Assembly: GCF_001422725.1 (NCBI RefSeq)
Contig: NZ_LMMA01000032.1
Coordinates: 1-64,000, forward strand
Direction: 5' to 3'
DNA: 64,000 bases
Source of the DNA: Flavobacterium sp. Leaf82
Lineage (GTDB): Bacteria; Bacteroidota; Bacteroidia; Flavobacteriales; Flavobacteriaceae
In this document: positions 1-64,000 of the stretch, in pieces
How positions within the stretch are numbered: position 1 is the first letter of the stretch
Layout of the letters: each line of letters opens with the position of its first letter
The notes under the pieces: model-generated
What the model was told of the DNA's origin: nothing
What the model saw: the letters and a program-made list of their open reading frames with translations, nothing else
Databases searched by the model: none
Made by a program: the position numbers and the translations under genes

Positions 1-106
1 AAAACGGAGGTGCTCACTTTGCACCGGAATTAGGTGGTCATTTTGAACTGGAATCAGGTGCTCACTTTAAAACGGAATGGGGTGATCAATATAACCGGAA
101 TTTGCA
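1..106. mobile_element. Probable terminus of an IS21-like insertion sequence
   Basis: The first 106 bases hold five imperfect direct repeats with the core CGGAA (or close variants), at about 5, 25, 49, 73 and 96. They alternate with GTGCTCACTTT or GTGGTCATTTT blocks at a 20-24 bp period. The array stops at TTTGCA, after which unrelated repeat sequence begins. Multiple short terminal repeats ending in CA are typical of IS21-family ends. No transposase gene is visible, because the element would lie left of the window. The IS21 assignment is inference from repeat architecture. It could also be a solo end left by a deleted element. Confidence 0.5.
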
Positions 107-1156
107 CTAGCGCGAGCGTCCCGCTCGTGAACACAAAGATTATATAACAAAAATGAAATTCAGTTGACGTGCACGAGCGAGACGCTCGCGCCTGCAGAAA
201 TGTAAAATTCCTTATAGTTTGTCATTTCGACTTAAGGAGAAATCTTCGTAAGTGACTCCGCAACGAAAGTTCAATCTTTGTCGAGCTTCTCGTGGAGATT
301 TCTCCTTACGTCGAAATGACAATATTGTGGTTATATTTATGAAATTCTATAAAAGTTCCGAAGGAACGAATCATATTGTAGGGATAGATTTTAATCCGTG
401 CAAGACAAAGAAATTTCGTAATTAAAATACAATTGTTTGTATAGACAAATCAACAGAAAAATTATTCACCTACAATCCCCCGCTAGCGCTAGCGTCCCGC
501 TCGTGAACACAAAGATTATATAACAAAAATGAAATTCAATTGACGTACACGAGCAGACGCTCGCGCCTGCAGAAATGTAAAATTCTATATAGTTTGTCAT
601 TTCGACGTAAGGAGAAATCTTCACAAGTGACTCCACAACGAGAGTTTCAATCTTTGTCGAGCTTCTCGCGAAGATTTCTCCTTACGTCGAAATGACAATA
701 TTGTGGTTATATTTATGAAGTTCTATAAAAGTTCCGAAGGAACGAATCATATTGTAGGGATGGATTTTAATCCGTCCATGTCGAAGAAATTCCGTAATCC
801 CCGCTAGCGCAAGCGTCTCGCTCGTGAACAAAAAGATTTTATAACAAAAATGAAATTCGTAGATGTGCACGAGCGAGACGCTCGCGCCAGCAGAAATGTA
901 GAATTCCAAATAGTTTGTCATTTCGACGTAAGGAGAAATCTTCGTAAGTGACTCCGCAACGAGAGTTCAATCTTTGTCGAGCTTTTAGCGAGGATTTCTC
1001 CTTGCGTCGAAATGACAATATTGTGGTTATTTTTATGAAGTTCTATAAAAGTTCCGAAGGAACGAATCATATTGTAGGGATGGATTTTAATCCGTCCATG
1101 ACAAAGAAATTCGCAATCAAAATCCAATTGTTTGTATCGACAAAATCTGCATAAAA
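107..1156. repeat. Three tandem copies of a composite intergenic repeat (about 320-375 bp each)
   Basis: Copies lie at about 107-480, 484-800 and 802-1156. Each joins three modules in the same order. First is a GCGAGCGTCCCGCTCGTGAAC / CACGAGCGAGACGCTCGCG inverted pair. Second is a hairpin of about 100 bp bounded by GTCATTTCGAC and GTCGAAATGAC (221-320, 596-696, 917-1016). Third is a block containing ATTGTAGGGATGGATTTTAATCC. Copies 1 and 3 share a further tail ending near TTATTCACC(A/T)ACAATC, which in copy 3 is the 3' end of the next gene; copy 2 lacks it. Short open frames inside this region change frame between copies and are not genes. Confidence 0.85.
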
Positions 1157-1489
1157 TTATTCACCAACAATCTCACCAACACAACTCAAAAACTCAAATT
1201 CATCCAAAGGAAACATTTGTACAACAGTTTCCAGAATCAAACCTACATTTATAGATTGGTTTTTCTTTTCGGCGACATTATGCATATCGTGATCGAGTGC
1301 GAGAATACTTAATTTTAGCATATCGGTGATAATGCAGCCTAATTCAAAATAATTTAAAACCTTAATTTGTGCGATGTACGTTTCTGATTTGTCGTTTGCA
1401 GGTTTTAATGTGCGAAAATGTAGTGCCGTTAATTTTTTAAGTCTTGCTAAAGTTTCCATTTCATTTGTTTCCATTTCATTTGTTTCCAT
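1157..1489 (-). CDS. Small protein of unknown function
   Basis: This 110-residue protein has no signal peptide or membrane segment and was not recognised. The N-terminus is a 15 bp in-frame repeat giving METNE-METNE-MET, so three ATG codons (1489, 1474, 1459) could each start translation and none has a distinctive ribosome site. The remainder is a mostly helical-looking sequence (ILALDHDMHN, VGLILETVVQMFPLDEFEFLS). Its 3' end borders the composite repeat, and its last few codons have a match at the end of repeat copy 1, so duplication of the repeat seems to have taken in the end of this gene. It is divergent from the XRE regulator. It is probably a real gene but could be a decaying accessory gene. 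Confidence 0.5.
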   Translation of the reverse strand: METNEMETNEMETLARLKKLTALHFRTLKPANDKSETYIAQIKVLNYFELGCIITDMLKLSILALDHDMHNVAEKKNQSINVGLILETVVQMFPLDEFEFLSCVGEIVGE

Positions 1490-1603
1490 AAGGCGTTTAT
1501 TTTTAGTTGTATTTAATCATTTTACAATTAGACTCTTATTATTTTATAGAAAGAAAAATCGTACTTTTGTTTGACTTGGCGAAGGAAGTTATAGATTGTA
1601 TCG

Positions 1604-1625
1604 TACCAAACCTGTTTTGTTGGTA
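1604..1625. promoter_or_regulatory. Candidate operator: TACCAA-N10-TTGGTA inverted repeat
   Basis: A 6 bp inverted repeat with a 10 bp spacer lies about 67-88 bp ahead of the XRE-family regulator, within the divergent intergenic region. XRE regulators commonly bind such palindromes in their own promoter region. The assignment rests only on position and symmetry. Confidence 0.25.
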
Positions 1626-1655
1626 TGCGAACAGTCTAAATAAGTTTTTTACCAG

Positions 1656-1687
1656 TTGAGGTTTATAACACTTAATTATTATCTTTG
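1656..1687 (+). promoter_or_regulatory. Bacteroidota-type promoter of the XRE regulator
   Basis: TTG at 1656-1658, a 21 bp spacer and TATCTTTG at 1680-1687 match the Bacteroidota -33/-7 consensus (TTG, 17-23 bp, TAnnTTTG). The start codon follows only 4 bases later, so the transcript would have almost no leader. A second TACTTTTG box at 1562-1569 may be another promoter further upstream. Confidence 0.55.
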
Positions 1688-1691
1688 AATT

Positions 1692-2099
1692 ATGAGTACA
1701 CTAACAAAACCAAATCATATAGGGCGAAAAATAAGCCGTATTCGTGAACTTCGTGACATGAAACAGGAAGCTTTGGCGCAAGCTTTAGGAATAAGTCAGC
1801 AAACAATTTCGGCTATAGAAAATAGTGAAACCATAGAAGAAGAAAGACTTGTAGAAGTGGCAAAAGCACTTGGTGTAACTGTAGAAGCAATTAAGAATTT
1901 TCCAGACGAAGCTGCAATTAATTATTTTAATACTTTCAATGAAAGTCCTAATAACTATTTTGGACTTAATAATTGCACTTTCAATCCGTTAGATAAATTA
2001 ATGGAATCTGTAGAAGAAAATAAAAAACTTTACGAACGTTTGCTTCAGGCTGAAAAAGACAAAATCGAATATTTAGAAAAATTACTAAATCAGAAATAG
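1692..2099 (+). CDS. XRE-family helix-turn-helix transcriptional regulator
   Basis: This is a 135-residue cytoplasmic DNA-binding protein. Residues about 10-66 form an HTH_3/XRE domain: the IRELRDMKQEALAQALGIS helices, then QQTISAIENSE as the recognition segment and a closing ALGVTVEAIKNF helix. Residues about 100-135 (LMESVEENKKLYERLLQAEKDKIEYLEKLL) have a heptad pattern and probably form a dimerising coiled coil. The ATG at 1692 sits just after a strong TAnnTTTG box, which fixes the start. Its position next to a BRO-type phage gene and an IS end suggests an accessory regulator, but small XRE proteins of this design are also common on flavobacterial chromosomes. Its target is unknown. Confidence 0.85.
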   Translation: MSTLTKPNHIGRKISRIRELRDMKQEALAQALGISQQTISAIENSETIEEERLVEVAKALGVTVEAIKNFPDEAAINYFNTFNESPNNYFGLNNCTFNPLDKLMESVEENKKLYERLLQAEKDKIEYLEKLLNQK

Positions 2100-2170
2100 T
2101 ATTTTTTAATTAGATCAATAATGCAAATACTTTAATACCACAGAAAAAGTAGCGCTAAATATTATTCATA

Positions 2171-2204
2171 AAAAAAAGCAGCTCTTGTAGAGTTGCTTTT
2201 TAAT
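2171..2204 (+). terminator. Rho-independent terminator after the XRE regulator
   Basis: AGCAGCTC / GAGTTGCT form a stem around TTGTA, with an A-run before and a T-run after it. It lies about 75 bp after the regulator's stop codon. Confidence 0.65.
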
Positions 2205-2323
2205 TTAAGAGAAAGCAATACAAGATTATTGATATTTTACACTAATTTTCTAAATCAAAAGAAAGTTAGTGTTTAAACAAATTACAATAGTCATCTGTTA
2301 TAAATTAAAACTATTTATTGAAA

Positions 2324-3154
2324 ATGAAGGAGCAAGAAACAATACAAATATTTCAAGAGAAAAAAGTAAGAACCGTTTGGGATCAAGAGGAAGAAAAATG
2401 GTATTTTTCTATCGTTGATACTGTTCAGGTTTTAACTGATAGTCCAAATCCAAGAAAATACTGGAGCGTACTAAAAATACGTTTAAAGAAAGAAGGAAGT
2501 CAGTTGACTACAAATTGTAGTCAACTGAAAATGCAGTCATCTGATGGTAAATATTATAATACAGATGTGGCTGATACTGAGCAGTTATTTCGATTAATAC
2601 AATCTATTCCTTCCCCAAAAGCCGAACCATTTAAACTGTGGCTTGCTCAAATTGCAGCTGAACGTTTAGATGAAATGCAAGATCCGGAACTTTCTATAGA
2701 TAGGGCTTTAGATCAATATTTGCAATTGGGATATTCAGAAAGTTGGATAAATCAGCGATTAAAAAGTATTGAAATCCGTAAAGAATTAACTGATGAATGG
2801 AAAAACAGAGGAATAAAAGTAGGCAGTCAGTTTGCGACTTTAACAGATATAATCTCTAGTACATGGTCAGGAAAAACTACTAAAGAGTATAAAATGCTCA
2901 AAGGATTAAAGAAAGAAAATCTGCGAGATAATATGACAAATACCGAATTGATTTTGAATATGCTGGCAGAAGCCTCTACAAAAGATATTTCGGTTGCAAA
3001 TGAACCGAAAACTTTTGATGAAAATAAAGAAGTTGCCCAACAAGGGGGTAATGTCGCAAAAGTCGCTTTAAAAGAGTTAGAATCTAAAACAGGAAAAAAG
3101 GTTGTGACATCACTGAATGCTACTGATATTTTGAAAAAACAAATAGATAAATAA
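2324..3154 (+). CDS. BRO-N domain protein (phage antirepressor-like)
   Basis: The N-terminal 100 or so residues resemble the Bro-N domain of baculovirus BRO proteins and phage antirepressors: VRTVWDQEEEKWYFSIVDTVQVL, then NPRKYWSVLKIRLKKEG, and a DTEQLFRLIQSIPSPKAEPFKLWLA motif. The middle (about 105-200) carries an ERLDEMQDPELSIDRALDQYLQLGYSESWINQRLKSIEIRKELTDEW segment seen in chromosomal members of this group. The C-terminus is charged. The open frame begins at a TTG at 2318, but the ATG at 2324 gives 276 residues and is preferred. Bro-N proteins bind DNA. There are no other phage genes here, so this is either a phage remnant or a domesticated gene. Confidence 0.75.
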   Translation: MKEQETIQIFQEKKVRTVWDQEEEKWYFSIVDTVQVLTDSPNPRKYWSVLKIRLKKEGSQLTTNCSQLKMQSSDGKYYNTDVADTEQLFRLIQSIPSPKAEPFKLWLAQIAAERLDEMQDPELSIDRALDQYLQLGYSESWINQRLKSIEIRKELTDEWKNRGIKVGSQFATLTDIISSTWSGKTTKEYKMLKGLKKENLRDNMTNTELILNMLAEASTKDISVANEPKTFDENKEVAQQGGNVAKVALKELESKTGKKVVTSLNATDILKKQIDK

Positions 3155-3174
3155 TTTTCTAATATTTATTCATA

Positions 3175-3212
3175 AAAAAAAGCATCAGCAGAGGTTGATG
3201 CTTTTTTTATGG
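3175..3212 (+). terminator. Terminator after the BRO-family gene
   Basis: AGCATCAGC / GTTGATGCT stem with an AGAG loop, followed by seven T, 25 bp after the stop codon. Confidence 0.8.
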
Positions 3213-3334
3213 TTTGTTTTTAGATCAGATTTCTTGTGCATTGTTTGACTTTTTTATTTAATATTTTTTATTTCAAGTATTTAATATTAATATTACAAAT
3301 TAAGAAAACTATTAATAAAACCTAAAACTATTAA

Positions 3335-4942
3335 ATGAAAACAAAACTACTTTTAATTCTTTTTGCTTTATTTATTTCAAAAGTCAATGCACAACAGTTG
3401 ATCTATGATTTTTCGCCTGGCAATGCTCAATTTTTTAAAAAATTGGATCAGAAGATTTATTTTCAGGGATATGATACAAATAATGGAAGAGCATTATGGC
3501 AAAGTGATGGAACTGCTGATAATACTTTTTTATTCAAAGATACAGATAGTCGAAATGATTATGTTGGTACAATAGGAACCGGATCTGCAATTTTAAATAA
3601 TACCTTTTATTTTATAGCCTCTGATGAAAATTCTGCAGGAGAAATATGGAAGACAGACGGAACTGATGCTGGGACTGTAAAAGTTACAAATTTTATTAAC
3701 GAACGTGTTACAACACTAACAACAGCAGGAAACGCAATATATTTTTTAATAAAAAAAGAAGACGATAAGCTGGAGGTCTGGAAAACAAATGGAACAGATT
3801 CTGGAACTGTGTTGGTTAAAGAAATTTCATCTATATGGAACACGCCTACTTTTGAAGGGCAATGCAACAATATCTTTATATTTTCGATTCAGCCTGCCAA
3901 CACAAACGATTCAAGAGTTTGGAGGAGTGACGGAACTTCTGCAGGTACCTTTCCAGTAACCGAACAAATGGATGGTAATGGTTCAGGATTTGTAGGTGGT
4001 TCAGGAGGTACTAGTATTTTAACTCAGTTTATTGAATATAATAATAAACTTTATTTTGCGAGCAGGCATTTTTTATTTGAAACTGATGGTACACTAGAAA
4101 ATACAAAAAAAGTTGCAACTGTAAGAAATCCGTCAGTAGGTGGTTTAGTTAATTATGATGATGTTATAGCTGTAGATGGCAATTTGTATTTAATGTTTAT
4201 TTCTCTTAAAAATTTTACCAATAGTACAGGGAGTATAGAAATCTTGAAGTTTAACACCATAAACAATTCAATTGTTCAGGTTTATAAGCAACAAATTGAT
4301 AAATATTTTTCGGCATCAAACCTGACCAAAATAGGTAATTCTTTAGTTTTTACGACTTCGAATGCAACTGAAGGTACAGAGTTGGTTTCTTTAAATTTAG
4401 CCAATAATGTAGTTTCTAATATAGGAGAATTGGCAGTACTAAATGATTTAGATGAATTTCAAATACCATTCAATACTGAAGTCTCAACCCTAAAATTTAA
4501 TGAAAATCAATATTTTATTCATGGTGCGATAGATAAGGATGATAATCGAAAAGGATGGATATATGATTCGAATCTCAAAACGATAGAAAATATCCCTAAT
4601 CTGGATAACGTTCGACTCCCTTTTGAATTTAATAACTATTTATATTATTCTAAAGAAAATAAATTATGGAAATACAGCAAAAACTTAAGTAATCCATTAA
4701 TTGCAAGTAAACCTTCATTGTTATTTTATCCAAATCCTTCCACAGACTTTGTAAACATACAGTCTGAAAATAATAATGAAGTTGAAAGTGTGCAGATTTT
4801 TGATTTGAATGGAAAATTGGTAAGCAATAAAACTGACTTTAATGCTAATAAAATTGATGTCACCAGATTAAATCAAGGAGCATATATTTTGAAAGCTAAA
4901 GTTAATGGAACTGAAATTTCAAAAAAAATAATAAAGAATTAA
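3335..4942 (+). CDS. Secreted ELWxxDGT-repeat protein with T9SS type A sorting domain
   Basis: This 535-residue exported protein begins with a Sec signal peptide (cleavage probably after SKVNA, residue 19). Residues about 40-270 contain repeats of the form (E/L)(I/V/L)W-K/Q/R-S/T-D/N-GT-x2-GT, for example LWQSDGTADNT, EIWKTDGTDAGT, EVWKTNGTDSGT and RVWRSDGTSAGT, which suggest a beta-propeller-like fold. The last 80 or so residues start with FYPNPSTDFVNI and end with a GAYILKAKVNG...KKIIKN strand pair. This is the classic T9SS C-terminal signal, which directs export across the outer membrane with surface attachment or release. The target ligand is unknown. It is monocistronic, with a terminator on each side. 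Confidence 0.9.
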   Translation: MKTKLLLILFALFISKVNAQQLIYDFSPGNAQFFKKLDQKIYFQGYDTNNGRALWQSDGTADNTFLFKDTDSRNDYVGTIGTGSAILNNTFYFIASDENSAGEIWKTDGTDAGTVKVTNFINERVTTLTTAGNAIYFLIKKEDDKLEVWKTNGTDSGTVLVKEISSIWNTPTFEGQCNNIFIFSIQPANTNDSRVWRSDGTSAGTFPVTEQMDGNGSGFVGGSGGTSILTQFIEYNNKLYFASRHFLFETDGTLENTKKVATVRNPSVGGLVNYDDVIAVDGNLYLMFISLKNFTNSTGSIEILKFNTINNSIVQVYKQQIDKYFSASNLTKIGNSLVFTTSNATEGTELVSLNLANNVVSNIGELAVLNDLDEFQIPFNTEVSTLKFNENQYFIHGAIDKDDNRKGWIYDSNLKTIENIPNLDNVRLPFEFNNYLYYSKENKLWKYSKNLSNPLIASKPSLLFYPNPSTDFVNIQSENNNEVESVQIFDLNGKLVSNKTDFNANKIDVTRLNQGAYILKAKVNGTEISKKIIKN

Positions 4943-4964
4943 AGTCTATATCAAAAAAAATAAT

Positions 4965-5006
4965 ACATAAAAAAAACTCTCAGAAATGAGAGTTTTTTTT
5001 ATGTAT
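4965..5006 (+). terminator. Terminator after the T9SS cargo gene
   Basis: AAAACTCTCA / TGAGAGTTTT stem with a GAAA loop and eight T. Flanking ATACATAA/TTATGTAT bases extend the symmetry, so it may work in both directions. Confidence 0.85.
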
Positions 5007-5092
5007 TAAATTACCAGAGCTAAATTTGAAGTTTTAGAATCTCAAAAAATGCTGAGACAATTTAGAAAAGGAAAAACACATTAAATAGATTC

Positions 5093-5127
5093 ATAAAAAA
5101 AAGCACCAGCTGTAGCTGATGCTTTAA
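5093..5127 (-). terminator. Terminator of the 5154-5540 gene
   Basis: AGCATCAGC / GCTGGTGCT stem (minus strand) with a TACA loop and a run of T, 30 bp past the stop codon. Confidence 0.75.
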
Positions 5128-5153
5128 TCTTTTTTGGGCAAAAAAGGTGAAGC

Positions 5154-5540
5154 TTAACGACGAAATGAAGGACTTTCGTTTACTGTTTCGTCGAGCTTGA
5201 CGATTTTTGTTTTCTTAGCAGAAACTGTAATTTCATGTTTCGCTACTTTACCATTTTCTGTTACATGTAGGATGTAAGTTCCGGCAGGAAATGCCTCTAA
5301 ACTTAATGTTTTCGAAATTTCTAATTTGTCTGTCGCAGATTCTCCTGTGTACACTAAATTATTACTTTCGTCATAAATAGAAAAAACTGATTTCTCAACG
5401 GTGTTTAAAGTAAAGCTAACTACTTTTCCGTTTCCGGTTTTTATATTCAAGATATAATCCCCTTTTCCATCAATTGCATAAGTAAAGATTGTTGTTAAAA
5501 ATACGGCAACAACTAAGCCCATTTTGGTAAAATCTGTCAT
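5154..5540 (-). CDS. Small exported protein, paralog 1 of 3 (CTD-like beta-sandwich)
   Basis: This 128-residue protein has a hydrophobic signal segment ending near TIFTYA (residue 22) followed by IDGKGDY, the same cleavage context as the two paralogs downstream. The mature part (FTLNTVEKSVFSIYDESNNLVYTGE ... LEAFPAGTYILHVTENGKVAKHEITV) has the strand pattern of T9SS C-terminal domains and bacterial Ig-like folds, but makes up the whole protein with no cargo attached. It is the most divergent of the three and ends in a lysine-rich KKTKIV tail. It has its own promoter (TTG, 22 bp, TAGTTTTG) and lacks the 90-110 bp element found near the other two. Function is unknown. Confidence 0.75.
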   Translation of the reverse strand: MTDFTKMGLVVAVFLTTIFTYAIDGKGDYILNIKTGNGKVVSFTLNTVEKSVFSIYDESNNLVYTGESATDKLEISKTLSLEAFPAGTYILHVTENGKVAKHEITVSAKKTKIVKLDETVNESPSFRR

Positions 5541-5577
5541 GTTTTTTTTAAATGTTAATTACTATTTGTGGAACGTC

Positions 5578-5610
5578 CAAAACTACAAATTGAAATTTAA
5601 TTTAATGCAA
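5578..5610 (-). promoter_or_regulatory. Bacteroidota-type promoter of paralog 1
   Basis: On the minus strand, TTG (5610-5608), a 22 bp spacer and TAGTTTTG (5585-5578) match the consensus. The leader would be about 30 nt. Confidence 0.5.
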
Positions 5611-5776
5611 TAAAACTACTTTTTTTAATGTCTAAATTGCTGAATTAAAGATGTTTCTGTTGTTTATCTGAACTATGTACGTAAACAAAGGGATGTTGGA
5701 TGTTTTTTTTTTAATATTTTTTAATAGTGTGTAAATCACCCTATTGTATTTATTAGGAATAGTTTTGGAAAAATAA

Positions 5777-5846
5777 TTTACTAAAATATTTTAGTAAATT
5801 TTAGGCATAAAAAAACAGCTCAATAACCACAATGAGCTGTCTTAAA
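5777..5846. terminator. Palindrome plus terminator hairpin downstream of paralog 2
   Basis: ACAGCTCA (5815-5822) / TGAGCTGT (5833-5840), with a T-run on the minus strand, is the terminator of the 5915-6322 gene. Just beyond it is a perfect 22-nt palindrome, TTTACTAAAATATTTTAGTAAA, at 5777-5798. A near-identical hairpin (loop ATAACCACAA) follows paralog 3, so the terminator was duplicated together with the gene. The rest of 5541-5914 holds only the promoter of paralog 1. Confidence 0.7.
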
Positions 5847-5914
5847 AACGACTTTTCGTTTTAAACTTTACTAACTATCTAACCTCACTTTTATACTGTA
5901 TGAAGTATAATTTT

Positions 5915-6322
5915 TTAGCGTACTGCTACGCTTGTATTTTTGGCAGAAAAACCTGCTTTGTAACTTGATGAAACTGCTTTTGTAGATAATACAGTAGCAT
6001 CATCTGTTACGGTAATTTCATGTCTCACTTTTTTTATATTATCTTCAGCTTCTAAGTAATAAGTTCCTGAAGGAAACTCTTCTAAGCTAAAAGTTCTCAA
6101 AATTCCTTCTTTGCCTGACGCACTTTCAGAATAGATTAAACTACCATCTTTATCATAAATAGCCAGGTTTGCTTTTTGCACTTTATTAAGGGCAAATGTT
6201 ATTAGCTTTCCGTTTGCTTTTAATACATGAAGATTAAAATCTTCATTCCCGTCAATTGCATAAGTACTAATTCCTGAAAAAAGTACGGCACATACTAAAC
6301 TTAATTTTACAATCTTTTTCAT
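5915..6322 (-). CDS. Small exported protein, paralog 2 of 3
   Basis: This 135-residue protein is very similar along its whole length to the 6863-7276 product. Its signal peptide is MKKIVKLSLVCAVLFSGISTYA (cleavage before IDGNEDF). The mature domain reads LHVLKANGKLITFALNKVQKANLAIYDKDGS ... SLEEFPSGTYYLEAED ... KVRHEITV, strands resembling a free-standing T9SS-CTD or Ig-like sandwich. The C-terminal 30 residues are Ser/Ala/Lys-rich and end in SVAVR. A hairpin follows the gene, and a conserved upstream block carries the AACC-N6-GGTT palindrome 114 bp from the ATG. No enzymatic motif is seen. It is probably periplasmic or surface-exposed, and the AraC-type regulator nearby may control it. Confidence 0.8.
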   Translation of the reverse strand: MKKIVKLSLVCAVLFSGISTYAIDGNEDFNLHVLKANGKLITFALNKVQKANLAIYDKDGSLIYSESASGKEGILRTFSLEEFPSGTYYLEAEDNIKKVRHEITVTDDATVLSTKAVSSSYKAGFSAKNTSVAVR

Positions 6323-6390
6323 GATGTTTGTTTTTTAGATTAATAGTTCTAATTCTCTGATGCTAAATTACTTACATTATGAATGTTTTT

Positions 6391-6500
6391 TCACAACTCT
6401 ATTCTCCAATTTCGATGCTATATTCTCATTTACGAAACCGTTATAGGTTAAAATTTGAATTATATTTATCGTTTTTGTTAATTCGATTATTATTTTTCAA
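6391..6500. repeat. Shared upstream element, copy 1 (candidate AraC-regulator site)
   Basis: This 110 bp block recurs at 7345-7454 and, in part, at 7629-7716. The conserved core is ATTCTCATTT(A/G)CGAAACCG(T/A)TATAGGTTAA, containing the near-palindrome AACC-N6-GGTT at 6436-6449. It lies 114 bp before the ATG of paralog 2, the same distance as copy 2 before paralog 3. Confidence 0.75.
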
Positions 6501-6631
6501 CGTTTCTGGTAAATTAAGAGAATGTAAATTTATTTCTGCTTCTTACAAAAAAACAGGCAGAAAAAAGTTTTACCGCAATCCGGATAATCATCGAAGCAAA
6601 GTTTTTTTGGGCAAGGTTCTACACTAAAGCA

Positions 6632-6672
6632 AAAGTTCGCAAAGCTTAGTTTGACTTAGCTTTGCGAACTTT
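6632..6672. repeat. Long perfect hairpin (15 bp arms)
   Basis: AAAGTTCGCAAAGCT at 6632-6646 is exactly complementary to 6658-6672, with an 11-nt loop. It lies in the spacer between the two duplicated units. It is not followed by a T-run on either strand, so it looks like a dispersed intergenic repeat rather than a terminator. Nothing else is seen in 6323-6862 apart from the upstream element and the terminator at 6755. Confidence 0.6.
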
Positions 6673-6754
6673 GTGTATTTTTAAGTGTTGTAGATAAAAC
6701 CCTTAGATCTTTGCAGTTAAATTAAACCCTTTGGGATTACCTTAAAATAAGGCA

Positions 6755-6792
6755 CAAAAAAAACAGCTCAATAACCACAAAGAGCTGTTTCA
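6755..6792 (-). terminator. Terminator of paralog 3
   Basis: ACAGCTC (6763-6769) / GAGCTGT (6782-6788) with loop AATAACCACAAA and a T-run on the minus strand. It is homologous to the terminator of paralog 2. Confidence 0.7.
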
Positions 6793-6862
6793 AAACAATC
6801 ACGTTTTTAACTTTACTAACTATCTAACCTCATTTTTATACTTTATGAGAGTATAAACTTTT

Positions 6863-7276
6863 CTAGCGTACTGCTACGCTTGCATTTTTTGCAGTTGTAT
6901 CTGCTTTATATGATGACGAAACTGCTTTTGTAGATAATACAGATGCATCATCAGTAATTGTAATTTCGTGTCTTACTTTTTTTACACTGTCTTCAACTTC
7001 TAAGAAGTAGATTCCAGCTGGAAATTCTTCTAAACTAAATGTTCTTAAAATTCCTTCTTTACCTGAAGCATTTTCAGAATAGATTAAACTTCCGTTTTTA
7101 TCATAAATGCTTAAGCTTGCTTTTTGTACCTGATTAAGAGCAAACGTAATTAGCTTTCCATTAGCTTTTAATACATGAAGGTTAAAATCCTCATTTCCAT
7201 TTCCGTCAATTGCATAAGTACTTATTCCTGATAAAAGTACTGCACATACTAAACTTAATTTTACGATCTTTTTCAT
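6863..7276 (-). CDS. Small exported protein, paralog 3 of 3
   Basis: This 137-residue protein differs from paralog 2 at scattered positions and has two extra residues (IDGNGNEDF) after the signal peptide. It has the same CTD-like beta domain (ALNQVQKASLSIYDKNGS ... LEEFPAGIYFLEVEDSVKKVRHEITI) and the same SVAVR end. Gene, terminator and upstream element together form a unit of about 700 bp that matches 5808-6500, so a tandem duplication produced the pair. The copy nearest the AraC gene is probably the parent, because the regulator's own element is adjacent. Cargo-binding, structural or decoy roles are all possible, and the sequence does not decide. Confidence 0.8.
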   Translation of the reverse strand: MKKIVKLSLVCAVLLSGISTYAIDGNGNEDFNLHVLKANGKLITFALNQVQKASLSIYDKNGSLIYSENASGKEGILRTFSLEEFPAGIYFLEVEDSVKKVRHEITITDDASVLSTKAVSSSYKADTTAKNASVAVR

Positions 7277-7344
7277 AGCTCTATGATTTAAAGTTTTTTG
7301 TTCTAATTTTCTGATGCTAAATTACTCCGGATATCGCTTTTTTT

Positions 7345-7454
7345 ACACAACTCTATTTTCCAATTTATGTGCTATATTCTCATTTACGAAACCGTTATAG
7401 GTTAAAATTTGAATTAAATGAGGTGTTTTTGTTAATTAGGCTATTATTTTTCAA
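7345..7454. repeat. Shared upstream element, copy 2
   Basis: It matches 6391-6500, with the core palindrome at 7390-7403, 114 bp before the ATG of paralog 3. Between this and copy 3 (7455-7628) there is only AT-rich sequence with no gene. Confidence 0.75.
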
Positions 7455-7628
7455 ATATTTTAATTTGTTAAGTAATTCTGATTTTGTCTATTATTCTTAC
7501 AATAATGATATATGTCTATAAAAGAGGTCGAATTAATACGATATCTTAAAAAAATCAGCAATAAAAATATTAGTCGTTTAAAAAATGGGTAAAATATCAT
7601 TATTTGCTTTTTTTTAATTTGCCAAAAA

Positions 7629-7716
7629 CGATGCAAAATTCTCATTTGCGAAACCGATATAGGTTAATTTTTAAATTATATTAGGTAATTTTGTTAAATT
7701 TGCTATTATTTTTTAA
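7629..7716. repeat. Shared upstream element, copy 3, with the AraC-gene promoter box
   Basis: This partial copy has the core AACCGATATAGGTT at 7652-7665, closest to a perfect palindrome of the three. A TAATTTTG box (TAnnTTTG type) at 7686-7693 lies 20 bp after the core and 33 bp before the AraC-gene ATG. A regulator bound at the core would overlap the -33 region, consistent with autoregulation. Confidence 0.65.
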
Positions 7717-7726
7717 AGATTTTATC

Positions 7727-8599
7727 ATGAAGACAATCGCCCCCGCTCTTGAAGTGATATCTAACTCATACGGAAGTTCTTTTACCTACACTAAACATGC
7801 CCAAAAGACCAATGTTAAATCTCATTTATGGCATTATCATCCGGAAATTGAATTGGTTTATATAAATGGTGGCGCAGGAAAAAGACAAATAGGAAGCCAT
7901 GTTTCTTATTATACCAATGGAAGTTTGATATTAATAGGTTCTAATTTGCCACATTGTGGTTTTACAAACGAACAAACCGGTAATATAAATGAAACCGTTA
8001 TTCATATTAAACCTGAATTTTTGGGAAGCGAGTTTTTTGGAGCTCCTGAAATGAGAAAGGTTCAAAATATTCTAAGTCAGTCAAAAGGTGGAATCGCTTT
8101 TGGCGGTGAAACAAAAAAAGTTATTGGTAAGAAAATCGAAATGATGGAAAACCAACTTCCGTTTGAGCGTTTGATGACCCTTTTGAGTGTTCTGGACGAA
8201 TTAGATTCTTCTAAAGATTACACGGTTCTTAATGCCGATGGATTTTCATTAGAATTGCATACACAGGATAATGATCGTATAAATGTTGTCTTTAATTATG
8301 TTAAAGATCATTTTCAGGAATCAATCGCAATCGACGAAGTTTCGAGTTTGGTAAGTATGACAACGCCTTCTTTTTGTCGTTATTTTAAAAAGATTTCGAA
8401 TAAAACCTTTACAGAATTTGTAAACGAATATCGTTTGGCGCACGCGTCAAAACTATTGGCCGAAAAACCTATAAGTATAAATGAAGTATGTTACGAAAGT
8501 GGTTTTAATAATTTTAGTCACTTTAGTAAATCCTTTAAACAATATACCGGTAAAAGTGCTTCGCAATACCGTCAGGAACACAAAATTATTATAAGCTAA
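7727..8599 (+). CDS. AraC-family transcriptional regulator with cupin sensor domain
   Basis: This 290-residue cytoplasmic regulator is trimmed to the ATG at 7727; the longer frame starts at a TTG inside the promoter box. Residues about 15-100 form an AraC-type cupin (SHLWHYHPEIELVYINGGAGKR, then GSNLPHCG), likely to bind a small ligand. Residues about 190-290 contain two helix-turn-helix motifs: SLVSMTTPSFCRYFKKISN and the signature YESGFNNFSHFSKSFKQYTGKSASQYR. Families of this layout often control sugar use or exopolysaccharide genes. Here a DNA element is shared with two neighbouring small exported genes, which makes those the best candidate targets. The effector is unknown. Confidence 0.9.
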   Translation: MKTIAPALEVISNSYGSSFTYTKHAQKTNVKSHLWHYHPEIELVYINGGAGKRQIGSHVSYYTNGSLILIGSNLPHCGFTNEQTGNINETVIHIKPEFLGSEFFGAPEMRKVQNILSQSKGGIAFGGETKKVIGKKIEMMENQLPFERLMTLLSVLDELDSSKDYTVLNADGFSLELHTQDNDRINVVFNYVKDHFQESIAIDEVSSLVSMTTPSFCRYFKKISNKTFTEFVNEYRLAHASKLLAEKPISINEVCYESGFNNFSHFSKSFKQYTGKSASQYRQEHKIIIS

Positions 8600-8671
8600 A
8601 GATTTTATTGTCTTATATTTAAAGTCATTAAAATTTTCGCCACGAGCAAAGCGACAGCGAACTAGCAAAGA

Positions 8672-8748
8672 AATTCTACAAATTAGCACGAATTAATATT
8701 TTTCATTTTACTTGGAAAAATTAGTGCTAATTTGTAGAATTTTTTTGT
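8672..8748. terminator. Long hairpin after the AraC gene
   Basis: AATTCTACAAATTAGCAC at 8672-8689 pairs perfectly with 8724-8741, and seven T follow. The 18 bp arms belong to the GCCACGAAT/AATTAGTG dispersed repeat group, but the T-run means it can also act as a terminator for the AraC gene. Confidence 0.6.
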
Positions 8749-8863
8749 TTTCTCTACTTAAGCGTATTAGAAGCTTTTTTTGGAATTTGGAATTTAAAAT
8801 TTCGATTTTTTTTATTACTTGGTTATAAAATTTATATTTACAGGAACAAATTTTATATCTTAT

Positions 8864-10900
8864 ATGAATTTATTTAGAAAATCTATAACATTCCTACTTA
8901 TCGGAATGGCCTTTTTTAGCTGTGACAAAAAAGAAACCGTTTTTTCAGATCCTTTAATTACCAACCGAGATACAACTGTAAATCCTGGGGAAGATTTTTT
9001 TAGCTATGCCAATAATGGATGGTTCAAAAAAAATCCCATTTTATCTACTGACAGCAGTAACGGAATAATGAGAACGATCAATGATACGATTAATAGTCAA
9101 ATTAAAAGTATTTGCGAAAATTCGGCAAAAGAGGAGTCTGCAGCAAAGGGAAGTAACAAACAAAAAATAGGTGATTTTTATGCTTCTGGTATGGATACAA
9201 TCGCGATCGAAAAAGCAGGTTTGTCTCCGCTAAATACCGAAATAAAGAAAATCAACGAAATCAGGGATATTTCGGGATTAGTAAATACAATGGCACACTT
9301 GCAAACAGTAGGAGCAGAGTCAGGATTTACATTTTACGTTTCTCAAGATGATAAAATAAGTACAAAATATGCTTTGTTTTTTGGGCAAGGCGGTTTAGGA
9401 ATGAAACAACGAGATTATTATCTGGATCAGGATAAACGCAATATCGAGATTCGTTCTGCTTATTTATCACATCTTAAAACCATGATGCGAGCTATGGGCG
9501 ACGAAGAATCTGTTGCTGTAAAAAATGCTGCAACAATTATGAAACTTGAAACTGAACTGGCAAAATCATCCAGAAAATTAGAAGCTCTTCGTGATCCGTT
9601 GGCAAATTACAATAAGATGTCTGTAGAAAAGTTCAATACAATTACACCGGATATCGATTGGAAAAAAGTGCTTCCGGTTTTGGGAATTGCAAAAGCAGAT
9701 TCGGTTATTGTAGGTCAGCCTGAATTTTTTAAAGCATTAAATAAAACCATTAAAACTTACACAATCGAAGAATGGAAAACATATCTAAGATGGAATCTTG
9801 TAAGTACTTATGCTCCATATTTGACAAAAGCTATAGAAAAAGAAAATTTTAAATTCTATGCCACAACATTAAATGGTGTTGCAAGTCAAAAACCACGCTG
9901 GAAAAGAGTAGTAGAGCAAGCAGATGTGTCTTTGGGAGAATTAATAGGTCAGGTTTACGTTGCTGATTATATGCCAAAAGGCGTAAAGGAGAAATTACTG
10001 GAAATAGGTAACAATATTCGTGACGTATTTGCTTCGCATATCAAAAAGCTAGACTGGATGAGCGAAGCAACTAAGCAAAAAGCATTATACAAGCTGAGTA
10101 AAATGGTTATGAAATTGGGTTATCCTGATAAATGGAAAGATATGAGCGGGCTGTCTATAAACAGAAATTCGTATTGCAGTAATGTTATGAGCGCTAATAT
10201 TTGGGATTATAAATTTATGATCAATAAATATGGTAAACCGGTTGACAGAAACGAATGGGTTATGCAGCCACAAACCTATAATGCGTATTATAACCCAAGT
10301 AATAACGAGATTGTGATTCCGGCTTGTAATATTATAGTTCCGGGTTATGAAGGTCGTATGCCGGATGATGCTATATTATATGGTATAATTGGTGGTTCTT
10401 TCTTTGGACATGAAATCACGCATGGTTTTGACGATCAGGGAAGTCAATATGACGAAAAAGGAAATCTAAACAATTGGTGGACAGCAGAAGATTTGAAAAA
10501 ATTCAAGGCAAAAACGCAATTTATAGTAAATCAGTATAATAAATTTTCGGTTTTAGGAAAACATGTTAACGGAGATGCTACTCAAGGTGAAAACATTGCC
10601 GATTTAGGCGGTGTAATTATGGGTTATGAAGCTTTTGAGAAAACAGCTCAGTTTAAAAATAAAGAAAAAATCAGCGGATTAACTCCAGATCAGCGTTATT
10701 TTCTGGCGTATGCTTATTCCTGGATGATTAACAGAAGAGATGAATCTAAAATCAATCAGATAATGACTGATGTTCATTCGCCGGAACAATTTAGAATAAA
10801 CGGACCGTTGAGTAATGTTCCGGAATTTCATAAAGCGTTCAATGTCAAAAAAGGAGATAAAATGTATCAGCCGGATAGTTTAAGAGTAGTAATCTGGTAA
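8864..10900 (+). CDS. M13-family zinc metallopeptidase (neprilysin/PepO-like), lipoprotein
   Basis: This is a 678-residue endopeptidase of the neprilysin family. The frame opens at TTG 8819, but the ATG at 8864 gives a clean lipoprotein signal with the lipid cysteine at residue 20 (MAFFSC), so the enzyme is probably anchored in the envelope facing the periplasm or surface. The N-terminal M13 domain spans about 40-420. The catalytic domain carries AYYNPSNNEIVIPA, the zinc motif HEITH (first His at about residue 516) and ENIADLGG, which supplies the third ligand. The C-terminus has the family NGPLSNVPEFHKAFN motif. Length and motifs are complete. It is single-gene, with a strong terminator. M13 enzymes cut oligopeptides. 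Confidence 0.93.
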   Translation: MNLFRKSITFLLIGMAFFSCDKKETVFSDPLITNRDTTVNPGEDFFSYANNGWFKKNPILSTDSSNGIMRTINDTINSQIKSICENSAKEESAAKGSNKQKIGDFYASGMDTIAIEKAGLSPLNTEIKKINEIRDISGLVNTMAHLQTVGAESGFTFYVSQDDKISTKYALFFGQGGLGMKQRDYYLDQDKRNIEIRSAYLSHLKTMMRAMGDEESVAVKNAATIMKLETELAKSSRKLEALRDPLANYNKMSVEKFNTITPDIDWKKVLPVLGIAKADSVIVGQPEFFKALNKTIKTYTIEEWKTYLRWNLVSTYAPYLTKAIEKENFKFYATTLNGVASQKPRWKRVVEQADVSLGELIGQVYVADYMPKGVKEKLLEIGNNIRDVFASHIKKLDWMSEATKQKALYKLSKMVMKLGYPDKWKDMSGLSINRNSYCSNVMSANIWDYKFMINKYGKPVDRNEWVMQPQTYNAYYNPSNNEIVIPACNIIVPGYEGRMPDDAILYGIIGGSFFGHEITHGFDDQGSQYDEKGNLNNWWTAEDLKKFKAKTQFIVNQYNKFSVLGKHVNGDATQGENIADLGGVIMGYEAFEKTAQFKNKEKISGLTPDQRYFLAYAYSWMINRRDESKINQIMTDVHSPEQFRINGPLSNVPEFHKAFNVKKGDKMYQPDSLRVVIW

Positions 10901-10920
10901 GAAATAAAATCTAATTCAAT

Positions 10921-10953
10921 TAAAACCATTCGTTGCGGCGAATGGTTTTTTTT
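10921..10953 (+). terminator. Terminator of the M13 peptidase gene
   Basis: AAAACCATTCG / CGAATGGTTTT stem with a TTGCGG loop and a long T-run. Confidence 0.9.
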
Positions 10954-11024
10954 TGCCACAGATTGCACAGATTAAAATGATTCTTTTTAAAAAATAATCT
11001 CTAAAATCATGTTAATCTGTGGCA
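10954..11024. repeat. Dispersed inverted repeat (TGCCACAGATT ... AATCTGTGGCA)
   Basis: Outer arms TGCCACAGATT and AATCTGTGGCA are perfect complements and enclose 49 bp. The same terminal sequence recurs near 42838, 42960 and 59280, always between genes. Confidence 0.7.
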
Positions 11025-11135
11025 TAAAAATATATCACAAATCCATAATCCAATTACTAAAAAACTAGTCGGATTTTTCATATGATTTATTTAGAAAAAG
11101 GTATATTTACACTCCCTAATCAGAAAAATAATAAT

Positions 11136-12005
11136 ATGAAAAACTTTAGAATTCTAGTATTGACGGTTCTTTTATGCGCTTGTTCAGCAAGTTATGCTGC
11201 AAAAGTAGATACTTTGCAAGTTGCCAGTGCAGCTATGAGCAAAACCTATAAAGCGGCGGTTGTTTTACCTAATTCATACTCAAAAAGTAAATCGGCATTT
11301 CCGGTTCTGTATTTATTGCATGGTGCGTATGGACATTTTGGCGATTGGCTAAAAAATACTCCAAACAAAAAATTAGTTCAAAGCCTTTCTGACCAATACA
11401 ATATTATTATTGTAATGCCCGAAGGAGAGACATTTAGTTTTTATTTGGATAGTCCGGTAAATAAAGGAAGCCAGTTTGAAACTTTTATTACACAAGAAGT
11501 GATTCAGAAAGTTGATAAAACCTATAGAACGATAAGCAATAGAAACGGAAGAGTTATTACAGGGCTTTCTATGGGAGGTCATGGCGCTTTGTATTTATCT
11601 GCTAAACATCCGGATTTATTTTGTGCTGCCGGCAGTATGAGCGGTGCAGTAGATATGAGTACAATGCTTAATCGCGAATCATCTGCACAAGTAGTAAAAC
11701 TAATGCAACCCGTTTTTGGTGATAAAAGCGACAGTTCAGCAATGTATGAGCAATATGCCGTGATGGGAATGCTGGACAAACTAAAAGCAAATAAATTACC
11801 ATTGATTATAGATTGCGGAGTTGATGATTTTCTAATAGAACCCAACAGAGAATTACACCGAAGATTGGTTTATAATAAAGTAGAACATGATTATACAGAA
11901 CGTCCAGGAGCGCATACTTGGGATTACTGGGAAAATTCACTACCTTACCATTTGTTATTTTTTAATAAAATACTGCTTAAAAACCAGCAAGTTGCAAAAA
12001 AATAA
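11136..12005 (+). CDS. Exported esterase of the esterase D / CE1 type (alpha/beta hydrolase)
   Basis: This 289-residue hydrolase has an N-terminal signal (MKNFRILVLTVLLCACSASYA; the CAC could also be a lipobox). The fold and motifs match the putative esterase family that includes S-formylglutathione hydrolase and feruloyl/acetyl esterases. These are LYLLHGAYG near the oxyanion site, the nucleophile elbow GLSMGG (Ser145), an acid at Asp230/231 in DCGVDDF, and His260 in PGAHTWDYW. The frame could start earlier, at 11082, but only the ATG at 11136 gives a signal peptide. Substrate is not evident; polysaccharide acetyl or feruloyl esters are typical for exported members. A hairpin follows. Confidence 0.85.
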   Translation: MKNFRILVLTVLLCACSASYAAKVDTLQVASAAMSKTYKAAVVLPNSYSKSKSAFPVLYLLHGAYGHFGDWLKNTPNKKLVQSLSDQYNIIIVMPEGETFSFYLDSPVNKGSQFETFITQEVIQKVDKTYRTISNRNGRVITGLSMGGHGALYLSAKHPDLFCAAGSMSGAVDMSTMLNRESSAQVVKLMQPVFGDKSDSSAMYEQYAVMGMLDKLKANKLPLIIDCGVDDFLIEPNRELHRRLVYNKVEHDYTERPGAHTWDYWENSLPYHLLFFNKILLKNQQVAKK

Positions 12006-12020
12006 TAACATTTTTAATAC

Positions 12021-12057
12021 TAAACCAACCAAAACAGTTTTTTTGGTTTGGTTTTTG
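12021..12057 (+). terminator. Terminator after the esterase gene
   Basis: AAACCAACCAAAA pairs with TTTTGGTTTGGTTT (one bulged base), followed by T residues. Confidence 0.6.
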
Positions 12058-12091
12058 GAATACCTTTATAAACCTTAAAAAAATAAATATT

Positions 12092-12616
12092 ATGAAAAAG
12101 ATACTTACCTTATTCGCAATTGTTGGATTAATCGTGTTCTCAAGTTGTGAAGGACCAGAAGGGCCGCAAGGACCAGAGGGGCCATCAGGAGAAATTAGTT
12201 ATGTTTTTGAAGTGAACAATGTTACTTTTGACGCAAATGGAAATGGTGTTTTACGAAATTTTGGTTCTACACTTTTTTCTGGTGATGTAGTTCTAATATA
12301 TAGATTGACAGGTACCTCAAATGGTCGTGATGTTTGGGCTCCAATTCCGGAGTCTCATTATTATGATGACGGGACATTATTTTTTACATATAAATATAAT
12401 TTTAGTCAACTTGATTTTGAAATATATTTAGAAGGATTTGAATTGAATACTATTCCAGCTAATTTAAGAGCGAATCAAACATTTCGTATTGTAATAGTTC
12501 CTGGTGACGATGGAGTTAATACTAAAAAATCAGTTAGTAAACCTGATTACTCAGATTACAATGCAGTTATCAAAAAATATAATATTGATGACAGTAACGT
12601 TAAGAAATTAAACTAA
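12092..12616 (+). CDS. Lipoprotein with a short collagen-like segment
   Basis: This 174-residue protein has a lipoprotein signal ending at Cys19 (IVFSSC). Directly after the lipid cysteine comes a Gly-X-Y run (EGPEGPQGPEGPSGE), four collagen-type triplets that probably act as a stiff or trimerising spacer. The remaining 140 residues are beta-rich (ISYVFEVNNVTFDANGNGVL, GDVVLIYRLTG, FRIVIVPGDDG) and end in a charged tail. Flavobacteria carry many such collagen-stalk lipoproteins of unknown role, and no catalytic motif is visible. It is monocistronic, with a good terminator. Confidence 0.8.
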   Translation: MKKILTLFAIVGLIVFSSCEGPEGPQGPEGPSGEISYVFEVNNVTFDANGNGVLRNFGSTLFSGDVVLIYRLTGTSNGRDVWAPIPESHYYDDGTLFFTYKYNFSQLDFEIYLEGFELNTIPANLRANQTFRIVIVPGDDGVNTKKSVSKPDYSDYNAVIKKYNIDDSNVKKLN

Positions 12617-12633
12617 TATCTAGAAATAGATAG

Positions 12634-12665
12634 TTATAAGGAGATCGAAAGATCTCCTTTTTTTG
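12634..12665 (+). terminator. Terminator after the collagen-like lipoprotein
   Basis: AAGGAGATC / GATCTCCTT stem with a GAAA tetraloop and seven T. Confidence 0.9.
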
Positions 12666-12683
12666 TTTATATAATCAGCAGTT

Positions 12684-12812
12684 TGTCATTTCGATCGAAG
12701 AGAGAAATCACACTCGGGATTCGATAAAGAATCATGCTTTTAGCAAATGAATCTCTTTTGTGATGTACTTCTTCTGTTCGCTATTCCCGAGTCTCTCGTC
12801 AATCAAAATGAC
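12684..12812. repeat. Diverged copy of the GTCATTTCGA hairpin repeat
   Basis: It starts with GTCATTTCGATCGAAGAGAG and ends with CTCTCGTCAATCAAAATGAC. The arms have drifted relative to the copies at 221-320, 14099-14196 and 26033-26130. Confidence 0.65.
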
Positions 12813-12848
12813 AAAATTGTGTTTACTGTTTTTGTATAATCCAAAAAA

Positions 12849-12882
12849 TAAAAGGCTGTCCTTTTTAGGACAGCCTTTTTAT
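12849..12882 (-). terminator. Terminator of the TerC gene
   Basis: AAGGCTGTCC / GGACAGCCTT stem with T-runs on both strands, 20 bp past the minus-strand stop codon. Confidence 0.85.
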
Positions 12883-12901
12883 AAATATATGTTTCAAAAG
12901 A

Positions 12902-13870
12902 TTATTCTTCTAACTTCGGAGCTTGTTCTGCATCTTTTCCGTATTTTAAAGAAACCAGAATCCCTACTAAAAGCGAAAGTGCAATAAATGCTAATGAAGC
13001 CCATTCAGGAACGTGAATAAAATCGTGAAGAATCATTTTTAATCCTACGAAAGCTAATATCGCTACTAAACTATATTCAAGGAAACTGAATTTTGCCAGC
13101 ATATTTGCCAAGAAAAAGTACATAGAACGTAATCCTAAAATAGCGAAGATATTAGAACTAAATACTAAAAACGGATCTGATGTTATGGCTAAGATTGCAG
13201 GAACGCTATCTACGGCAAACAAAACGTCCATAACCTCGATAACAATTAAGGCTACAAATAATGGAGTAGCAGCTTTTTTTGCGCTTTTTGTGGTGATGAA
13301 AAATTTCTCACCTTCCATTTCAGAGGTAATCGGAATAATTTTTCCAAGTGTTTTATATACAAAAGAATCTTTTGGCTGAAAGTCTTCATCATCTCCCGAG
13401 AACAGCATTTTTAAAGCGGTAAAAATCAAGAAAGCACCAAACAAATAGGTTGTCCACGTAAATTTATTGATCAGCATTACACCAAAGAAAATCATTAATC
13501 CACGGAATATTACTGCGCCAAGGATTCCCCAGAATAAAACACGGTGTTGGTATTTTTGTGGTATTTTGAACGAGGCAAAAATAATCGCGATTACAAAAAT
13601 ATTGTCTACACTTAAAGACAACTCAATCAGGTAACCCGTGATAAACTTCATTGAAGCTACAGCAGGTTTCAGATTGTCAGGATTTGCAATATAATCAGTA
13701 GTATAAAGCCAGTAGATTACTCCTGAAAACAGGAATGATAAAGTAACCCAGATAAGGGTCCATTTACTTGCTTCTTTAGTACTAATAATATGTGGGTTTT
13801 TATTAAAAACTCCTAAGTCTAAAGCAAGAATAAAAACAACGGCTAATAAAAACAAAATCCAGACTATCAT
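12902..13870 (-). CDS. TerC/Alx-family integral membrane protein
   Basis: This 322-residue inner-membrane protein has about nine hydrophobic segments. It carries the conserved acidic residues of the TerC family: DLGV near residue 18-21, ELSLSVDNIFV in the third segment and DVLFAVDSVPAI in the fifth or sixth, plus the family's GLRSMYF and a charged cytoplasmic loop (SGDDEDFQPKD). Alx/TerC proteins export manganese or assist metalation of exported proteins. Tellurite resistance is a historical label. It is a single gene, with a TATCTTTG promoter box about 23-30 bp before the ATG and a terminator after. No riboswitch-like structure was noticed in the short leader. Confidence 0.92.
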   Translation of the reverse strand: MIVWILFLLAVVFILALDLGVFNKNPHIISTKEASKWTLIWVTLSFLFSGVIYWLYTTDYIANPDNLKPAVASMKFITGYLIELSLSVDNIFVIAIIFASFKIPQKYQHRVLFWGILGAVIFRGLMIFFGVMLINKFTWTTYLFGAFLIFTALKMLFSGDDEDFQPKDSFVYKTLGKIIPITSEMEGEKFFITTKSAKKAATPLFVALIVIEVMDVLFAVDSVPAILAITSDPFLVFSSNIFAILGLRSMYFFLANMLAKFSFLEYSLVAILAFVGLKMILHDFIHVPEWASLAFIALSLLVGILVSLKYGKDAEQAPKLEE

Positions 13871-13892
13871 GATACTTTTTTTAAATGATTTA

Positions 13893-13900
13893 CAAAGATA
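13893..13900 (-). promoter_or_regulatory. TAnnTTTG box of the TerC gene
   Basis: TATCTTTG on the minus strand, 23-30 bp upstream of the ATG. A clear TTG at the -33 position is not seen. Confidence 0.4.
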
Positions 13901-13984
13901 GTTTTTGAAGTTTAACTTAAAAATTAATTATCGAAAAGTTGTGTTGAAATTCTGAATAAACCTGAAGATTTGCGAACTCTTAGC

Positions 13985-14400
13985 TATGCTTGTTTTGTTA
14001 TCATTAGAAGATTGTGGTAAATGGCACGCGGATGACACGGATTCGCTTTGCGAAAACACAGATTTGCACGGATTTTTTTCTTTTTTGCTATCACTTTTGT
14101 CATTTCGACGGAGGAGAAATCACACCAGAAACTCTACAAAGAAACTCACCAATCTTTGTCAATCATCGCGTGTGATTTCTCCTCCGTCGAAATGACAAAC
14201 TAAACGAAAAGATTCTTATGAAAATGTTTGCCCTAGCCCCGATAGTAGTGGAAATCCTTTTGTGTCCGCTGCGGCGGAAACAAAAGATTGGAACGGATAG
14301 CGGGATTAGCTCCCGAAAAAAATTATAGAAACCGAAATGACAAGCTTGGGTTATTTACGTAAAGCTAAACCCGACAGGTTTTTAAAACCTGTCGGGTTTT
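13985..14400. repeat. Cluster of dispersed intergenic repeats between TerC and glutamine synthetase
   Basis: This gene-free stretch is made of four elements. The first, near 14032-14070, resembles the CACGGAT/CACAGATT group. The second is a GTCATTTCGACGG hairpin at 14099-14196. The third, at 14234-14315, contains AGCCCCGATAGTAGTGGAAATCC and GGATAGCGGGATTAGC; its inverse copy is at 25515-25593. The fourth is a perfect 33-nt palindrome (16 bp arms, AAACCCGACAGGTTTT) at 14367-14399. No credible coding frame is present. Confidence 0.75.
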
Positions 14401-14404
14401 CTGG

Positions 14405-14442
14405 TCATAAAAAAAGTGCCATCAATTTGATGGCACTTTTAA
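14405..14442 (-). terminator. Terminator of the type II glutamine synthetase gene
   Basis: AAAAGTGCCATCAA / TTGATGGCACTTTT form a near-perfect stem followed by T residues on the minus strand, 20 bp past the stop. Confidence 0.85.
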
Positions 14443-14461
14443 GTATATTCTAAACTAAGAA

Positions 14462-15478
14462 TTACAACGCTGATTTTACAGTTTTGATAATTCTTGCAGC
14501 AATTTTGTATGGGTCTCCGTTTGAAGCTGGTCTTCTGTCTTCAAGATATCCTTTCCATCCTTTTTGAACAGTATATAAAGGAATTCTGATTGAAGCTCCT
14601 CTATCAGATACTCCATAAGAGAAATCGTGGATAGATGCAGTTTCGTGTTTACCAGTTAAACGTTGGTCGTTGTAAGCTCCGTAAACCGCGATATGCTCAG
14701 CAGTAACAGGACGGAAAGCCTCACATATTTTTTCGTAAGTTTCTTTAGAACCACATGTTCTTAGTACTTCGTTAGAGAAGTTAGCATGCATTCCAGAACC
14801 ATTCCAGTCAGTATCACCTAGTGGTTTTGGGTGATATTCGATATAGTAACCATATTTTTCAGTCAAACGATCTAGTAAGTAACGCGCAACCCAAATTTCG
14901 TCTCCGGCTTTTTTAGCACCTTTAGCGAATAATTGAAATTCCCATTGTCCGCAAGCAACCTCTTGGTTGATTCCTTCAAAGTTAAGTCCGGCAGCGATAC
15001 ATAAGTCAGCATGTTCTTCTACTAATTTTCTTCCGTGAGTGTTTTTTCCACCTACAGAGCAGTAGTACATACCTTGTGGAGCAGGATATCCTCCAACAGG
15101 GAAACCTAATGGCAATAAAGTTTTAGTATCCATGATGAAATACTCTTGTTCGAAACCAAACCAAAAATCATCATTATCATCATCAATTGTAGCTCTACCG
15201 TTAGAAGGGTGTGGAGTTCCGTCAGCATACATAACTTCTGACATTACAAGGTATCCGTTTATACGAGTTGGATCAGGGTAGATTGCAACAGGCACTAATA
15301 AACAGTCTGAAGATCCACCTTCGGCTTGTTTTGTTGACGAACCATCAAATGACCAGTTTCCAAGTTCTTCTAATGTTCCTTTGAAATTTTCATGCTCTTC
15401 AACTTTAGTTTTACTTCTAAGATTTTGAGTTGGTTCATATCCATCTAACCAAATGTACTCTAACTTAATTTTAGCCAT
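14462..15478 (-). CDS. glnA: Glutamine synthetase, type II (eukaryotic-like)
   Basis: This is a 338-residue cytosolic enzyme that makes glutamine from glutamate, ammonia and ATP. The short length and the motifs LEYIWLDGYEP, NWSFDGSST, FGFEQEYFIMD, NGSGMHANFS and RIPLYTVQKGWKGYLEDRRPASNGDPYKI mark the GSII family rather than the roughly 470-residue GSI. The ATG at 15478 is chosen over a TTG frame start at 15520 because the family begins MAKIKLEYIW. A TATATTTG box lies at 15525-15518. Immediately divergent is an unrelated type III synthetase, so the two share a 428 bp control region. GSII lacks the adenylylation loop of GSI, so control is probably transcriptional. Confidence 0.95.
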   Translation of the reverse strand: MAKIKLEYIWLDGYEPTQNLRSKTKVEEHENFKGTLEELGNWSFDGSSTKQAEGGSSDCLLVPVAIYPDPTRINGYLVMSEVMYADGTPHPSNGRATIDDDNDDFWFGFEQEYFIMDTKTLLPLGFPVGGYPAPQGMYYCSVGGKNTHGRKLVEEHADLCIAAGLNFEGINQEVACGQWEFQLFAKGAKKAGDEIWVARYLLDRLTEKYGYYIEYHPKPLGDTDWNGSGMHANFSNEVLRTCGSKETYEKICEAFRPVTAEHIAVYGAYNDQRLTGKHETASIHDFSYGVSDRGASIRIPLYTVQKGWKGYLEDRRPASNGDPYKIAARIIKTVKSAL

Positions 15479-15517
15479 AATAATATAAATTAATTTTTTT
15501 TGTTTTTTTCGTTGGGT

Positions 15518-15858
15518 CAAATATAGATTTATTTTTTTAGCCGTAAAAATTAGGGGGCTGTTTTGTTTAGCGGAGTATTATTTTTTAGATAAGCGCAATT
15601 TTCAGAGGGGTATATTTTTAAAAAAGCAATTTTTAACACCATTAAAAAATAAATTCGTAAAAATTACTACTGTTTTTTGAATTTTAGGGTTAAGGAATTA
15701 TCAAAAAATGTTTATTTAATGAATAATACTGTGTTATTTTGTTATATTTCTTAGAATCAAATTCATTATTCTTTGAAAAAAGCGACGAACGTTGAAAAAT
15801 CATCGAATAAAAATCTGGATTTTATCTTTAAAACAGGCTGTTTAATTGTTTATATTTG
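15518..15858. promoter_or_regulatory. Divergent control region of the two glutamine synthetase genes
   Basis: A minus-strand TATATTTG (15525-15518) and a plus-strand TATATTTG (15851-15858) are the likely -7 boxes for glnA (type II) and glnN (type III). The -33 elements are weak in both cases; for glnN, TTTA at 15827-15830 is 20 bp away. The AT-rich sequence between contains no coding frame and no strong hairpin. Confidence 0.45.
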
Positions 15859-15906
15859 TTCTTCTTTTTTTAGTAAAAACGAATACAAATTTTAAACTTA
15901 ATATAC

Positions 15907-18096
15907 ATGTCAACATTACGTTTCCAAGCTTTAAAAGAAGCTTCTACAAGAAAGCCGGTACATTTTGAAGAAATAGACAGAAAGTCTAACCTTTTTGGTG
16001 CAAATGTGTTTAATGAAAAAGCAATGAAGCAGTTTTTGACTTCTGATGCTTTAAAGGGAGTTAGAGATGCAATTCAGCACGGAACTAAAATAGACAGAAA
16101 ACTGGCAGATTATATCGCCATGGGTATGAAGGAGTGGGCATTATCAAAAGGTGTTACTCATTATACACACTGGTTTCAGCCTCTTACCGGTACAACGGCA
16201 GAAAAACATGATGCTTTTTTCGAAACATCATATGACGGAAGTGATCCTGTAGAAAAATTTGGCGGAGCACAATTAGTACAGCAAGAACCGGATGCATCCA
16301 GTTTCCCAAACGGCGGAATCAGAAATACATTCGAAGCCAGAGGATATACAGCATGGGATCCAACATCTCCTGCATTTATATATGGAACAACTTTATGTAT
16401 TCCAACCGTTTTTATCGCTTATACAGGAGAAGCTTTAGATAATAAAATTCCGTTATTAAGAGCATTGTCCGCAATGGATGAAGCTGCGACGGAAGTATGT
16501 AAATATTTCGATAAAAATGTCAAAAAAGTAACTGCAACTTTAGGTTGGGAGCAAGAGTATTTCTTAATAGATAAAGCATTAGCAAATTCACGTCCGGATT
16601 TAATGATGACCGGAAGAACATTATTAGGACATACATCTGCAAAAGGACAACAATTAGACGATCATTATTTTGGGTCAATCCCAACGCGTGCTTTAACGTA
16701 TATGAGAGACCTGGAGCAAGAATGTATGTTGTTAGGAATTCCGGTAAAAACGCGTCATAACGAGGTGGCACCAAATCAATTTGAATTGGCACCAATTTTT
16801 GAAGAAACAAATCTTGCCGTAGATCATAACTCTTTATTGATGGATGTAATGCAAAGAGTTGCTGAGCGTCATGACTTTAAGGTTTTATTTCACGAAAAAC
16901 CGTTTAAAGGTGTAAACGGTTCTGGAAAACACAATAACTGGTCGTTAGCCACAGATACAGGAGTTAATTTATTAAGTCCAAGTAAAACTCCAATGAGTAA
17001 TTTACAGTTTCTGACTTTCTTTATCAATACCATAAAAGCAGTAAATGATAATGAAACTTTATTAAGAGCTTCTATTGCAACGGCAAGTAACGATCACAGA
17101 TTAGGAGCAAATGAAGCACCGCCGGCAATTATCTCTGTTTTTATTGGAGCACAATTAACTAAAGTTTTATCAGAATTAGAAAGTGTTACAACAGGAAAAT
17201 TATCTCCTGAAGAAAAAACAGATTTAAAACTGAATGTAGTTGGTAAAATTCCGGATGTTCTTTTAGATAATACAGATCGAAACAGAACTTCGCCTTTTGC
17301 CTTTACAGGAAATAAATTTGAGTTTAGAGCCGTAGGTTCAAATGCCAACTGCTCGAACGCAATGACTACTTTGAACGCTATTGTAGCAAAACAATTAAAG
17401 GATTTTAAAACAGAAGTTGATACTTTGATTGACTCAAAAGACATGAAAAAAGATGATGCGATCTTTAATGTTTTAAGAGAATACATCAAACAATCTAAAA
17501 AAATACTTTTTGAAGGTGACGGTTATAGTGAAGCCTGGGAAAAAGAAGCAGCAAAAAGAGGTTTAAGTAATTTTAAAACTACGCCTGAAGCAATTAAAGC
17601 CAAAGTATCTAAGCAAGCATTAGATTTATTCTCTGAATTAGGAATTCTAAACCATGTTGAAGCAGAAGCGCGTTACGAAATAGAATTAGAAGAATACACG
17701 AAGAAAATTCAGATCGAAGGAAGAGTTTTAGGCGATATTGCGAGAAACCATGTTATTCCAACAGCGATTCGTTATCAGAATACTTTAATAGAAAATGTAA
17801 AAGGGTTAAAAGAAATCTTCGGAAAAGAATTTGAAACTATTGCAAAAGAACAAATTGTTCTTATAAAAGAGATTTCCGGTCATATAGAAGGAATCAATTC
17901 TAAAGTATTAGCAATGACTAATGAAAGAAGAACAGCAAATCATTTGACAGATGCACAAAAAATGGCAGAAGATTACTGTAATAAAGTAAAACCATATTTT
18001 GAGGATATTCGTAATCATTGTGATAAACTCGAACTATTAGTAGATGACGAAAGTTGGACTTTAACTAAATACAGAGAATTATTATTTACAAAGTAA
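15907..18096 (+). CDS. glnN: Glutamine synthetase, type III
   Basis: This 729-residue cytosolic enzyme has the size and layout of GSIII (GlnN): an N-terminal region with KEWALSKGVTHYTHWFQPLTGTTAEKHD, a catalytic core with GWEQEYFLIDK, RHNEVAPNQFELAP, KPFKGVNGSGKHNNWS and SNDHRLGANEAPPAI, and a long C-terminal helical region (about 560-729) found only in this class. The N-terminal motif FQALKEASTRKP is typical of Bacteroidota members. It performs the same reaction as the divergent type II gene. Holding both classes side by side suggests different nitrogen-supply regimes. It ends in a strong terminator. The length is full and no residue loss is seen. Confidence 0.95.
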   Translation: MSTLRFQALKEASTRKPVHFEEIDRKSNLFGANVFNEKAMKQFLTSDALKGVRDAIQHGTKIDRKLADYIAMGMKEWALSKGVTHYTHWFQPLTGTTAEKHDAFFETSYDGSDPVEKFGGAQLVQQEPDASSFPNGGIRNTFEARGYTAWDPTSPAFIYGTTLCIPTVFIAYTGEALDNKIPLLRALSAMDEAATEVCKYFDKNVKKVTATLGWEQEYFLIDKALANSRPDLMMTGRTLLGHTSAKGQQLDDHYFGSIPTRALTYMRDLEQECMLLGIPVKTRHNEVAPNQFELAPIFEETNLAVDHNSLLMDVMQRVAERHDFKVLFHEKPFKGVNGSGKHNNWSLATDTGVNLLSPSKTPMSNLQFLTFFINTIKAVNDNETLLRASIATASNDHRLGANEAPPAIISVFIGAQLTKVLSELESVTTGKLSPEEKTDLKLNVVGKIPDVLLDNTDRNRTSPFAFTGNKFEFRAVGSNANCSNAMTTLNAIVAKQLKDFKTEVDTLIDSKDMKKDDAIFNVLREYIKQSKKILFEGDGYSEAWEKEAAKRGLSNFKTTPEAIKAKVSKQALDLFSELGILNHVEAEARYEIELEEYTKKIQIEGRVLGDIARNHVIPTAIRYQNTLIENVKGLKEIFGKEFETIAKEQIVLIKEISGHIEGINSKVLAMTNERRTANHLTDAQKMAEDYCNKVKPYFEDIRNHCDKLELLVDDESWTLTKYRELLFTK

Positions 18097-18120
18097 TACA
18101 GTAATACAAAAGAAATTTTA

Positions 18121-18153
18121 AGGAAAGCTCACCAATTTGGTGGGCTTTTTTTG
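18121..18153 (+). terminator. Terminator of glnN
   Basis: AAAGCTCACCAA / TTGGTGGGCTTT stem plus seven T. Confidence 0.9.
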
Positions 18154-18339
18154 CTTTAATGCTAAAATAATGCATATTACACGCCTTTTTTAATAGATCT
18201 GATGCCTTAAATGTAAAGAAATTTTAATAATTAGGTAATTTCCTACTTATGTTTTTAATCATTTCAGTAGTTCATCGACATAGTTTTACATTTCATCGAA
18301 AAGTCATTAAGCTATTGAAAAATAGCTGTTTATAGTTGA

Positions 18340-18368
18340 TTTGATTTTCGATAAGTTTTCTAATTTTG
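18340..18368 (+). promoter_or_regulatory. Promoter of the curli operon
   Basis: TTTG at 18340-18343, a 17 bp spacer and TAATTTTG at 18361-18368 match the Bacteroidota consensus exactly. Transcription would start near 18375, leaving a leader of about 120 nt before csgA. The rest of 18154-18339 shows no gene. Confidence 0.65.
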
Positions 18369-18493
18369 GTCATGAAGAAAGAAAATAAGCGATCTGATTT
18401 TATTTTCGAATGGCAATTTTGACAGCACGATTTCCCCAAATCATCCTTACCTACATAATAAGTTGTATTAATAACCAATTAAATATATCTATT

Positions 18494-19405
18494 ATGAAAA
18501 AAGTAATTTTAAGCATCTCAGCGATGCTGTTTATGGGAGTCGCAGCCTTTGCGCAGGTTTTACCGGGAACTTACACCCCTAATAACAGTTATGTTAATCA
18601 AACAGGGTCAACTCAGGATGCGTATGTTAACCAGATTGGAACAAGCCAGAAATCAAGCGTGATTCAGAAAAATTTCAAAAATGAAGCAGATGTTTACCAA
18701 GGAGTAAATCCGGGACAAATTACATTACCAATAGTAGGGAATATTTCTCATGACAACTTAGCTATGGTATCTCAGGATGGTAAATTGAATAAAGCTTATG
18801 TTTCTCAAAACAACTGGAGAAACAAAGCATATCAAACTCAGGTAGGTAATGAAAATGAGGCTACTATCTGGCAAGACGAAACTAATATCGCTTATGGATT
18901 AGGTTTTTCTGGTAACTTAATAGGCGAAGATGTAGCAACTCAAACGCAAACCGGTAACCATAATAAAGCAACTGTTGATCAGGGAACTTCAGGAAATCCT
19001 GTTGCAAGTGCTTCTGTTTTTACAGGAATGCTGCCATTAACAACTTCGATTCCGGCAAAACCTCACGGAAGCAATGAAGCTACACAAACCCAAACAGGTA
19101 ATTATAATGAAGCTTACACTAGCCAGGGAGGTTATAACAACAGTTCAAGCCAGGTTCAGAATGCATCAGTACTGGCTTCATCTGCAAACAAAAATGTGTC
19201 AAACCATTATCAATATGGAGATAACAATATTGCTAATGTTACCCAAACAGGGATTAAAAATCTTGAAAATGTATTGCAGGAAGGAACTGGAAACAAATCT
19301 TATGCAACACAAAACTCTACATTCCCATCTAGTTTTGCAGGCAACGCAAGTGTCGTAATTCAACAAGGTACATTGAACTTATCTACTGTAGCACAAAGCA
19401 ATTAA
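18494..19405 (+). CDS. csgA: Curlin-repeat protein, major amyloid subunit (CsgA-like)
   Basis: This 303-residue secreted protein has the signal peptide MKKVILSISAMLFMGVAAFA. The ATG at 18494 is preferred over the earlier frame start because it opens this signal. The mature chain is built of curlin-type units with regularly spaced Gln and Asn: x-V-x-Q-x-G-x2-N-x-A. Examples are NQTGSTQDAYVNQIG, NKATVDQG, NEATQTQTGNYNEAYTSQGG, NNIANVTQTG and NASVVIQQGTLNLSTVAQ. Such units stack into cross-beta amyloid on the cell surface after export through CsgG. It is about twice the size of E. coli CsgA, with irregular spacers between repeats. It is the first gene of the operon, separated from the rest by a terminator-like hairpin. 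Confidence 0.9.
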   Translation: MKKVILSISAMLFMGVAAFAQVLPGTYTPNNSYVNQTGSTQDAYVNQIGTSQKSSVIQKNFKNEADVYQGVNPGQITLPIVGNISHDNLAMVSQDGKLNKAYVSQNNWRNKAYQTQVGNENEATIWQDETNIAYGLGFSGNLIGEDVATQTQTGNHNKATVDQGTSGNPVASASVFTGMLPLTTSIPAKPHGSNEATQTQTGNYNEAYTSQGGYNNSSSQVQNASVLASSANKNVSNHYQYGDNNIANVTQTGIKNLENVLQEGTGNKSYATQNSTFPSSFAGNASVVIQQGTLNLSTVAQSN

Positions 19406-19420
19406 TACTTGAAAATATAA

Positions 19421-19456
19421 ATGAGATAGTCATAGAACGTGACTATCTCATTTTTT
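19421..19456 (+). terminator. Intercistronic terminator/attenuator between the curlin genes
   Basis: GAGATAGTCA (19423-19432) and TGACTATCTC (19440-19449) form a perfect 10 bp stem with a 7-nt loop, followed by ATTTTTT. Downstream genes have no obvious promoter, so partial read-through would yield much more csgA mRNA than assembly-gene mRNA. Confidence 0.75.
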
Positions 19457-19473
19457 AATCTAAAGAGATCAAG

Positions 19474-19995
19474 ATGAAGGATTTTATTTTAAATATTGTA
19501 TTTGTTTTTCTCTTTTCATCCGTGTTTTATGCACAGGAAAAAGATGATAATTCAGATTTTAAAAATTATAGTTCCTCACTGTTTAATTCAAAACAAGTGG
19601 CTTTGAGTATCGTTTCTTTAATGGATAAAAAAGAACAAAAGGATTTGAATCTTAAAATTCCATCCGGTATTCAGATACAGCAAATAGGAGATTTAAACAA
19701 AGTAACAGCAATTTTAAAATCAAATGAAACTAAAATTGCCGTAGATCAAAAAGGAGATTACAATCAATTGTTTTTAGATAAAAATGCTAAAACAATTACA
19801 CAAAATATTGTTCAGAAAGGCAATAACAACAAAATTTCTGATTTGACATTATATACAAATTATAGTGTAAATATGGAAATGATTCAAAAAGGAGACAATC
19901 AAAATATTCAGAGTATTGGGACCAATTCACTGTCAAAAAATATGAGAATTACACAAACCGGTAATGGAGCTTCGATAATTCTTATCAACAATTAA
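19474..19995 (+). CDS. csgB: Curlin-repeat protein, probable nucleator (CsgB-like)
   Basis: This 173-residue exported protein has a signal peptide ending near SSVFYA. After a charged linker (residues about 20-65) come five curlin-type units: IQIQQIGDLNKVTAIL, IAVDQKGDYNQLFL, NIVQKGNNNKISDL, MEMIQKGDNQNIQSIG and RITQTGNGASIILI. The shorter repeat block and position just after the major subunit fit the surface nucleator CsgB, which seeds polymerisation of CsgA. The role is inferred from order and size, since the two subunit types are hard to separate by sequence alone. The next gene starts 9 bp later. Confidence 0.75.
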   Translation: MKDFILNIVFVFLFSSVFYAQEKDDNSDFKNYSSSLFNSKQVALSIVSLMDKKEQKDLNLKIPSGIQIQQIGDLNKVTAILKSNETKIAVDQKGDYNQLFLDKNAKTITQNIVQKGNNNKISDLTLYTNYSVNMEMIQKGDNQNIQSIGTNSLSKNMRITQTGNGASIILINN

Positions 19996-20004
19996 ATCTG
20001 AACC

Positions 20005-20735
20005 ATGCGTTTTACAAATCGACATATTACTTTGATAGTATTAATTTTTACTGCCACAATATATGGTCAGGTGCCTCAGGATAAAATAAAGGCAAAACTT
20101 GAAATTGAAAAAATTGAAGGCAACGTAAAAATTACTGGTACAGCAGAGAATCTTACAGATGTCATTAGGAGTGCGGGCTACAGAATGTCTGTCATAAAAA
20201 ATAACAATAAAAGTAATAATCAGTCTAATAATGATCAGGTTGGCGTTTTTACCCTACAGCCAAATGAACTACAAAAGTTATCGACTTCTCAAATCAATCT
20301 TTCAGAAGATGATGAGGTAATCGTTTTATTATTGTTTTATGATGAAGACAAACAAATAATAGCAAAAGACCGTGTGGTTTTGGGCGAGGAAAAAAAAAAG
20401 ACAATGTAATAGTGCTTCCTGTTGACGGTTTTATGTTAAGAGGAATTATTACTGATGATACCAAAACCAAAATTGGTAAAGATTTTTATGATCGATATTA
20501 TTACAAATACAATGATATTGGAATAAATGCTGAAAAAATAGTAACAATAGGTGAAGAATATAGTTTCGCAAGAAATACAGCCATAACAATAACCATAGAT
20601 AATGAGGTTATCTATGAGTTTTTAGCCAGACCGGATGACGAATTTCTGGATGCAGTTGCAGAGGAATCTGTAAATGCCACCTTTACTTATTTTAAAGAAA
20701 AAGAAAAGCAGCGAAAATATTTCACTCAGTATTAA
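20005..20735 (+). CDS. csgE: CsgE with CsgC/CsgH-like N-terminal domain, split by a -1 frameshift
   Basis: The gene is read as two frames. Frame 1 (20005-20409) has a signal peptide (TATIYGQ) and a beta domain, residues about 25-130. The pattern LEIEKIEGNVKITGTAEN, GYRMSVIKNN, QVGVFTLQPNE, EVIVLLLFYDE recalls CsgC/CsgH curli chaperones. Frame 2 (from 20400) continues as DNVIVLPVDGFMLRGII, then KIGKDFYDRYYYKYND and FARNTAITITIDNEVIYEFLARPDDE, a clear CsgE domain, the periplasmic cap that gates CsgG. The switch lies at ten A followed by G (20390-20400), containing A_AAA_AAG; zero-frame stops follow at once. A -1 shift gives a 243-residue product. Frame 2 alone has only a GTG start and no signal. 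Mutation or a homopolymer error are alternatives. Confidence 0.8.
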
Positions 20736-20751
20736 TTTTATTATAAGCGAC

Positions 20752-21156
20752 ATGAAATTTATTGTAATCCTGGTAGTATTTCTACTTGTGTCTCCGTTTA
20801 TAAAGGCTCAGGCTTTAGTTTATAAGCCTGTAAATCCAGCTTTTGGAGGAGATACCTTTAATTATCAATGGCTTTTGAGCAGTGCCGAAGCTCAGAATAA
20901 GCAGAAGGATAAAACAACCGAAACAAAACAGCAAACAGATCTGGAACGCTTTAAAGCAAATTTAAATGCGCAATTGTTAAGTCAGATTTCAAGCTCACTC
21001 TACAAACAACAATTTGGTACTGATGGTATTAAAGAAGGTTCTTACACCTTTGGGAGTTATTCTGTCGATGTTTACCCATCTTCTGACGGACTCACACTAA
21101 ATATTCTGGATACCAATACCGGAGAACAAACACAAGTAATCATCCCAAATCAATAA
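20752..21156 (+). CDS. csgF: Curli assembly factor CsgF
   Basis: This 134-residue exported protein has a signal peptide ending at IKAQA (residue 20), immediately followed by LVYKPVNPAFGG, the CsgF N-terminal motif that inserts into the CsgG pore as a constriction. Next come DTFNYQWLLSSAEAQN and a C-terminal region (GSYTFGSYSVDVYPSSDGLTLNILDTNTGEQTQVIIP) matching the family's folded domain that couples CsgB to the surface. The length is close to E. coli CsgF (138). The frame opens earlier at 20674, but the ATG at 20752 gives the signal peptide. It starts 16 bp after csgE and ends 1 bp before csgG, in the same operon. Confidence 0.92.
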   Translation: MKFIVILVVFLLVSPFIKAQALVYKPVNPAFGGDTFNYQWLLSSAEAQNKQKDKTTETKQQTDLERFKANLNAQLLSQISSSLYKQQFGTDGIKEGSYTFGSYSVDVYPSSDGLTLNILDTNTGEQTQVIIPNQ

Positions 21157-21157
21157 T

Positions 21158-22519
21158 ATGAGATTACATCACTACTTACTTATTTTATTTGGATTTCTTT
21201 TTTCGGGTTGCGGTGCTTATTTCAATCAGCCAACCGGAGTACAAAAAGCAGTTTTGGGAGAAGGTACTCCCGCGACTTCCTTATTAAAAGATTTACCAAA
21301 ACCAAAGGAACCCGTTGTGGTTGGAGTCTATAAATTCAGAGACCAGACCGGACAATATAAACCACAGGAAAACGGAAGCAGTTTTAGTACAGCCGTAACT
21401 CAGGGAGCAACTTCTATCTTGATAAAAGCCCTCGAAGATTCTAAATGGTTTGTACCAATTGAGCGCGAAAATATTGGAAATTTACTGCAGGAGCGAAATC
21501 TAATTAGAGCAACACGTCAGGAATATGTAAAAAATGCCAATCCAAACGAACCTCAGTTAACGCCTTTATTATATGCAGGAGTTTTATTAGAAGGCGGAAT
21601 AGTTTCATACGATTCTAATATAATTACGGGAGGTTTTGGCGCAAGGTATTTTGGTGCCGGAGCGTCTGTAAAATACCGTCAGGATCGGGTTACGATTTAT
21701 CTGAGAATGATTTCAACATCAAACGGAAAAATTCTAAAATCAGTTTATATTTCTAAAACTATTTTATCACAGGCAATTGATGAAAGTTTATTCAGGTATG
21801 TAAATTTTAAAAGACTGTTAGAAGTTGAAACCGGATATACCACAAATGAACCGGTGCATATGGCCGTAACCGAAGCAATAGAAAAAGCCGTTGAATCATT
21901 AGTCTTAGAAGGAATAAAAGATAATATCTGGGAAGCAGATGCGCCAAAATCTGAAGTTGATACTTTATTAAAAAAATACGACGAAGAAACAAAAACCGCA
22001 GATGTAACAGCACTTTACGGAAGAGAATTAGAAAACAGAAGAAGCAAGTTTGCCATCGAAATTTCAGGAGGAGCAACGTTAATGGACGGAGATTATCAAG
22101 ATCCGCTTTTAAGACCTTTTGGACGTGGTGCGTTGAAATTTTTTATAACGCCCGGTTTTAATATCAGTGCCTCTACAAATGTTGTAAACCTTGCTAATAA
22201 AAATTTACTCGATGTAGGGTATGTCACTTACGATCTTAATCTCGAATGGGTTCTGTTACCCAAAGATCGGTTTACGCCTTATTTATATGGAGGAGGAGGA
22301 TATGCCACAAACAAAAAATTCGAAAATACATACAGTAAAGTTCAATACGGTTTAGGTCTTGAATATCTTGCTTCTGACAGAATTGGAATAAAATTATTTG
22401 CAGAACAAAATATTAATTTCAGCGACAATGTCGATTATATAAAAGCTGGAACGCGGGATGATTATTATTACAAATTTGGATTAGGGCTTACTTATTATTT
22501 CGCAAAAAAGAAAAAATAG
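21158..22519 (+). CDS. csgG: Curli secretion channel CsgG with C-terminal beta-barrel-like extension
   Basis: This 453-residue outer-membrane lipoprotein has its lipid Cys at residue 18 (FLFSGC), followed by GAYFNQP, the usual CsgG mature start. Residues about 50-270 hold the CsgG domain: VVVGVYKFRDQTGQYK, GATSILIKALEDSKWFVPIERENIGNLLQERNLIR, LLEGGIVSYDSNIITGG, RYFG, and VTIYLRMISTSNGKIL with the channel hairpins. Nine subunits form the pore for curlin export. E. coli CsgG is about 277 residues. Here a further 170 or so (from about 285, RRSKFAIEISGGATLMDGDY to LGLTYYF) show alternating strands like an OmpA-type barrel. This extension is the unusual part. The gene is in the csg operon. Confidence 0.92.
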   Translation: MRLHHYLLILFGFLFSGCGAYFNQPTGVQKAVLGEGTPATSLLKDLPKPKEPVVVGVYKFRDQTGQYKPQENGSSFSTAVTQGATSILIKALEDSKWFVPIERENIGNLLQERNLIRATRQEYVKNANPNEPQLTPLLYAGVLLEGGIVSYDSNIITGGFGARYFGAGASVKYRQDRVTIYLRMISTSNGKILKSVYISKTILSQAIDESLFRYVNFKRLLEVETGYTTNEPVHMAVTEAIEKAVESLVLEGIKDNIWEADAPKSEVDTLLKKYDEETKTADVTALYGRELENRRSKFAIEISGGATLMDGDYQDPLLRPFGRGALKFFITPGFNISASTNVVNLANKNLLDVGYVTYDLNLEWVLLPKDRFTPYLYGGGGYATNKKFENTYSKVQYGLGLEYLASDRIGIKLFAEQNINFSDNVDYIKAGTRDDYYYKFGLGLTYYFAKKKK

Positions 22520-22555
22520 TACAATCGTAAAAAACGCAATACCGAAGATATAACG

Positions 22556-24070
22556 ATGAAGTTTAAATTTAAAAACAAATTAATAATGAAGTATTTATAC
22601 AAAATAGCAAGCGTACTTTTTTTATTGTTTTTGGTTTCCTGCAGCGAAGAAAAAATAGGCGAATACGAATTTGGTACCGTTACCGGAAGAGTCGTCAATG
22701 CAGATACTTTTGAACCTATGGAGAACGTTAAAATACTTTCCAGCCCAACTACAAGTACCGTTTTTACAGATGCCGAAGGTAAATTTACCGTTTCGAACGT
22801 CAAATCAGGTGAATATTCTTTTCAGGCTCAGAAAGATGGTTTCGTAGCAAAATTTGAAGCCGTTACACTAACCGGAAATAACACCTCTGAAGTTGTTTTT
22901 GAGCTCAAAAAAGCCACAGCCAATAATAAACCCCCAACAGTTCCGGTATTAGTAAGTCCGATAGATAATAGTACAGCTCAGGCAATATCTCTGGACTTAA
23001 CCTGGACAGATACAGATCCGGATAAAGATGAATTGATTTTTAAAATCACGCTCAGAAATAGTAATAATAGCGAAGTAAAAGTTTATGAACCCATAAAAGA
23101 AAATAAACTAACATTGACAGACTTAATATATGGTACAAAATATTATTGGCAGGTTGAAGTAACAGATGGTGTAAATACACCTGTTTTAAGCACAGTAAGT
23201 ACATTTACAACACTTGCTTTTCCTGCCACAAGATATTTATTTGTAAAAAACATAAATGATAACAATGTGATTTTTACTGCCGATGATACCGGAAAACAAT
23301 ATCAATTGACCAGTTCAGATAAAAATTACTGGCGTCCGCGAAGAAATAATCAGGCTAAGAAAATTGCTTTTATAGGAACAAATGGTTCTCAAAATGATCT
23401 TTATACCATGAATTTTGACGGAACAGGTATTAAAAAAGTCACAAGTTCAGTACCAATTGCCGGTTTTAATTCAGATTATATTGGGTATTCCTGGAATGCT
23501 TCAGGGAGTGAGCTTATTTATCCTAATTTTGATAAATTGTACAAAATCAACAGCGACGGAAGTGGTTTAACCAAAATATTTCAAACCCCAAACGGCAAAT
23601 TCATATCAGAATGTGATTGGAGTGCCGATGGATCTAAAATTGCTTTAAAAGTAAACGATTCAAATGGTTATAATGTCGAGATGTATGTTATTGATCCTTC
23701 CGGAGTAGTAACAGCTACTATTCTTTCTGGTTTAAACGGAGCAGTTGGCGGATTAAACTTTTCTATCACAGGGCAAAAAATAGTGTATACCAGAGATGTT
23801 ACAGGATATGAAAGTTCAAATTACCGGCAGTTAGATTCCAGAATTTTCGAGTATAATTTTGCAACCGGAACTTCTTTACAAATAATAACCGATAAAATTT
23901 CAGGAACAAACGATTTGGATGTCCGGTATTCACCAAACGAATCAGAACTGATTTTTATCAATACTTCAAATGATGGTATTTCGATAAAAAATACAGTAAA
24001 AGCAACTACAGGCGTTGTGAACTCAAGAAGCGTATTATTTTCAGGAACCTTAATGCCAGATTGGGAATAA
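22556..24070 (+). CDS. Curli-operon lipoprotein with CarboxypepD_reg, FN3-like and PD40/TolB-like propeller domains
   Basis: This protein of about 504 residues is anchored by a lipoprotein signal (LFLVSC). Starts at 22556 or at 22586 are both possible, and the second gives a more usual signal length. Residues about 38-115 are a carboxypeptidase regulatory-like fold (GTVTGRVVNADTFEPMENVKI ... YSFQAQKDGFVA). About 125-220 is FN3-like (VPVLVSPIDNS ... YGTKYYWQVEVTDG). About 225-504 contains PD40-type blades (KIAFIGTNGSQNDLYTMNFDGTGIKKVT, WSADGSKIALKV, YSPNESELIFI). It starts 36 bp after csgG and ends at a terminator, so it is the last operon gene. It is not a canonical Csg protein. A role binding or presenting the fibre is a guess. 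Confidence 0.8.
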   Translation: MKFKFKNKLIMKYLYKIASVLFLLFLVSCSEEKIGEYEFGTVTGRVVNADTFEPMENVKILSSPTTSTVFTDAEGKFTVSNVKSGEYSFQAQKDGFVAKFEAVTLTGNNTSEVVFELKKATANNKPPTVPVLVSPIDNSTAQAISLDLTWTDTDPDKDELIFKITLRNSNNSEVKVYEPIKENKLTLTDLIYGTKYYWQVEVTDGVNTPVLSTVSTFTTLAFPATRYLFVKNINDNNVIFTADDTGKQYQLTSSDKNYWRPRRNNQAKKIAFIGTNGSQNDLYTMNFDGTGIKKVTSSVPIAGFNSDYIGYSWNASGSELIYPNFDKLYKINSDGSGLTKIFQTPNGKFISECDWSADGSKIALKVNDSNGYNVEMYVIDPSGVVTATILSGLNGAVGGLNFSITGQKIVYTRDVTGYESSNYRQLDSRIFEYNFATGTSLQIITDKISGTNDLDVRYSPNESELIFINTSNDGISIKNTVKATTGVVNSRSVLFSGTLMPDWE

Positions 24071-24108
24071 TTTTCAAAAACCAAAATTTTTTAAAACCAA
24101 TTAATTCG

Positions 24109-24148
24109 AAAAATTCGGCAGAGACATAAAACCTGCCGAATTTTTTTG
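24109..24148 (+). terminator. Terminator of the curli operon
   Basis: AAATTCGGCAG / CTGCCGAATTT stem with an 11-nt loop and seven T. Confidence 0.85.
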
Positions 24149-24203
24149 TGAATCAAATATTCTAATTTTAAATCGTATATCCCCAAGAATTAAAAAAAGG
24201 GAT

Positions 24204-24211
24204 TATCTTTG
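24204..24211 (+). promoter_or_regulatory. TAnnTTTG box of purM
   Basis: TATCTTTG ends 26 bp before the purM ATG. The -33 element is not obvious. Confidence 0.45.
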
Positions 24212-24237
24212 CACCACATCAACACAAACTAAGTTTC

Positions 24238-25416
24238 ATGAGTTCAGATTCAAGCAAAAGGTACGCACAAAGAGGTGTTTCGGCATCAAAAGAAGACGTA
24301 CACAACGCCATAAAAAATATTGATAAAGGTTTATTTCCTCAGGCATTTTGTAAAATCGTTCCTGATTATTTAACACAGGACGAAGAATATTGCCTAATAA
24401 TGCACGCTGACGGCGCAGGTACAAAATCGTCATTGGCGTATATGTATTGGAAAGAAACCGGAGATATTTCGGTTTGGAAAGGAATCGCTCAGGATGCTTT
24501 AATTATGAATATTGATGATTTATTATGTGTTGGAGCAACAGATAATATTTTACTTTCATCAACAATTGGAAGAAACAAAAACTTAATTCCTGCTGAGGTA
24601 ATTTCGGCAATCATAAACGGAACCGAAGAATTAATCAACGAATTAAAAACTTTTGGCGTAACCATTCATTCAACAGGCGGAGAAACTGCAGATGTTGGCG
24701 ATGTAGTGCGTACTATAATTGTAGATTCTACCGTAACAGCTCGTATGAAACGTAGCGATGTTGTCGATAATGCCAATATAAAAGCAGGCGACGTAATCGT
24801 TGGTCTGACCTCTTTTGGACAGGCAACTTACGAAAAAAGTTATAACGGCGGAATGGGTAGCAACGGATTAACATCTGCCCGTCACGACGTTTTCGAGAAA
24901 TATTTGGCTAAAAAATATCCAGAAAGTTACGACGCGCTTGTTCCGGAAGAATTGATTTATTCAGGACAAGTAAATCTTACCGATGAAGTAGAGAATAGCC
25001 CAATAAATGCAGGTCAGTTAGTACTTTCTCCAACAAGAACTTACGCCCCAATTATCAAGAAAATTTTAGACACTTACACACCAAACGAAATTCACGGAAT
25101 GGTACATTGTAGTGGAGGAGCACAAACTAAAATTTTACATTTCGTTCAAAACTTACACATTATAAAAGACAATTTATTTCCGGTTCCGCCATTGTTCAAG
25201 TTAATTCAGGAACAATCAAAAACCGATTGGAAAGAAATGTATCAGGTTTTCAATTGCGGTCACCGTATGGAAATCTATGTTCCGGAGAATATTGCTCAGG
25301 ATATTATCGCAATTTCAAAATCGTTTAATGTCGATGCACAAATTGTAGGGAGAGTAGAAGCCGCTGATGCTAAGAAATTAACCATCACAAGCGAATACGG
25401 AACATTCGAATATTAA
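24238..25416 (+). CDS. purM: Phosphoribosylformylglycinamidine cyclo-ligase (AIR synthetase)
   Basis: This 392-residue cytosolic enzyme catalyses the fifth step of purine synthesis, the ATP-dependent ring closure of FGAM to AIR. It has the PurM/AIRS layout: RYAQRGVSASKEDV at the N-terminus, MHADGAGTKSSLAY in place of the usual DGVGTK nucleotide loop, MNIDDLLCVGATDNILLSSTIGRN, STGGETADVGDVV, and a C-terminal AIRS_C domain with GMVHCSGGAQTKI. The sequence and length (about 350 in E. coli) match the longer Bacteroidota form. It is a single gene: the curli terminator precedes it and a repeat-rich gap follows. Confidence 0.9.
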   Translation: MSSDSSKRYAQRGVSASKEDVHNAIKNIDKGLFPQAFCKIVPDYLTQDEEYCLIMHADGAGTKSSLAYMYWKETGDISVWKGIAQDALIMNIDDLLCVGATDNILLSSTIGRNKNLIPAEVISAIINGTEELINELKTFGVTIHSTGGETADVGDVVRTIIVDSTVTARMKRSDVVDNANIKAGDVIVGLTSFGQATYEKSYNGGMGSNGLTSARHDVFEKYLAKKYPESYDALVPEELIYSGQVNLTDEVENSPINAGQLVLSPTRTYAPIIKKILDTYTPNEIHGMVHCSGGAQTKILHFVQNLHIIKDNLFPVPPLFKLIQEQSKTDWKEMYQVFNCGHRMEIYVPENIAQDIIAISKSFNVDAQIVGRVEAADAKKLTITSEYGTFEY

Positions 25417-25424
25417 TTTTTTTT

Positions 25425-25485
25425 GAGTTACAAAGTTACAAAGGTTCTGAGTTGCAAAGGTTTTATATACTGGAGTTTACAACAG
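25425..25485. repeat. AGTTACAAAG/AAGGTTCTGAG-type dispersed repeat
   Basis: Short tandem-like words (GAGTTACAAAGTTACAAAGG, TTCTGAGTTGCAAAGG) are followed by AGAACCTTTTTT. Related sequence occurs at about 49862-49914, 50525-50622 and 59139-59175. The final AACCTTTTTT may terminate purM transcription. Confidence 0.5.
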
Positions 25486-25514
25486 AACCTTTTTTATTAA
25501 TAATCAGCTTTTTT

Positions 25515-25593
25515 AGGAGCTAATCCCGCTATCCGTTACAATCTTTTGTTTTTTAAAGAAAAAAACAAAAGGATTTTTACTACTATCGGGGCT
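25515..25593. repeat. Dispersed repeat (GGAGCTAATCCCGCTATCC ... CTACTATCGGGGCT)
   Basis: Inverse-orientation copy of the element at 14234-14315. It includes the complementary ACAATCTTTTGT / ACAAAAGGAT arms. It ends 15 bp before the next gene and supplies its spurious upstream reading frame. Confidence 0.75.
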
Positions 25594-25608
25594 AAAAAAC
25601 ACCAGGCT

Positions 25609-25965
25609 ATGTACGAATTACTTTTTTGGAAATATTTAGAAGAAGTTTACCTAAACCATCACGAAGTTTATGAAGCTCTTGTCGAAAAAGAAACAGTCGA
25701 AGGTCTTGAAATACTTCCGGTTCAGGTAATTATGAACAGAATCGCTTCGGTATTTTCACAATGGGAAAAAGTAGATGAAAACAGCTGGCAAAACAATTCT
25801 GGAAAAGGCGCTTTTCAGGTAATTTCGACCCCACAAAGCATCAAAATTGACTGCTACGGAACCGAAGGTAAAACGATGAATAAGCTGGTTGAAATAATGG
25901 AAGAATTCAAACTTCCGTTGTATGATCCGCAAGTTCCGGAGCGTTATGATGAAATGAGTGAGTAA
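25609..25965 (+). CDS. Conserved-looking small protein of unknown function
   Basis: This 118-residue soluble protein has no signal or membrane segment. The open frame begins at 25546, but those first 21 codons lie inside an intergenic repeat, so the ATG at 25609 (MYELLFWKYLEEVYLN) is the likely start. The sequence has an N-terminal helix pair, a central ASVFSQWEKVDENSW and a beta hairpin (GAFQVISTPQSIKIDCYGTEG), then a helix and the acidic tail DPQVPERYDEMSE. I do not recognise the family. The composition is that of a normal chromosomal protein, and the adjacent purM and GNAT genes give no functional hint. Confidence 0.65.
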   Translation: MYELLFWKYLEEVYLNHHEVYEALVEKETVEGLEILPVQVIMNRIASVFSQWEKVDENSWQNNSGKGAFQVISTPQSIKIDCYGTEGKTMNKLVEIMEEFKLPLYDPQVPERYDEMSE

Positions 25966-26032
25966 TAATCATTTTGAATTTTCTTGATATCTATAATAAT
26001 CGCATAAAGCCCCAATGTTTAAACACAGGTTT

Positions 26033-26250
26033 GTTATTTCGACGAAGGAGAAATCTCCGCAAGTAACTCCGCAACGAGATTTCAATCTTTGTCGAGCTTC
26101 TCGCGAAGATTTCTCCTTCGTCGAAATGACAATAGTGCAGGAATTTTGAGGTTTTTGCTTAGTATATATTCACCAAAATAATATCTCGTAGAGATTCCAT
26201 ATCGCTAGAAATACATTCATAAACCCAAACATTTTATCCCGTAGGGATTA
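26033..26250. repeat. Intergenic repeats: GTTATTTCGACG hairpin and ATCYCGTAGRGAT palindromes
   Basis: A hairpin of about 100 bp with arms TTTCGACGAAGGAGAAATC and GATTTCTCCTTCGTCGAAA spans 26033-26130. Beyond it are two related 13-nt palindromes, ATCTCGTAGAGAT (26183-26195) and ATCCCGTAGGGAT (26236-26248). The gap 25966-26282 holds no coding frame. Confidence 0.7.
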
Positions 26251-26282
26251 CACATTCGATAAGGTTAAAAAATCAAAAAGCT

Positions 26283-26885
26283 ATGAATACAAACTTCAGT
26301 TTCTCAGAAAATATTATTTTAGAAGACGATTTGGTTTTATTGCGTTCTTTACAAGAATCAGACGTCGATAATTTATTAGAAATCTCGATCAACGAACCTG
26401 AAACATGGAAATATTCTCTTGTAGGTGCTGACGGAAAAGAAAATTTAATTAAATACATTCAATCGGCAATAAAGGCACGAGAAGATCAAAGAGAATTTCC
26501 ATTTATAGTTTTTGATAAAAAAGCTCAAAAATATGCAGGTTCAACCCGTTTCTACGACATGAATCTTGAATTCAAAACACTTCAGTTAGGATATACGTGG
26601 TATGGTTCTGCTTTTCGAGGAACCGGACTCAACAAACATTGTAAATTTTTATTACTTCAATTTGCCTTCGAAACCCTTGAAATGGAACGTGTAGAATTTC
26701 GTGCAGATAATAGTAACGAGCGAAGCATTGCTGCCATGAAAAGCATTGGCTGCAAAGTCGAAGGTGTTTTGCGCAGTCATATGCCAACAGCAAATAGCGA
26801 AGTTCGTCGTGATTCAATTGTTTTGAGTATTCTTAAAAATGAATGGTTCGATGAAGTAAAAGAAAATTTAAAGCGTAAACTTTAA
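26283..26885 (+). CDS. GNAT-family N-acetyltransferase (RimJ/RimL type)
   Basis: This 200-residue cytosolic acetyl-CoA-dependent transferase has the order of RimJ/RimL-like GNATs. These are an N-terminal LEDDLVLLRSLQESDVDNLLEISINEPETW, a central beta strand with YAGSTRFYDM, the acetyl-CoA loop LGYTWYGSAFRGTGLNKHCKFLLLQFAFE (the RGTG pyrophosphate-binding motif, about residues 108-136), and the ERVEFRADNSNERSIAAMKSIGCKVEGVLR segment. Members acetylate ribosomal protein N-termini, small amines or antibiotics, and the substrate cannot be read from sequence. It stands alone between repeat-rich gaps. Confidence 0.88.
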   Translation: MNTNFSFSENIILEDDLVLLRSLQESDVDNLLEISINEPETWKYSLVGADGKENLIKYIQSAIKAREDQREFPFIVFDKKAQKYAGSTRFYDMNLEFKTLQLGYTWYGSAFRGTGLNKHCKFLLLQFAFETLEMERVEFRADNSNERSIAAMKSIGCKVEGVLRSHMPTANSEVRRDSIVLSILKNEWFDEVKENLKRKL

Positions 26886-26929
26886 AAAGAACCAAAGGTC
26901 CGAGCAAGTTAAGAGCCAAAGGCTCAACT

Positions 26930-27042
26930 AATATTGTAGGGCTGGATTTTAATCCAGTTTAGACAAAGCAAGAAAAAAAGCCAAATGCTCCAACCATATT
27001 GTAGAGCTGTCCCAAAGCTTGGGGATTAATCCAGTCTTGGCA
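26930..27042. repeat. Two ATTGTAGGGCTGGATTTTAATCC-type repeats
   Basis: ATATTGTAGGGCTGGATTTTAATCC at about 26930-26955 and a diverged ATATTGTAGAGCTG...GGGGATTAATCCAG at about 26996-27035. Both are related to the third module of the composite repeat at 107-1156. Confidence 0.55.
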
Positions 27043-27112
27043 AGTAATTAGTTTTACCCCACATTTAATCAAGTTCTGAATTTGGAATTTAAAAAAAATG
27101 AAATTTTATCTT

Positions 27113-27736
27113 CTATCCATTTTTCAAAAGAAGATCTTGTTCCTTTCTTATTTTTACCACTAAATTATCTACGTACGTTTTTACTTTTTGAGGTAAAGAA
27201 TTCCAATCTTTATCTTTTTTAAAACTTCTGCAATCATCAAGATCACATTCTATGGCACGAATTGCATATTTTTTATTTTTATAAACCGTAATAATTTTTA
27301 CACGTCTTATTTCATCATTTTCATTTCTCGTTCCATAAACAATTACAGGATCAATATAACCATCGCCGTCGAGATCTTTTGTGCTGCAGTATTTTGTCCA
27401 GAACCAAATATTAGTTTCCTTAGGTTCTGTGCTTTCAAGTAAATCATTTATTCGCCATTTTTCAAGAAATCCACCATGATCATTCATAGTACAAATAGCC
27501 TGGATTTTAGTATTTAAAGTGTCTTTTTTAGAGATGTTTTTTTGATTTTCGCATAGAAGCAATTCATATACACCACCTTTATCTGAACATTCGAATGCTT
27601 TATAAATAGGAAAATCTGAAACCTGATCAAGTTCTCTTTCTGTTATTTCTTGTTTTGTTAATTTATAACTTTCTACTTTTTGGGAAAAACCGAATGTTGA
27701 GAAAGCAAGCAATAACAATAAAATAAAATTCTTCAT
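27113..27736 (-). CDS. Exported protein of unknown function with an EF-hand-like Asp loop
   Basis: This 207-residue protein has a signal peptide (MKNFILLLLLAFSTFGFSQ, cleavage near residue 19). The mature part contains FECSDKGGVYELLLCENQ, WFWTKYCSTKDLDGDGYIDPVIVYGTRN and CDLDDCRSFKKDKDW. The DLDGDGYIDPVIVYG segment resembles calcium-binding FG-GAP/VCBS or dockerin-like loops. Cysteines at four positions could form disulfides in the periplasm. It may belong to the flavobacterial group annotated as M949_RS01915-family surface polysaccharide proteins, but I could not check that. A TATCTTTG box lies 27-34 bp upstream of the ATG (27770-27763). Confidence 0.6.
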   Translation of the reverse strand: MKNFILLLLLAFSTFGFSQKVESYKLTKQEITERELDQVSDFPIYKAFECSDKGGVYELLLCENQKNISKKDTLNTKIQAICTMNDHGGFLEKWRINDLLESTEPKETNIWFWTKYCSTKDLDGDGYIDPVIVYGTRNENDEIRRVKIITVYKNKKYAIRAIECDLDDCRSFKKDKDWNSLPQKVKTYVDNLVVKIRKEQDLLLKNG

Positions 27737-27917
27737 GACTAAAAGTTACATTTTTATACAATCAAAGATATTTAAAAGCTTTTTAGTTAAATAAATTTTA
27801 TATTTTTTAAAAATCATTTTTTATCGTATTTTTCTAACCTAAAAACATTGGTAAATCGTTTTAGTAAATGCGAAATCCTGTTTTAGAGAAAAAATAATAC
27901 TTTAAAAAAATTACCTG

Positions 27918-30245
27918 ATGAATAGAATAAAGGGAAAAAATCTTGTTTTTGGATTATCATTTTTAATGCTTGCTTATACAATCAATGCACAGAAAAAAGC
28001 AATCGAAAAACGTAATCTAATTCAGTATGTCGATCCTATGATTGGTACAGCTAAAATGGGACATACTTATCCTGGCGCAACAGTTCCGTTTGGGAGCGTA
28101 CAATTAAGTCCGGAAACAGATACGATTGCCTACGGTTTAAACGGAAAATACAATGGTGAAGTTTATAAATATTGTGCAGGATATCAATATCAAGATAAAA
28201 CGATTGTAGGTTTTAGCCATACTCATTTTAGCGGGACAGGACATTCTGATTTAGGCGATTTTTTAATCATGCCTACAACGGGGAAATTACAATTGAATCC
28301 GGGAATAGCATCGAAGCCATTATCAGGTTACAGATCTGCGTTTTCTCATTCGACCGAAAAAGCAGAACCTGCTTATTATAGCGTATTTCTTGAAGATCAT
28401 AAAATCAAGGCAGAGCTTACCGCAACAACCCGCGTTGGAATGCATCAATATACATTTCCAAAATCTGACGAATCGCATATAATTCTTGATCTGACATCAG
28501 GAATTTACAACTACGATAAAAAGAATGTATGGACATTTGTTCGTGTTGAAAACGATACATTAATTACAGGATATCGCCAGACAAATGGCTGGGCAAGAAC
28601 CAGAACCGTTTATTTTGCGATGTCTTTTAGTAAACCTATTAAAAGTTACGGACAAGCTGCACTCGAAAAAAGTGTTTACAGAGGATTTTGGGGAAGATTT
28701 GATCAAACGAAAAACTTTCCGGAAATGGCTGGTCAGAACTTAAAATTGTTTTTTGATTTTAATACTGAAGAAGGAGAGAAGATCAAAATAAAAATGGCGT
28801 TATCACCGGTAAGTTCTGCCGGAGCACTTGAAAATATGAAAAAAGAAGTTCCGGGTTGGGATTTCGAAAAAGTAAAAAAACAAAGTCAGGAAATCTGGAA
28901 TAATGAATTGAATAAAATTCAGGTAGAAACAATTCAAAAAGAAGATCTCGTAAACTTTTACACTTCAATGTATCATGCCTTTTTAGGGCCAACAGAATAC
29001 ATGGATTTAGACGGTAACTATAAGGGTTTGGACATGAACGTTCATAAAGCCGAAAACTTTAAAAACTACACCAGTTATTCGTTATGGGATACTTATAGAG
29101 CTTTACATCCTTTATTCAATTTGGTTCAGCCAGAGCGAAATTCTGACATGATTAGTTCTATGCTGGCACATTCAGATCAAAGCGTGCATAAAATGTTGCC
29201 AATCTGGTCGCATTATGCAAATGAAAACTGGTGCATGATTGGGTATCATTCTGTTTCTGTAATTGCAGATGCAATTGTAAAAGGCAATGGTAATTTTGAT
29301 GCTGAAAAAGCACTTCAGGCTTGTGTAAATACAGCAAAAGTACCATATTATGACGGATTGGAATATTATATGACTAAAGATTATGTTCCTGAGGATAAAA
29401 ACGGATCTTCGGTATCTAAAACTTTAGAATATGCCTACGATGACTGGGCAATTGCTCAGGCGGCAAAGAAATTAGGCAAAACAGATATTTATAATGAATT
29501 TATCGAAAGATCTAAAAATTATAAAAACGTGTATGATGCAAAAACAGGTTTCATGCGTCCGAAATTAAATGATGGAACTTTCAAAAAAGAATTTGATCCG
29601 TTAGATACACATGGACAAGGTTTTATTGAAGGCAATTCTTGGAATTATAGTTTATATGTTCCGCAAGATCCTGCCGAAATGATTAAAATGATGGGCGGAA
29701 ACGATAAGTTTAATGTGAGATTAGATTCATTATTCAGCATGCATTTACCGGACAAATATTTTGAAAATACAGAAGATATAACCAGAGACGGAATCATAGG
29801 GAATTATGTCCATGGTAACGAACCTTCACATCATGTGGTTTATTTATACAACTGGACCAATTCGCCTTGGAAAGCTCAGGACAAAATTAGAATGATCCTG
29901 AAAAAAATGTATCGAAATGGAGCTGACGGTTTAGGCGGAAATGACGATTTTGGGCAAATGAGCGCCTGGTATATTTTTAGCAGTTTAGGATTTTATCCCG
30001 TAGCTCCGGGTTCTGATGAATATGCATTAGGAAGTCCGTTAGTTAAAAAAGCAACTTTTAATTTAGAAAACGGAAAGAATTTCGAAGTTGAAACCGTAAA
30101 TCAATCTGATAAAAATGTTTTTGTGAATAAAGTAATTTTAAACGGGAAACAGTTAGATAAACCTTTTCTAAAACATGCAGATATCATCAATGGCGGAAAA
30201 ATCACTTTTTATATGAGTGCAAAACCAAATAAGAAGAATTATTAG
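27918..30245 (+). CDS. GH92-family alpha-1,2-mannosidase, exported
   Basis: This 775-residue exported glycoside hydrolase has a signal peptide ending at AYTINAQ. The N-terminal beta-sandwich domain (about 35-290) opens with the GH92 motif YVDPMIGTAKMGHTYPGATVPFGSVQLSPETD and contains GFSHTHFSGTGHSDLGDF. The catalytic (alpha/alpha)6 domain includes YTSYSLWDTYRALHPLFNLV, EGNSWNYSLYVPQDP, YVHGNEPSHHVVYLYNW and DDFGQMSAWYIFSSLGFYPVAPGSDEYALGSP. The family removes alpha-linked mannose from N-glycans or yeast mannan by a calcium-dependent inverting mechanism. There are no SusC/SusD or other glycan genes beside it, so it is not part of an obvious utilisation locus. Confidence 0.95.
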   Translation: MNRIKGKNLVFGLSFLMLAYTINAQKKAIEKRNLIQYVDPMIGTAKMGHTYPGATVPFGSVQLSPETDTIAYGLNGKYNGEVYKYCAGYQYQDKTIVGFSHTHFSGTGHSDLGDFLIMPTTGKLQLNPGIASKPLSGYRSAFSHSTEKAEPAYYSVFLEDHKIKAELTATTRVGMHQYTFPKSDESHIILDLTSGIYNYDKKNVWTFVRVENDTLITGYRQTNGWARTRTVYFAMSFSKPIKSYGQAALEKSVYRGFWGRFDQTKNFPEMAGQNLKLFFDFNTEEGEKIKIKMALSPVSSAGALENMKKEVPGWDFEKVKKQSQEIWNNELNKIQVETIQKEDLVNFYTSMYHAFLGPTEYMDLDGNYKGLDMNVHKAENFKNYTSYSLWDTYRALHPLFNLVQPERNSDMISSMLAHSDQSVHKMLPIWSHYANENWCMIGYHSVSVIADAIVKGNGNFDAEKALQACVNTAKVPYYDGLEYYMTKDYVPEDKNGSSVSKTLEYAYDDWAIAQAAKKLGKTDIYNEFIERSKNYKNVYDAKTGFMRPKLNDGTFKKEFDPLDTHGQGFIEGNSWNYSLYVPQDPAEMIKMMGGNDKFNVRLDSLFSMHLPDKYFENTEDITRDGIIGNYVHGNEPSHHVVYLYNWTNSPWKAQDKIRMILKKMYRNGADGLGGNDDFGQMSAWYIFSSLGFYPVAPGSDEYALGSPLVKKATFNLENGKNFEVETVNQSDKNVFVNKVILNGKQLDKPFLKHADIINGGKITFYMSAKPNKKNY

Positions 30246-30258
30246 GTTTCAAAAGTCC

Positions 30259-30290
30259 AAACCTAACAAGTTTTAAAACTTGTTAGGTTT
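30259..30290. terminator. Perfect 32-nt palindrome after the GH92 gene
   Basis: AAACCTAACAAGTTTT is followed directly by its complement, 14 bp past the stop codon. It has the same design as the 33-nt palindrome at 14367-14399 but a different sequence. It may act as a terminator, although the T-run is short. Confidence 0.6.
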
Positions 30291-30302
30291 CTTTATTTTG
30301 AT

Positions 30303-30415
30303 GTCACCCTGAGCGAAGTCGAAGGCTTTTATAACGAAAAGGGCTTCGACTTCGCTCTGCCTGACAAATCACTAATGTCAATTCGTGAAAATTAGTGAAA
30401 TTCGTGGCGAAAAAA
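30303..30415. repeat. Hairpin repeat (GTCACCCTGAGCGAAGTCGAAGG) and AATTCGTGGCG remnant
   Basis: The arms GAGCGAAGTCGAAG and CTTCGACTTCGCTC (30303-30364) form a hairpin bounded by GTCA/TGAC. It is followed by a GTCAATTCGTGAAAATTAGTGAAATTCGTGGCG word from the GCCACGAAT family. Confidence 0.65.
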
Positions 30416-30489
30416 TTAATAATACTCAAACATGAATAGATTTTATAAAAACTTCACGAAATTTGCATTTCAAATAAAGACAATTAAAT

Positions 30490-30933
30490 ATGAAAATAAA
30501 TCTAAAATCAGGAATTGATAAATTGCTTTTCGGAATGAAGCAAAACGATGTAACGGCTGCTTTAGGAAAACCTGATAAAAATTATGTAGACGAAGATGAT
30601 AATGTGATTTTTGTATACAATGCACAAAAAATCAGATTGACATTTTATCAGGAAGAAGAAATGAAATTGGGTTATGCAGTGGCTTCAAGTAATGATTTAG
30701 AAGTTTTTGGGTTCAAATTAATCGGAAGAAAAATTGCTGACGTAAAGAAAGATTTAGCAACAAAAGGAATCACAAAATATACTCAGGAAACTTTTGACAC
30801 TTTCGAGAACTATTTTAACGAAGACAATTGGTTTATTCTACAAACAGAATTTGATGAAGTTGTGAAGTTTGAAGTTGGTGCAATTATCAATGATAAAGAC
30901 GAATTTGACTGGAAATTTCCAGCTAAGAAATAA
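30490..30933 (+). CDS. Small cytosolic protein of unknown function
   Basis: This 147-residue soluble protein has no export signal. Two similar halves are visible: KSGIDKLLFGMKQNDVTAALGKPDKNY (about 5-32) followed by strands NVIFVYNAQKIRLTFYQ, and FGFKLIGRKIADVKKDLATKGITKY (about 75-100) followed by ENYFNEDNWFILQTEFDEVVKFEVGAII. The LLFGM...VxxxLGKPD pattern is like SmpA/BamE-type alpha-beta domains, where a helix-turn is followed by a beta sheet, but no lipoprotein signal exists here. The family is not recognised. No operon partner is present: repeats lie on both sides. Confidence 0.65.
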   Translation: MKINLKSGIDKLLFGMKQNDVTAALGKPDKNYVDEDDNVIFVYNAQKIRLTFYQEEEMKLGYAVASSNDLEVFGFKLIGRKIADVKKDLATKGITKYTQETFDTFENYFNEDNWFILQTEFDEVVKFEVGAIINDKDEFDWKFPAKK

Positions 30934-30948
30934 AGATACACACGCAAA

Positions 30949-31031
30949 GTCATTGCGAGGAACGAAGCAACCACACTAACAACAGTTAAAATTGATATGT
31001 AAAATGAGATTGCTTCGTTCCTCGCAATGAC
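30949..31031. repeat. GTCATTGCGAGGAACGAAGCAA hairpin repeat
   Basis: The arms GTCATTGCGAGGAACGAAGCAA (30949-30970) and TTGCTTCGTTCCTCGCAATGAC (31010-31031) are perfect complements. It lies between two convergent genes. Confidence 0.8.
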
Positions 31032-31039
31032 ATAACACA

Positions 31040-31075
31040 AAAAAAAACCGACAAGTGATTGTCGGTTTTTTTTAT
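31040..31075. terminator. Bidirectional terminator between convergent genes
   Basis: AACCGACAA / TTGTCGGTT stem with a GTGA loop, A-run before and T-run after. It can serve both the 30490 gene and the M61 gene. Confidence 0.85.
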
Positions 31076-31095
31076 GATGATTAATTAAAAGAAAA

Positions 31096-32955
31096 TTATC
31101 CTTTTAACCATGCGTTTTTAAGTTTCTCTTTTGAAGCATCTGTAGCTTTAAAAGTTTCTTTTTCTTCAAATGGTACTTTTACAGTTCCTTTTATAGTTTG
31201 CTCTGCACCGGCACGTTTGATTTTAATTGTAATAGGATCGTTTTCTTTCCAGTTTTCACTTTCTGTAATTAAATCATAGATATTGTCTAAGTTGTATGTT
31301 TTATTGTTTACAGAAATGATTTGATCACCAGCCTTAAGATTTAAATTGTCAAAAAACACATTTAATGCTATTTCAGGACGAACACTTATTATTTTAGTTG
31401 CTTTATCGATACCAATATAAGGAGCTTGCCCTTTAATGAAAATTGATCCTGGAGTTTTTTCAGATGCTTTTGTAACACCAACTTTAGCCAGATAAAAATC
31501 GTAAGGAATTGGCGTAGTTCCCGCTACATATTTGTTCAAAAATTCACCAACTTCAGGATAAGTCAATTGTGTGATTTTAGCAAAAAGCTCGTCATCATTA
31601 AATGGTTTTTCAACTCCATATTCACTAGCTAATTTATGCATCAGATCCAGAATTCCTCTTTCGCCATTGCTTTTTTCTCTAATGATAATATCGATACACA
31701 TACCAATTAAGGCTCCTTTTTGATAGACATTTAAGTATTGGTCTTTATAAGGCTGCTCTAATACATTTTTACTCATCAAAGTAAAAGACATCGTATCGTT
31801 TAAATCTTTTGCCTGTTCGATTTTATCAGCAATACGCGTATAAAATTCAGCTTCACCAATTAATCCCTGATTGATTTGAAACAGGTTGGCAAAATACTCC
31901 GTTACACCTTCGTACATCCATAAATGCTCAGACATTTTTGGGGCATTATAATCAAAATATTGAATTTCTTTTGAGTGAATTGTTAATGGTGTTACGATAT
32001 GAAAAAATTCATGCGAAACTACATCTTTCATAGATTCTACCAGTTTTTCTTTTGGCATAGATTCCGGTAAAACAACTGTAGTTGCCGTAGGATGTTCTAA
32101 AGCCCCAAAACCGTGAGCATCATCTTTAGCCATGCTTGATAAATACAATAAAACAGTATATTTTTTAGTCGCATTTACTTTTCCCAGGAAGTTTTTTTGC
32201 GCTGTCATCATGGTTTTCATTTCCGGAGTAATACTTTCTGCCGTAAATTTTCCGGTAGGAGAGTAAACAGCGATCAGGATATCCATTCCGTTTACGTTAA
32301 AAGTCGTATAATCAGGTTTAGAATACATGATAGGATTTTCGACTAAAACTGCGTAACGAGGCGTTGTAAATACATCGCTTGTTTTGCTTGCATCTTCATC
32401 TGTCATTGAAGTTGCTCCCCAAAGCGTTTCAGGATGCGTGATAGTAACTTTGTAAGGAACATTTAGTTTATCCTGAAAATAACCTACAAAACCATGGGTA
32501 TTAACCATGAAGTTGATTCCTGCATTGATATTAGTTCCTGCCGGTGAAAAAACATCGTCATTACCAAATCCTGTTCCTTTTTCAGTATCAAAAGTGTCAC
32601 CTACAAGATAAGTCACTTTTTTTAATGTTTTGGCGTTAGAAATTGACCATGAATTATCGTCAATTCTTTTTACGGTTAATTCATTACCCTTAGCGTCAAA
32701 GGCTTTAAATCCATCAGAATATTTACCATAATTATCTGTAGAATAAGTTCCCGGAACTGTTTTTGGAATGCTGTAAATAATTTCGTCAGTTTTGATTTGT
32801 GGTGGCGTAACGGTTACTAAAACTTTATCGTCTTTTACGTCAATTAAATTTATAGTTACATCTACTACATTGCTTTTTGCGGCACCTGATGAGCTTCCTG
32901 TTTTACAGCTCCAAAGAGTTACTGCAAGAGCCAAGGTGTAAAGTATTTTTTTCAT
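31096..32955 (-). CDS. M61-family metallopeptidase (glycyl aminopeptidase-like) with PDZ domain, lipoprotein
   Basis: This 619-residue envelope lipoprotein carries its lipid Cys at residue 17 (TLWSC). The N-terminal beta domain (about 30-210) and catalytic domain match peptidase M61. The zinc motif is HEFFH at 315-319 (DVVSHEFFHIVTPL), with downstream LWMYEGVTEYFANL supplying Glu349 as third ligand. A PDZ domain (about 500-590: YIGIDKATKIISVRPEI, LKAGDQIISVNNKTYNLDNIYDLI) follows, as in the Sphingomonas glycyl aminopeptidase group. It is probably a periplasmic or surface peptidase acting on small peptides. It is a single gene with full length and all metal ligands present. Confidence 0.92.
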   Translation of the reverse strand: MKKILYTLALAVTLWSCKTGSSSGAAKSNVVDVTINLIDVKDDKVLVTVTPPQIKTDEIIYSIPKTVPGTYSTDNYGKYSDGFKAFDAKGNELTVKRIDDNSWSISNAKTLKKVTYLVGDTFDTEKGTGFGNDDVFSPAGTNINAGINFMVNTHGFVGYFQDKLNVPYKVTITHPETLWGATSMTDEDASKTSDVFTTPRYAVLVENPIMYSKPDYTTFNVNGMDILIAVYSPTGKFTAESITPEMKTMMTAQKNFLGKVNATKKYTVLLYLSSMAKDDAHGFGALEHPTATTVVLPESMPKEKLVESMKDVVSHEFFHIVTPLTIHSKEIQYFDYNAPKMSEHLWMYEGVTEYFANLFQINQGLIGEAEFYTRIADKIEQAKDLNDTMSFTLMSKNVLEQPYKDQYLNVYQKGALIGMCIDIIIREKSNGERGILDLMHKLASEYGVEKPFNDDELFAKITQLTYPEVGEFLNKYVAGTTPIPYDFYLAKVGVTKASEKTPGSIFIKGQAPYIGIDKATKIISVRPEIALNVFFDNLNLKAGDQIISVNNKTYNLDNIYDLITESENWKENDPITIKIKRAGAEQTIKGTVKVPFEEKETFKATDASKEKLKNAWLKG

Positions 32956-33025
32956 TTCTTATTGTTTAGTTATTTGTATTTGACTTATAAAAAGCAAAAA
33001 AGTTACAATTACATTAAAAATATAA

Positions 33026-33056
33026 AAAAACTCCTGAATTTCAGGAGTTTTGTTTT
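33026..33056 (-). terminator. Terminator of the DUF2805 gene
   Basis: AAACTCCTGAA / TTCAGGAGTTT stem, which overlaps the end of the gene (stop at 33055). Confidence 0.7.
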
Positions 33057-33333
33057 AGTCTAGCTTGTTTTTTATATAATATTTACCATCCAGATCTTCA
33101 TCAAAATCATCTATTTTAACGGGTTTTGGTTTTGGTTTATTTGCAATTGCCTTCTTTTTCCACATCTCGAATTTTTCAAGTGGCATCTTCTTTTTCATGA
33201 TTTCCAGAACTTCTTTTTCTGCCAATCCAAATTCTTTTTTTATGATCTCAAATGGATTTTTTTCTTCTAAGGCTAGCGAAACAAGTTTTTCGGTTTGTTC
33301 CCAATTCAATTCTTTGCGGTTACTCTTTTTCAT
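33055..33333 (-). CDS. DUF2805/TIGR03643-family small protein
   Basis: This is a 92-residue cytosolic protein. The frame can start at a GTG at 33336, but the adjacent ATG (33333) is more likely. The first 65 residues (RKELNWEQTEKLVSLALEEKNPFEIIKKEFGLAEKEVLEIMKKKMPLEKFEMWKKKA) match the conserved core of the family known as DUF2805 or TIGR03643, which looks like a small helix-turn-helix-type bundle. The tail is basic, then acidic (KPKPKPVKIDDFDEDLDGKYYI). Function is unknown. The terminator lies right at the stop codon. Confidence 0.8.
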   Translation of the reverse strand: MKKSNRKELNWEQTEKLVSLALEEKNPFEIIKKEFGLAEKEVLEIMKKKMPLEKFEMWKKKAIANKPKPKPVKIDDFDEDLDGKYYIKNKLD

Positions 33334-33453
33334 CACGTGAAAATTAATTCAAAATAGGGGTTAATGATTAATAGATTGATTTTCAATTTAAGTATCAATA
33401 TTAATAAAAAAAATAATTAGTTGGTTCGTTCTGTGAAATTTTTTTTAATGATT

Positions 33454-34281
33454 TTAACTGTTTTTTGCAGATCTTGATTTTTGAAACGGAATTTGCAATA
33501 AATTTTTTAATCTGTTGTTTTCTTCCTTACTCATATGTGTGTCTACTCCATAAATTAATTCTTCTTTTGGAAGACTTGTAAAAGTGCCAAAAATGCGGTC
33601 CCAAACAGAGAAAATGTTGCCATAATTACTATCTGTATAAGGTAAAACATAATGATGATGCACTTTATGCATATTAGGAGAAATGATAAAATAACTCAGT
33701 ATGACATCTAGTTTATTGGGTAAAGAAATATTTGCATGATTAAACTGTGAAAAAATAACAGAGAGACTCTGATATAAGAAAACCATCCACATGGGAGCTC
33801 CTATAATTAAAACCCCAAGAGTTGTAAATATAAACCTAATGATACTTTCTCCGGGATGATGTCTGTTGGCAGTTGTGGTATCGATCCAGGTATCTGTATG
33901 ATGAACGATATGAAAACGCCATAAGAATTTTATTTTATGCTGAATATAATGAGCGAGATAAGCCCCGATCAAGTCTAATAAAAGTAACCCGATGATGGTA
34001 TAAAGCCAAATTGGTATTGCAGGCATCCATTGCAGAATTCCAAAATGATTTTCTATTGTCCAGTTTGCTGTTCTAATTAAAATAAAAGCTAAAACAAAAT
34101 TGACAATGATTGTAGTAAACGTCAAAAAGAAATTGATTCCTGCATGTTGCCATTTTCGGTATTGCATCCTGAATAATGGAAATGTGTTTTCGATGAGCCA
34201 AAAAAGTGTAATACCACCCACGAGTATCAAGCTTCTGTGTGAGGACGGAATCGTACTGAAATATGCTATAATATCATTCAT
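33454..34281 (-). CDS. Fatty acid hydroxylase / sterol desaturase superfamily membrane enzyme
   Basis: This 275-residue inner-membrane di-iron enzyme has four to five hydrophobic helices. It carries the histidine clusters of the superfamily: AHYIQHKIKFLWRFHIVHHTD (HxxxH and HxxHH), NRHHPGE, and a C-terminal MHKVHHHY. The ATG at 34281 is used, since the longer frame begins at TTG. The HHPGES and WDRIFGTF motifs are common in bacterial members that hydroxylate or desaturate lipids such as carotenoids, sterols or alkylglycerols. The specific substrate cannot be deduced. No carotenoid gene is next to it. Confidence 0.88.
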   Translation of the reverse strand: MNDIIAYFSTIPSSHRSLILVGGITLFWLIENTFPLFRMQYRKWQHAGINFFLTFTTIIVNFVLAFILIRTANWTIENHFGILQWMPAIPIWLYTIIGLLLLDLIGAYLAHYIQHKIKFLWRFHIVHHTDTWIDTTTANRHHPGESIIRFIFTTLGVLIIGAPMWMVFLYQSLSVIFSQFNHANISLPNKLDVILSYFIISPNMHKVHHHYVLPYTDSNYGNIFSVWDRIFGTFTSLPKEELIYGVDTHMSKEENNRLKNLLQIPFQKSRSAKNS

Positions 34282-34356
34282 AAAAGTAAAATTAGATTGA
34301 TACAAGTTATAATCTGTTTGCTATAAAGAGATTATCTAAAGTATTGGCATATAAAA

Positions 34357-34398
34357 AAAAGAGAAAACCGAATATAAATATATCTGATTTTCTCTTTA
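34357..34398 (-). terminator. Terminator downstream of aqpZ
   Basis: AAAGAGAAAA / TTTTCTCTTT stem around a roughly 20-nt AT-rich loop, with T residues on the minus strand. It is about 95 bp past the aqpZ stop codon. Confidence 0.6.
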
Positions 34399-34493
34399 AA
34401 AGTAAGTTATAAGGTAAATATTTTTATGATTTTTTAGTCTGATATTGCTCAATAAGTAAGCAATATAAAAATCTATAGCTTATATGTTAATGA

Positions 34494-35216
34494 TTATTGA
34501 GCTGAATGCTCCGTTTCGTCATTCTTTTGTAATAATGTTTTGTATATAAATCCGGCAAGAATAGCGCCTAAAATTGGTGCGACCCAAAATAACCAAACCT
34601 GAGATAATGGTTCTCCACCTGTAAAAATAGCTTGTGATAATGATCTTGCAGGGTTTACAGAAGTATTGGTAATTGGAATACTTATTAAGTGAATTAAAGT
34701 AAGTGCTAATCCAATTGCTATACCGCAAAAATTAGTATTGGCACATTTATCCGTCGCTCCCAGAATTATTATCAGGAAAAAGAATGTTAGTATAAATTCT
34801 GCTATAAAGGCAGATTGCAAAGAATAACCATCAGGCGAGAATGCTCCGTAACCATTTGATGCAAAAGCTCCGGCTTGCAAATTGTTTATTGCATTTCCTG
34901 CTTTACCAGTCCAAATGATGAATAATGTTCCTGCAGCAGCAATTGCTCCAACACATTGGGAAATAATATAAGGTAAAAGATCTTTTGCAGGAAATCTTCC
35001 GCCTGCCCATAAACCAAGAGAAACCGCAGGATTAAAATGTCCTCCTGAAATGTGACCTACAGCATATGCCATTGTTAATACTGTTAAACCAAACGCAAGT
35101 GCAACACCCGCAAATCCAATTCCCAAAGTAGGAAATCCAGCTGCAAAAAGTGCGCTTCCACAACCTCCAAAAACTAGCCAATAAGTTCCGAAGAACTCTG
35201 CAAATAATTTTTTCAT
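34494..35216 (-). CDS. aqpZ: Aquaporin Z
   Basis: This 240-residue inner-membrane water channel has six transmembrane helices and both half-helix motifs: [12 protein letters not shown] (about residue 63) and [10 protein letters not shown] (about residue 185). The segment [24 protein letters not shown] is nearly the AqpZ signature and includes the selectivity-filter His and Arg, so water rather than glycerol is the expected substrate. It begins with [28 protein letters not shown], also typical. It starts 29 bp after the DoxX-like gene on the same strand, suggesting co-transcription. Confidence 0.95.
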
Positions 35217-35245
35217 AATAAAATAATTTAATTAATAGTTGATTG

Positions 35246-35602
35246 TTAAAGGGTATATTGGTATGCCCAAAAAATCAAAACAAATTGTAAGGGTAAACGT
35301 ACAAATAAAATCCAGTTTGGTAAGCCAAAACTTGCTTTTTTATTTTGATACATGAAAAGATTTGCCGGGAATACAGCAATTAGTAATGCTATGATTCCCC
35401 ACGCAGCAAAATTTGTTGTGTAATTAACCATTAGGAGGATGCCTAAAACAATTTCGGCACCTCCGCTTAAAAAATTTATTAATTTGGGGTTTGTGAAAAA
35501 AGGTGGAATGATTCTAACATACATTCCGGGATTTCTAAAATGATTTAATCCGGCAATAATATAGAGAGCAGCCATTAAATATAAATGCCAAGGTAAATTC
35601 AT
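35246..35602 (-). CDS. DoxX-like small membrane protein
   Basis: This 118-residue protein has four hydrophobic segments. It matches the DoxX/DoxD-like group: an early YIIAGLNHFRNPGMYVRIIPPF motif, GGAEIVLGILLMVN in the second helix, FPANLFMYQNK and a C-terminal PLQFVLIFWAYQYTL helix. Family members are small membrane proteins, some linked to thiol or sulfur redox processes, but most have no known role. The aquaporin gene follows 29 bp later and is probably translated from the same mRNA. Confidence 0.82.
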   Translation of the reverse strand: MNLPWHLYLMAALYIIAGLNHFRNPGMYVRIIPPFFTNPKLINFLSGGAEIVLGILLMVNYTTNFAAWGIIALLIAVFPANLFMYQNKKASFGLPNWILFVRLPLQFVLIFWAYQYTL

Positions 35603-35692
35603 GATGATATGTAATTGTTTGTCACGAATTTATAAAAAAATTAACAATTATTACATTACAAACGGCTTTTTTTTAATGGTTTGCAAAATAAG

Positions 35693-36589
35693 TTAATTTT
35701 TACGCTTAAAATTTACATTCATGATAATTATGGCAAAAATGATTAAAACGATTCCTATCCATTGTGATAAGATCACTTTTTCATCTAATAATATGTAAGC
35801 CATCATTACAGAAACAGGAAGTTCAAGTGCAGATACGATACTTCCCAGTCCAATTCCGGTTAGCGGGAAACCTGCAGTCATTAACATTGGAGGGATAATT
35901 GTGCCAAAAAGCGCCAGAATAATTCCCCATTTCATGAAAATTTCAAAGTTAAAAGGAGTTACCTGAGTCGCAATTGCAAATGAAAATACAATTACAGATC
36001 CTCCTAAAAGCATGTATAAACTACGTTGTGCAGATGAAATTTCGGTTGCAACGCTGTTTGCGGTAAACATTGTTGTAGTAAACGACGCTGCTGCCAGGAT
36101 TCCCCACGCGAGACCACGCCAATCCAGTGCTACATCATTATGAATAATATTTGTTGCTAAAACAGTCCCTGCAAGAACTATAAATACGGCAATCACTTTT
36201 TGTTTTGAAGGCAGTTTTTTTTCTAAAATCATTTCAAGTAAAACACCCATCCAAACGGTTTGCATTAATAAAACGATGCCAATAGAAACCGGTATGTATT
36301 TTACCGCCAGATAATAGAATAAACTTGTCATACCTAATGAAGTACCGGCAAGCATTAAACTGAAAATATTTTTTTTGGTTGCTTTTACAACATTGTCCCT
36401 ATGTTTTGCTTTTTGAAATGCATTTATCAATAAAATTCCAATAATTCCTAACACAAATTGAGATGTGGTTACTTCAGCAGTTGTATATCCTTCTGAATAG
36501 GCCATTTTTACAAAAGTAGCTAACATTCCGTAAGTTGTGGCGCCTATTGCAACTAAAAATACTCCCTTTAATACATTGTTTTGTGACAT
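35693..36589 (-). CDS. EamA/DMT-superfamily transporter
   Basis: This 298-residue inner-membrane protein has ten hydrophobic helices arranged as two EamA repeats (about 8-140 and 155-295). Typical features are the YYLAVKYIPVSIGIVLLMQTVWMGVLLEMIL segment at the end of the first repeat and GLGSIVSALELPVSVMMAYILLDEKVILSQWIGIVLI in the second. Members export amino acids, metabolites or drugs, and the substrate is not predictable. A CAAAGGTA box (TAnnTTTG type on the minus strand) at 36630-36623 lies 34-41 bp before the ATG. It is a single gene. Confidence 0.9.
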   Translation of the reverse strand: MSQNNVLKGVFLVAIGATTYGMLATFVKMAYSEGYTTAEVTTSQFVLGIIGILLINAFQKAKHRDNVVKATKKNIFSLMLAGTSLGMTSLFYYLAVKYIPVSIGIVLLMQTVWMGVLLEMILEKKLPSKQKVIAVFIVLAGTVLATNIIHNDVALDWRGLAWGILAAASFTTTMFTANSVATEISSAQRSLYMLLGGSVIVFSFAIATQVTPFNFEIFMKWGIILALFGTIIPPMLMTAGFPLTGIGLGSIVSALELPVSVMMAYILLDEKVILSQWIGIVLIIFAIIIMNVNFKRKN

Positions 36590-36742
36590 CGTAATTTGTT
36601 TAAATTAAAAAAATAAAGCCGGCAAAGGTAAGCTATTTTGTTTAGGATTTAATAGAAATCGGACTTAAATGCTAGAATGAGTTTATTTTGAGAGTCAATT
36701 TTGGTCTTAAAATTATGAATTTGATAGTATTACATAAAATAA

Positions 36743-36777
36743 ATAACCCATCAAAAAACAATATTTTGATGGGTTAC
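36743..36777 (-). terminator. Terminator of the gldI / PPIase cluster
   Basis: AACCCATCAAAA / TTTTGATGGGTT stem with a short A-rich loop, 26 bp past the stop codon of the last gene of the cluster. Confidence 0.85.
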
Positions 36778-36802
36778 ATTATATCTGATAAAAATAAATA
36801 TT

Positions 36803-37936
36803 TTATTTTACAGGTTGATTTTGATACGTTTCAATTTCAAAAATCAAAGTTGAGTTTGGCGGAATCACTCCTCCGGCACCTTTTTCTCCATACGCTAAAT
36901 TTGAAGGAAGAAAGAAAATTGCTTTTTCACCGTCAGTCATTAAATCTAGTGCTTCGATAAAACCCGGAATCATTCCGTCTTTTTTACCTACAGTAAAAGG
37001 AAAAGCCTGATATCCTTTTTGTGCATCGCGGTTTGCATCATATTTGCCATACGCTTTTGCAACGCTTGCCATACTGCTGTCGAATAGATTTCCGTCTTCA
37101 AAATATCCTGCATAGTGAAAATAGATTGCAGAACCTTCAGCTCCTTTAACTCCAGTTCCTTTTTTCGTAATAACGTATTTTAAACCTGACGCCGTTGTAG
37201 TTGCTTTTGCTTTATTAGCTGCAAAATAAGCCGCTTTTTCTTTTACTACTTTTTGAGATTCTGCCTTCTTAGCTTCTTGTTTTTTAACATCGTCTGCTAA
37301 AACTTTTACAGCGTTAAACTTCTTTGCAGCATCACCTTTACGGGTAATTGTAATTTTTGTCATAATATCATCCTGAACAATTTTATTTACATTGTCCATT
37401 CCTGAAACTACATGACCAAAAATAGTATGTTTTCCGTTTAACCAAGGCGTTTCTTTATGTGTGATAAAAAATTGGCTTCCGTTTGTAGCAGGACCTGAAT
37501 TTGCCATTGCAAGAACACCGCCTTTTTCAAACTTCAGTTCTTCTACAAATTCGTCTTTAAAAGCATATCCGGGACCTCCTGATCCGTTTCCGTCAGGATC
37601 TCCTCCCTGAATCATGAAATCGTTGATAACCCTGTGAAATTTCAATCCGTCATAGAAAGGTTTTCCTTTTAGTCTTTCCACTTTTACATTCGGATTATTT
37701 CCTTCTGCCAATGAAATAAAGTTTGCTACAGTTACCGGTGTTTTTACGTATTCTAATGATAATACGATATCACCTTTTGTAGTTGATATAGTAGCAAAAA
37801 TACCATCATTAGGATTTGTAGCTGTTTTTGCAATAACTTTTGTAGCCGGAGCTTTTGGTTTTGCTGCCGGTTTTTTTGTCTGAGCCTGCATGTTTACAAC
37901 TGCAAGGCAAAATAAAACTAGAAATTTAAATTTCAT
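36803..37936 (-). CDS. Exported cyclophilin-FKBP fusion peptidyl-prolyl isomerase
   Basis: This 377-residue periplasmic protein has a signal peptide (VVNMQAQ) and a Lys/Ala/Pro-rich linker (TKKPAAKPKAPATK). Residues about 48-205 are a cyclophilin-type PPIase (FHRVINDFMIQGGDPDGNGSGGPGY, NGSQFFITHKETPWLNGKHTIFGHVVSGMD). Residues about 245-375 are an FKBP domain (YVITKKGTG, YFHYAGYFEDGNLFDSS, VGKKDGMIPGFIEALDLMTDGEKAIFFLPSNLAYGEKGAGGVIPPNSTLIFEIE). Both domains catalyse proline isomerisation in exported proteins. It is a close paralog of the next gene upstream and lies 40 bp after it. It probably belongs to the gldI cluster. Confidence 0.93.
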   Translation of the reverse strand: MKFKFLVLFCLAVVNMQAQTKKPAAKPKAPATKVIAKTATNPNDGIFATISTTKGDIVLSLEYVKTPVTVANFISLAEGNNPNVKVERLKGKPFYDGLKFHRVINDFMIQGGDPDGNGSGGPGYAFKDEFVEELKFEKGGVLAMANSGPATNGSQFFITHKETPWLNGKHTIFGHVVSGMDNVNKIVQDDIMTKITITRKGDAAKKFNAVKVLADDVKKQEAKKAESQKVVKEKAAYFAANKAKATTTASGLKYVITKKGTGVKGAEGSAIYFHYAGYFEDGNLFDSSMASVAKAYGKYDANRDAQKGYQAFPFTVGKKDGMIPGFIEALDLMTDGEKAIFFLPSNLAYGEKGAGGVIPPNSTLIFEIETYQNQPVK

Positions 37937-37976
37937 GATTTTCTCAATTTAAGTCTAAGTTAATCTTTATGTATAA

Positions 37977-39053
37977 TTATTGTGGCTTTTCTAATAATTG
38001 AATTTCGAAAATGATATTCGCATTTGGCGGAATCACTCCTCCGGCACCAGTTGCTCCGTAAGCTAAATGAGACGGAATAAAAAGAATAGCTTTGTCTCCA
38101 AATGAAAGTTGTTCGATTCCTTCTATAAATCCTGGGATCATACCATCTTTACGACCTGCCTGAAACGGAATTGGCTGATATCCGTGTTGTTCAGCTCTTG
38201 AAACATCAAATTTTCCAAAAGCTTTATTAACTTCTTCTACGCTGGAGTCAAATAAAGTTCCGTCTTCTAAAAATCCTGAATAGTGAATGTATAATTGTGT
38301 TCCCGAAGTTGGCTTTTTACCCGTTCCTTTTTCAGTAATTAAATATTCTAAACCTGAATTTGTTTTAGTAGTTTTAGATTTTACAGAAGCAAAATATTCT
38401 ACTTTTTCTTTTTGAACGTCTGCATATTTACCTTTTTCTTTGGCAATTTCAGAGAAATAGTCTGTAAATACTTTTACAGCATCAAACTTTTTAGCTGCTT
38501 CTCCATTTCTAATAATGGTTACGGCTACAATAGTATCACCTTGTTTTACCTGATTTACAACTTCCTGACCTTTTTCTACAACATGACCAAAAATTGTATG
38601 TTTCCCGTCTAACCATGGAGTTTCAACATGTGTAATAAAAAATTGACTGCTGTTTGTTCCCGGACCGTTATTCGCCATTGCTAAAACACCTGCTTTATCG
38701 AACTTTAGATCAGTGATTTCGTCTTTAAATTTATATCCTGTATCTCCAGAACCAGTTCCTTCAGGATCTCCGGTCTGAATCATGAAATCTTCTATAACTC
38801 TGTGGAATTTCAAGCCATCAAAAAAAGGTTTCTTTTTTAAGTAATCTTTTGTTACAAACTCGTTTTTACCTTCGGCTAAGGTTACAAAATTAGCAACAGT
38901 AACAGGAGCTTTTTTATAATCTAATTCAACAATAATATGTCCTTTATTGGTTTCAATATCAGCATACAAACCATCAGGCAAGTTACTGTGCTCGTCCTTG
39001 CAAGAATATAATGAGCTAACGGCTATTAGTAATAGTAAAATACTCTTTTTCAT
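37977..39053 (-). CDS. Lipoprotein cyclophilin-FKBP fusion peptidyl-prolyl isomerase
   Basis: This 358-residue envelope lipoprotein has its lipid Cys at residue 18 (SSLYSC). It has the same two-domain design as its downstream neighbour: cyclophilin at about 25-190 (FHRVIEDFMIQTGDPEGTGSGDTGY, NSSQFFITHVETPWLDGKHTIFGHVVEKGQ) and FKBP at about 230-357 (YLITEKGTG, YIHYSGFLEDGTLFDSS, YGATGAGGVIPPNANIIFEIQLLE). The two copies differ mainly in how they are tethered, one being lipid-anchored and the other soluble. It lies 16 bp after gldI on the same strand, so the three PPIases are probably one transcript for folding secreted or gliding proteins. Confidence 0.93.
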   Translation of the reverse strand: MKKSILLLLIAVSSLYSCKDEHSNLPDGLYADIETNKGHIIVELDYKKAPVTVANFVTLAEGKNEFVTKDYLKKKPFFDGLKFHRVIEDFMIQTGDPEGTGSGDTGYKFKDEITDLKFDKAGVLAMANNGPGTNSSQFFITHVETPWLDGKHTIFGHVVEKGQEVVNQVKQGDTIVAVTIIRNGEAAKKFDAVKVFTDYFSEIAKEKGKYADVQKEKVEYFASVKSKTTKTNSGLEYLITEKGTGKKPTSGTQLYIHYSGFLEDGTLFDSSVEEVNKAFGKFDVSRAEQHGYQPIPFQAGRKDGMIPGFIEGIEQLSFGDKAILFIPSHLAYGATGAGGVIPPNANIIFEIQLLEKPQ

Positions 39054-39069
39054 TTTTAAAATGTTGTTT

Positions 39070-39726
39070 TTATGGGTTTATTGTATCTTTTTTAATTGCA
39101 GCTGCAGGTTTTGGCGTCACAGGTTTTGGAGCAGTTACAGTTGGGGTCTGACCTGCTACAGGTGCTGGTTTAGCCGCTGGATCCGGTACAAAATTGCGAA
39201 GCGTAACGGTACAAATTAAAGACTGGTTTGTGCCTATTTTTTTGTTGTCTCCGTGATATCCATATGCCATATGAGAAGGAAATAAGAAAGTCACAGTTTC
39301 ATTTTTATGCATCATTTTGATACCATCACGTAATCCCATCATGATATCTTGTTTGTCTACATAATAAGTTTGCGGGCCAAGATCAGCTTCAGAGTAAATA
39401 ATTGTACCTTTTATATCTTTTACTTCTAAATTAAAATAAGCAATATCTCCTTTTTTGGGAGTTGCAGGATCTGCCGAGTTTTGCTCGTCATAATACAGCC
39501 AATATCCTTTTCTGGTAGCGTAATATTTTATTTTTGGATTACTTTTAATTATTTTTTTTATGGTTTCTTCTTCGTTTGCTATCAGTTTTTTATTTCTGTC
39601 AACAGATTTTTTCATAAAGGTACCTGAAGCCTGAGAGATAGGTCTTCTCGCTTCTTCGTGCTGTTTGCAGCTCACCAATAAAACAGCAAAAAGTAGGGTG
39701 TAAATGCTTAGTTTTAAGTAGTTCAT
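39070..39726 (-). CDS. gldI: Gliding motility lipoprotein GldI (FKBP-type PPIase)
   Basis: This 218-residue lipoprotein has its lipid Cys at residue 20 (AVLLVSC), followed by KQHEEARRPISQASGTFMKKSVDRNKKLIANEE, the conserved GldI N-terminal region. An FKBP domain at about 85-185 (GDIAYFNLEVKDIKG, VDKQDIMMGLRDGIKMMHKNETVTFLFPSHMAYGYHGDNKKIGTNQSLICTVTLRNF) follows. The tail is rich in Pro/Ala/Lys. In Flavobacterium johnsoniae, GldI is needed for gliding and for T9SS-dependent secretion, presumably as a folding factor. The upstream DHH phosphoesterase gene lies 6 bp away, and the same pairing is known in relatives. Confidence 0.93.
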   Translation of the reverse strand: MNYLKLSIYTLLFAVLLVSCKQHEEARRPISQASGTFMKKSVDRNKKLIANEEETIKKIIKSNPKIKYYATRKGYWLYYDEQNSADPATPKKGDIAYFNLEVKDIKGTIIYSEADLGPQTYYVDKQDIMMGLRDGIKMMHKNETVTFLFPSHMAYGYHGDNKKIGTNQSLICTVTLRNFVPDPAAKPAPVAGQTPTVTAPKPVTPKPAAAIKKDTINP

Positions 39727-39732
39727 GTGGGG

Positions 39733-40737
39733 TTATATTTTTAGTTTGTTTACTAAATCTTCAAATTTATTCAAGGTTTCTTCCATCGAAACATCTGATC
39801 TTCCACCGGCTGCATTACTATGTCCGCCACCATTAAAATGATCTCTTGCAAACTGGTTTACATCAAAACCTCCTTGCGATCGGAAAGAAATCTTAATGAT
39901 TTTCTCGTCTTTATTTTCGATAAAAATAGCAGTAAAAATAATACCTTTTATACTTAACCCGTAATTAACAATTCCTTCAGTATCGCCTTTTACGTAATCA
40001 AACGAATCAAGTTCATTCTGAGTAAGTGAAGTATAAGATGTTTTATGTTCTGCAAAAACTTTCATGTTCTGCAAAGCGCGACCTAGTAGTTGTAGTCGAC
40101 CGTAAGAGCTGTTGTCAAATAATAAAATAGGTATCTGAGTATTCTCTACTCCTAAATCTATTAAATCTGCAATGATACGATGTGTGTTCCCGGTAGTTCT
40201 AGGAAAACGAAACGAACCTGAATCAGTCAGGATTCCAGTATAAATACAAGTCGCAATGGTTTTATCAATATCTTCTTTTTTTCCTAAGAAAGAAATGAAG
40301 TTATAAAGCATTTCGCAAGTTGATCCTAATGAAGTATCAGAGTAGGTGTAAGCTGCATAATCATCCGGTTTTTGATGATGATCAATCATAATAAACGGAG
40401 CTGTTAACTTTGCTAAAGTATGTTCCATTTCGCCGGTACGATGAAAAGCGTTAAAATCCAGTGTGAATATTAACTCAGCTTCTTCTAATATTTTGGTACA
40501 GTTTATAGTATCTTTTTCAAAGATTTTTACCGTTTCAGAACTTGGTAACCAGGCTAAAAAATCAGGAAAATCGTTTGGAGCAATCACGGTCGGATGGTGA
40601 TTGTTCTTTAATAAAAAATGGTATAAACCTAAGGTTGAACCCATAGCATCACCGTCAGGACCTCTATGCGGAATTATGGCGATTTTCTTTGGGGTTGCGA
40701 GTAACAATTGTATCGCTTGAATATCTTGTATTTTCAT
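39733..40737 (-). CDS. DHH-family phosphoesterase (NrnA-like)
   Basis: This is a 334-residue cytosolic phosphoesterase of the DHH/DHHA1 family. The N-terminal DHH domain holds PHRGPDGDAMGSTLGLYHFL (motif I), LDFNAFHRTGE (motif II), MIDHHQKPDDYAAY (the DHH motif, motif III) and TGILTDSGSFRFPRT (motif IV). The C-terminal DHHA1 domain ends with SFRSQGGFDVNQFARDHFNGGGHSNAAGGRSD, the GGGH substrate-binding loop. NrnA-like members degrade short oligoribonucleotides and/or pAp, using Mn2+. It is immediately upstream of gldI and probably starts that transcript. It is complete, with no lost metal ligands. Confidence 0.92.
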   Translation of the reverse strand: MKIQDIQAIQLLLATPKKIAIIPHRGPDGDAMGSTLGLYHFLLKNNHHPTVIAPNDFPDFLAWLPSSETVKIFEKDTINCTKILEEAELIFTLDFNAFHRTGEMEHTLAKLTAPFIMIDHHQKPDDYAAYTYSDTSLGSTCEMLYNFISFLGKKEDIDKTIATCIYTGILTDSGSFRFPRTTGNTHRIIADLIDLGVENTQIPILLFDNSSYGRLQLLGRALQNMKVFAEHKTSYTSLTQNELDSFDYVKGDTEGIVNYGLSIKGIIFTAIFIENKDEKIIKISFRSQGGFDVNQFARDHFNGGGHSNAAGGRSDVSMEETLNKFEDLVNKLKI

Positions 40738-40868
40738 AGTGTGCGAATTTACATTTTTTTAATGTAATGTTGAAATCATTTTACAGATTAACACACTTTT
40801 ATTAGTTGACAGTTTTCGGTTGCAGTTTTTAGTGCAGACTGTGCCTGAAAACTTTGACTGTGACTAAA

Positions 40869-42104
40869 TTAAAGCCACTTTTGATACAACTTATACTTAG
40901 CGCCTTTTACAATTTGCGATTTATAAATTCCTACAGGACCGGACGAAAAGTAAGCAGTTATACAGGCAATAGCGATAAAAATTCCAGGCTGAATCCCAAA
41001 AAGTTCCATTCCCATAACCGTGCACGCAATAGGAGTGTGGGTTGCGCCGGAAAATACAGCTACAAATCCTAAACCTGCCAGAAAAGCTATTGGCAACGGA
41101 ATTATTAAGGATAATGCACTTCCTAAAGTGGCACCTACAAAAAATAATGGAGTAACTTCACCACCTTTAAAACCTGCTCCTAAAGTAAATCCTGTAAATA
41201 GAATTTTAAGTAAAAAGTCGTACCACGGGATTGCATTCGAAAATGAATCTAGAATCACGGGAACACCTAATCCGGAAAACTTTGTAAATCCAAAACCTGC
41301 AATGGCAATTGCCAGAATGATTCCGCCAATAAAAGGTCGTAGCGGCGGATATTTTATATTTTTTGAAAAAAGAGAACGCCAAAAATGAGTACTTCTGGAA
41401 AATAATAATGCAGCAAAACCGGATAAAATACCGATGATGATAACGTAAAATAAAGTCGAAATGCTAATTTCAGGAACAATAGGAATACTATAATGGGTAT
41501 GTTTAACCTGCCAGAATTCTACAATAAAATAAGCAGTATATGCGACTAAAAAAGATAGAAGGATACTTTTAAAATTAATTTTGCTGAAGTACACAACCTC
41601 TAATGCAAAAATAGCACCCGCCAAAGGAGTTCCAAAAACGGAAGCAAATCCGGCGCTTATTCCCAGAATGATTAAAATTTTACGTTCCGAATTATCTAAA
41701 TTAAAAAGCTTAGTAAATTGATCTGCAATTGCACCTCCCATTTGTACAGCCGTTCCTTCACGACCTGCAGAACCTCCAAATAAATGGGTAATTAAAGTTC
41801 CTAAAAGTACCAAAGGAGCCATTTTAAGCGGAATAATTTTTCTGGGATTTTCGTATTCTTCCAACAATAAATTATTGCCTTTTGCGATAGATTCTCCCCA
41901 GTAATAATAACTATAACCTATGAGTAATCCGCCAAGAGGTAAAAGCCAGATAATCCAGTCATGATGAATTCTATATTGTGTCACCCATTCGAGTGCAACT
42001 AAGAAAAATGCAGATGCAGATCCGGACAAAATACCTATTAAAACACAAATGAAAATCCATTTGAAAATTGCCAGAAGTATTTGTTTTGGGGTTTGAGAAG
42101 TCAT
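40869..42104 (-). CDS. CLC-family anion transporter, probable fluoride/proton antiporter type
   Basis: This 411-residue inner-membrane protein has about 10-12 hydrophobic segments. The CLC core is clear: GGSAGREGTAVQMGG with the gating Glu, GISAGFASVFGTPLAGAIFALE, and GAGFKGGEVTPLFFVGATLG. Two features depart from chloride CLCs. The usual GSGIP anion loop is replaced by AKGNNLLLEEYENPRKIIPL, and the gate reads GREGT rather than GREGP. As I recall, both mark the CLC-F branch that exports fluoride in exchange for protons, though annotation pipelines usually call it a voltage-gated chloride channel. No fluoride-riboswitch-like structure was found in the short upstream gap. Confidence 0.8.
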   Translation of the reverse strand: MTSQTPKQILLAIFKWIFICVLIGILSGSASAFFLVALEWVTQYRIHHDWIIWLLPLGGLLIGYSYYYWGESIAKGNNLLLEEYENPRKIIPLKMAPLVLLGTLITHLFGGSAGREGTAVQMGGAIADQFTKLFNLDNSERKILIILGISAGFASVFGTPLAGAIFALEVVYFSKINFKSILLSFLVAYTAYFIVEFWQVKHTHYSIPIVPEISISTLFYVIIIGILSGFAALLFSRSTHFWRSLFSKNIKYPPLRPFIGGIILAIAIAGFGFTKFSGLGVPVILDSFSNAIPWYDFLLKILFTGFTLGAGFKGGEVTPLFFVGATLGSALSLIIPLPIAFLAGLGFVAVFSGATHTPIACTVMGMELFGIQPGIFIAIACITAYFSSGPVGIYKSQIVKGAKYKLYQKWL

Positions 42105-42129
42105 TAATTATTTAAGAGAAGTTTTTTCT

Positions 42130-42292
42130 GCCACGAATTTCACTAATTTTCGCGAATTTCTTCGTGTTTTTGCGGAATTTTTTGCCAAAGATTGAAAGGA
42201 TTAAAAAGGATTTTTTTAGTAAATACTTAAAGCCATTTTTTGAAGACAAAAATAATTCGAGCTAATTCGTGAAATTCGTGGCAAAAAAATAT
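42130..42292. repeat. GCCACGAATT dispersed inverted repeat
   Basis: The outer arms TGCCACGAATTTCAC and GTGAAATTCGTGGCA face each other over about 160 bp, with inner words TTGCCAAAGATTGAAAGGATTAAAAAGG. Relatives occur at 42836-42995 and 59182-59288. No coding frame is present. Confidence 0.7.
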
Positions 42293-42676
42293 TTACTGTA
42301 CAACAGCTGTAAATTCAATTTCAACTAAATATTCAGGTGCAACAAGTTTACTTATTTCATAAAAACCGGTAGTTGGTTTTACATCTTTAAAAAAAGCTGA
42401 GTGCGCTCTTGCTACATCTTCAAAAGTAGTAATGTTGGTTGTAAAAATACGGGTTCTGATTACGTCTTTCATTCCAACATTCAGATCTTCCAAAACTTTT
42501 TCGACACGTTCCAGAATGTTGTAGGTTTGAGCATAAGCATCATCAGCTTTTACTTTTTCTCCATCAACAATAGCCACGGTGCCAGAAACTTCAATGATAT
42601 TGCCAATTCTTACGGCACGGCAATATCCCATTTTGTCTTCCCAAGGTGATCCTGTTAAGATGTTTTCTCTTTTCAT
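42293..42676 (-). CDS. RidA family protein (YjgF/YER057c/UK114)
   Basis: This is a 127-residue cytosolic protein. RidA enzymes hydrolyse reactive enamine/imine intermediates released by PLP enzymes and form trimers with active sites between subunits. Supporting motifs are SPWEDKMGYCRAVRIGNIIEVSGTVAI at the N-terminus, VIRTRIFTTNITTFEDVARAHSAFF with the conserved Arg, and the C-terminal GFYEISKLVAPEYLVEIEFTAVV with the conserved Glu. The strand layout is complete. A good promoter (TTG, 18 bp, TAAATTTG) lies upstream. It may belong to a branch other than archetypal RidA, as the P-T-G-F-Y-E segment varies. Confidence 0.88.
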   Translation of the reverse strand: MKRENILTGSPWEDKMGYCRAVRIGNIIEVSGTVAIVDGEKVKADDAYAQTYNILERVEKVLEDLNVGMKDVIRTRIFTTNITTFEDVARAHSAFFKDVKPTTGFYEISKLVAPEYLVEIEFTAVVQ

Positions 42677-42715
42677 TTTTAGTATTTTATTGAATTTGGT
42701 TTCTTTGCTTTAAAC

Positions 42716-42744
42716 CAAATTTAGGTTCGTTAATATCGTTGCAA
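42716..42744 (-). promoter_or_regulatory. Bacteroidota-type promoter of the RidA-family gene
   Basis: On the minus strand, TTG (42744-42742), an 18 bp spacer and TAAATTTG (42723-42716) match the consensus, 40 bp before the ATG. Confidence 0.6.
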
Positions 42745-42835
42745 TTTATAAAATATACAACTGAAAAAGAGTCAAATTAAGTTGAAATCATTTTAGAAAT
42801 TATTCTTTTTTGTGATATTTTAAGGGATAGTTTTT

Positions 42836-42995
42836 TTGCCACAGATTAATACCATTTTAAAGATTATCTATTTTGGGCAAAATTTGCACCATGAATTTCA
42901 CGAATTTACACCAATTTTAATTCGCTTAATTCGTGTAATTCGTGGCAAAAAAGCTCACATTATAAATCATTTAATCTGTGGAATCTGTGACAAAA
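42836..42995. repeat. Nested GCCACAGATT / GCCACGAATT dispersed repeats
   Basis: An outer pair, TTTTTTTGCCACAGATT at the start and AATCTGTG(GAATCTGTG)ACAAAAAA at the end, encloses an inner block with CACGAATTTAC and TTCGTGTAATTCGTGGCAAAAAA. It fills most of the gap between cbpM and the RidA gene (42677-43003). No coding frame is credible. Confidence 0.65.
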
Positions 42996-43003
42996 AAAAA
43001 TCT

Positions 43004-43309
43004 TTATTCAATTTGATGTTGTTCGTAAACACGGAGTTTATTTTGTGTAGCAATAAGGTTTTGTTGCAGCGATTCGATTTTATCCAATAGATTTGCGATA
43101 ACATCAATACCTTCTAAATTAATTTTAAGATCATAATGCAGGCGTATCATTTTTTCTACAGTTGGTAATTGTTCCGGTTCTAAATATTCATCTTCTTCCA
43201 GGAAAATAATTTTCACCAAACCATAATTATGAAGCTCAGTTATAAACGTATTTTCAATTTCGTGATAGACGCAAAATTGCTTTATTTGAATTAAGTTTTT
43301 GTTATTCAT
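43004..43309 (-). CDS. cbpM: Chaperone modulator CbpM
   Basis: This 101-residue cytosolic protein is of the MerR-like CbpM type. It binds the J-domain of CbpA and inhibits both its DnaK co-chaperone and DNA-binding activity. Recognisable parts are IQIKQFCVYHEIENTFITELHNYGLVKI, the helix EYLEPEQLPTVEKMIRLHYDLKINLEGIDVIANLLDKIESLQ and a short coiled-coil end. Its ATG overlaps the end of cbpA by 8 bp, the usual pairing, which implies translational coupling. Confidence 0.85.
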   Translation of the reverse strand: MNNKNLIQIKQFCVYHEIENTFITELHNYGLVKIIFLEEDEYLEPEQLPTVEKMIRLHYDLKINLEGIDVIANLLDKIESLQQNLIATQNKLRVYEQHQIE

Positions 43310-44219
43310 GATTTTTTAATTTAGCTAATTCCTGAAATAATTCTTTTTCTTTTTCGGATAATTTGGTAGGAAGTTTTAAAGTATATGTAATGTATAAATC
43401 ACCAAATTGATTCTCTTTTTTGTACACAGGAAAACCTTTTCCTTTCAGTTTTACCTTCGTTCCCGGTTGAGTTTCCGGAGCAACTTTTATTTTTACTTTT
43501 CCGTCAAAAGTGTTTACATTAGTTTCTCCACCTAATATTGCGGTGTATAAATCGAGATCAACATCTGCATATAGATTATTGCCTTCTCGTTTAAAATCTG
43601 AATTATTATCTATGAGAAAAGTAAGATATAAATCCCCATTTGGCCCACCATTAGCTCCGGGTGCACCATGATTTGGGATTTTAATAATTTGTCCGTTTTC
43701 GACTCCCGCGGGAATTGTAATTCGGATATTTTTACCATTTACCGTAAGGTTTTGTTTGTGAGTTGTATAGGCTGATGCTAAATCTAATTGCAATTCTGCA
43801 TTAAGATCCTGTCCTCTGTATTTTGCCTGACTTCTGGAACTTCTTCCGGCAGAACCGTACATAGAATTGAAGAAATCAGAAAAATCACTTCCTGAAAAAT
43901 CTCCTCCAAAATCAGAGTAACTTTGATTTCCGCCTTGCTGTTGTCTGGATTGTTGTTGATTAGGATTATAACCTGCTTTTTCAAATTCATCAGCATGTTT
44001 CCAGTCTTTTCCGTATTTGTCATATTTTTTACGATTTTCAGGATTGCTTAAAACTTCATTTGCTTCATTTATTTCCTTGAATTTTTTCTCTGCTTCTTTA
44101 TCATTCGGATTCAAATCCGGATGATATTTTCGGGCTAATTTTCGATATGCTTTTTTAATTTCAGCTTCAGTGGCAGCTTTGGTAATTTCTAATGCTTTAT
44201 AATAGTCAATGTAGTCCAT
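43302..44219 (-). CDS. cbpA: Curved-DNA-binding protein CbpA (DnaJ-family)
   Basis: This 305-residue co-chaperone has an N-terminal J-domain at residues 1-68 (DYYKALEITKAATEAEIKKAYRKLARKYHPDLNPND, HPD at 33-35). A G/F/Q-rich linker with QQQSRQQQGGNQ and FGGDFSGSDFSDFFNSMYG follows. There is no zinc-finger domain, and two DnaJ C-terminal domains cover about 135-300 (ITIPAGVENGQIIKIPNHGAPG, YTAILGGETNVNTFDGKVKIKV, LKGKGFPVYK). Lack of the cysteine repeats places it in the CbpA rather than the DnaJ class. The ATG at 44219 is used because the 44264 frame start adds a non-homologous leader. It is coupled to cbpM. Confidence 0.92.
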   Translation of the reverse strand: MDYIDYYKALEITKAATEAEIKKAYRKLARKYHPDLNPNDKEAEKKFKEINEANEVLSNPENRKKYDKYGKDWKHADEFEKAGYNPNQQQSRQQQGGNQSYSDFGGDFSGSDFSDFFNSMYGSAGRSSRSQAKYRGQDLNAELQLDLASAYTTHKQNLTVNGKNIRITIPAGVENGQIIKIPNHGAPGANGGPNGDLYLTFLIDNNSDFKREGNNLYADVDLDLYTAILGGETNVNTFDGKVKIKVAPETQPGTKVKLKGKGFPVYKKENQFGDLYITYTLKLPTKLSEKEKELFQELAKLKNHE

Positions 44220-44453
44220 TTGCTTGTATTTTAATAAGTAAATTAAAATATTGAAGTTAATCATAAGTTATTAAATGTCAAAGTAAAAACATCATTTTCA
44301 ACTTAATATTGATGTTTTAAGAAATACAGGAGAAGAAAACTATTTTTTAAGTTAAATCTTACTTTTTTGTAGTTTTTCAGGATTATTACTTATAATATTG
44401 CAGAAATAAACCTACAAAATAATTATGTAATCTAACCTTTTATATATTTAATT

Positions 44454-44870
44454 ATGAAAAATTTATCTTCCTTAAAATCAGTTATTAGTTTTATTTTAAT
44501 AACTACAATGTCAATCTTGCTGGCAAGCTGTAGCTCCAGCCACGATGATGATAATTCACCTTCAGCCGGCAATACTTTTAATCAGGCAGATTTTAATTTA
44601 ACTGTTACATCAACAAAGTTTGTTGCTGATTGGCTTGAAATTAACTATTCTGTAAAAAACACTTCTAAAATATCATATTCCAAATATGATCAAGGAAATT
44701 TCACCGTGAAGTTTACGGCTAGAACTACTGATGGTGAAATTTTTCAAAGAACTACATATGTAGAGTATGTCGAAGCGGGAGTGACGTACACAGATGATGT
44801 GCATCTTAATTATACTGCGGGAAAAACATTAGACCTTTCTACCTTAACAGCTGTTATTGTAACGGATTAA
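44454..44870 (+). CDS. Lipoprotein with an Ig-like beta domain, unknown function
   Basis: This 138-residue exported protein has a lipoprotein signal ending at Cys26 (ILLASC). A Ser/Asp-rich linker (SSSHDDDNSPSAGN) follows, then a beta domain of about 90 residues (DFNLTVTSTKFVADWLEINYSVKNTSK, FTVKFTARTTDGE, YTDDVHLNYTAGKTLDLSTLTAVIVTD). The pattern resembles DUF4352/Ig-like accessory lipoproteins, but I cannot name the family. It is a single gene followed by a weak hairpin. The leader 44265-44453 is AT-rich and holds no other gene. Confidence 0.7.
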   Translation: MKNLSSLKSVISFILITTMSILLASCSSSHDDDNSPSAGNTFNQADFNLTVTSTKFVADWLEINYSVKNTSKISYSKYDQGNFTVKFTARTTDGEIFQRTTYVEYVEAGVTYTDDVHLNYTAGKTLDLSTLTAVIVTD

Positions 44871-44920
44871 TTCTATCATAATTTCTACTTTTAGTTAAAA
44901 ATAATTTTACTTTATTAGCA

Positions 44921-44960
44921 ATAAATCCGATTTGTTTAGTCAAGTCGGATTTTTGTTTTT
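44921..44960 (+). terminator. Terminator after the 44454 lipoprotein gene
   Basis: AAATCCGA / TCGGATTT arms around TTTGTTTAGTCAAG, followed by T-rich sequence. Confidence 0.65.
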
Positions 44961-45059
44961 TGTATATATTATGAGCAATAAATACAAATAAAGATTTTGT
45001 TTGGCAGGTTTTTTGCTTTCCAAAAATTAGCCTAATATATTGTTATAATAGTCTTAAAG

Positions 45060-45091
45060 TTGTAGCGCCTAATTAAATTATGCTATTTTTG
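45060..45091 (+). promoter_or_regulatory. Bacteroidota-type promoter of the 45151 gene
   Basis: TTG (45060-45062), a 21 bp spacer and TATTTTTG (45084-45091). The predicted start of transcription is near 45098, which excludes the in-frame codon at 45091 and supports the ATG at 45151. Confidence 0.6.
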
Positions 45092-45150
45092 TGATGCTAC
45101 ACTCTGATTTTATAAAAATTATAAAAGCCGATTCGATAAATACTTTTTCA

Positions 45151-45867
45151 ATGAAGCACATTTTATTTTTCATATTATTTTTTACAGCTGTAACTGTTTC
45201 AGCTCAGACTGAATTTGGTACAAAATTCAGACCTATTGCAGCACCAAAATTTGGCGCAAAACCTAAAAAAACTCCATTACCGGAAGTAAAAGATCCTCAG
45301 GCTGATAATATGGATATGCCAAGTATAAAAACGCCAAACGTTTTTGATAATACCAGTATTACGCCAAAATCGCAATTGCAGGTAGGAGCAGAGAAAAGCA
45401 AATTTACCATGTCTACAGAAACTGATTTTGCGAATCCCGGCGATCGTTATGTTCCTAAAATGGAAAAAGAATTAGACAAAGCATTGAAAGATGCAGGACT
45501 AAAAGAAGGACGCGGAACATTGGTAAAGCATAATATTTCGTTAGGAGATTTTAGAACAAAATCTAAATATTTTATTGTAAAATTTAGAGATTTTGGTGCA
45601 ATAGACGGCGATTTAATAAAAGTTTCGTCTAATGATAAAGTTATAAGAGATCAATTACTTTTAGATTCCAATTTTAAAGATGTCAAAATTGACCTTGCAA
45701 ACGGCTTTAATAAACTGGATTTTGAAGCCTTAAACATAGGAACACTGGGAGGAAATACTGCCGAAATTCAGGTCTTTGATGACAAAGGACAATTAGTAAC
45801 CAATGATTATTGGGATAATCTTGCTGCTGGATTTAAAGCTTCGATTATTGTAACAAAAGAAGAATAA
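45151..45867 (+). CDS. Exported protein of unknown function
   Basis: This 238-residue protein has a signal peptide (MKHILFFILFFTAVTVSAQ). The mature N-terminus is low-complexity, rich in Pro/Lys (FGTKFRPIAAPKFGAKPKKTPLPEVKDP). It is followed by a linker and a folded C-terminal region: TLVKHNISLGDFRTKSKYFIVKFRDFGAIDGDLIKV, then NGFNKLDFEALNIGTLGGNTAEIQVFDDKGQLVTNDYWDNLAAGFKASIIVTK. The last part reads like a beta sandwich and appears in flavobacterial secreted proteins of unknown role. The motif DFGAIDGDLIKV may bind a ligand but matches nothing I can name. The start is set by the promoter position and the signal peptide. Confidence 0.75.
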   Translation: MKHILFFILFFTAVTVSAQTEFGTKFRPIAAPKFGAKPKKTPLPEVKDPQADNMDMPSIKTPNVFDNTSITPKSQLQVGAEKSKFTMSTETDFANPGDRYVPKMEKELDKALKDAGLKEGRGTLVKHNISLGDFRTKSKYFIVKFRDFGAIDGDLIKVSSNDKVIRDQLLLDSNFKDVKIDLANGFNKLDFEALNIGTLGGNTAEIQVFDDKGQLVTNDYWDNLAAGFKASIIVTKEE

Positions 45868-45933
45868 GTTACCCTTGGAATCTTTGCTTTTTGACGGATA
45901 TATTTTACCGCTTTTATAATCTTCAAAAAAAAT

Positions 45934-46000
45934 AAGCACATAGAAACATAGCGCTTTTAGAAAATTATTTCTGAAAGAATAGCTATGTTTTTATGTGCTA
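45934..46000. terminator. Long inverted repeat between convergent genes
   Basis: AGCACATAGAAACATAGC and GCTATGTTTTTATGTGCT pair over 18 bases (one mismatch), with a 29-nt loop. It lies between the convergent 45151 gene and the MFS gene and probably ends transcription from both sides. It resembles dispersed CACATAGAAACATAG words in flavobacteria. Confidence 0.6.
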
Positions 46001-46024
46001 AATAAATTATACACAACAGTTTAT

Positions 46025-47290
46025 TTACTCTTTGATGAGTTCATTATTATTAGTTGTTTTTCCTTCTCCGGTTTCCTTCAATAGAAAACTTACTACGATT
46101 GCTATAGAGATTCCGATAATCCAAAATAAACCTGCTTGCTGAAAATGCACTGTTTTATCAGTAGCATCCTGAATAGTTTTGCCAAATAAATGACTAAATA
46201 AAGGACTTAAAAGTGTTGTTACGCCAAAAGTTATAAAATTAATGGCTCCTGTTGCACTTCCTTTTACATGATCTGGATTGGCTTCTTTAATTATCGAATA
46301 CGGAATCATTGCGGCTCCGGAACCCAGACCCAGTAAGAACATACTGAATTTTGTAGAAAGCAAATCCGGGAAGTACAATAACTGAACTAAACTAAGAATC
46401 ATAAATAAAGCACCAAATATTAAAACTGGTTTTCGTTTGTTTATTTTATCGGTAATATATCCCAATAGCGGACATCCAAATACCCAGCCAAACGCAACCA
46501 TAGCACTTGAGATTGTTGCTGTATGAAAATCGAAACCACGATCTTTCTGGAAAAAATCAACAGCCCATGTCATTGCAAATATGGTTGTTGGCGCAAATAA
46601 TAATCCTGAAACAATGCCACATAACCACGATTGTGGATTACTGAAAACTATTTTATAAGGACTTAATAATCCTTGTTTCTTTTGAGGGATTACTGGTTCT
46701 TCTTCGGTTTTATTTGCCGGAGTTATATACCAAAGCCCGAAAGCAACAATAATGATAAAAATCCCAACCGACAGCCAGAAGGTATTGATATTCATTCCTT
46801 TTTCGATTAAAGGTCCTACAACAAATTGCCCTGCTGAACCTCCCAGCATTCCCAAACATTGAGTAAAACCTATTGCGGTGGCAAGTGATTTTGCCGAGAA
46901 TCCTTTACTGGCAAGATACACACAACCCGGAAAAGCAAAGGCACATCCGGCACCTTGAAATAAACGTCCGGTGACGCCGCTAAACTGGTTTGAAATCAGG
47001 AATAATAGACAGCCAATTCCTAAAATAAGTGCTCCGGCAAAAAGAGAATATTTAGCCCCAAAGCGATCTAAAGCAATTCCTGCAATCAAACTGCAAGTAG
47101 AATAAGTGTAATAATAGGTTCCAACAATTTCTACTAATCTAATATCATTTACAGAAAAACTTTGCGAAAGTTCCGGAAACATTACTGCGGGAGCAGAACG
47201 TATAACATAATCTAAAAAATAGAAAACCAAACCAAATACCCATGCAATGACATAGTATTTGGTATAGGATTTATTGGTGTCTACATTCAT
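46025..47290 (-). CDS. MFS transporter
   Basis: This 421-residue inner-membrane carrier has 12 hydrophobic helices. It shows the major facilitator signature after helix 2 (GIALDRFGAKYSLFAGALILGIG) and its counterpart after helix 8 (GYITDKINKRKPVLIFGALFMIL), with a cytoplasmic loop TPANKTEEEPVIPQKKQG between halves. The sequence resembles the anion:cation symporter/oxalate-formate branch, which moves organic acids, but the substrate is a guess. It starts 29 bp after poxB on the same strand, so a link to pyruvate or acetate metabolism is plausible. Confidence 0.85.
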   Translation of the reverse strand: MNVDTNKSYTKYYVIAWVFGLVFYFLDYVIRSAPAVMFPELSQSFSVNDIRLVEIVGTYYYTYSTCSLIAGIALDRFGAKYSLFAGALILGIGCLLFLISNQFSGVTGRLFQGAGCAFAFPGCVYLASKGFSAKSLATAIGFTQCLGMLGGSAGQFVVGPLIEKGMNINTFWLSVGIFIIIVAFGLWYITPANKTEEEPVIPQKKQGLLSPYKIVFSNPQSWLCGIVSGLLFAPTTIFAMTWAVDFFQKDRGFDFHTATISSAMVAFGWVFGCPLLGYITDKINKRKPVLIFGALFMILSLVQLLYFPDLLSTKFSMFLLGLGSGAAMIPYSIIKEANPDHVKGSATGAINFITFGVTTLLSPLFSHLFGKTIQDATDKTVHFQQAGLFWIIGISIAIVVSFLLKETGEGKTTNNNELIKE

Positions 47291-47319
47291 AAAATAATTG
47301 TTTTAAAGTTACGTACCAT

Positions 47320-49056
47320 TTATAAGCCTTCTTTTAAGTGTTTGTAATTCGACTTAATGGTATCCAGAACTTCTTCCATTTTACCGCCAAGCATCAGCCT
47401 GGTCATAGATTTTGCCATACCTACAACTTGTTCCCATTCTACTTTTGGTGGCATCGCCAATGCATTTGGATTAGTAAAAATATTTAATAAAACAGGACCA
47501 TTATGACGGAATGCATTTTCTATAGCGCCCTGAACTTCTTCGGGTTTGTGAACATTTACGCCCTGAAATCCCATTGCCTGAGCAATCAGACCAAAGTCCG
47601 GATTCACCATATCGGTTTCATTGTCCGGTAAACCGCCAACTTCCATTTCGAGTTTTACCATTCCCAAAGCACGATTATTAAAAACTATAATTTTTATGGG
47701 AATATTATATTGATGAATAGTTGCCAAATCTCCCAATAACATTGATAAACCACCATCGCCACACATAGCAATAACTTGCCTTTCCGGATGTGCAAGAGCA
47801 GCTCCAATCGCCATAGGCATTGCATTTGCCATCGATCCGTGATTAAAAGAACCCAGCATTTTTCGTTCTCCGGTTCCTTTAATAAAACGCGCTCCCCAAA
47901 CACAAGTCATTCCGGTATCTACCGTAAAAATGGCATCATTACTGGCTAATTTATCAATGATATGCGCTACATATTCAGGCTGAATTGTGTCTTCTCCGCC
48001 ATTATCATTAATATAAGTGTTCATATTTTCTTTTACACTGGCATACAATTTAAGTTGCGCGTCTAAAAAACTATCATCTGTTTTAGTTTCCAGCAATGGT
48101 AATAAAGCTTCTATAGTATCAGCAACATCACCGCATAAACCCATATAAAGATTGGCTCTTCGGCCTAAACGTTCTGTGCTTGTGTCGATTTGAATGATTT
48201 TATTATCTGAAGGCATAAATTTATCATAAGGAAAATCAGTTCCTAATAATAAAACCAAATGAGATTCATGCATACTATGATAAGCAGAAGGCTGCCCGAG
48301 TAATCCTGTCATTCCTATTTCGTTAGGATTATTAGGCTGAATACTCATTTTTCCTCGAAACGAATATCCAACGGGAGCTTTGATATGTTGGGATAATTGT
48401 ACCACCTGATCGTGTGCTTTTTCAGCTCCAATTCCGCAAAACAAAGTTATTTTAGAACTTTCATTGATCGCTTTTGCTAATTGCTGTAATTCAAAATCAG
48501 AAGGTCTGATAACAGGATTACAATGAAAATATTGGGTAGATATATTGCTTTCAACCGCTTTTAACTCAGAAACATCTCCGGGTAAACCAATAACTGCGAC
48601 ACCTTTTTTGCCTAATGCATGTTGAATTGCGGTTTGTATAATTCTTGGTGCTTGTTCAGCAGTCATAATCATCTGATTGTAGCAGCTGCAATCATCAAAG
48701 AGCTTAATGGTATTGGTTTCCTGAAAATAATCCATTCCCATTTCGCTCGTATTTATTGTAGATGCAATGGCTAATAAAGGTACATGCGAGCGATGCGCAT
48801 CATACAAACCATTGATTAAATGTACATGTCCTGGACCGCAACTTCCGGCACAAACAGCAAAACCGTCTAATTCTGCTTCGGCAGCTGCTGCATAAGCGCC
48901 AACTTCTTCATGTCGCACATGAATCCATTTTATTTTTCCGTTTCTGCGAATTGCATCATTAAAATGATTTAAACTATCACCGGTAACCGCATATACACGT
49001 TTTACTCCGGCCTCTACCAACATGTCGACTAATTGTTCTGCAACTATTTTACTCAT
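47320..49056 (-). CDS. poxB: Pyruvate dehydrogenase (quinone) / pyruvate oxidase-type ThDP enzyme
   Basis: This 578-residue enzyme is close to E. coli PoxB in length and along the chain. Shared segments include VTGDSLNHFND, HVRHEEVGAYAAAAEAEL with the catalytic Glu50, CAGSCGPGHVHLINGLYDAHRSHVPLLAIA, FQETNTIKLFDDCS, GMTGLLG, LLGTDFPY and GSFNHGSMANAMPMAIGAA. The ThDP motif is GDGGLSMLLGD ending in FNNRALGMVKLEME. PoxB decarboxylates pyruvate to acetate and CO2 with ThDP and FAD, passing electrons to membrane quinone. The C-terminal tail (VEWEQVVGMAKSMTRLMLGGKMEEV) aligns with the E. coli membrane-activation region. The MFS gene follows. Confidence 0.9.
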   Translation of the reverse strand: MSKIVAEQLVDMLVEAGVKRVYAVTGDSLNHFNDAIRRNGKIKWIHVRHEEVGAYAAAAEAELDGFAVCAGSCGPGHVHLINGLYDAHRSHVPLLAIASTINTSEMGMDYFQETNTIKLFDDCSCYNQMIMTAEQAPRIIQTAIQHALGKKGVAVIGLPGDVSELKAVESNISTQYFHCNPVIRPSDFELQQLAKAINESSKITLFCGIGAEKAHDQVVQLSQHIKAPVGYSFRGKMSIQPNNPNEIGMTGLLGQPSAYHSMHESHLVLLLGTDFPYDKFMPSDNKIIQIDTSTERLGRRANLYMGLCGDVADTIEALLPLLETKTDDSFLDAQLKLYASVKENMNTYINDNGGEDTIQPEYVAHIIDKLASNDAIFTVDTGMTCVWGARFIKGTGERKMLGSFNHGSMANAMPMAIGAALAHPERQVIAMCGDGGLSMLLGDLATIHQYNIPIKIIVFNNRALGMVKLEMEVGGLPDNETDMVNPDFGLIAQAMGFQGVNVHKPEEVQGAIENAFRHNGPVLLNIFTNPNALAMPPKVEWEQVVGMAKSMTRLMLGGKMEEVLDTIKSNYKHLKEGL

Positions 49057-49343
49057 GGATTATATTTTTAAAATTAATATTTAGACAGTATCAACATTGG
49101 TTATGGTTTACTTTCTTAAATGATTAGATTTTAAGATACATCTGGTTATGATGTAAAAATAATTTGGTATGGTTTTATAAATTTAAGGAAAAGATTTGGT
49201 TTGAGGAAGGTTCCTTTCTTAAAGGTTCTGAGTTTTTGAACAAGCAAGAAATTAAGATTTTCTTTAAAATTCAAAACCACAAAGATTTAGGGAAATATTT
49301 ATGATACTGTTAAAGGACAAAATTCTATCAATAAAAAAATATT
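49057..49343. other. Gene-free spacer upstream of poxB
   Basis: AT-rich sequence with some AAGGTTC and TTCTGAG words of the dispersed repeat family, and a CAAAACCACAAAGATTTAGGG word. No clear promoter box for poxB was found, and no coding frame. Confidence 0.4.
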
Positions 49344-49796
49344 TTAATAGTGATTAGATGGCATTCCGCTTAAGCCCATAGCAAGAAACCAAAGAAAAGA
49401 AAAAAGAATCGACAGGATTAGGGTAATTACAAAACGAATTAAATACGAGTTTCCTACTGTCTGATTTATATATCGGGGATTTTTAATTAATAAAAAAGCC
49501 TGAAAAATTAAGTTGATTATTATTGCAATGATAACTATGAATTCATTAATTGTGCTAAATGTTAATCCAATACACAATGCTAATAAGGATTGTAATATTC
49601 CTAAAAGAATGCTTTTTAACCGTTGTTTTTTAATTTTAAAAACAAGATAAAAAGCATAAATGAAATAAGATATTCCGCCAATGAATGCAAAATCATTATA
49701 ACCATGATTTGACATGAATTCATATACAATAACAGGAAAGAGGATAACAATAAAAATAATTAAAAGATGTAATATTATTTTTTGAATTATTTTCAT
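49344..49796 (-). CDS. Small integral membrane protein of unknown function
   Basis: This 150-residue protein has four to five hydrophobic helices: about 8-28, 36-52, 62-80, 85-103 and 118-140. Charged loops are HGYNDF and KIKKQRLKS. No catalytic or transport motif is visible. The C-terminus reads GLSGMPSNHY. It has flavobacterial-like codon use and is flanked by repeats, without an operon partner. The family is not recognised. Confidence 0.6.
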   Translation of the reverse strand: MKIIQKIILHLLIIFIVILFPVIVYEFMSNHGYNDFAFIGGISYFIYAFYLVFKIKKQRLKSILLGILQSLLALCIGLTFSTINEFIVIIAIIINLIFQAFLLIKNPRYINQTVGNSYLIRFVITLILSILFSFLWFLAMGLSGMPSNHY

Positions 49797-49861
49797 GTTG
49801 ATTTCTTTAAAGTATAATTTTTTTTGAAGGTACTAAGTTTTTTTATTTTTTGAACAAAACA

Positions 49862-49914
49862 AAAAAGGTTCAAAAGAAACAAAGTTTGTTACGCTTCGTT
49901 TACTTCTGAACCTT
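49862..49914. terminator. Imperfect long hairpin after the 49942 lipoprotein gene
   Basis: AAAGGTTCA and TGAACCTTT arms enclose AAACAAAG / CTTCGTTT inner arms, with A/T runs outside. It belongs to the AAGGTTCTGAG repeat family and may terminate the lipoprotein gene on the minus strand. Confidence 0.5.
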
Positions 49915-49941
49915 TCTCACTTTACAATTTTAAACCTTTGG

Positions 49942-50469
49942 CTAAAATGGATCTGCAGTTACTCTAAATTTCATATCTGCTTTTACCGTTACATCTTTCG
50001 TAAGGGTTTCTTTTAAGGTAATCTTAGTTCTGATTTTATATTTATCAGCTTTTATGTATTGATCTAATCTGGCATCGGTACAAATTAAATCAATGGTATT
50101 ATTTGTTGAGTTAATATTATCCTGATAGGCCAATTCTATTTCGTCAGAATCTGTTGTTGAAATGTACAAATGAATCGATTTCAAAAATGTAAATGTTTTA
50201 TCAGCAGGATCTGCAATCGATAATTTAAGCGATCTTATTTTTACATCCTTTACCAGACTTGCTTTGGTTTTGTTGTTTTCAAATTCAGCCGAAGAATTTG
50301 TTGTTACATCAGGCGTGATAATTTCTGAAGGTAAATTAATAGGTGAAGTACTTTTTATTTTAATCGAAGTTTCATTCGAAATAGTAAAAGACAGTAAATC
50401 ATCAACTGCATCACATGAAGTTAAAAATACAGCTAGGAAAAGAGAAAGGGCAACTAGTTTTGATTTCAT
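49942..50469 (-). CDS. Lipoprotein of unknown function
   Basis: This 175-residue protein is anchored by a lipoprotein signal (Cys19, AVFLTSC). The mature domain is beta-rich: LSFTISNETSIKIKSTSPINLP, NSSAEFENNKTKASLVKDVKIRSLKLSIADP, KSIHLYISTTDSDEIELAY, then KYKIRTKITLKETLTKDVTVKADMKFRVTADPF. The regular strand pattern and lack of conserved polar clusters suggest a structural or binding role on the envelope surface. The family is not recognised, although similar short lipoproteins are frequent in flavobacteria. Confidence 0.7.
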   Translation of the reverse strand: MKSKLVALSLFLAVFLTSCDAVDDLLSFTISNETSIKIKSTSPINLPSEIITPDVTTNSSAEFENNKTKASLVKDVKIRSLKLSIADPADKTFTFLKSIHLYISTTDSDEIELAYQDNINSTNNTIDLICTDARLDQYIKADKYKIRTKITLKETLTKDVTVKADMKFRVTADPF

Positions 50470-50524
50470 AAATATGGTTTTTTTCTAAATACGATATTTT
50501 TTGAAAGTTGGATTTTTTTTGAGA

Positions 50525-50622
50525 AGGTACTAAGTTGCTAAGTTTCTGAGTAACTAAGATTTTTTGTTTTAGCTGCTTAAAAAACTCAGAACCTTAGTGA
50601 CTTAGAGTCTTAGAACCTTTTT
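50525..50622. repeat. AAGGTACTAAGTTGCTAAG / CTTAGTGACTTAGAGTC inverted repeat
   Basis: A run of CTAAG/TTCTGAG words on the left is mirrored by CTCAGAACCTTAG words on the right (about 98 bp overall). The same words recur after purM and after nagB. Confidence 0.6.
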
Positions 50623-50667
50623 TAGAAAAAAAATAAAATTCCATTTTTAAGATTGAAATATAAAAAG

Positions 50668-50675
50668 TATTTTTG
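50668..50675 (+). promoter_or_regulatory. TAnnTTTG box directly before guaA
   Basis: TATTTTTG ends 3 bp before the guaA ATG, so a transcript from it would begin at or just about the start codon. A TTG at the right spacing is not evident. Confidence 0.35.
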
Positions 50676-50678
50676 CGC

Positions 50679-52208
50679 ATGCAACACAACGTACTTATTT
50701 TAGATTTCGGATCGCAATATACACAGCTTATTGCGCGTAGAGTTCGCGAATTAAATATATTCTGCGAAATTTTTCCTTACAATCACTTTCCTAGTGATTT
50801 ATCACCTTATAAAGCCGTAATTTTAGGAGGAAGCCCATTTTCTGTTCGTGCAGAAGATGCTCCACATCCTGATTTATCTCAAATTCGAGGCAAGCTTCCT
50901 ATGTTGGCAGTTTGTTACGGAGCACAATACTTAGCTCACTTTAGCGGAGGCGAAGTTGCTGCTTCGAACACCAGAGAATACGGTAGAGCAAACTTATCTT
51001 ATATTAAAGAAGGAGAAACTTTCTTTAACGGAGTTTCAGAAAACAGCCAGGTTTGGATGAGTCACAGCGATAGTATCAAAGCGCTTCCAACAAATGCAGT
51101 AAAATTAGCAAGCACGCATGATGTAGAATATGCTGCTTACAAAATTGAAGGCGAAACAACGTATGCTATTCAGTATCACCCGGAAGTTTTCCATTCTACA
51201 GATGGATCAAAAATGCTGAAAAACTTTTTAGTAGACATTGCCGAAGTTCCTCAAAACTTTACACCAAATGCTTTCGTAGAAGAAATGGTGGGAGAATTAA
51301 AAGAGAAATTAGGAAACGATAAAGTAGTTTTAGGATTGTCAGGCGGAGTAGATTCTACTGTAGCGGCAGTTTTATTACACCAGGCAATTGGTAAAAACTT
51401 ATATTGTATTTTCGTAAATAACGGTTTACTTCGTAAAAACGAATTCCAAAATGTATTAGATCAATACAAAGGAATGGGATTAAACGTAAAAGGAGTAGAT
51501 GCAGGAGATCGTTTCTTAGGCGAATTAGCCGGAATAAGTGATCCTGAAACCAAGCGTAAAACTATTGGTCGTGTATTTATCGAAGTTTTTGATGATGAAT
51601 CACACTTAATCGAAGACGTAAAATGGTTGGCGCAAGGAACTATTTATCCTGACGTAATCGAATCTGTATCTGTAAAAGGACCATCAGCAACCATAAAATC
51701 TCACCATAATGTGGGTGGATTGCCGGATTATATGAAATTAAAAATTGTAGAACCACTTAGAATGTTGTTTAAAGACGAGGTTCGCAGAGTTGGAGCTACT
51801 TTAGGAATAGATCCTGAATTATTAGGAAGACACCCTTTCCCGGGACCAGGATTATCAATCAGAATTTTAGGAGATATTACTCCGGAGAAAGTTCAGATTT
51901 TACAAGATGTTGATGCTGTTTTTATCGACGGATTAAAATCTTGGGGATTATATGACAAAGTTTGGCAGGCTGGAGCAATTTTGCTTCCGGTAAACAGTGT
52001 TGGTGTGATGGGCGATGAGCGTACATACGAAAAAGTTGTAGCACTTAGAGCTGTAGAATCAACAGACGGTATGACTGCTGACTGGGTTCATTTACCATAT
52101 GAATTCCTGATGAAAGTATCTAATGACATTATAAACAAGGTAAAGGGCGTGAATCGTGTTGTTTACGATATCAGTTCAAAACCACCTGCAACAATTGAGT
52201 GGGAATAG
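50679..52208 (+). CDS. guaA: GMP synthase (glutamine-hydrolysing)
   Basis: This 509-residue cytosolic enzyme converts XMP to GMP using ATP and glutamine. The N-terminal class I glutamine amidotransferase domain (1-190) has [17 protein letters not shown], Cys79 in [12 protein letters not shown], and YHPEVFHS for the His/Glu pair. The ATP-PPase domain holds the P-loop [15 protein letters not shown] and the lid motif [10 protein letters not shown]. The C-terminal dimerisation domain includes [15 protein letters not shown] and ends [11 protein letters not shown]. The frame begins at a TTG (50673), but the ATG at 50679 matches the family start [12 protein letters not shown] terminator-like hairpin separates it from the LysM gene. 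Confidence 0.97.
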
Positions 52209-52216
52209 TACCATTT

Positions 52217-52258
52217 TTAAAATTAAGGCGTTACATTTGTAATGCCTTAATTTTTTAA
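52217..52258 (+). terminator. Terminator of guaA
   Basis: AAAATTAAGGCGTTAC / GTAATGCCTTAATTTT stem with a short ATTT loop and a T-run, 9 bp past the stop codon. Confidence 0.85.
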
Positions 52259-52269
52259 ACCTACTATTT

Positions 52270-54183
52270 ATGAGAGAACTTTTAACGATTTCTCTTGTCA
52301 TTATTTTGTCTTTTAACAAAATAACTGCGCAAGATTTAATTATTGAACACAAAATTCAAAAAGGAGAAACTGCTTATTATATTGCCCAAAAATATAAGGT
52401 TTCTGTTGAAGAAATTTACAAACTCAACCCTGAATCGCAGAACGGAATAAAAGACAATCAAATTATTAAAATTCCAGTTCACTCTACAGAAAAGCAAATT
52501 TTAAATCAGCAAATTATACATGTTGTTGGTGCAAAAGAAACCCTTTTTGGTTTATCAAAACAATATAATGTTTCTGTTGAAGCTCTTCAGAATGCAAACC
52601 CAATTCTTGCTAACGGACTTCAGATTGGTCAGGAATTAACGATTCCTCAAAATTCAAACCTTTCAAAAACTGAAATTGCAAGTTCATCAAAAGCAACCCA
52701 TCAGGTTATTGCAAAAGAATCTTTGTTTAGTATTGCGAGACAATATAATGTTTCGGTTAATGATTTAGAAAATTTAAATAAAGATTTGCTTTTAAACGGA
52801 TTGCAAATTGGACAGACAATTTTAATTCCAAACAAAAGAAAAACGCTCGACGGAAAAGTTCGTGTAATCAATCAGGAAACTATTTTTCATGTCGTTGAAC
52901 CAAAAGAAACGAAATTCTCTATTGCTAAAAAATATGGTATTTCAATCGATCAGTTAGAATCTCAAAATCCTGAAATTGTAAACGGATTAATTGTTGGTAA
53001 TAAATTGGCCATTAATACTAAGGAAGTTAAACCAACCAATGAAAGCGAAGAATTGATGCTGGCTCTTGCCGAAAAACAAGTTGTAGTTGAAAAAGGAAAA
53101 GCAAAAACAGTTGAATTAGAAGATTTAAAGGACAGATTGGTTGTTCAGAAAGAAATGAATCAGAAAATTATAAAGATCAATGATTTAAAAGTCAATCTGA
53201 ATAATATGAACGGTTCTAAAGAAAATTCAGTCGAGAAATTACGTCTGGTTCTCGAAGCAAATAAAAATGTACAGGATATTTTAATGGCAAAATTAGATTC
53301 ATTAGTAAATACGATGAACAATGATTTGATCGATTTAAAAAGAATGGATATCCTGAATGTTGACGAATCAAAAAGACTGGAAAAACTATCGTATGAAAGC
53401 ATTGGTAAAACCAGTGAAATATCATCTCAGTTAAAGAAAGAATTGGCAGAAAACCGAAAAGCATATGCCGGTTTAATGAATAAAGTAGAGAAAATTGCGG
53501 TTGAAGAAAATCAGGAATACAAGAAGAAAATCCGCGAAAGCGAAAAAAACAATAACGTAACTTCCTTACAACAACGCCTTTCATTAGAAGAAATAAAAAG
53601 ATATAAAATAGAGCAGGAGCAAGGAGATGCGCAAAATCAACTTTTAATTGCTAAAATTGATTCACTTGATAATCAGAAAAAAATCGAGGTAAAACGCCAT
53701 ATCAGCAAAGCCATCTATTATAGTATGGAGGCGCGAAAGTTTGATGATAAACTGGCTTTGATAAAATTGAAGAAATATCAGGACGAAGCAATTAAAAATC
53801 AAAGCAAAAGTAACCCGGCAGAAACATCAAAAACAATTTCGCTGGAAGAAATGAAGCGTGAACTAAAAGAAAATCCGCTTAGGACAGATAAAACGGTAAA
53901 GGTCGAAGTTTATGATAATCTTAAAGAAGTTTCAAACGGCTATTACTTAGTTTTAGGTATATTTACAGACGCAACATTAAGAGATAAGCTCATAATGAAA
54001 CTCATTGATTCTGGTGATTTTAACGCTAGTTTCTTTTTTAATATAAATAGTCTTTCGTATTACGTTTACTCAGATAAGTACCAAAATATGGAAGAATTGC
54101 TTTATAAATGCAAGAAAAAAGAAGAAGATGAGTTATATAAAGAGATTGTTATTGCTAAGGTGGAAATTGATCTTAGAGAATAA
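52270..54183 (+). CDS. Exported LysM-repeat protein with coiled coil and SPOR-like end
   Basis: This 637-residue exported protein has a signal peptide ending near KITAQ (residue 21). Four LysM domains follow at about 25-70, 82-127, 142-187 and 203-250; each has the K-E/G-T-xx-x-I-A-KKY pattern and an NP-(x)-NGL-xx-G-xx-L-x-IP end. These bind peptidoglycan N-acetylglucosamine chains. Residues about 260-520 are a long charged helical/coiled-coil region. The last 80 or so (SNGYYLVLGIFTDATLRDKLIMKLIDSGDFNASFFFNINSLSYYVYSDKY) look like a SPOR-type domain that binds denuded septal glycan. A periplasmic structural role is likely. A second LysM gene follows. Confidence 0.85.
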   Translation: MRELLTISLVIILSFNKITAQDLIIEHKIQKGETAYYIAQKYKVSVEEIYKLNPESQNGIKDNQIIKIPVHSTEKQILNQQIIHVVGAKETLFGLSKQYNVSVEALQNANPILANGLQIGQELTIPQNSNLSKTEIASSSKATHQVIAKESLFSIARQYNVSVNDLENLNKDLLLNGLQIGQTILIPNKRKTLDGKVRVINQETIFHVVEPKETKFSIAKKYGISIDQLESQNPEIVNGLIVGNKLAINTKEVKPTNESEELMLALAEKQVVVEKGKAKTVELEDLKDRLVVQKEMNQKIIKINDLKVNLNNMNGSKENSVEKLRLVLEANKNVQDILMAKLDSLVNTMNNDLIDLKRMDILNVDESKRLEKLSYESIGKTSEISSQLKKELAENRKAYAGLMNKVEKIAVEENQEYKKKIRESEKNNNVTSLQQRLSLEEIKRYKIEQEQGDAQNQLLIAKIDSLDNQKKIEVKRHISKAIYYSMEARKFDDKLALIKLKKYQDEAIKNQSKSNPAETSKTISLEEMKRELKENPLRTDKTVKVEVYDNLKEVSNGYYLVLGIFTDATLRDKLIMKLIDSGDFNASFFFNINSLSYYVYSDKYQNMEELLYKCKKKEEDELYKEIVIAKVEIDLRE

Positions 54184-54276
54184 TTTGCGCTAAAGTAACA
54201 AGTGGCAAGAATCTTGCTTTGAAGAAAAATTAGTAGCTTGTTTTAAATTAAAAATTAAATAGTTTTAAGCCTTATT

Positions 54277-56379
54277 ATGAAATATTATTCAACATTATTG
54301 TTTCTTGTTTTTTTTGTAACGTTTTCTGCTTTTTCACAAGAAAAAGTAATTAAATATACAGTTGCAAACGGAGAAACTGTTAACCAGATTGCTGTAAAAT
54401 TTAAGGTTACACCTTATGATATTTATGCGTTAAACCCGGATGCCAGAAGTGGTGTTAAAGCGAATACAGTTTTATTGATCCCAACCAATAATGCAAAATC
54501 TACGGTTAAATCTGAAGCTGTTGCTGCAAAATCAAATGGTAACACAAAAGAAGTGATTCATGAAGTACAGCCTAAAGAGACTTTTTATAGTATTGAAAAA
54601 AAATACGGTATCTCTGATGAAGATTTGAAAGCAGCGAATCCTGTTTTGGAAAAAACCGGAGTTCAAATTGGACAAAAATTGGTGATTCCTGCAAAAGGAT
54701 CAACAAAAAAAGCTGCATCAAATACAGAAAAACCAGCTAAAGAAAAAGCACAGGATAAATATGTTTATCATGATGTTGTAGCAAAAGAAACAAAGTTTTC
54801 GATTGCGAAACAATACGGAATTACAATAGAAGAATTAGAAAAACGCAATCCTGAAATTGTTTCGAGTTTGCCTATTGGTTACCGATTAACAATAAAAGGA
54901 AAAGCTCCTAAGACAGAAGCTTCGACTGCGGTTGCTGCAACTAATGCAAAACCTGCTGAAACTAAAAAACCTGCTGAAACATCTAAAAAAGTAACGACTT
55001 ATATGGATTATCAGGTAAAACCAAAAGAGACATTCTATAGTTTGTCAAGAACTTTTCATTTGACTCAGGAAGAATTAACAGAGTTGAATCCGTCTCTTTC
55101 TGAAGGTGTAAAAGAAGGTATGGTTTTAAAAGTTCCGACAGGATATTTAGCACCGGCTCCAATTATTGCGCAACAACAACCTGTAGAAAAAGCAGTAGAG
55201 AAATCTGTTGACAATTCGACTGAGAATACTGCCGGAATTAAAATTGTAGATAAAGTAAAATCTGAAACCGTTTCTGTTAATCCTGAAGTAGTTGAACTGA
55301 CTAAAAAGAGAGGACAAAACGAACGCAAAAAAATAGTTTTGTTATTGCCTTTTAATTTGAATAAAATGCAAAATGATACTATGAGTGCTGCAAATCGTAT
55401 TAAAAATGATAAATTTCTTAATATGACTCTTGATTTTTATTCAGGAGCAATGATGGCAATCGATTCAGCTAAAACTTTGAAATTACCAATTGATGTTGCC
55501 ATTTATGATTCGCAGGAAACCAAAACGAATTCGAATGTTTCTACTTTAATTTCTCAGAATAAATTACAGGATGCAAATGCTGTTATTGGGCCATTTTATC
55601 AAAATAATGCCGAAGCTACTGCAAATACATTACGCATGTATAATGTTCCTGTAATTTCGCCATTGTCTAAAGATTCTGCGAATCCTATTGATAATTTATA
55701 CCAGACAATTCCATCAAATGATGTTGTGAGAAATGCGGTTTTTGATTACATGCGTTCTAAAAATGGAAATATCGTTGCTGTGGTAGATAAAAAGAAAGAA
55801 TCAGTAATTAGTTATATCAAACAAAATCAAAAAGGAGTTGTTTTTGCATCTTTGACAGAAACAGGAGGATTGGATGTAGCAAACTTAAAAAGCTTGTTAT
55901 TGCCAAACAGAATGAATTATGTGGTGATGGAAACCGGAAATACTGCGATGGTTAAAAACACAATTAAAGCTTTGCTGGATTCACAAAAAACATGTCAGGT
56001 TCAATTGGTTATTTTAGAACCAAACAGTACATTGGATACTGACGAAATTAGTTTTGATAATCTGGTAAGACTAAAATTAATGTATCCGTCTGTGACTCGT
56101 GAAAGTGACGAACCGGGAGTTTTAATTTTTGATAAGGAATACAGACTTAAAAATAAAATAAACCCAAATACCTATGCAACACGTGGATTTGATGTAACTT
56201 TTGATACGATGATGCGTTTGGTACAAGGAAAAACATATCAGGAAACTGCAGATTTAATGACAACAGAACAAGTTGATAATAAATTTCAGTTTTATAAAAA
56301 AGAAGATGGAGGACATGCTAATAAAGGTGTTTACATCTTATATTACGATTCAGACTTAACTTTAAAAGTAGCAAATTAA
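54277..56379 (+). CDS. Exported LysM-repeat protein with periplasmic-binding-protein-like domain
   Basis: This 700-residue protein has a signal peptide (TFSAFSQ). Four LysM domains lie at about 24-70, 90-136, 165-207 and 245-290 (YTVANGETVNQIAVKFKV, HEVQPKETFYSIEKKYGI, HDVVAKETKFSIAKQYGI, YQVKPKETFYSLSRTFHL), joined by Ala/Lys/Pro linkers. From about 350 to 700 comes a periplasmic-binding-protein type I fold (IVLLLPFN, LDFYSGAMMAIDSAKTLKLPIDVAIYDSQET, AVIGPFYQNNAEATANTLRMYNVPVISPLSKDS, TRGFDVTFDTMMRL). The layout recalls LpoA-type activators of penicillin-binding proteins, though this is only an analogy. The osmC-like gene overlaps its stop codon by one base. Confidence 0.85.
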   Translation: MKYYSTLLFLVFFVTFSAFSQEKVIKYTVANGETVNQIAVKFKVTPYDIYALNPDARSGVKANTVLLIPTNNAKSTVKSEAVAAKSNGNTKEVIHEVQPKETFYSIEKKYGISDEDLKAANPVLEKTGVQIGQKLVIPAKGSTKKAASNTEKPAKEKAQDKYVYHDVVAKETKFSIAKQYGITIEELEKRNPEIVSSLPIGYRLTIKGKAPKTEASTAVAATNAKPAETKKPAETSKKVTTYMDYQVKPKETFYSLSRTFHLTQEELTELNPSLSEGVKEGMVLKVPTGYLAPAPIIAQQQPVEKAVEKSVDNSTENTAGIKIVDKVKSETVSVNPEVVELTKKRGQNERKKIVLLLPFNLNKMQNDTMSAANRIKNDKFLNMTLDFYSGAMMAIDSAKTLKLPIDVAIYDSQETKTNSNVSTLISQNKLQDANAVIGPFYQNNAEATANTLRMYNVPVISPLSKDSANPIDNLYQTIPSNDVVRNAVFDYMRSKNGNIVAVVDKKKESVISYIKQNQKGVVFASLTETGGLDVANLKSLLLPNRMNYVVMETGNTAMVKNTIKALLDSQKTCQVQLVILEPNSTLDTDEISFDNLVRLKLMYPSVTRESDEPGVLIFDKEYRLKNKINPNTYATRGFDVTFDTMMRLVQGKTYQETADLMTTEQVDNKFQFYKKEDGGHANKGVYILYYDSDLTLKVAN

Positions 56380-56780
56380 TGACATCAAAAGTAACCTATT
56401 TAGGAGATCTAAGAACAAAATCTATTCACGTGCAATCAGGAAGCGAAATCATATCTGATGCACCTCTGGACAATAACGGAAAAGGAGAAGCGTTTTCTCC
56501 AACTGATACAGTTGCAAATGCCCTGGCAAGTTGTATGATGACAATTATGGGAATTAAAGCACGTGACTTAAATGTAGATTTCGTAGGTTCGACTGCAGAA
56601 GTGACTAAAATAATGAATGCTGAACCAAGAAGAATAGGAGCAATTGAAATTGCTTTTGTAATGCAAAGTGATGCAGACGAAAAAAATAAAATTATACTGG
56701 AACGTGCTGCAATGACTTGTCCGGTATTTTTGAGTTTAAGCAGTGAAATCGAAAAGAAAATTACTTTTAGCTGGAAATAA
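56379..56780 (+). CDS. OsmC/Ohr-family protein
   Basis: This 133-residue cytosolic protein is of the OsmC superfamily, thiol peroxidases that reduce organic hydroperoxides with two cysteines. Both are present: Cys52 in ANALASCMMTIMG and Cys114 in AMTCPVFLSLSSEIE. The FSPTDTVANALASC segment is diagnostic, and the N-terminal strand KVTYLGDLRTKSIHV fits. Its ATG overlaps the TAA of the LysM/PBP gene (TAATG), so the two are translationally coupled, an unusual pairing of an envelope protein with a peroxidase. A strong terminator follows. Confidence 0.9.
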   Translation: MTSKVTYLGDLRTKSIHVQSGSEIISDAPLDNNGKGEAFSPTDTVANALASCMMTIMGIKARDLNVDFVGSTAEVTKIMNAEPRRIGAIEIAFVMQSDADEKNKIILERAAMTCPVFLSLSSEIEKKITFSWK

Positions 56781-56799
56781 TAAATAAGTTCTAAATAAA

Positions 56800-56833
56800 A
56801 AAAAGGATATGAAAATTTCATATCCTTTTTTTT
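56800..56833 (+). terminator. Terminator after the OsmC-family gene
   Basis: AAAGGATATGAAA / TTTCATATCCTTT perfect stem followed by T residues. Confidence 0.9.
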
Positions 56834-56889
56834 ATGTCTGAATTTTAAAACAAGAATGTCTAAAAATTAACAAAATATTCATATCTAAT

Positions 56890-57211
56890 TTTGGTCATTG
56901 AAAATATAATGCTGTATCTTTGTTTTGCAAAAAAAATGCAGTTTAATGCAAAAATAATGCAAATATTGAAACTGAAATGAGATTCATTTTTCAATGTTAT
57001 TTTGGATTCTTTTTTAGAAGAGATAAAAAGAGTTATTCCAGATTCTGCTTCAAATCAATAATTTAAATTTTGTTTGATTACATTTATATAAAGATTTTGT
57101 CTTTATAGAATGTTGATTGCTATTGTTTTGGCAATTTATAAATTGGTATTATATCATACAATTAAATTTTTAGTTGAAAATTATAATTAGAAAAGTAAAA
57201 AAAACTATATC
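56890..57211 (+). promoter_or_regulatory. Candidate promoter and long leader of nagB
   Basis: TTTG (56890-56893), a 21 bp spacer and TATCTTTG (56915-56922) form a Bacteroidota promoter about 290 bp before the nagB ATG. Just after it, ATGCA occurs three times at 10-13 bp spacing (56936-56967). A 14-codon open frame (ATG 56936, TGA 56978) covers them. The rest of the leader is AT-rich with no gene. No known riboswitch was recognised. Confidence 0.4.
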
Positions 57212-59140
57212 ATGTTAAAAAGTAAAATCGACAAAGCAACTGGATTCGAAAAACGATTCGAAAACATCAATACCGTTGTTTTTGAAAATTCCGGCGATGC
57301 ATCAAAAGCAGTAGCGCGGGAAATTGCAGCTTTAATTCAGGAAAAACAAAAAGAAAACAAACCATGCATTTTAGGTCTTGCGACAGGTTCTTCGCCAAAA
57401 GGATTATATGCTGAATTGGTTCGTTTACACAAAGAAGAAGGTTTGAGTTTTAAAAACGTAATCAGTTTTAACCTGGATGAATATTATCCAATGGAACCAA
57501 ATTCGATTAACAGTTATGTTCGTTTTATGAAAGAATTGTTATTTGATCACGTTGATATTTTACCTGAGAATGCGCATGTTCCAGACGGACTTTTGACAAA
57601 AGAGCAAATTGCAGATTATTGCCATGATTATGAAGCTAAAATTGAAGCTTTGGGCGGGATCGATCTTCAGATTTTGGGAATTGGTGGTAACGGACATATT
57701 GGTTTTAATGAATCAGGTTCCTTGCAAAACTCTAAAACCCGTTTAGTTGCTTTAGACCATATTACAAGAGTTGCTGCAAGCAAAGATTTCTTTGGTTTAA
57801 GTAATACGCCAAGAACTGCAATCACACTTGGAGTTAAAAAAATTATGGAAGCTAAAAGAGTAATCTTATTGGCTTGGGGAGAAGGAAAAGCAAATGTTGT
57901 AAAAAGATCTGTAGAAGATGAAGTTACCAATAGAGTACCCGCTTCGTTTTTGCAGGAACATAATAATGCCGTTTTTATTTTAGATAAAGAAGCATCTTCA
58001 AAGCTAACGAGAATTAACAAACCCTGGTTGGTAGAAAAAGTAATCTGGACAGATAAATTAACGCGTAAAGCAGTTTTAGGATTGGCTCTTCAGCTTAAGA
58101 AACCAATTTTAATGCTTACTGATGCTGATTATATAGAACACGGAATGAGTGATTTATTGGCTGATTCTGGTCCGGCTTACGATATTAATATTAAGATTTT
58201 TAATAAATTACAAAATACAATTACAGGTTGGCCAGGCGGAAAACCAAATGCCGATGATTCAAACCGTCCGGAAAGAGCTGAGCCTGCTAAAAAACGTGTA
58301 TTGATTTTTAGCCCGCATCCTGATGATGATATTATTAGTATGGGAGGAACTTTTATGCGCTTGCAAGAACAAGGACATGAAGTTCACGTGGCATACCAGA
58401 CTTCTGGAAATATTGCAGTTGCTGATGATGAAGCGTTGCGTTTTGCAAGATTCGTAATTGATTACAATGAGAAATTTGGAATCAAAAGTGCTGAAGCTGA
58501 TAATATTTACCGAAAAGCACAAACTTTCCTGGAAAACAAAAAGAACAGCGAAATTGATATTCCGGAAGTTCGTTACATAAAAGGATTAATTAGAAAAGGA
58601 GAGGCAAGATCAACAAGTCATTTTGTTGGTTTAACAGATGATCAGATTCATTTCATGGAATTACCATTTTATGAAACCGGAACAATCGAGAAAAAACCAA
58701 TTGGACAGGAAGACATTCAATTGACGATGGATTTAATCGAAAAAATTAAACCACATCAAATATATGCAGCAGGAGATTTAGCAGATCCGCACGGAACTCA
58801 TAAAGTTTGTCTGGATGCTATTTTTGAAGCTGTAAAAGCATTAAAACCAAAATCGTTTATGGATGATTGCTGGTTGTGGTTGTACCGTGGAGCTTGGCAG
58901 GAATGGGGAATTGATGAAGTAGAAATGGCTGTACCAATGAGTCCTGACCAGGTATTGGCAAAACGTCACGGAATCTTTAAGCACCAATCTCAAAAAGATG
59001 GCGTTGTTTTTCAGGGAACTGATGCCAGAGAATTTTGGCAAAGAGCCGAAGACAGAAATGCAGAAACAGCAGCTTTATATCAGGAATTAGGTTTAGCAAC
59101 TTATGCCGCTATGGAAGCTTTTGTGAGATGGCATTACTAA
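57212..59140 (+). CDS. nagB: Glucosamine-6-phosphate deaminase fused to a PIG-L/LmbE-like domain
   Basis: This 642-residue cytosolic enzyme has two domains. Residues about 1-270 are NagB (ILGLATGSSPKGLYAELVRLH, SFNLDEYYPMEPNSINSYVRFM, GIGGNGHIGFNESGS, TNRVPASFLQEH), which converts glucosamine-6-phosphate to fructose-6-phosphate and ammonia. After a linker (GGKPNADDSNRPERAEPAKK), about 370-642 are a LmbE/PIG-L-type domain with the metal motif FSPHPDDDIISMGG and DLADPHGTHKVC, typical of N-acetylglucosaminyl deacetylases. The fusion is the usual Bacteroidota form of nagB and is complete. It may couple deacetylation and deamination of amino sugars, but activity of the second domain is unproven. 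Confidence 0.93.
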   Translation: MLKSKIDKATGFEKRFENINTVVFENSGDASKAVAREIAALIQEKQKENKPCILGLATGSSPKGLYAELVRLHKEEGLSFKNVISFNLDEYYPMEPNSINSYVRFMKELLFDHVDILPENAHVPDGLLTKEQIADYCHDYEAKIEALGGIDLQILGIGGNGHIGFNESGSLQNSKTRLVALDHITRVAASKDFFGLSNTPRTAITLGVKKIMEAKRVILLAWGEGKANVVKRSVEDEVTNRVPASFLQEHNNAVFILDKEASSKLTRINKPWLVEKVIWTDKLTRKAVLGLALQLKKPILMLTDADYIEHGMSDLLADSGPAYDINIKIFNKLQNTITGWPGGKPNADDSNRPERAEPAKKRVLIFSPHPDDDIISMGGTFMRLQEQGHEVHVAYQTSGNIAVADDEALRFARFVIDYNEKFGIKSAEADNIYRKAQTFLENKKNSEIDIPEVRYIKGLIRKGEARSTSHFVGLTDDQIHFMELPFYETGTIEKKPIGQEDIQLTMDLIEKIKPHQIYAAGDLADPHGTHKVCLDAIFEAVKALKPKSFMDDCWLWLYRGAWQEWGIDEVEMAVPMSPDQVLAKRHGIFKHQSQKDGVVFQGTDAREFWQRAEDRNAETAALYQELGLATYAAMEAFVRWHY

Positions 59141-59288
59141 GTTACTAAGCTTCTGAGGAACTAAGTTTCTAAGTTTTAATATTCGCCACGAACTCACGAA
59201 TTATAATTAAACTAATTCGTGAATTCGTGGCGAAATTATTTTGTGGCAGAGTAGAAAATCATTTAAATCCTTTTAATCTGTGGCAAAA
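59139..59288. repeat. CTAAG-word repeat plus GCCACGAACT/GCCACAGATT elements
   Basis: CTAAGTTACTAAGCTTCTGAGGAACTAAG words directly follow nagB. Next comes CGCCACGAACTCACGAATT ... AATTCGTGAATTCGTGGCG (about 59184-59235) and a TTTAATCTGTGGCAAAAAA half element. This separates nagB from the DUF3820 gene. Confidence 0.65.
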
Positions 59289-59371
59289 AAGAATAGCTTT
59301 GTACCAACAAGAAGCAAGAAGAAAGAATAAGTCTATATTCTTTCCTCTTGCTTCTTTTTTCTTTAAAAAAA

Positions 59372-59608
59372 ATGGAACCAGACAAAAAACTTCTCATAAA
59401 ATTAGCTCATACCAAAATGCCTTTCGGGAAATACGAAGGACGCTTTTTAATTGATTTACCTGAATATTATGTCGTTTGGTATCACAACAAAGGATTCCCA
59501 AATGGTGAATTGGGACAGCAATTAGCGCTTGTCTACGAATTAAAATTAAACGGACTGGAAGAATTGATCCGGAACATTAAAAAGCAGTATCCTAAGCCTT
59601 TAAAATAA
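59372..59608 (+). CDS. DUF3820-family small protein
   Basis: This 78-residue cytosolic protein starts at the ATG at 59372; the frame opens earlier at TTG 59348. The core TKMPFGKYEGRFLIDLPEYYVVWYHNKGFPNGELGQQLALVYELKLNGLEELI matches the DUF3820 family, including the M-P-F-G-K-Y-x-G-x-x-L-x-D-L-P-x-x-Y signature. These proteins were linked to quorum-sensing-regulated virulence in Pseudomonas by annotation and often resemble part of exonuclease-associated domains, but no activity is established. It stands alone between repeats. Confidence 0.85.
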   Translation: MEPDKKLLIKLAHTKMPFGKYEGRFLIDLPEYYVVWYHNKGFPNGELGQQLALVYELKLNGLEELIRNIKKQYPKPLK

Positions 59609-59662
59609 AATAGTAAGAAAAATCTTTTGCTATATCGTTTTTTTTATTTAAGTTTGATATAT

Positions 59663-59865
59663 AAAATATTACAATTTTTAAAAACTAATTGATACCACAG
59701 AATTCAAGACTGAATTTTTTAATGTGTACAAGTCAATATTTTGAAATTATAATATTTATTACATAAAAAATATTATAATTTTTAAAAACAATTGATACCA
59801 CAGAATTCAAGACTGAATTTGTTAATGTGTACAAGTCGATGTTTTAAAATTATAATATTTTTTTT
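59663..59865. repeat. Two tandem copies of a 103-104 bp sequence
   Basis: Copies start near 59663 and 59767 and are about 90 percent identical. Each contains GATACCACAGAATTCAAGACTGAATTT (with an AATTC/GAATT mini-hairpin) and AATGTGTACAAGTC. The duplication lies just upstream of the DUF4190 promoter. No gene is present in 59609-59997. Confidence 0.85.
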
Positions 59866-59945
59866 TGTCAAAATGTACTTCAGGCGTTTGAAATACTAAG
59901 AAATTCCCTTTTATTTATTTGTTAATAACTTTGATAGATTCTCAC

Positions 59946-59974
59946 TTGTTCGCGTAAGTGTTTTTCTATTTTTG
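59946..59974 (+). promoter_or_regulatory. Bacteroidota-type promoter of the DUF4190 gene
   Basis: TTG (59946-59948), an 18 bp spacer and TATTTTTG (59967-59974). The leader would be only about 18 nt. Confidence 0.6.
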
Positions 59975-59997
59975 TAATAATTAACATAAAAAACTAT

Positions 59998-60414
59998 ATG
60001 GAAAATAATTTACAACCTTCAAACGCAGGTCAGGGAATGGGTATTGCGGCTTTAGTATTAGGAATCGTTGCTGCTATTGCAGCATTTATACCTTGCTTTG
60101 GTTTAATCGCAGTGTTTTTTGGGGTTCTTGCAATAATTTTTGGAGCAATTGGACTATCACAAGCTAAAAGAGAAAATGCTCCTACAACAATGCCAAAAGC
60201 AGGTTTGATTCTTGGAATCGTAGCAACAGCGTTTGTTATTATATGGGTATTAGTTGTAGTAGGATCAATAGGTTCAGCTGTATTGTCTCATAAAGATGAA
60301 ATCACGAATGCTATAGATTCGGCAAATTACGAGTCAACTAAAACACAAGATTCTTTGAACGCTGTAGAAGTAGCAAACGATACTGTTACTGTTAAGGTTG
60401 AAGAAACAAAATAA
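59998..60414 (+). CDS. DUF4190-type membrane protein
   Basis: This is a 138-residue protein with two long hydrophobic segments (about 14-58 and 68-98). The Gly/Ala-rich sequence GMGIAALVLGIVAAIAAFIPCFGLIAVFFGVLAIIFGAIGLSQAKRE, then PKAGLILGIVATAFVIIWVLVVVG, is the DUF4190 pattern. A hydrophilic acidic tail (about 100-138) follows. No signal peptide is present, so it inserts as a small inner-membrane protein. The role is unknown. The next gene, a DUF2752-like membrane protein, starts 9 bp later and is probably co-transcribed. Such pairs recur in Bacteroidota genomes. Confidence 0.8.
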   Translation: MENNLQPSNAGQGMGIAALVLGIVAAIAAFIPCFGLIAVFFGVLAIIFGAIGLSQAKRENAPTTMPKAGLILGIVATAFVIIWVLVVVGSIGSAVLSHKDEITNAIDSANYESTKTQDSLNAVEVANDTVTVKVEETK

Positions 60415-60423
60415 ATCTTTTTT

Positions 60424-60816
60424 GTGGAAATAAAATCCTCCTACGAAATTGATTCTTATAAAAAGATAAACATGATTTTTATTGTAATAATCATGTTTAT
60501 CTTTTTTTATTGCTTTATAATTCCATTTCTAAATTTTGGTTTTCCTTCTTCCTGCGAAGGAATGCCTTTAAGTTATTGCAAAAGCCGTGGTCTGACAAGG
60601 GCTTTTTCTCAAATATTAAGATTCCACTTTAAAGAAGCAATTGCTTTTAACTCCTATAGTATAAAGATTTTTTTATTTTTTTTGATACAATTAATAGCTC
60701 GTTTCTCTATAAATAAAGTACTTAATTTTTCTAATTTAAAGAGAATCTTATCTTTAGATATATTCCTGAGTATACTATTTTTTATTTTTTCATTTTATAA
60801 TCTCGTACTCATTTAA
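60424..60816 (+). CDS. DUF2752-like membrane protein
   Basis: This is a 130-residue protein with three hydrophobic segments (about 17-38, 80-97 and 110-130). The loop after the first helix reads FPSSCEGMPLSYCKSRGLTRAFSQILRFHFKEAIAFNSYS. This fits DUF2752, where C-P-(x)-G-x-x-C-P-x-C-G-L-T-R-A is the usual form; both cysteines and GLTRA remain, though the prolines differ. The start is a GTG at 60424, 9 bp after the DUF4190 stop. The next in-frame ATG (60472) would cut the N-terminus at the first helix. Function is unknown. Confidence 0.7.
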   Translation: MEIKSSYEIDSYKKINMIFIVIIMFIFFYCFIIPFLNFGFPSSCEGMPLSYCKSRGLTRAFSQILRFHFKEAIAFNSYSIKIFLFFLIQLIARFSINKVLNFSNLKRILSLDIFLSILFFIFSFYNLVLI

Positions 60817-60926
60817 GGAAAAATATAGGTACTATTAAAAAAAGTATCTAATTAAAAGTTAAAATTATCAATTACGGAAAGATGTAATTGTTCTATTTAA
60901 AAATTTGCAAATTATCTCATTCTCTA

Positions 60927-62612
<1,686 letters not shown>

Positions 62613-62692
62613 TAATTAATATTCTAAAAGATGTAACTTTTGAGTCAAACTCAGTACTAATATCTTAAACGAATAACTTTTTTTAAATTATA

Positions 62693-64000
62693 ATGGAAGA
62701 AAAAAAATTTGATCTTAATTCAATCATTGGTTTTGTATTGATATTTGGAATTTTGATTTGGATTATGTACCAAAATCAGCCTTCTGACAAAGAAATTGCT
62801 GCTGAAAAAGCCAAGAAAGAATTAGTTGCCAAACAAGAAGCACAAGCTAAAACTGATAAAACAAAAACAGCTGTTTTACCAGTTGCTGCAACAACTCCAG
62901 GCGACACAGTTCAATTAGCGCAATTACAAAAAACATTAGGAGGTTTTGCTTATTCAGCTACACTTCCTTCTGCTAAAGAAGGTTTTACAACAATTGAAAA
63001 CGAAAAGATGATACTAAAAATCGCCAATAAAGGTGGTTATATAGTTGAAGCTACATTGAAAGAATTCAAAAAGTTTGAGAAAAATTCCGGACAATTAGTA
63101 GAACTGATTAAAGACAATAATTCAGATTTAAATATTCAATTACAAACAACTGATAACAGAACTTTAAACTCTAAAGATCTTTATTTTGAGCCAACATTAA
63201 CTAAAAACGGTACTGATCAAATTTTGACCATGCGTTTGAAAGCCGGTGCAAATGAATTTTTAGAGTATAAATATGTATTGAAAGCAAATGATTATTTAGT
63301 TGGTTTTGATGTACGTTCTCAAGGATTAAATAAAGTTTTAAATTCTTCTAAACCATTAGATTTAGTTTGGGATTTAAAATCGTACAGAAACGAAAAAAGT
63401 GTTTCTATCGAAAAGCGTTATGCTCAATTAGAATATGAATATGGAGATGAGAAATACAGCTCAGTAAGTCTTGGCGTTGGAAAAGAAGATACTCCTGAAA
63501 AAGTGAGTTTTATCGCTTTTAAACAACACTTTTTTACTGCGATCTTATCTACAGATAAACCATTCGAAAAATCGAAGTTACAATCTGACGATTTAGTTAA
63601 AGATGAAAAAATAGATACTACCTATATCAAACAATTTAAGGCAACTGTTCCTTTGGCTTTTACAAATGGAGAAGTTGATTATAAAATGAGCTGGTATTTT
63701 GGACCATCTGATTATAAAATTTTAAAATCATACGATAAAAACTTCGAAAAAATTATTCCATTAGGTTGGGGAATTTTCGGATGGATCAATAAATGGATTT
63801 TTATTCCATTATTTGGATTCTTAAGCTCTTATATTGCTTACGGAATTGCAATTATCATTTTTACCATTATCATCAAATTGGCAATGTCGCCAATTACATA
63901 TAAGTCTTTCTTGTCTCAGGCAAAAATGAAAGTTTTACGTCCGGAGATTACAGAGTTGGGAGAAAAATTCAAAAAAGACCCAATGAAGAAACAACAGGAA
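62693..64000 (+). CDS. yidC: Membrane protein insertase YidC, 3' end beyond the window
   Basis: The frame starts at ATG 62693 (MEEKKFDLNSIIGFVLIFGILIWIMYQNQPSD) and stays open to the last base: 436 codons are seen, of perhaps 600-630. The first transmembrane helix (about 10-27) is followed by a large periplasmic beta-sandwich domain (about 70-350). The Oxa1-like membrane core begins at WINKWIFIPLFGFLSSYIAYGIAIIIFTIIIKLAMSPITYKSFLSQAKMKVLRPEI, where the window cuts it. YidC inserts and folds inner-membrane proteins, alone or with SecYEG. It is partial only because of the window edge; no damage is visible. Confidence 0.95.
   Translation, partial: MEEKKFDLNSIIGFVLIFGILIWIMYQNQPSDKEIAAEKAKKELVAKQEAQAKTDKTKTAVLPVAATTPGDTVQLAQLQKTLGGFAYSATLPSAKEGFTTIENEKMILKIANKGGYIVEATLKEFKKFEKNSGQLVELIKDNNSDLNIQLQTTDNRTLNSKDLYFEPTLTKNGTDQILTMRLKAGANEFLEYKYVLKANDYLVGFDVRSQGLNKVLNSSKPLDLVWDLKSYRNEKSVSIEKRYAQLEYEYGDEKYSSVSLGVGKEDTPEKVSFIAFKQHFFTAILSTDKPFEKSKLQSDDLVKDEKIDTTYIKQFKATVPLAFTNGEVDYKMSWYFGPSDYKILKSYDKNFEKIIPLGWGIFGWINKWIFIPLFGFLSSYIAYGIAIIIFTIIIKLAMSPITYKSFLSQAKMKVLRPEITELGEKFKKDPMKKQQE

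Follow-up and report, generated by a model that had tools for sequence, protein, structure and literature searches.

The window, a stretch of 64,000 nucleotides from the draft genome of Flavobacterium sp. Leaf82 (5.67 Mb in 37 contigs), carries on its forward strand a curli gene cluster that runs, in order, through a curlin-repeat protein, a probable second curlin-like protein, a split csgE, CsgF and CsgG. The first of these, a CsgA-like subunit upstream of csgE (18494..19405), matches the curlin profile PF07012 over 18494-19402 (E 1.7e-16); the open reading frame behind it (19474..19995) gave no Pfam curlin match above the cut-off, and is labeled a probable second curlin-like subunit by eye, from its repeats and its position. 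Directly downstream of csgE lie CsgF (20752..21156; PF10614, 138 bits) and the CsgG secretion pore (21158..22519; PF03783, 222.6 bits), the latter with a C-terminal beta-barrel-like extension that remains sub-threshold (PF13505, 19.7 bits against a cut-off of 28.7). The gene after csgG (22556-24070) encodes a carboxypeptidase-regulatory-like domain (PF13620, over the cut-off) with a weak fn3-like match in addition, and may be part of the curli cluster.

The csgE gene itself is divided between two overlapping reading frames that meet at GAAAAAAAAAAG (20389..20400), where, by direct reading, ten A's occupy 20390-20399 and a G stands at 20400. The zero frame (20005..20409, 134 codons) crosses this putative slippage site as GAA (from 20389) AAA AAA AAG and continues with ACA ATG TAA, its stop (20407-20409) thus lying two sense codons past AAG and its product ending in GEE-KKK-TM. 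The CsgE-coding frame (20346..20735, stop at 20733-20735) is offset by -1, reads DNVIVLP past the junction and contains a PF10627 match at 20436-20720. The first-pass annotation had given the junction coordinates, the count of ten A's and a heptamer, A_AAA_AAG, embedded in phase, and had described a -1 slip leading into DNVIVLP and CsgE; re-reading the window found all of this correct, the CsgE frame staying open between 20346 and its stop.

Domains on either side of the junction

The zero-frame stop had also been placed at the boundary between a CsgC/CsgH-like domain and CsgE, a placement borne out by the fold predicted before the stop and by the family match after it. The short product has a signal-like N-terminus and is predicted to form an N-terminal helix followed by a seven-stranded beta sandwich (pLDDT 87.6), which VIA-align superposes best on E. 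coli CsgC (Z 12.0, rmsd 2.3, 94 of 95 residues aligned), with unrelated sandwiches a small margin below (Z 11.3) and CsgH at Z 10.5. Foldseek gives CsgH as the best match (E 8.4e-6), and a profile search against the PDB gives CsgC (E 3.3e-4). At the level of family profiles, NCBIfam CsgH scores 31.8 bits on the window's domain against a cut-off of 35, and 38.3 and 38.0 bits on those of two in-frame relatives, L128 and L031; NCBIfam CsgC scores 18.0 bits on the window against a cut-off of 75, and the Pfam search of the window returned no match to this domain. The cysteines by which CsgC and CsgH are told apart, in the portion of PMC4838910 that was available, are a CxC motif or two distant cysteines, respectively; both arrangements are absent, the domain having no cysteine in 125 of 132 genes and one in the other seven. 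The predicted structure is that of the CsgC/CsgH fold, and, because the distinguishing cysteines are missing, the domain is named CsgC/CsgH-like and assigned to neither family; its role as an amyloid inhibitor is inferred.

As far as the same portion of PMC4838910 extends, CsgH-like sequences had already been placed in Bacteroidetes, and the domain resembles the CsgC and CsgH inhibitors in its seven-stranded sandwich, in having them as its closest solved structures and in lying in a curli gene cluster, but differs from them in preceding and being fused to CsgE and in lacking the diagnostic cysteines. Bacteroidetes are stated to lack csgC in the part of PMC3521004 at hand, whereas a CsgC/CsgH-like domain here sits within the csgE gene.

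On the other side of the stop, PF10627 (CsgE) reaches 56.6 bits (cut-off 25), and the profile of the fusion finds bacterial CsgE as its best PDB match (E. coli, 2na4; E 1e-9), the E. coli-type NCBIfam CsgE equivalog not being reached (33.5 bits, cut-off 137). Weak gp120 matches in the profile searches were dismissed as chance. The window's CsgE is thus like that of E. coli in exceeding the family cut-off and unlike it in its setting, E. coli CsgE being a separate protein and the window's the C-terminal half of a fusion that slippage would have to reach. The model of L128, a natural in-frame fusion, shows no structure at residues 130-144, the stretch that surrounds the run (pLDDT below 50), and the slippage would therefore fall in a flexible linker.

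The two frames differ further in their beginnings. Each of the 50 distinct split genes described below has a hydrophobic start in the upstream ORF (best 10-residue hydropathy at least 1.84), whereas the CsgE-frame start has no signal-like stretch in any of the 47 tested (hydropathy at most 1.57; the other three had no start in the scanned part), and the CsgE frame of the window likewise lacks a signal sequence of its own as judged by hydropathy. Because signal-like sequence is confined to the upstream frame, CsgE probably enters the periplasm only as part of a slipped fusion, an inference drawn from hydropathy without a signal-peptide predictor.

Conservation and history of the split

The CsgE part was matched in 72 of 299 genus genomes, and in 92 of 398 when the draw was enlarged with the first genomes included; its open frame measures 112-129 aa (split) in 40 of these 92 genomes and 241-278 aa (not split) in the remaining 52. 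Extra sampling near G392 (198 genomes) yielded no genus csgE hit beyond this draw. A second csgE copy is ruled out by the single match at E 0.001 in each genome with a hit. In the locus set L001-L161, both domains were matched in 157 of 161 loci (L118-L121 were left out), and the distinct csgE genes with both domains number 136, of which 50 are split and 86 in frame.

The first-pass annotation had proposed comparing csgE in related flavobacteria for a kept run and phase, and the comparison supports it: 49 of the 50 distinct split genes have [G/C]-A10-G, phased as nAA AAA AAA AAG, with CsgE following in the -1 frame. The odd gene out, L139, is closely related to L032; its run is A12 and calls for a +1 or -2 shift. 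This A12 is seen in one genome and could be a miscount. The csgE of F. johnsoniae strain CI04 (L086) is among the split ones. Among the A10 split genes, pairwise protein identity falls to 38% while the A10G bases stay constant, forming the sole long invariant DNA stretch (11 bases, against 3 for the runner-up), and the codon preceding the run is GAA in 45 and CAA in four, never GAG or CAG. All ten other conserved lysine columns mix AAA and AAG, whereas the three lysines of the junction are always AAA AAA AAG. Distances flanking the run differ among genes by whole codons, the run itself remaining at ten. On average, 1.94 codons separate the run from the zero-frame stop, where stop frequency farther downstream predicts 9.7, and this stop is TAA in 38, TAG in 10 and TGA in one of the 49 genes. 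Furthermore, all 56 A-runs of at least ten in the 136 csgE genes (99,504 bases) sit in the linker. These genes are related by descent, so that the counts are not independent events and no p-value is given. Runs of nine A's occur fourteen times in the csgE N-terminal domain, at a few recurring places in 13 loci (L029, L030, L036, L053, L059, L063, L105, L108, L109, L112, L113, L116 and L145).

Median pairwise dN/dS is 0.077 in the N-terminal domain (145 pairs) and 0.060 in CsgE (327 pairs), and, by this codon-level measure, purifying selection is acting on both. As the -1 change at A10G is conserved and selection is purifying on both sides of it, a miscounted or decayed gene is argued against, and we are highly confident that the change of frame is genuine and has a function.

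Across the family, 86 of 397 genomes have a CsgE hit, and long open frames predominate outside the genus. Besides the window's genome, only G628 (152-aa open frame at a contig end) and G638 (internal TAA) have short or interrupted frames; both candidates are in frame (loci L143 and L144), and no split csgE was found outside the genus in this survey, in which only 20 family and genus loci were read base by base, the remainder resting on open-frame lengths.

A quick phylogeny, built from 113 of the 136 genes (with thinned outgroups, and without start-less genes or the linker), contains a strongly supported group of 54 that takes in 49 of the 50 split genes, namely 48 A10 splits and the A12 gene, together with three in-frame A10 genes (L031, L128 and L038), one in-frame A11 gene (L030) and L033, which is in frame without a run and lies nested among the split genes, on a long branch and with unsure placement. 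As an in-frame gene without a run inside the split group, L033 indicates that slippage is dispensable there. Uninterrupted relatives without the run had been named in advance as grounds for refutation, and this condition is partly fulfilled: many such genes exist, but in the tree all except L033 fall outside the main split group.

The remaining A10 split, L065, is placed elsewhere, beside the in-frame L060, to which its N-terminal domain is 65% identical (38% to the window), and a constraint that joins it to the 54 is rejected (AU p 0.00016, with lnL lower by 93, for a group chosen after tree inspection). Because L065 groups with L060 apart from the 54, the A10G split of csgE is, on this phylogeny, of at least two origins, barring a miscount of the L065 run. 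Two further in-frame A10 genes, L055 and L057, also lie outside the group of 54. In all five in-frame A10 genes a -1-frame stop stands 0-4 codons past the run (within one codon in four of them), so that an extra A in any of them would end the protein after 0-4 codons. At control linker positions (in-frame genes, no run; n=1758), a -1 stop occurs within one codon in 24% and within four in 47%, against which the nearby stops of the five genes are only suggestive. Other run lengths seen in relatives are A11 (L030), A12 (L139) and A9 (L059 and L063).

The same motif recurs once in the window's genome. Counting both strands, this genome has 65 exact A10 runs; of the 64 besides the one in csgE, 22 were read, including all 13 that a G follows. 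GA10G is found twice, in csgE and at the junction of dnaX (L210:1046-1057, or G000:C23:17145-17156), a gene named from its sequence without a family search, where the identical 12-mer stands in the same phase and the tau part is likewise offset by -1. The C-terminal part of dnaX was matched in 118 of 121 genus genomes, its open frame being under 300 aa in 112 (two of them short fragments and two with an internal stop), and GA10G at -1 was present at all 30 dnaX junctions read in the genus. Six genus genomes (G086, G035, G071, G065, G064 and G084) have a long dnaX open frame of 566-614 aa, and the split has therefore been lost, or never arose, in those six. Two-ORF dnaX genes with ten A's have been described, with transcriptional realignment suggested as their mechanism (Antonov et al. 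2013, PMC3711429, available in part). Among the 22 runs read, four (L212, L217, L225 and L230) sit well inside long ORFs whose frame is kept, and A10 alone is therefore insufficient to make a dual-product gene. By eye, these four ORFs appear glycosyltransferase-like, TonB-receptor-like, SRPBCC-like and pectinase-like, respectively, and slippage at their runs is possible.

The agent of the frame change

Ribosomal and polymerase slippage had both been put forward for this junction; the evidence leans toward the polymerase and does not exclude the ribosome. The alternative that survives best is a pure -1 ribosomal frameshift at A_AAA_AAG, of the E. coli dnaX type, which would make the fusion from a uniform A10 mRNA and which we consider unlikely without discarding it. 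The heptamer is in phase with the invariant AAG in all 49 A10 split genes, 49 of 50 split genes call for a shift in the -1 direction, and the 54 Rfam tRNA hits of the 37-contig draft include three tRNA-Lys UUU and no CUU (ARAGORN called no gene at one of the 54), the reading of AAG by tRNA-Lys UUU alone being the reason why this heptamer is slippery. In addition, folding of the 60 nt downstream is slightly more favorable than that of base-shuffled sequences (mean z -1.35, with 12 of 49 below -2; at four control offsets, -0.41 to +0.77). However, RNAalifold found no conserved downstream helix in 38 of the 50 split genes (3 pairs, -0.37 kcal/mol), and an upstream SD-like stimulator (GGAG, GAGG or AGGA within the 15 nt up to the run) is present in only seven of 49; Bacteroidia ribosomes are reported not to recognize SD sequences (PMC9976891, in the part available). 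Moreover, the heptamer needs six A's and ten are invariant, leaving four surplus; A7 would preserve both phase and heptamer and is never seen in the split genes; and the A12 gene L139 needs a +1 or -2 shift, beyond a single -1 ribosomal slip.

It is the run length, the weakness of the stimulators and the A12 gene that favor RNA polymerase, which we regard as the likely main agent of slippage at csgE; set directly against the ribosome it is clearly the better candidate, and perhaps both act together. A run of at least nine A's is kept at the junction among orthologues (A10 in 49 and A12 in one of the 50 split genes), and as to shifts in both directions, a criterion for transcriptional realignment in the accessible part of PMC3711429, 49 genes are at -1 and a single one, the possibly miscounted L139, at +1/-2. 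In published work, slippage on A9 in T. thermophilus dnaX makes half of the product short (PMC1088944), and magnesium chelatase sites in E. coli reporters give 40% with nine A's and 63% with eleven (PMC3711429), each according to the portion of the source that was available.

Separate synthesis of CsgE, through an internal or coupled start past the short ORF and without any fusion, is compatible with the overlap of the frames and with existing CsgE-frame starts such as the GTG at 20412, yet it is improbable in the extreme, as its product, lacking a signal-like start in all 47 genes tested, would stay cytoplasmic, while the in-frame relatives are fusions and the invariance of A10 would be left unexplained. 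Still less can be said for DNA-level phase variation, in which replication slippage alters the A count and turns CsgE on or off: poly-A tracts are prone to it, and relatives do differ in frame and run length (A11, A12 and two A9 genes, as above), but a random snapshot should mix lengths, whereas exactly A10 is present in 49 of 50 split genes. A homopolymer miscount or a decaying pseudogene is the least credible reading, for although homopolymers are error-prone and the single cases L065 (A10) and L139 (A12) could be miscounts, the same A10 occurs in 49 distinct genes with differing kinds of stop close behind it (the 38 TAA, 10 TAG and one TGA), with dN/dS of about 0.06-0.08 and with the split form on one side of a strongly supported tree group. 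The conservation, the dN/dS values and the constancy of the run length were the grounds for rejecting sequencing error, pseudogene and phase variation.

A proposed pair of chaperone products from one gene

Taken in the absence of RNA or protein data, the likely explanation is that csgE is a dual-product gene read through polymerase slippage on A10. RNA polymerase would slip on the run and produce csgE transcripts of mixed A-run length, in which the unslipped message would encode a secreted CsgC/CsgH-like chaperone ending just past Lys-Lys-Lys, and a message with one A more (or two fewer) would encode the chaperone domain fused through a flexible, lysine-rich linker to CsgE, which partners the CsgG pore. 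At the embedded A_AAA_AAG, the ribosome may contribute to the change of frame. Since only the upstream frame is signal-like, slippage would be required for any exported CsgE, and, as the unslipped message would yield free chaperone, it would determine how much chaperone is free and how much is tethered to the pore. The gene's architecture, its conservation, the purifying selection, the repeated origin and the domain folds are what the analysis shows; the accumulation of both products, the importance of their ratio and the leading part of the polymerase are inferences; the regulated production suggested in the first-pass annotation has no support. A broader proposal, which we hold to be an even bet, is that G-A10-G is a calibrated fixed-ratio device of the Flavobacterium polymerase, in use in dnaX throughout the genus and recruited separately at least twice at the csgE linker, with selection acting on the pair of products and not on one particular frame. 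In the in-frame A10 genes, the nearby -1 stop would then still give the short CsgC/CsgH-like form, the slipped and unslipped messages having exchanged roles.

Programmed slippage is known from dnaX, mxiE, spa13 and IS elements. To the extent that the cited sources were available, csgE shares with two-ORF dnaX its run length, its -1 offset and a longer product on slippage, and differs in gene and pathway, in its parts (a secreted CsgC/CsgH-like domain and CsgE) and in that some orthologues are in frame with A10 retained (PMC3711429). Slippage in Shigella mxiE and spa13 is alike in that the longer product of a secretion-system gene needs it, but concerns type III secretion, with a U-run in mxiE, whereas csgE belongs to curli (type VIII) secretion and has an A-run (PMC5009743, PMC1088944). 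In T. thermophilus dnaX, the polymerase likewise slips on an A-run to give two products per gene; there the slip leads to the short form, which is the polarity of the in-frame A10 csgE genes and the opposite of that in the window, where it would lead to the long form (PMC1088944). No report of frameshifting or slippage in csgE was found in the literature searched, which excluded supplementary files, where an entry is possible: 'curli' and 'csge' are absent from the main texts of PMC3711429 and PMC4066793, 'curli' from the searched part of PMC5009743, and 'frameshift' from PMC3521004, on curli diversity.

The identity of the 12-mer in dnaX and csgE means that slippage at the two genes could be measured in a single reanalysis of Flavobacterium RNA-seq. 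If the proposal is true, a gene of curli (type VIII) secretion would join the cellular genes that need slippage, and a single gene would supply a free and a pore-tethered amyloid chaperone at a set ratio; csgE, which in many Flavobacterium genomes looks broken, is probably intact.
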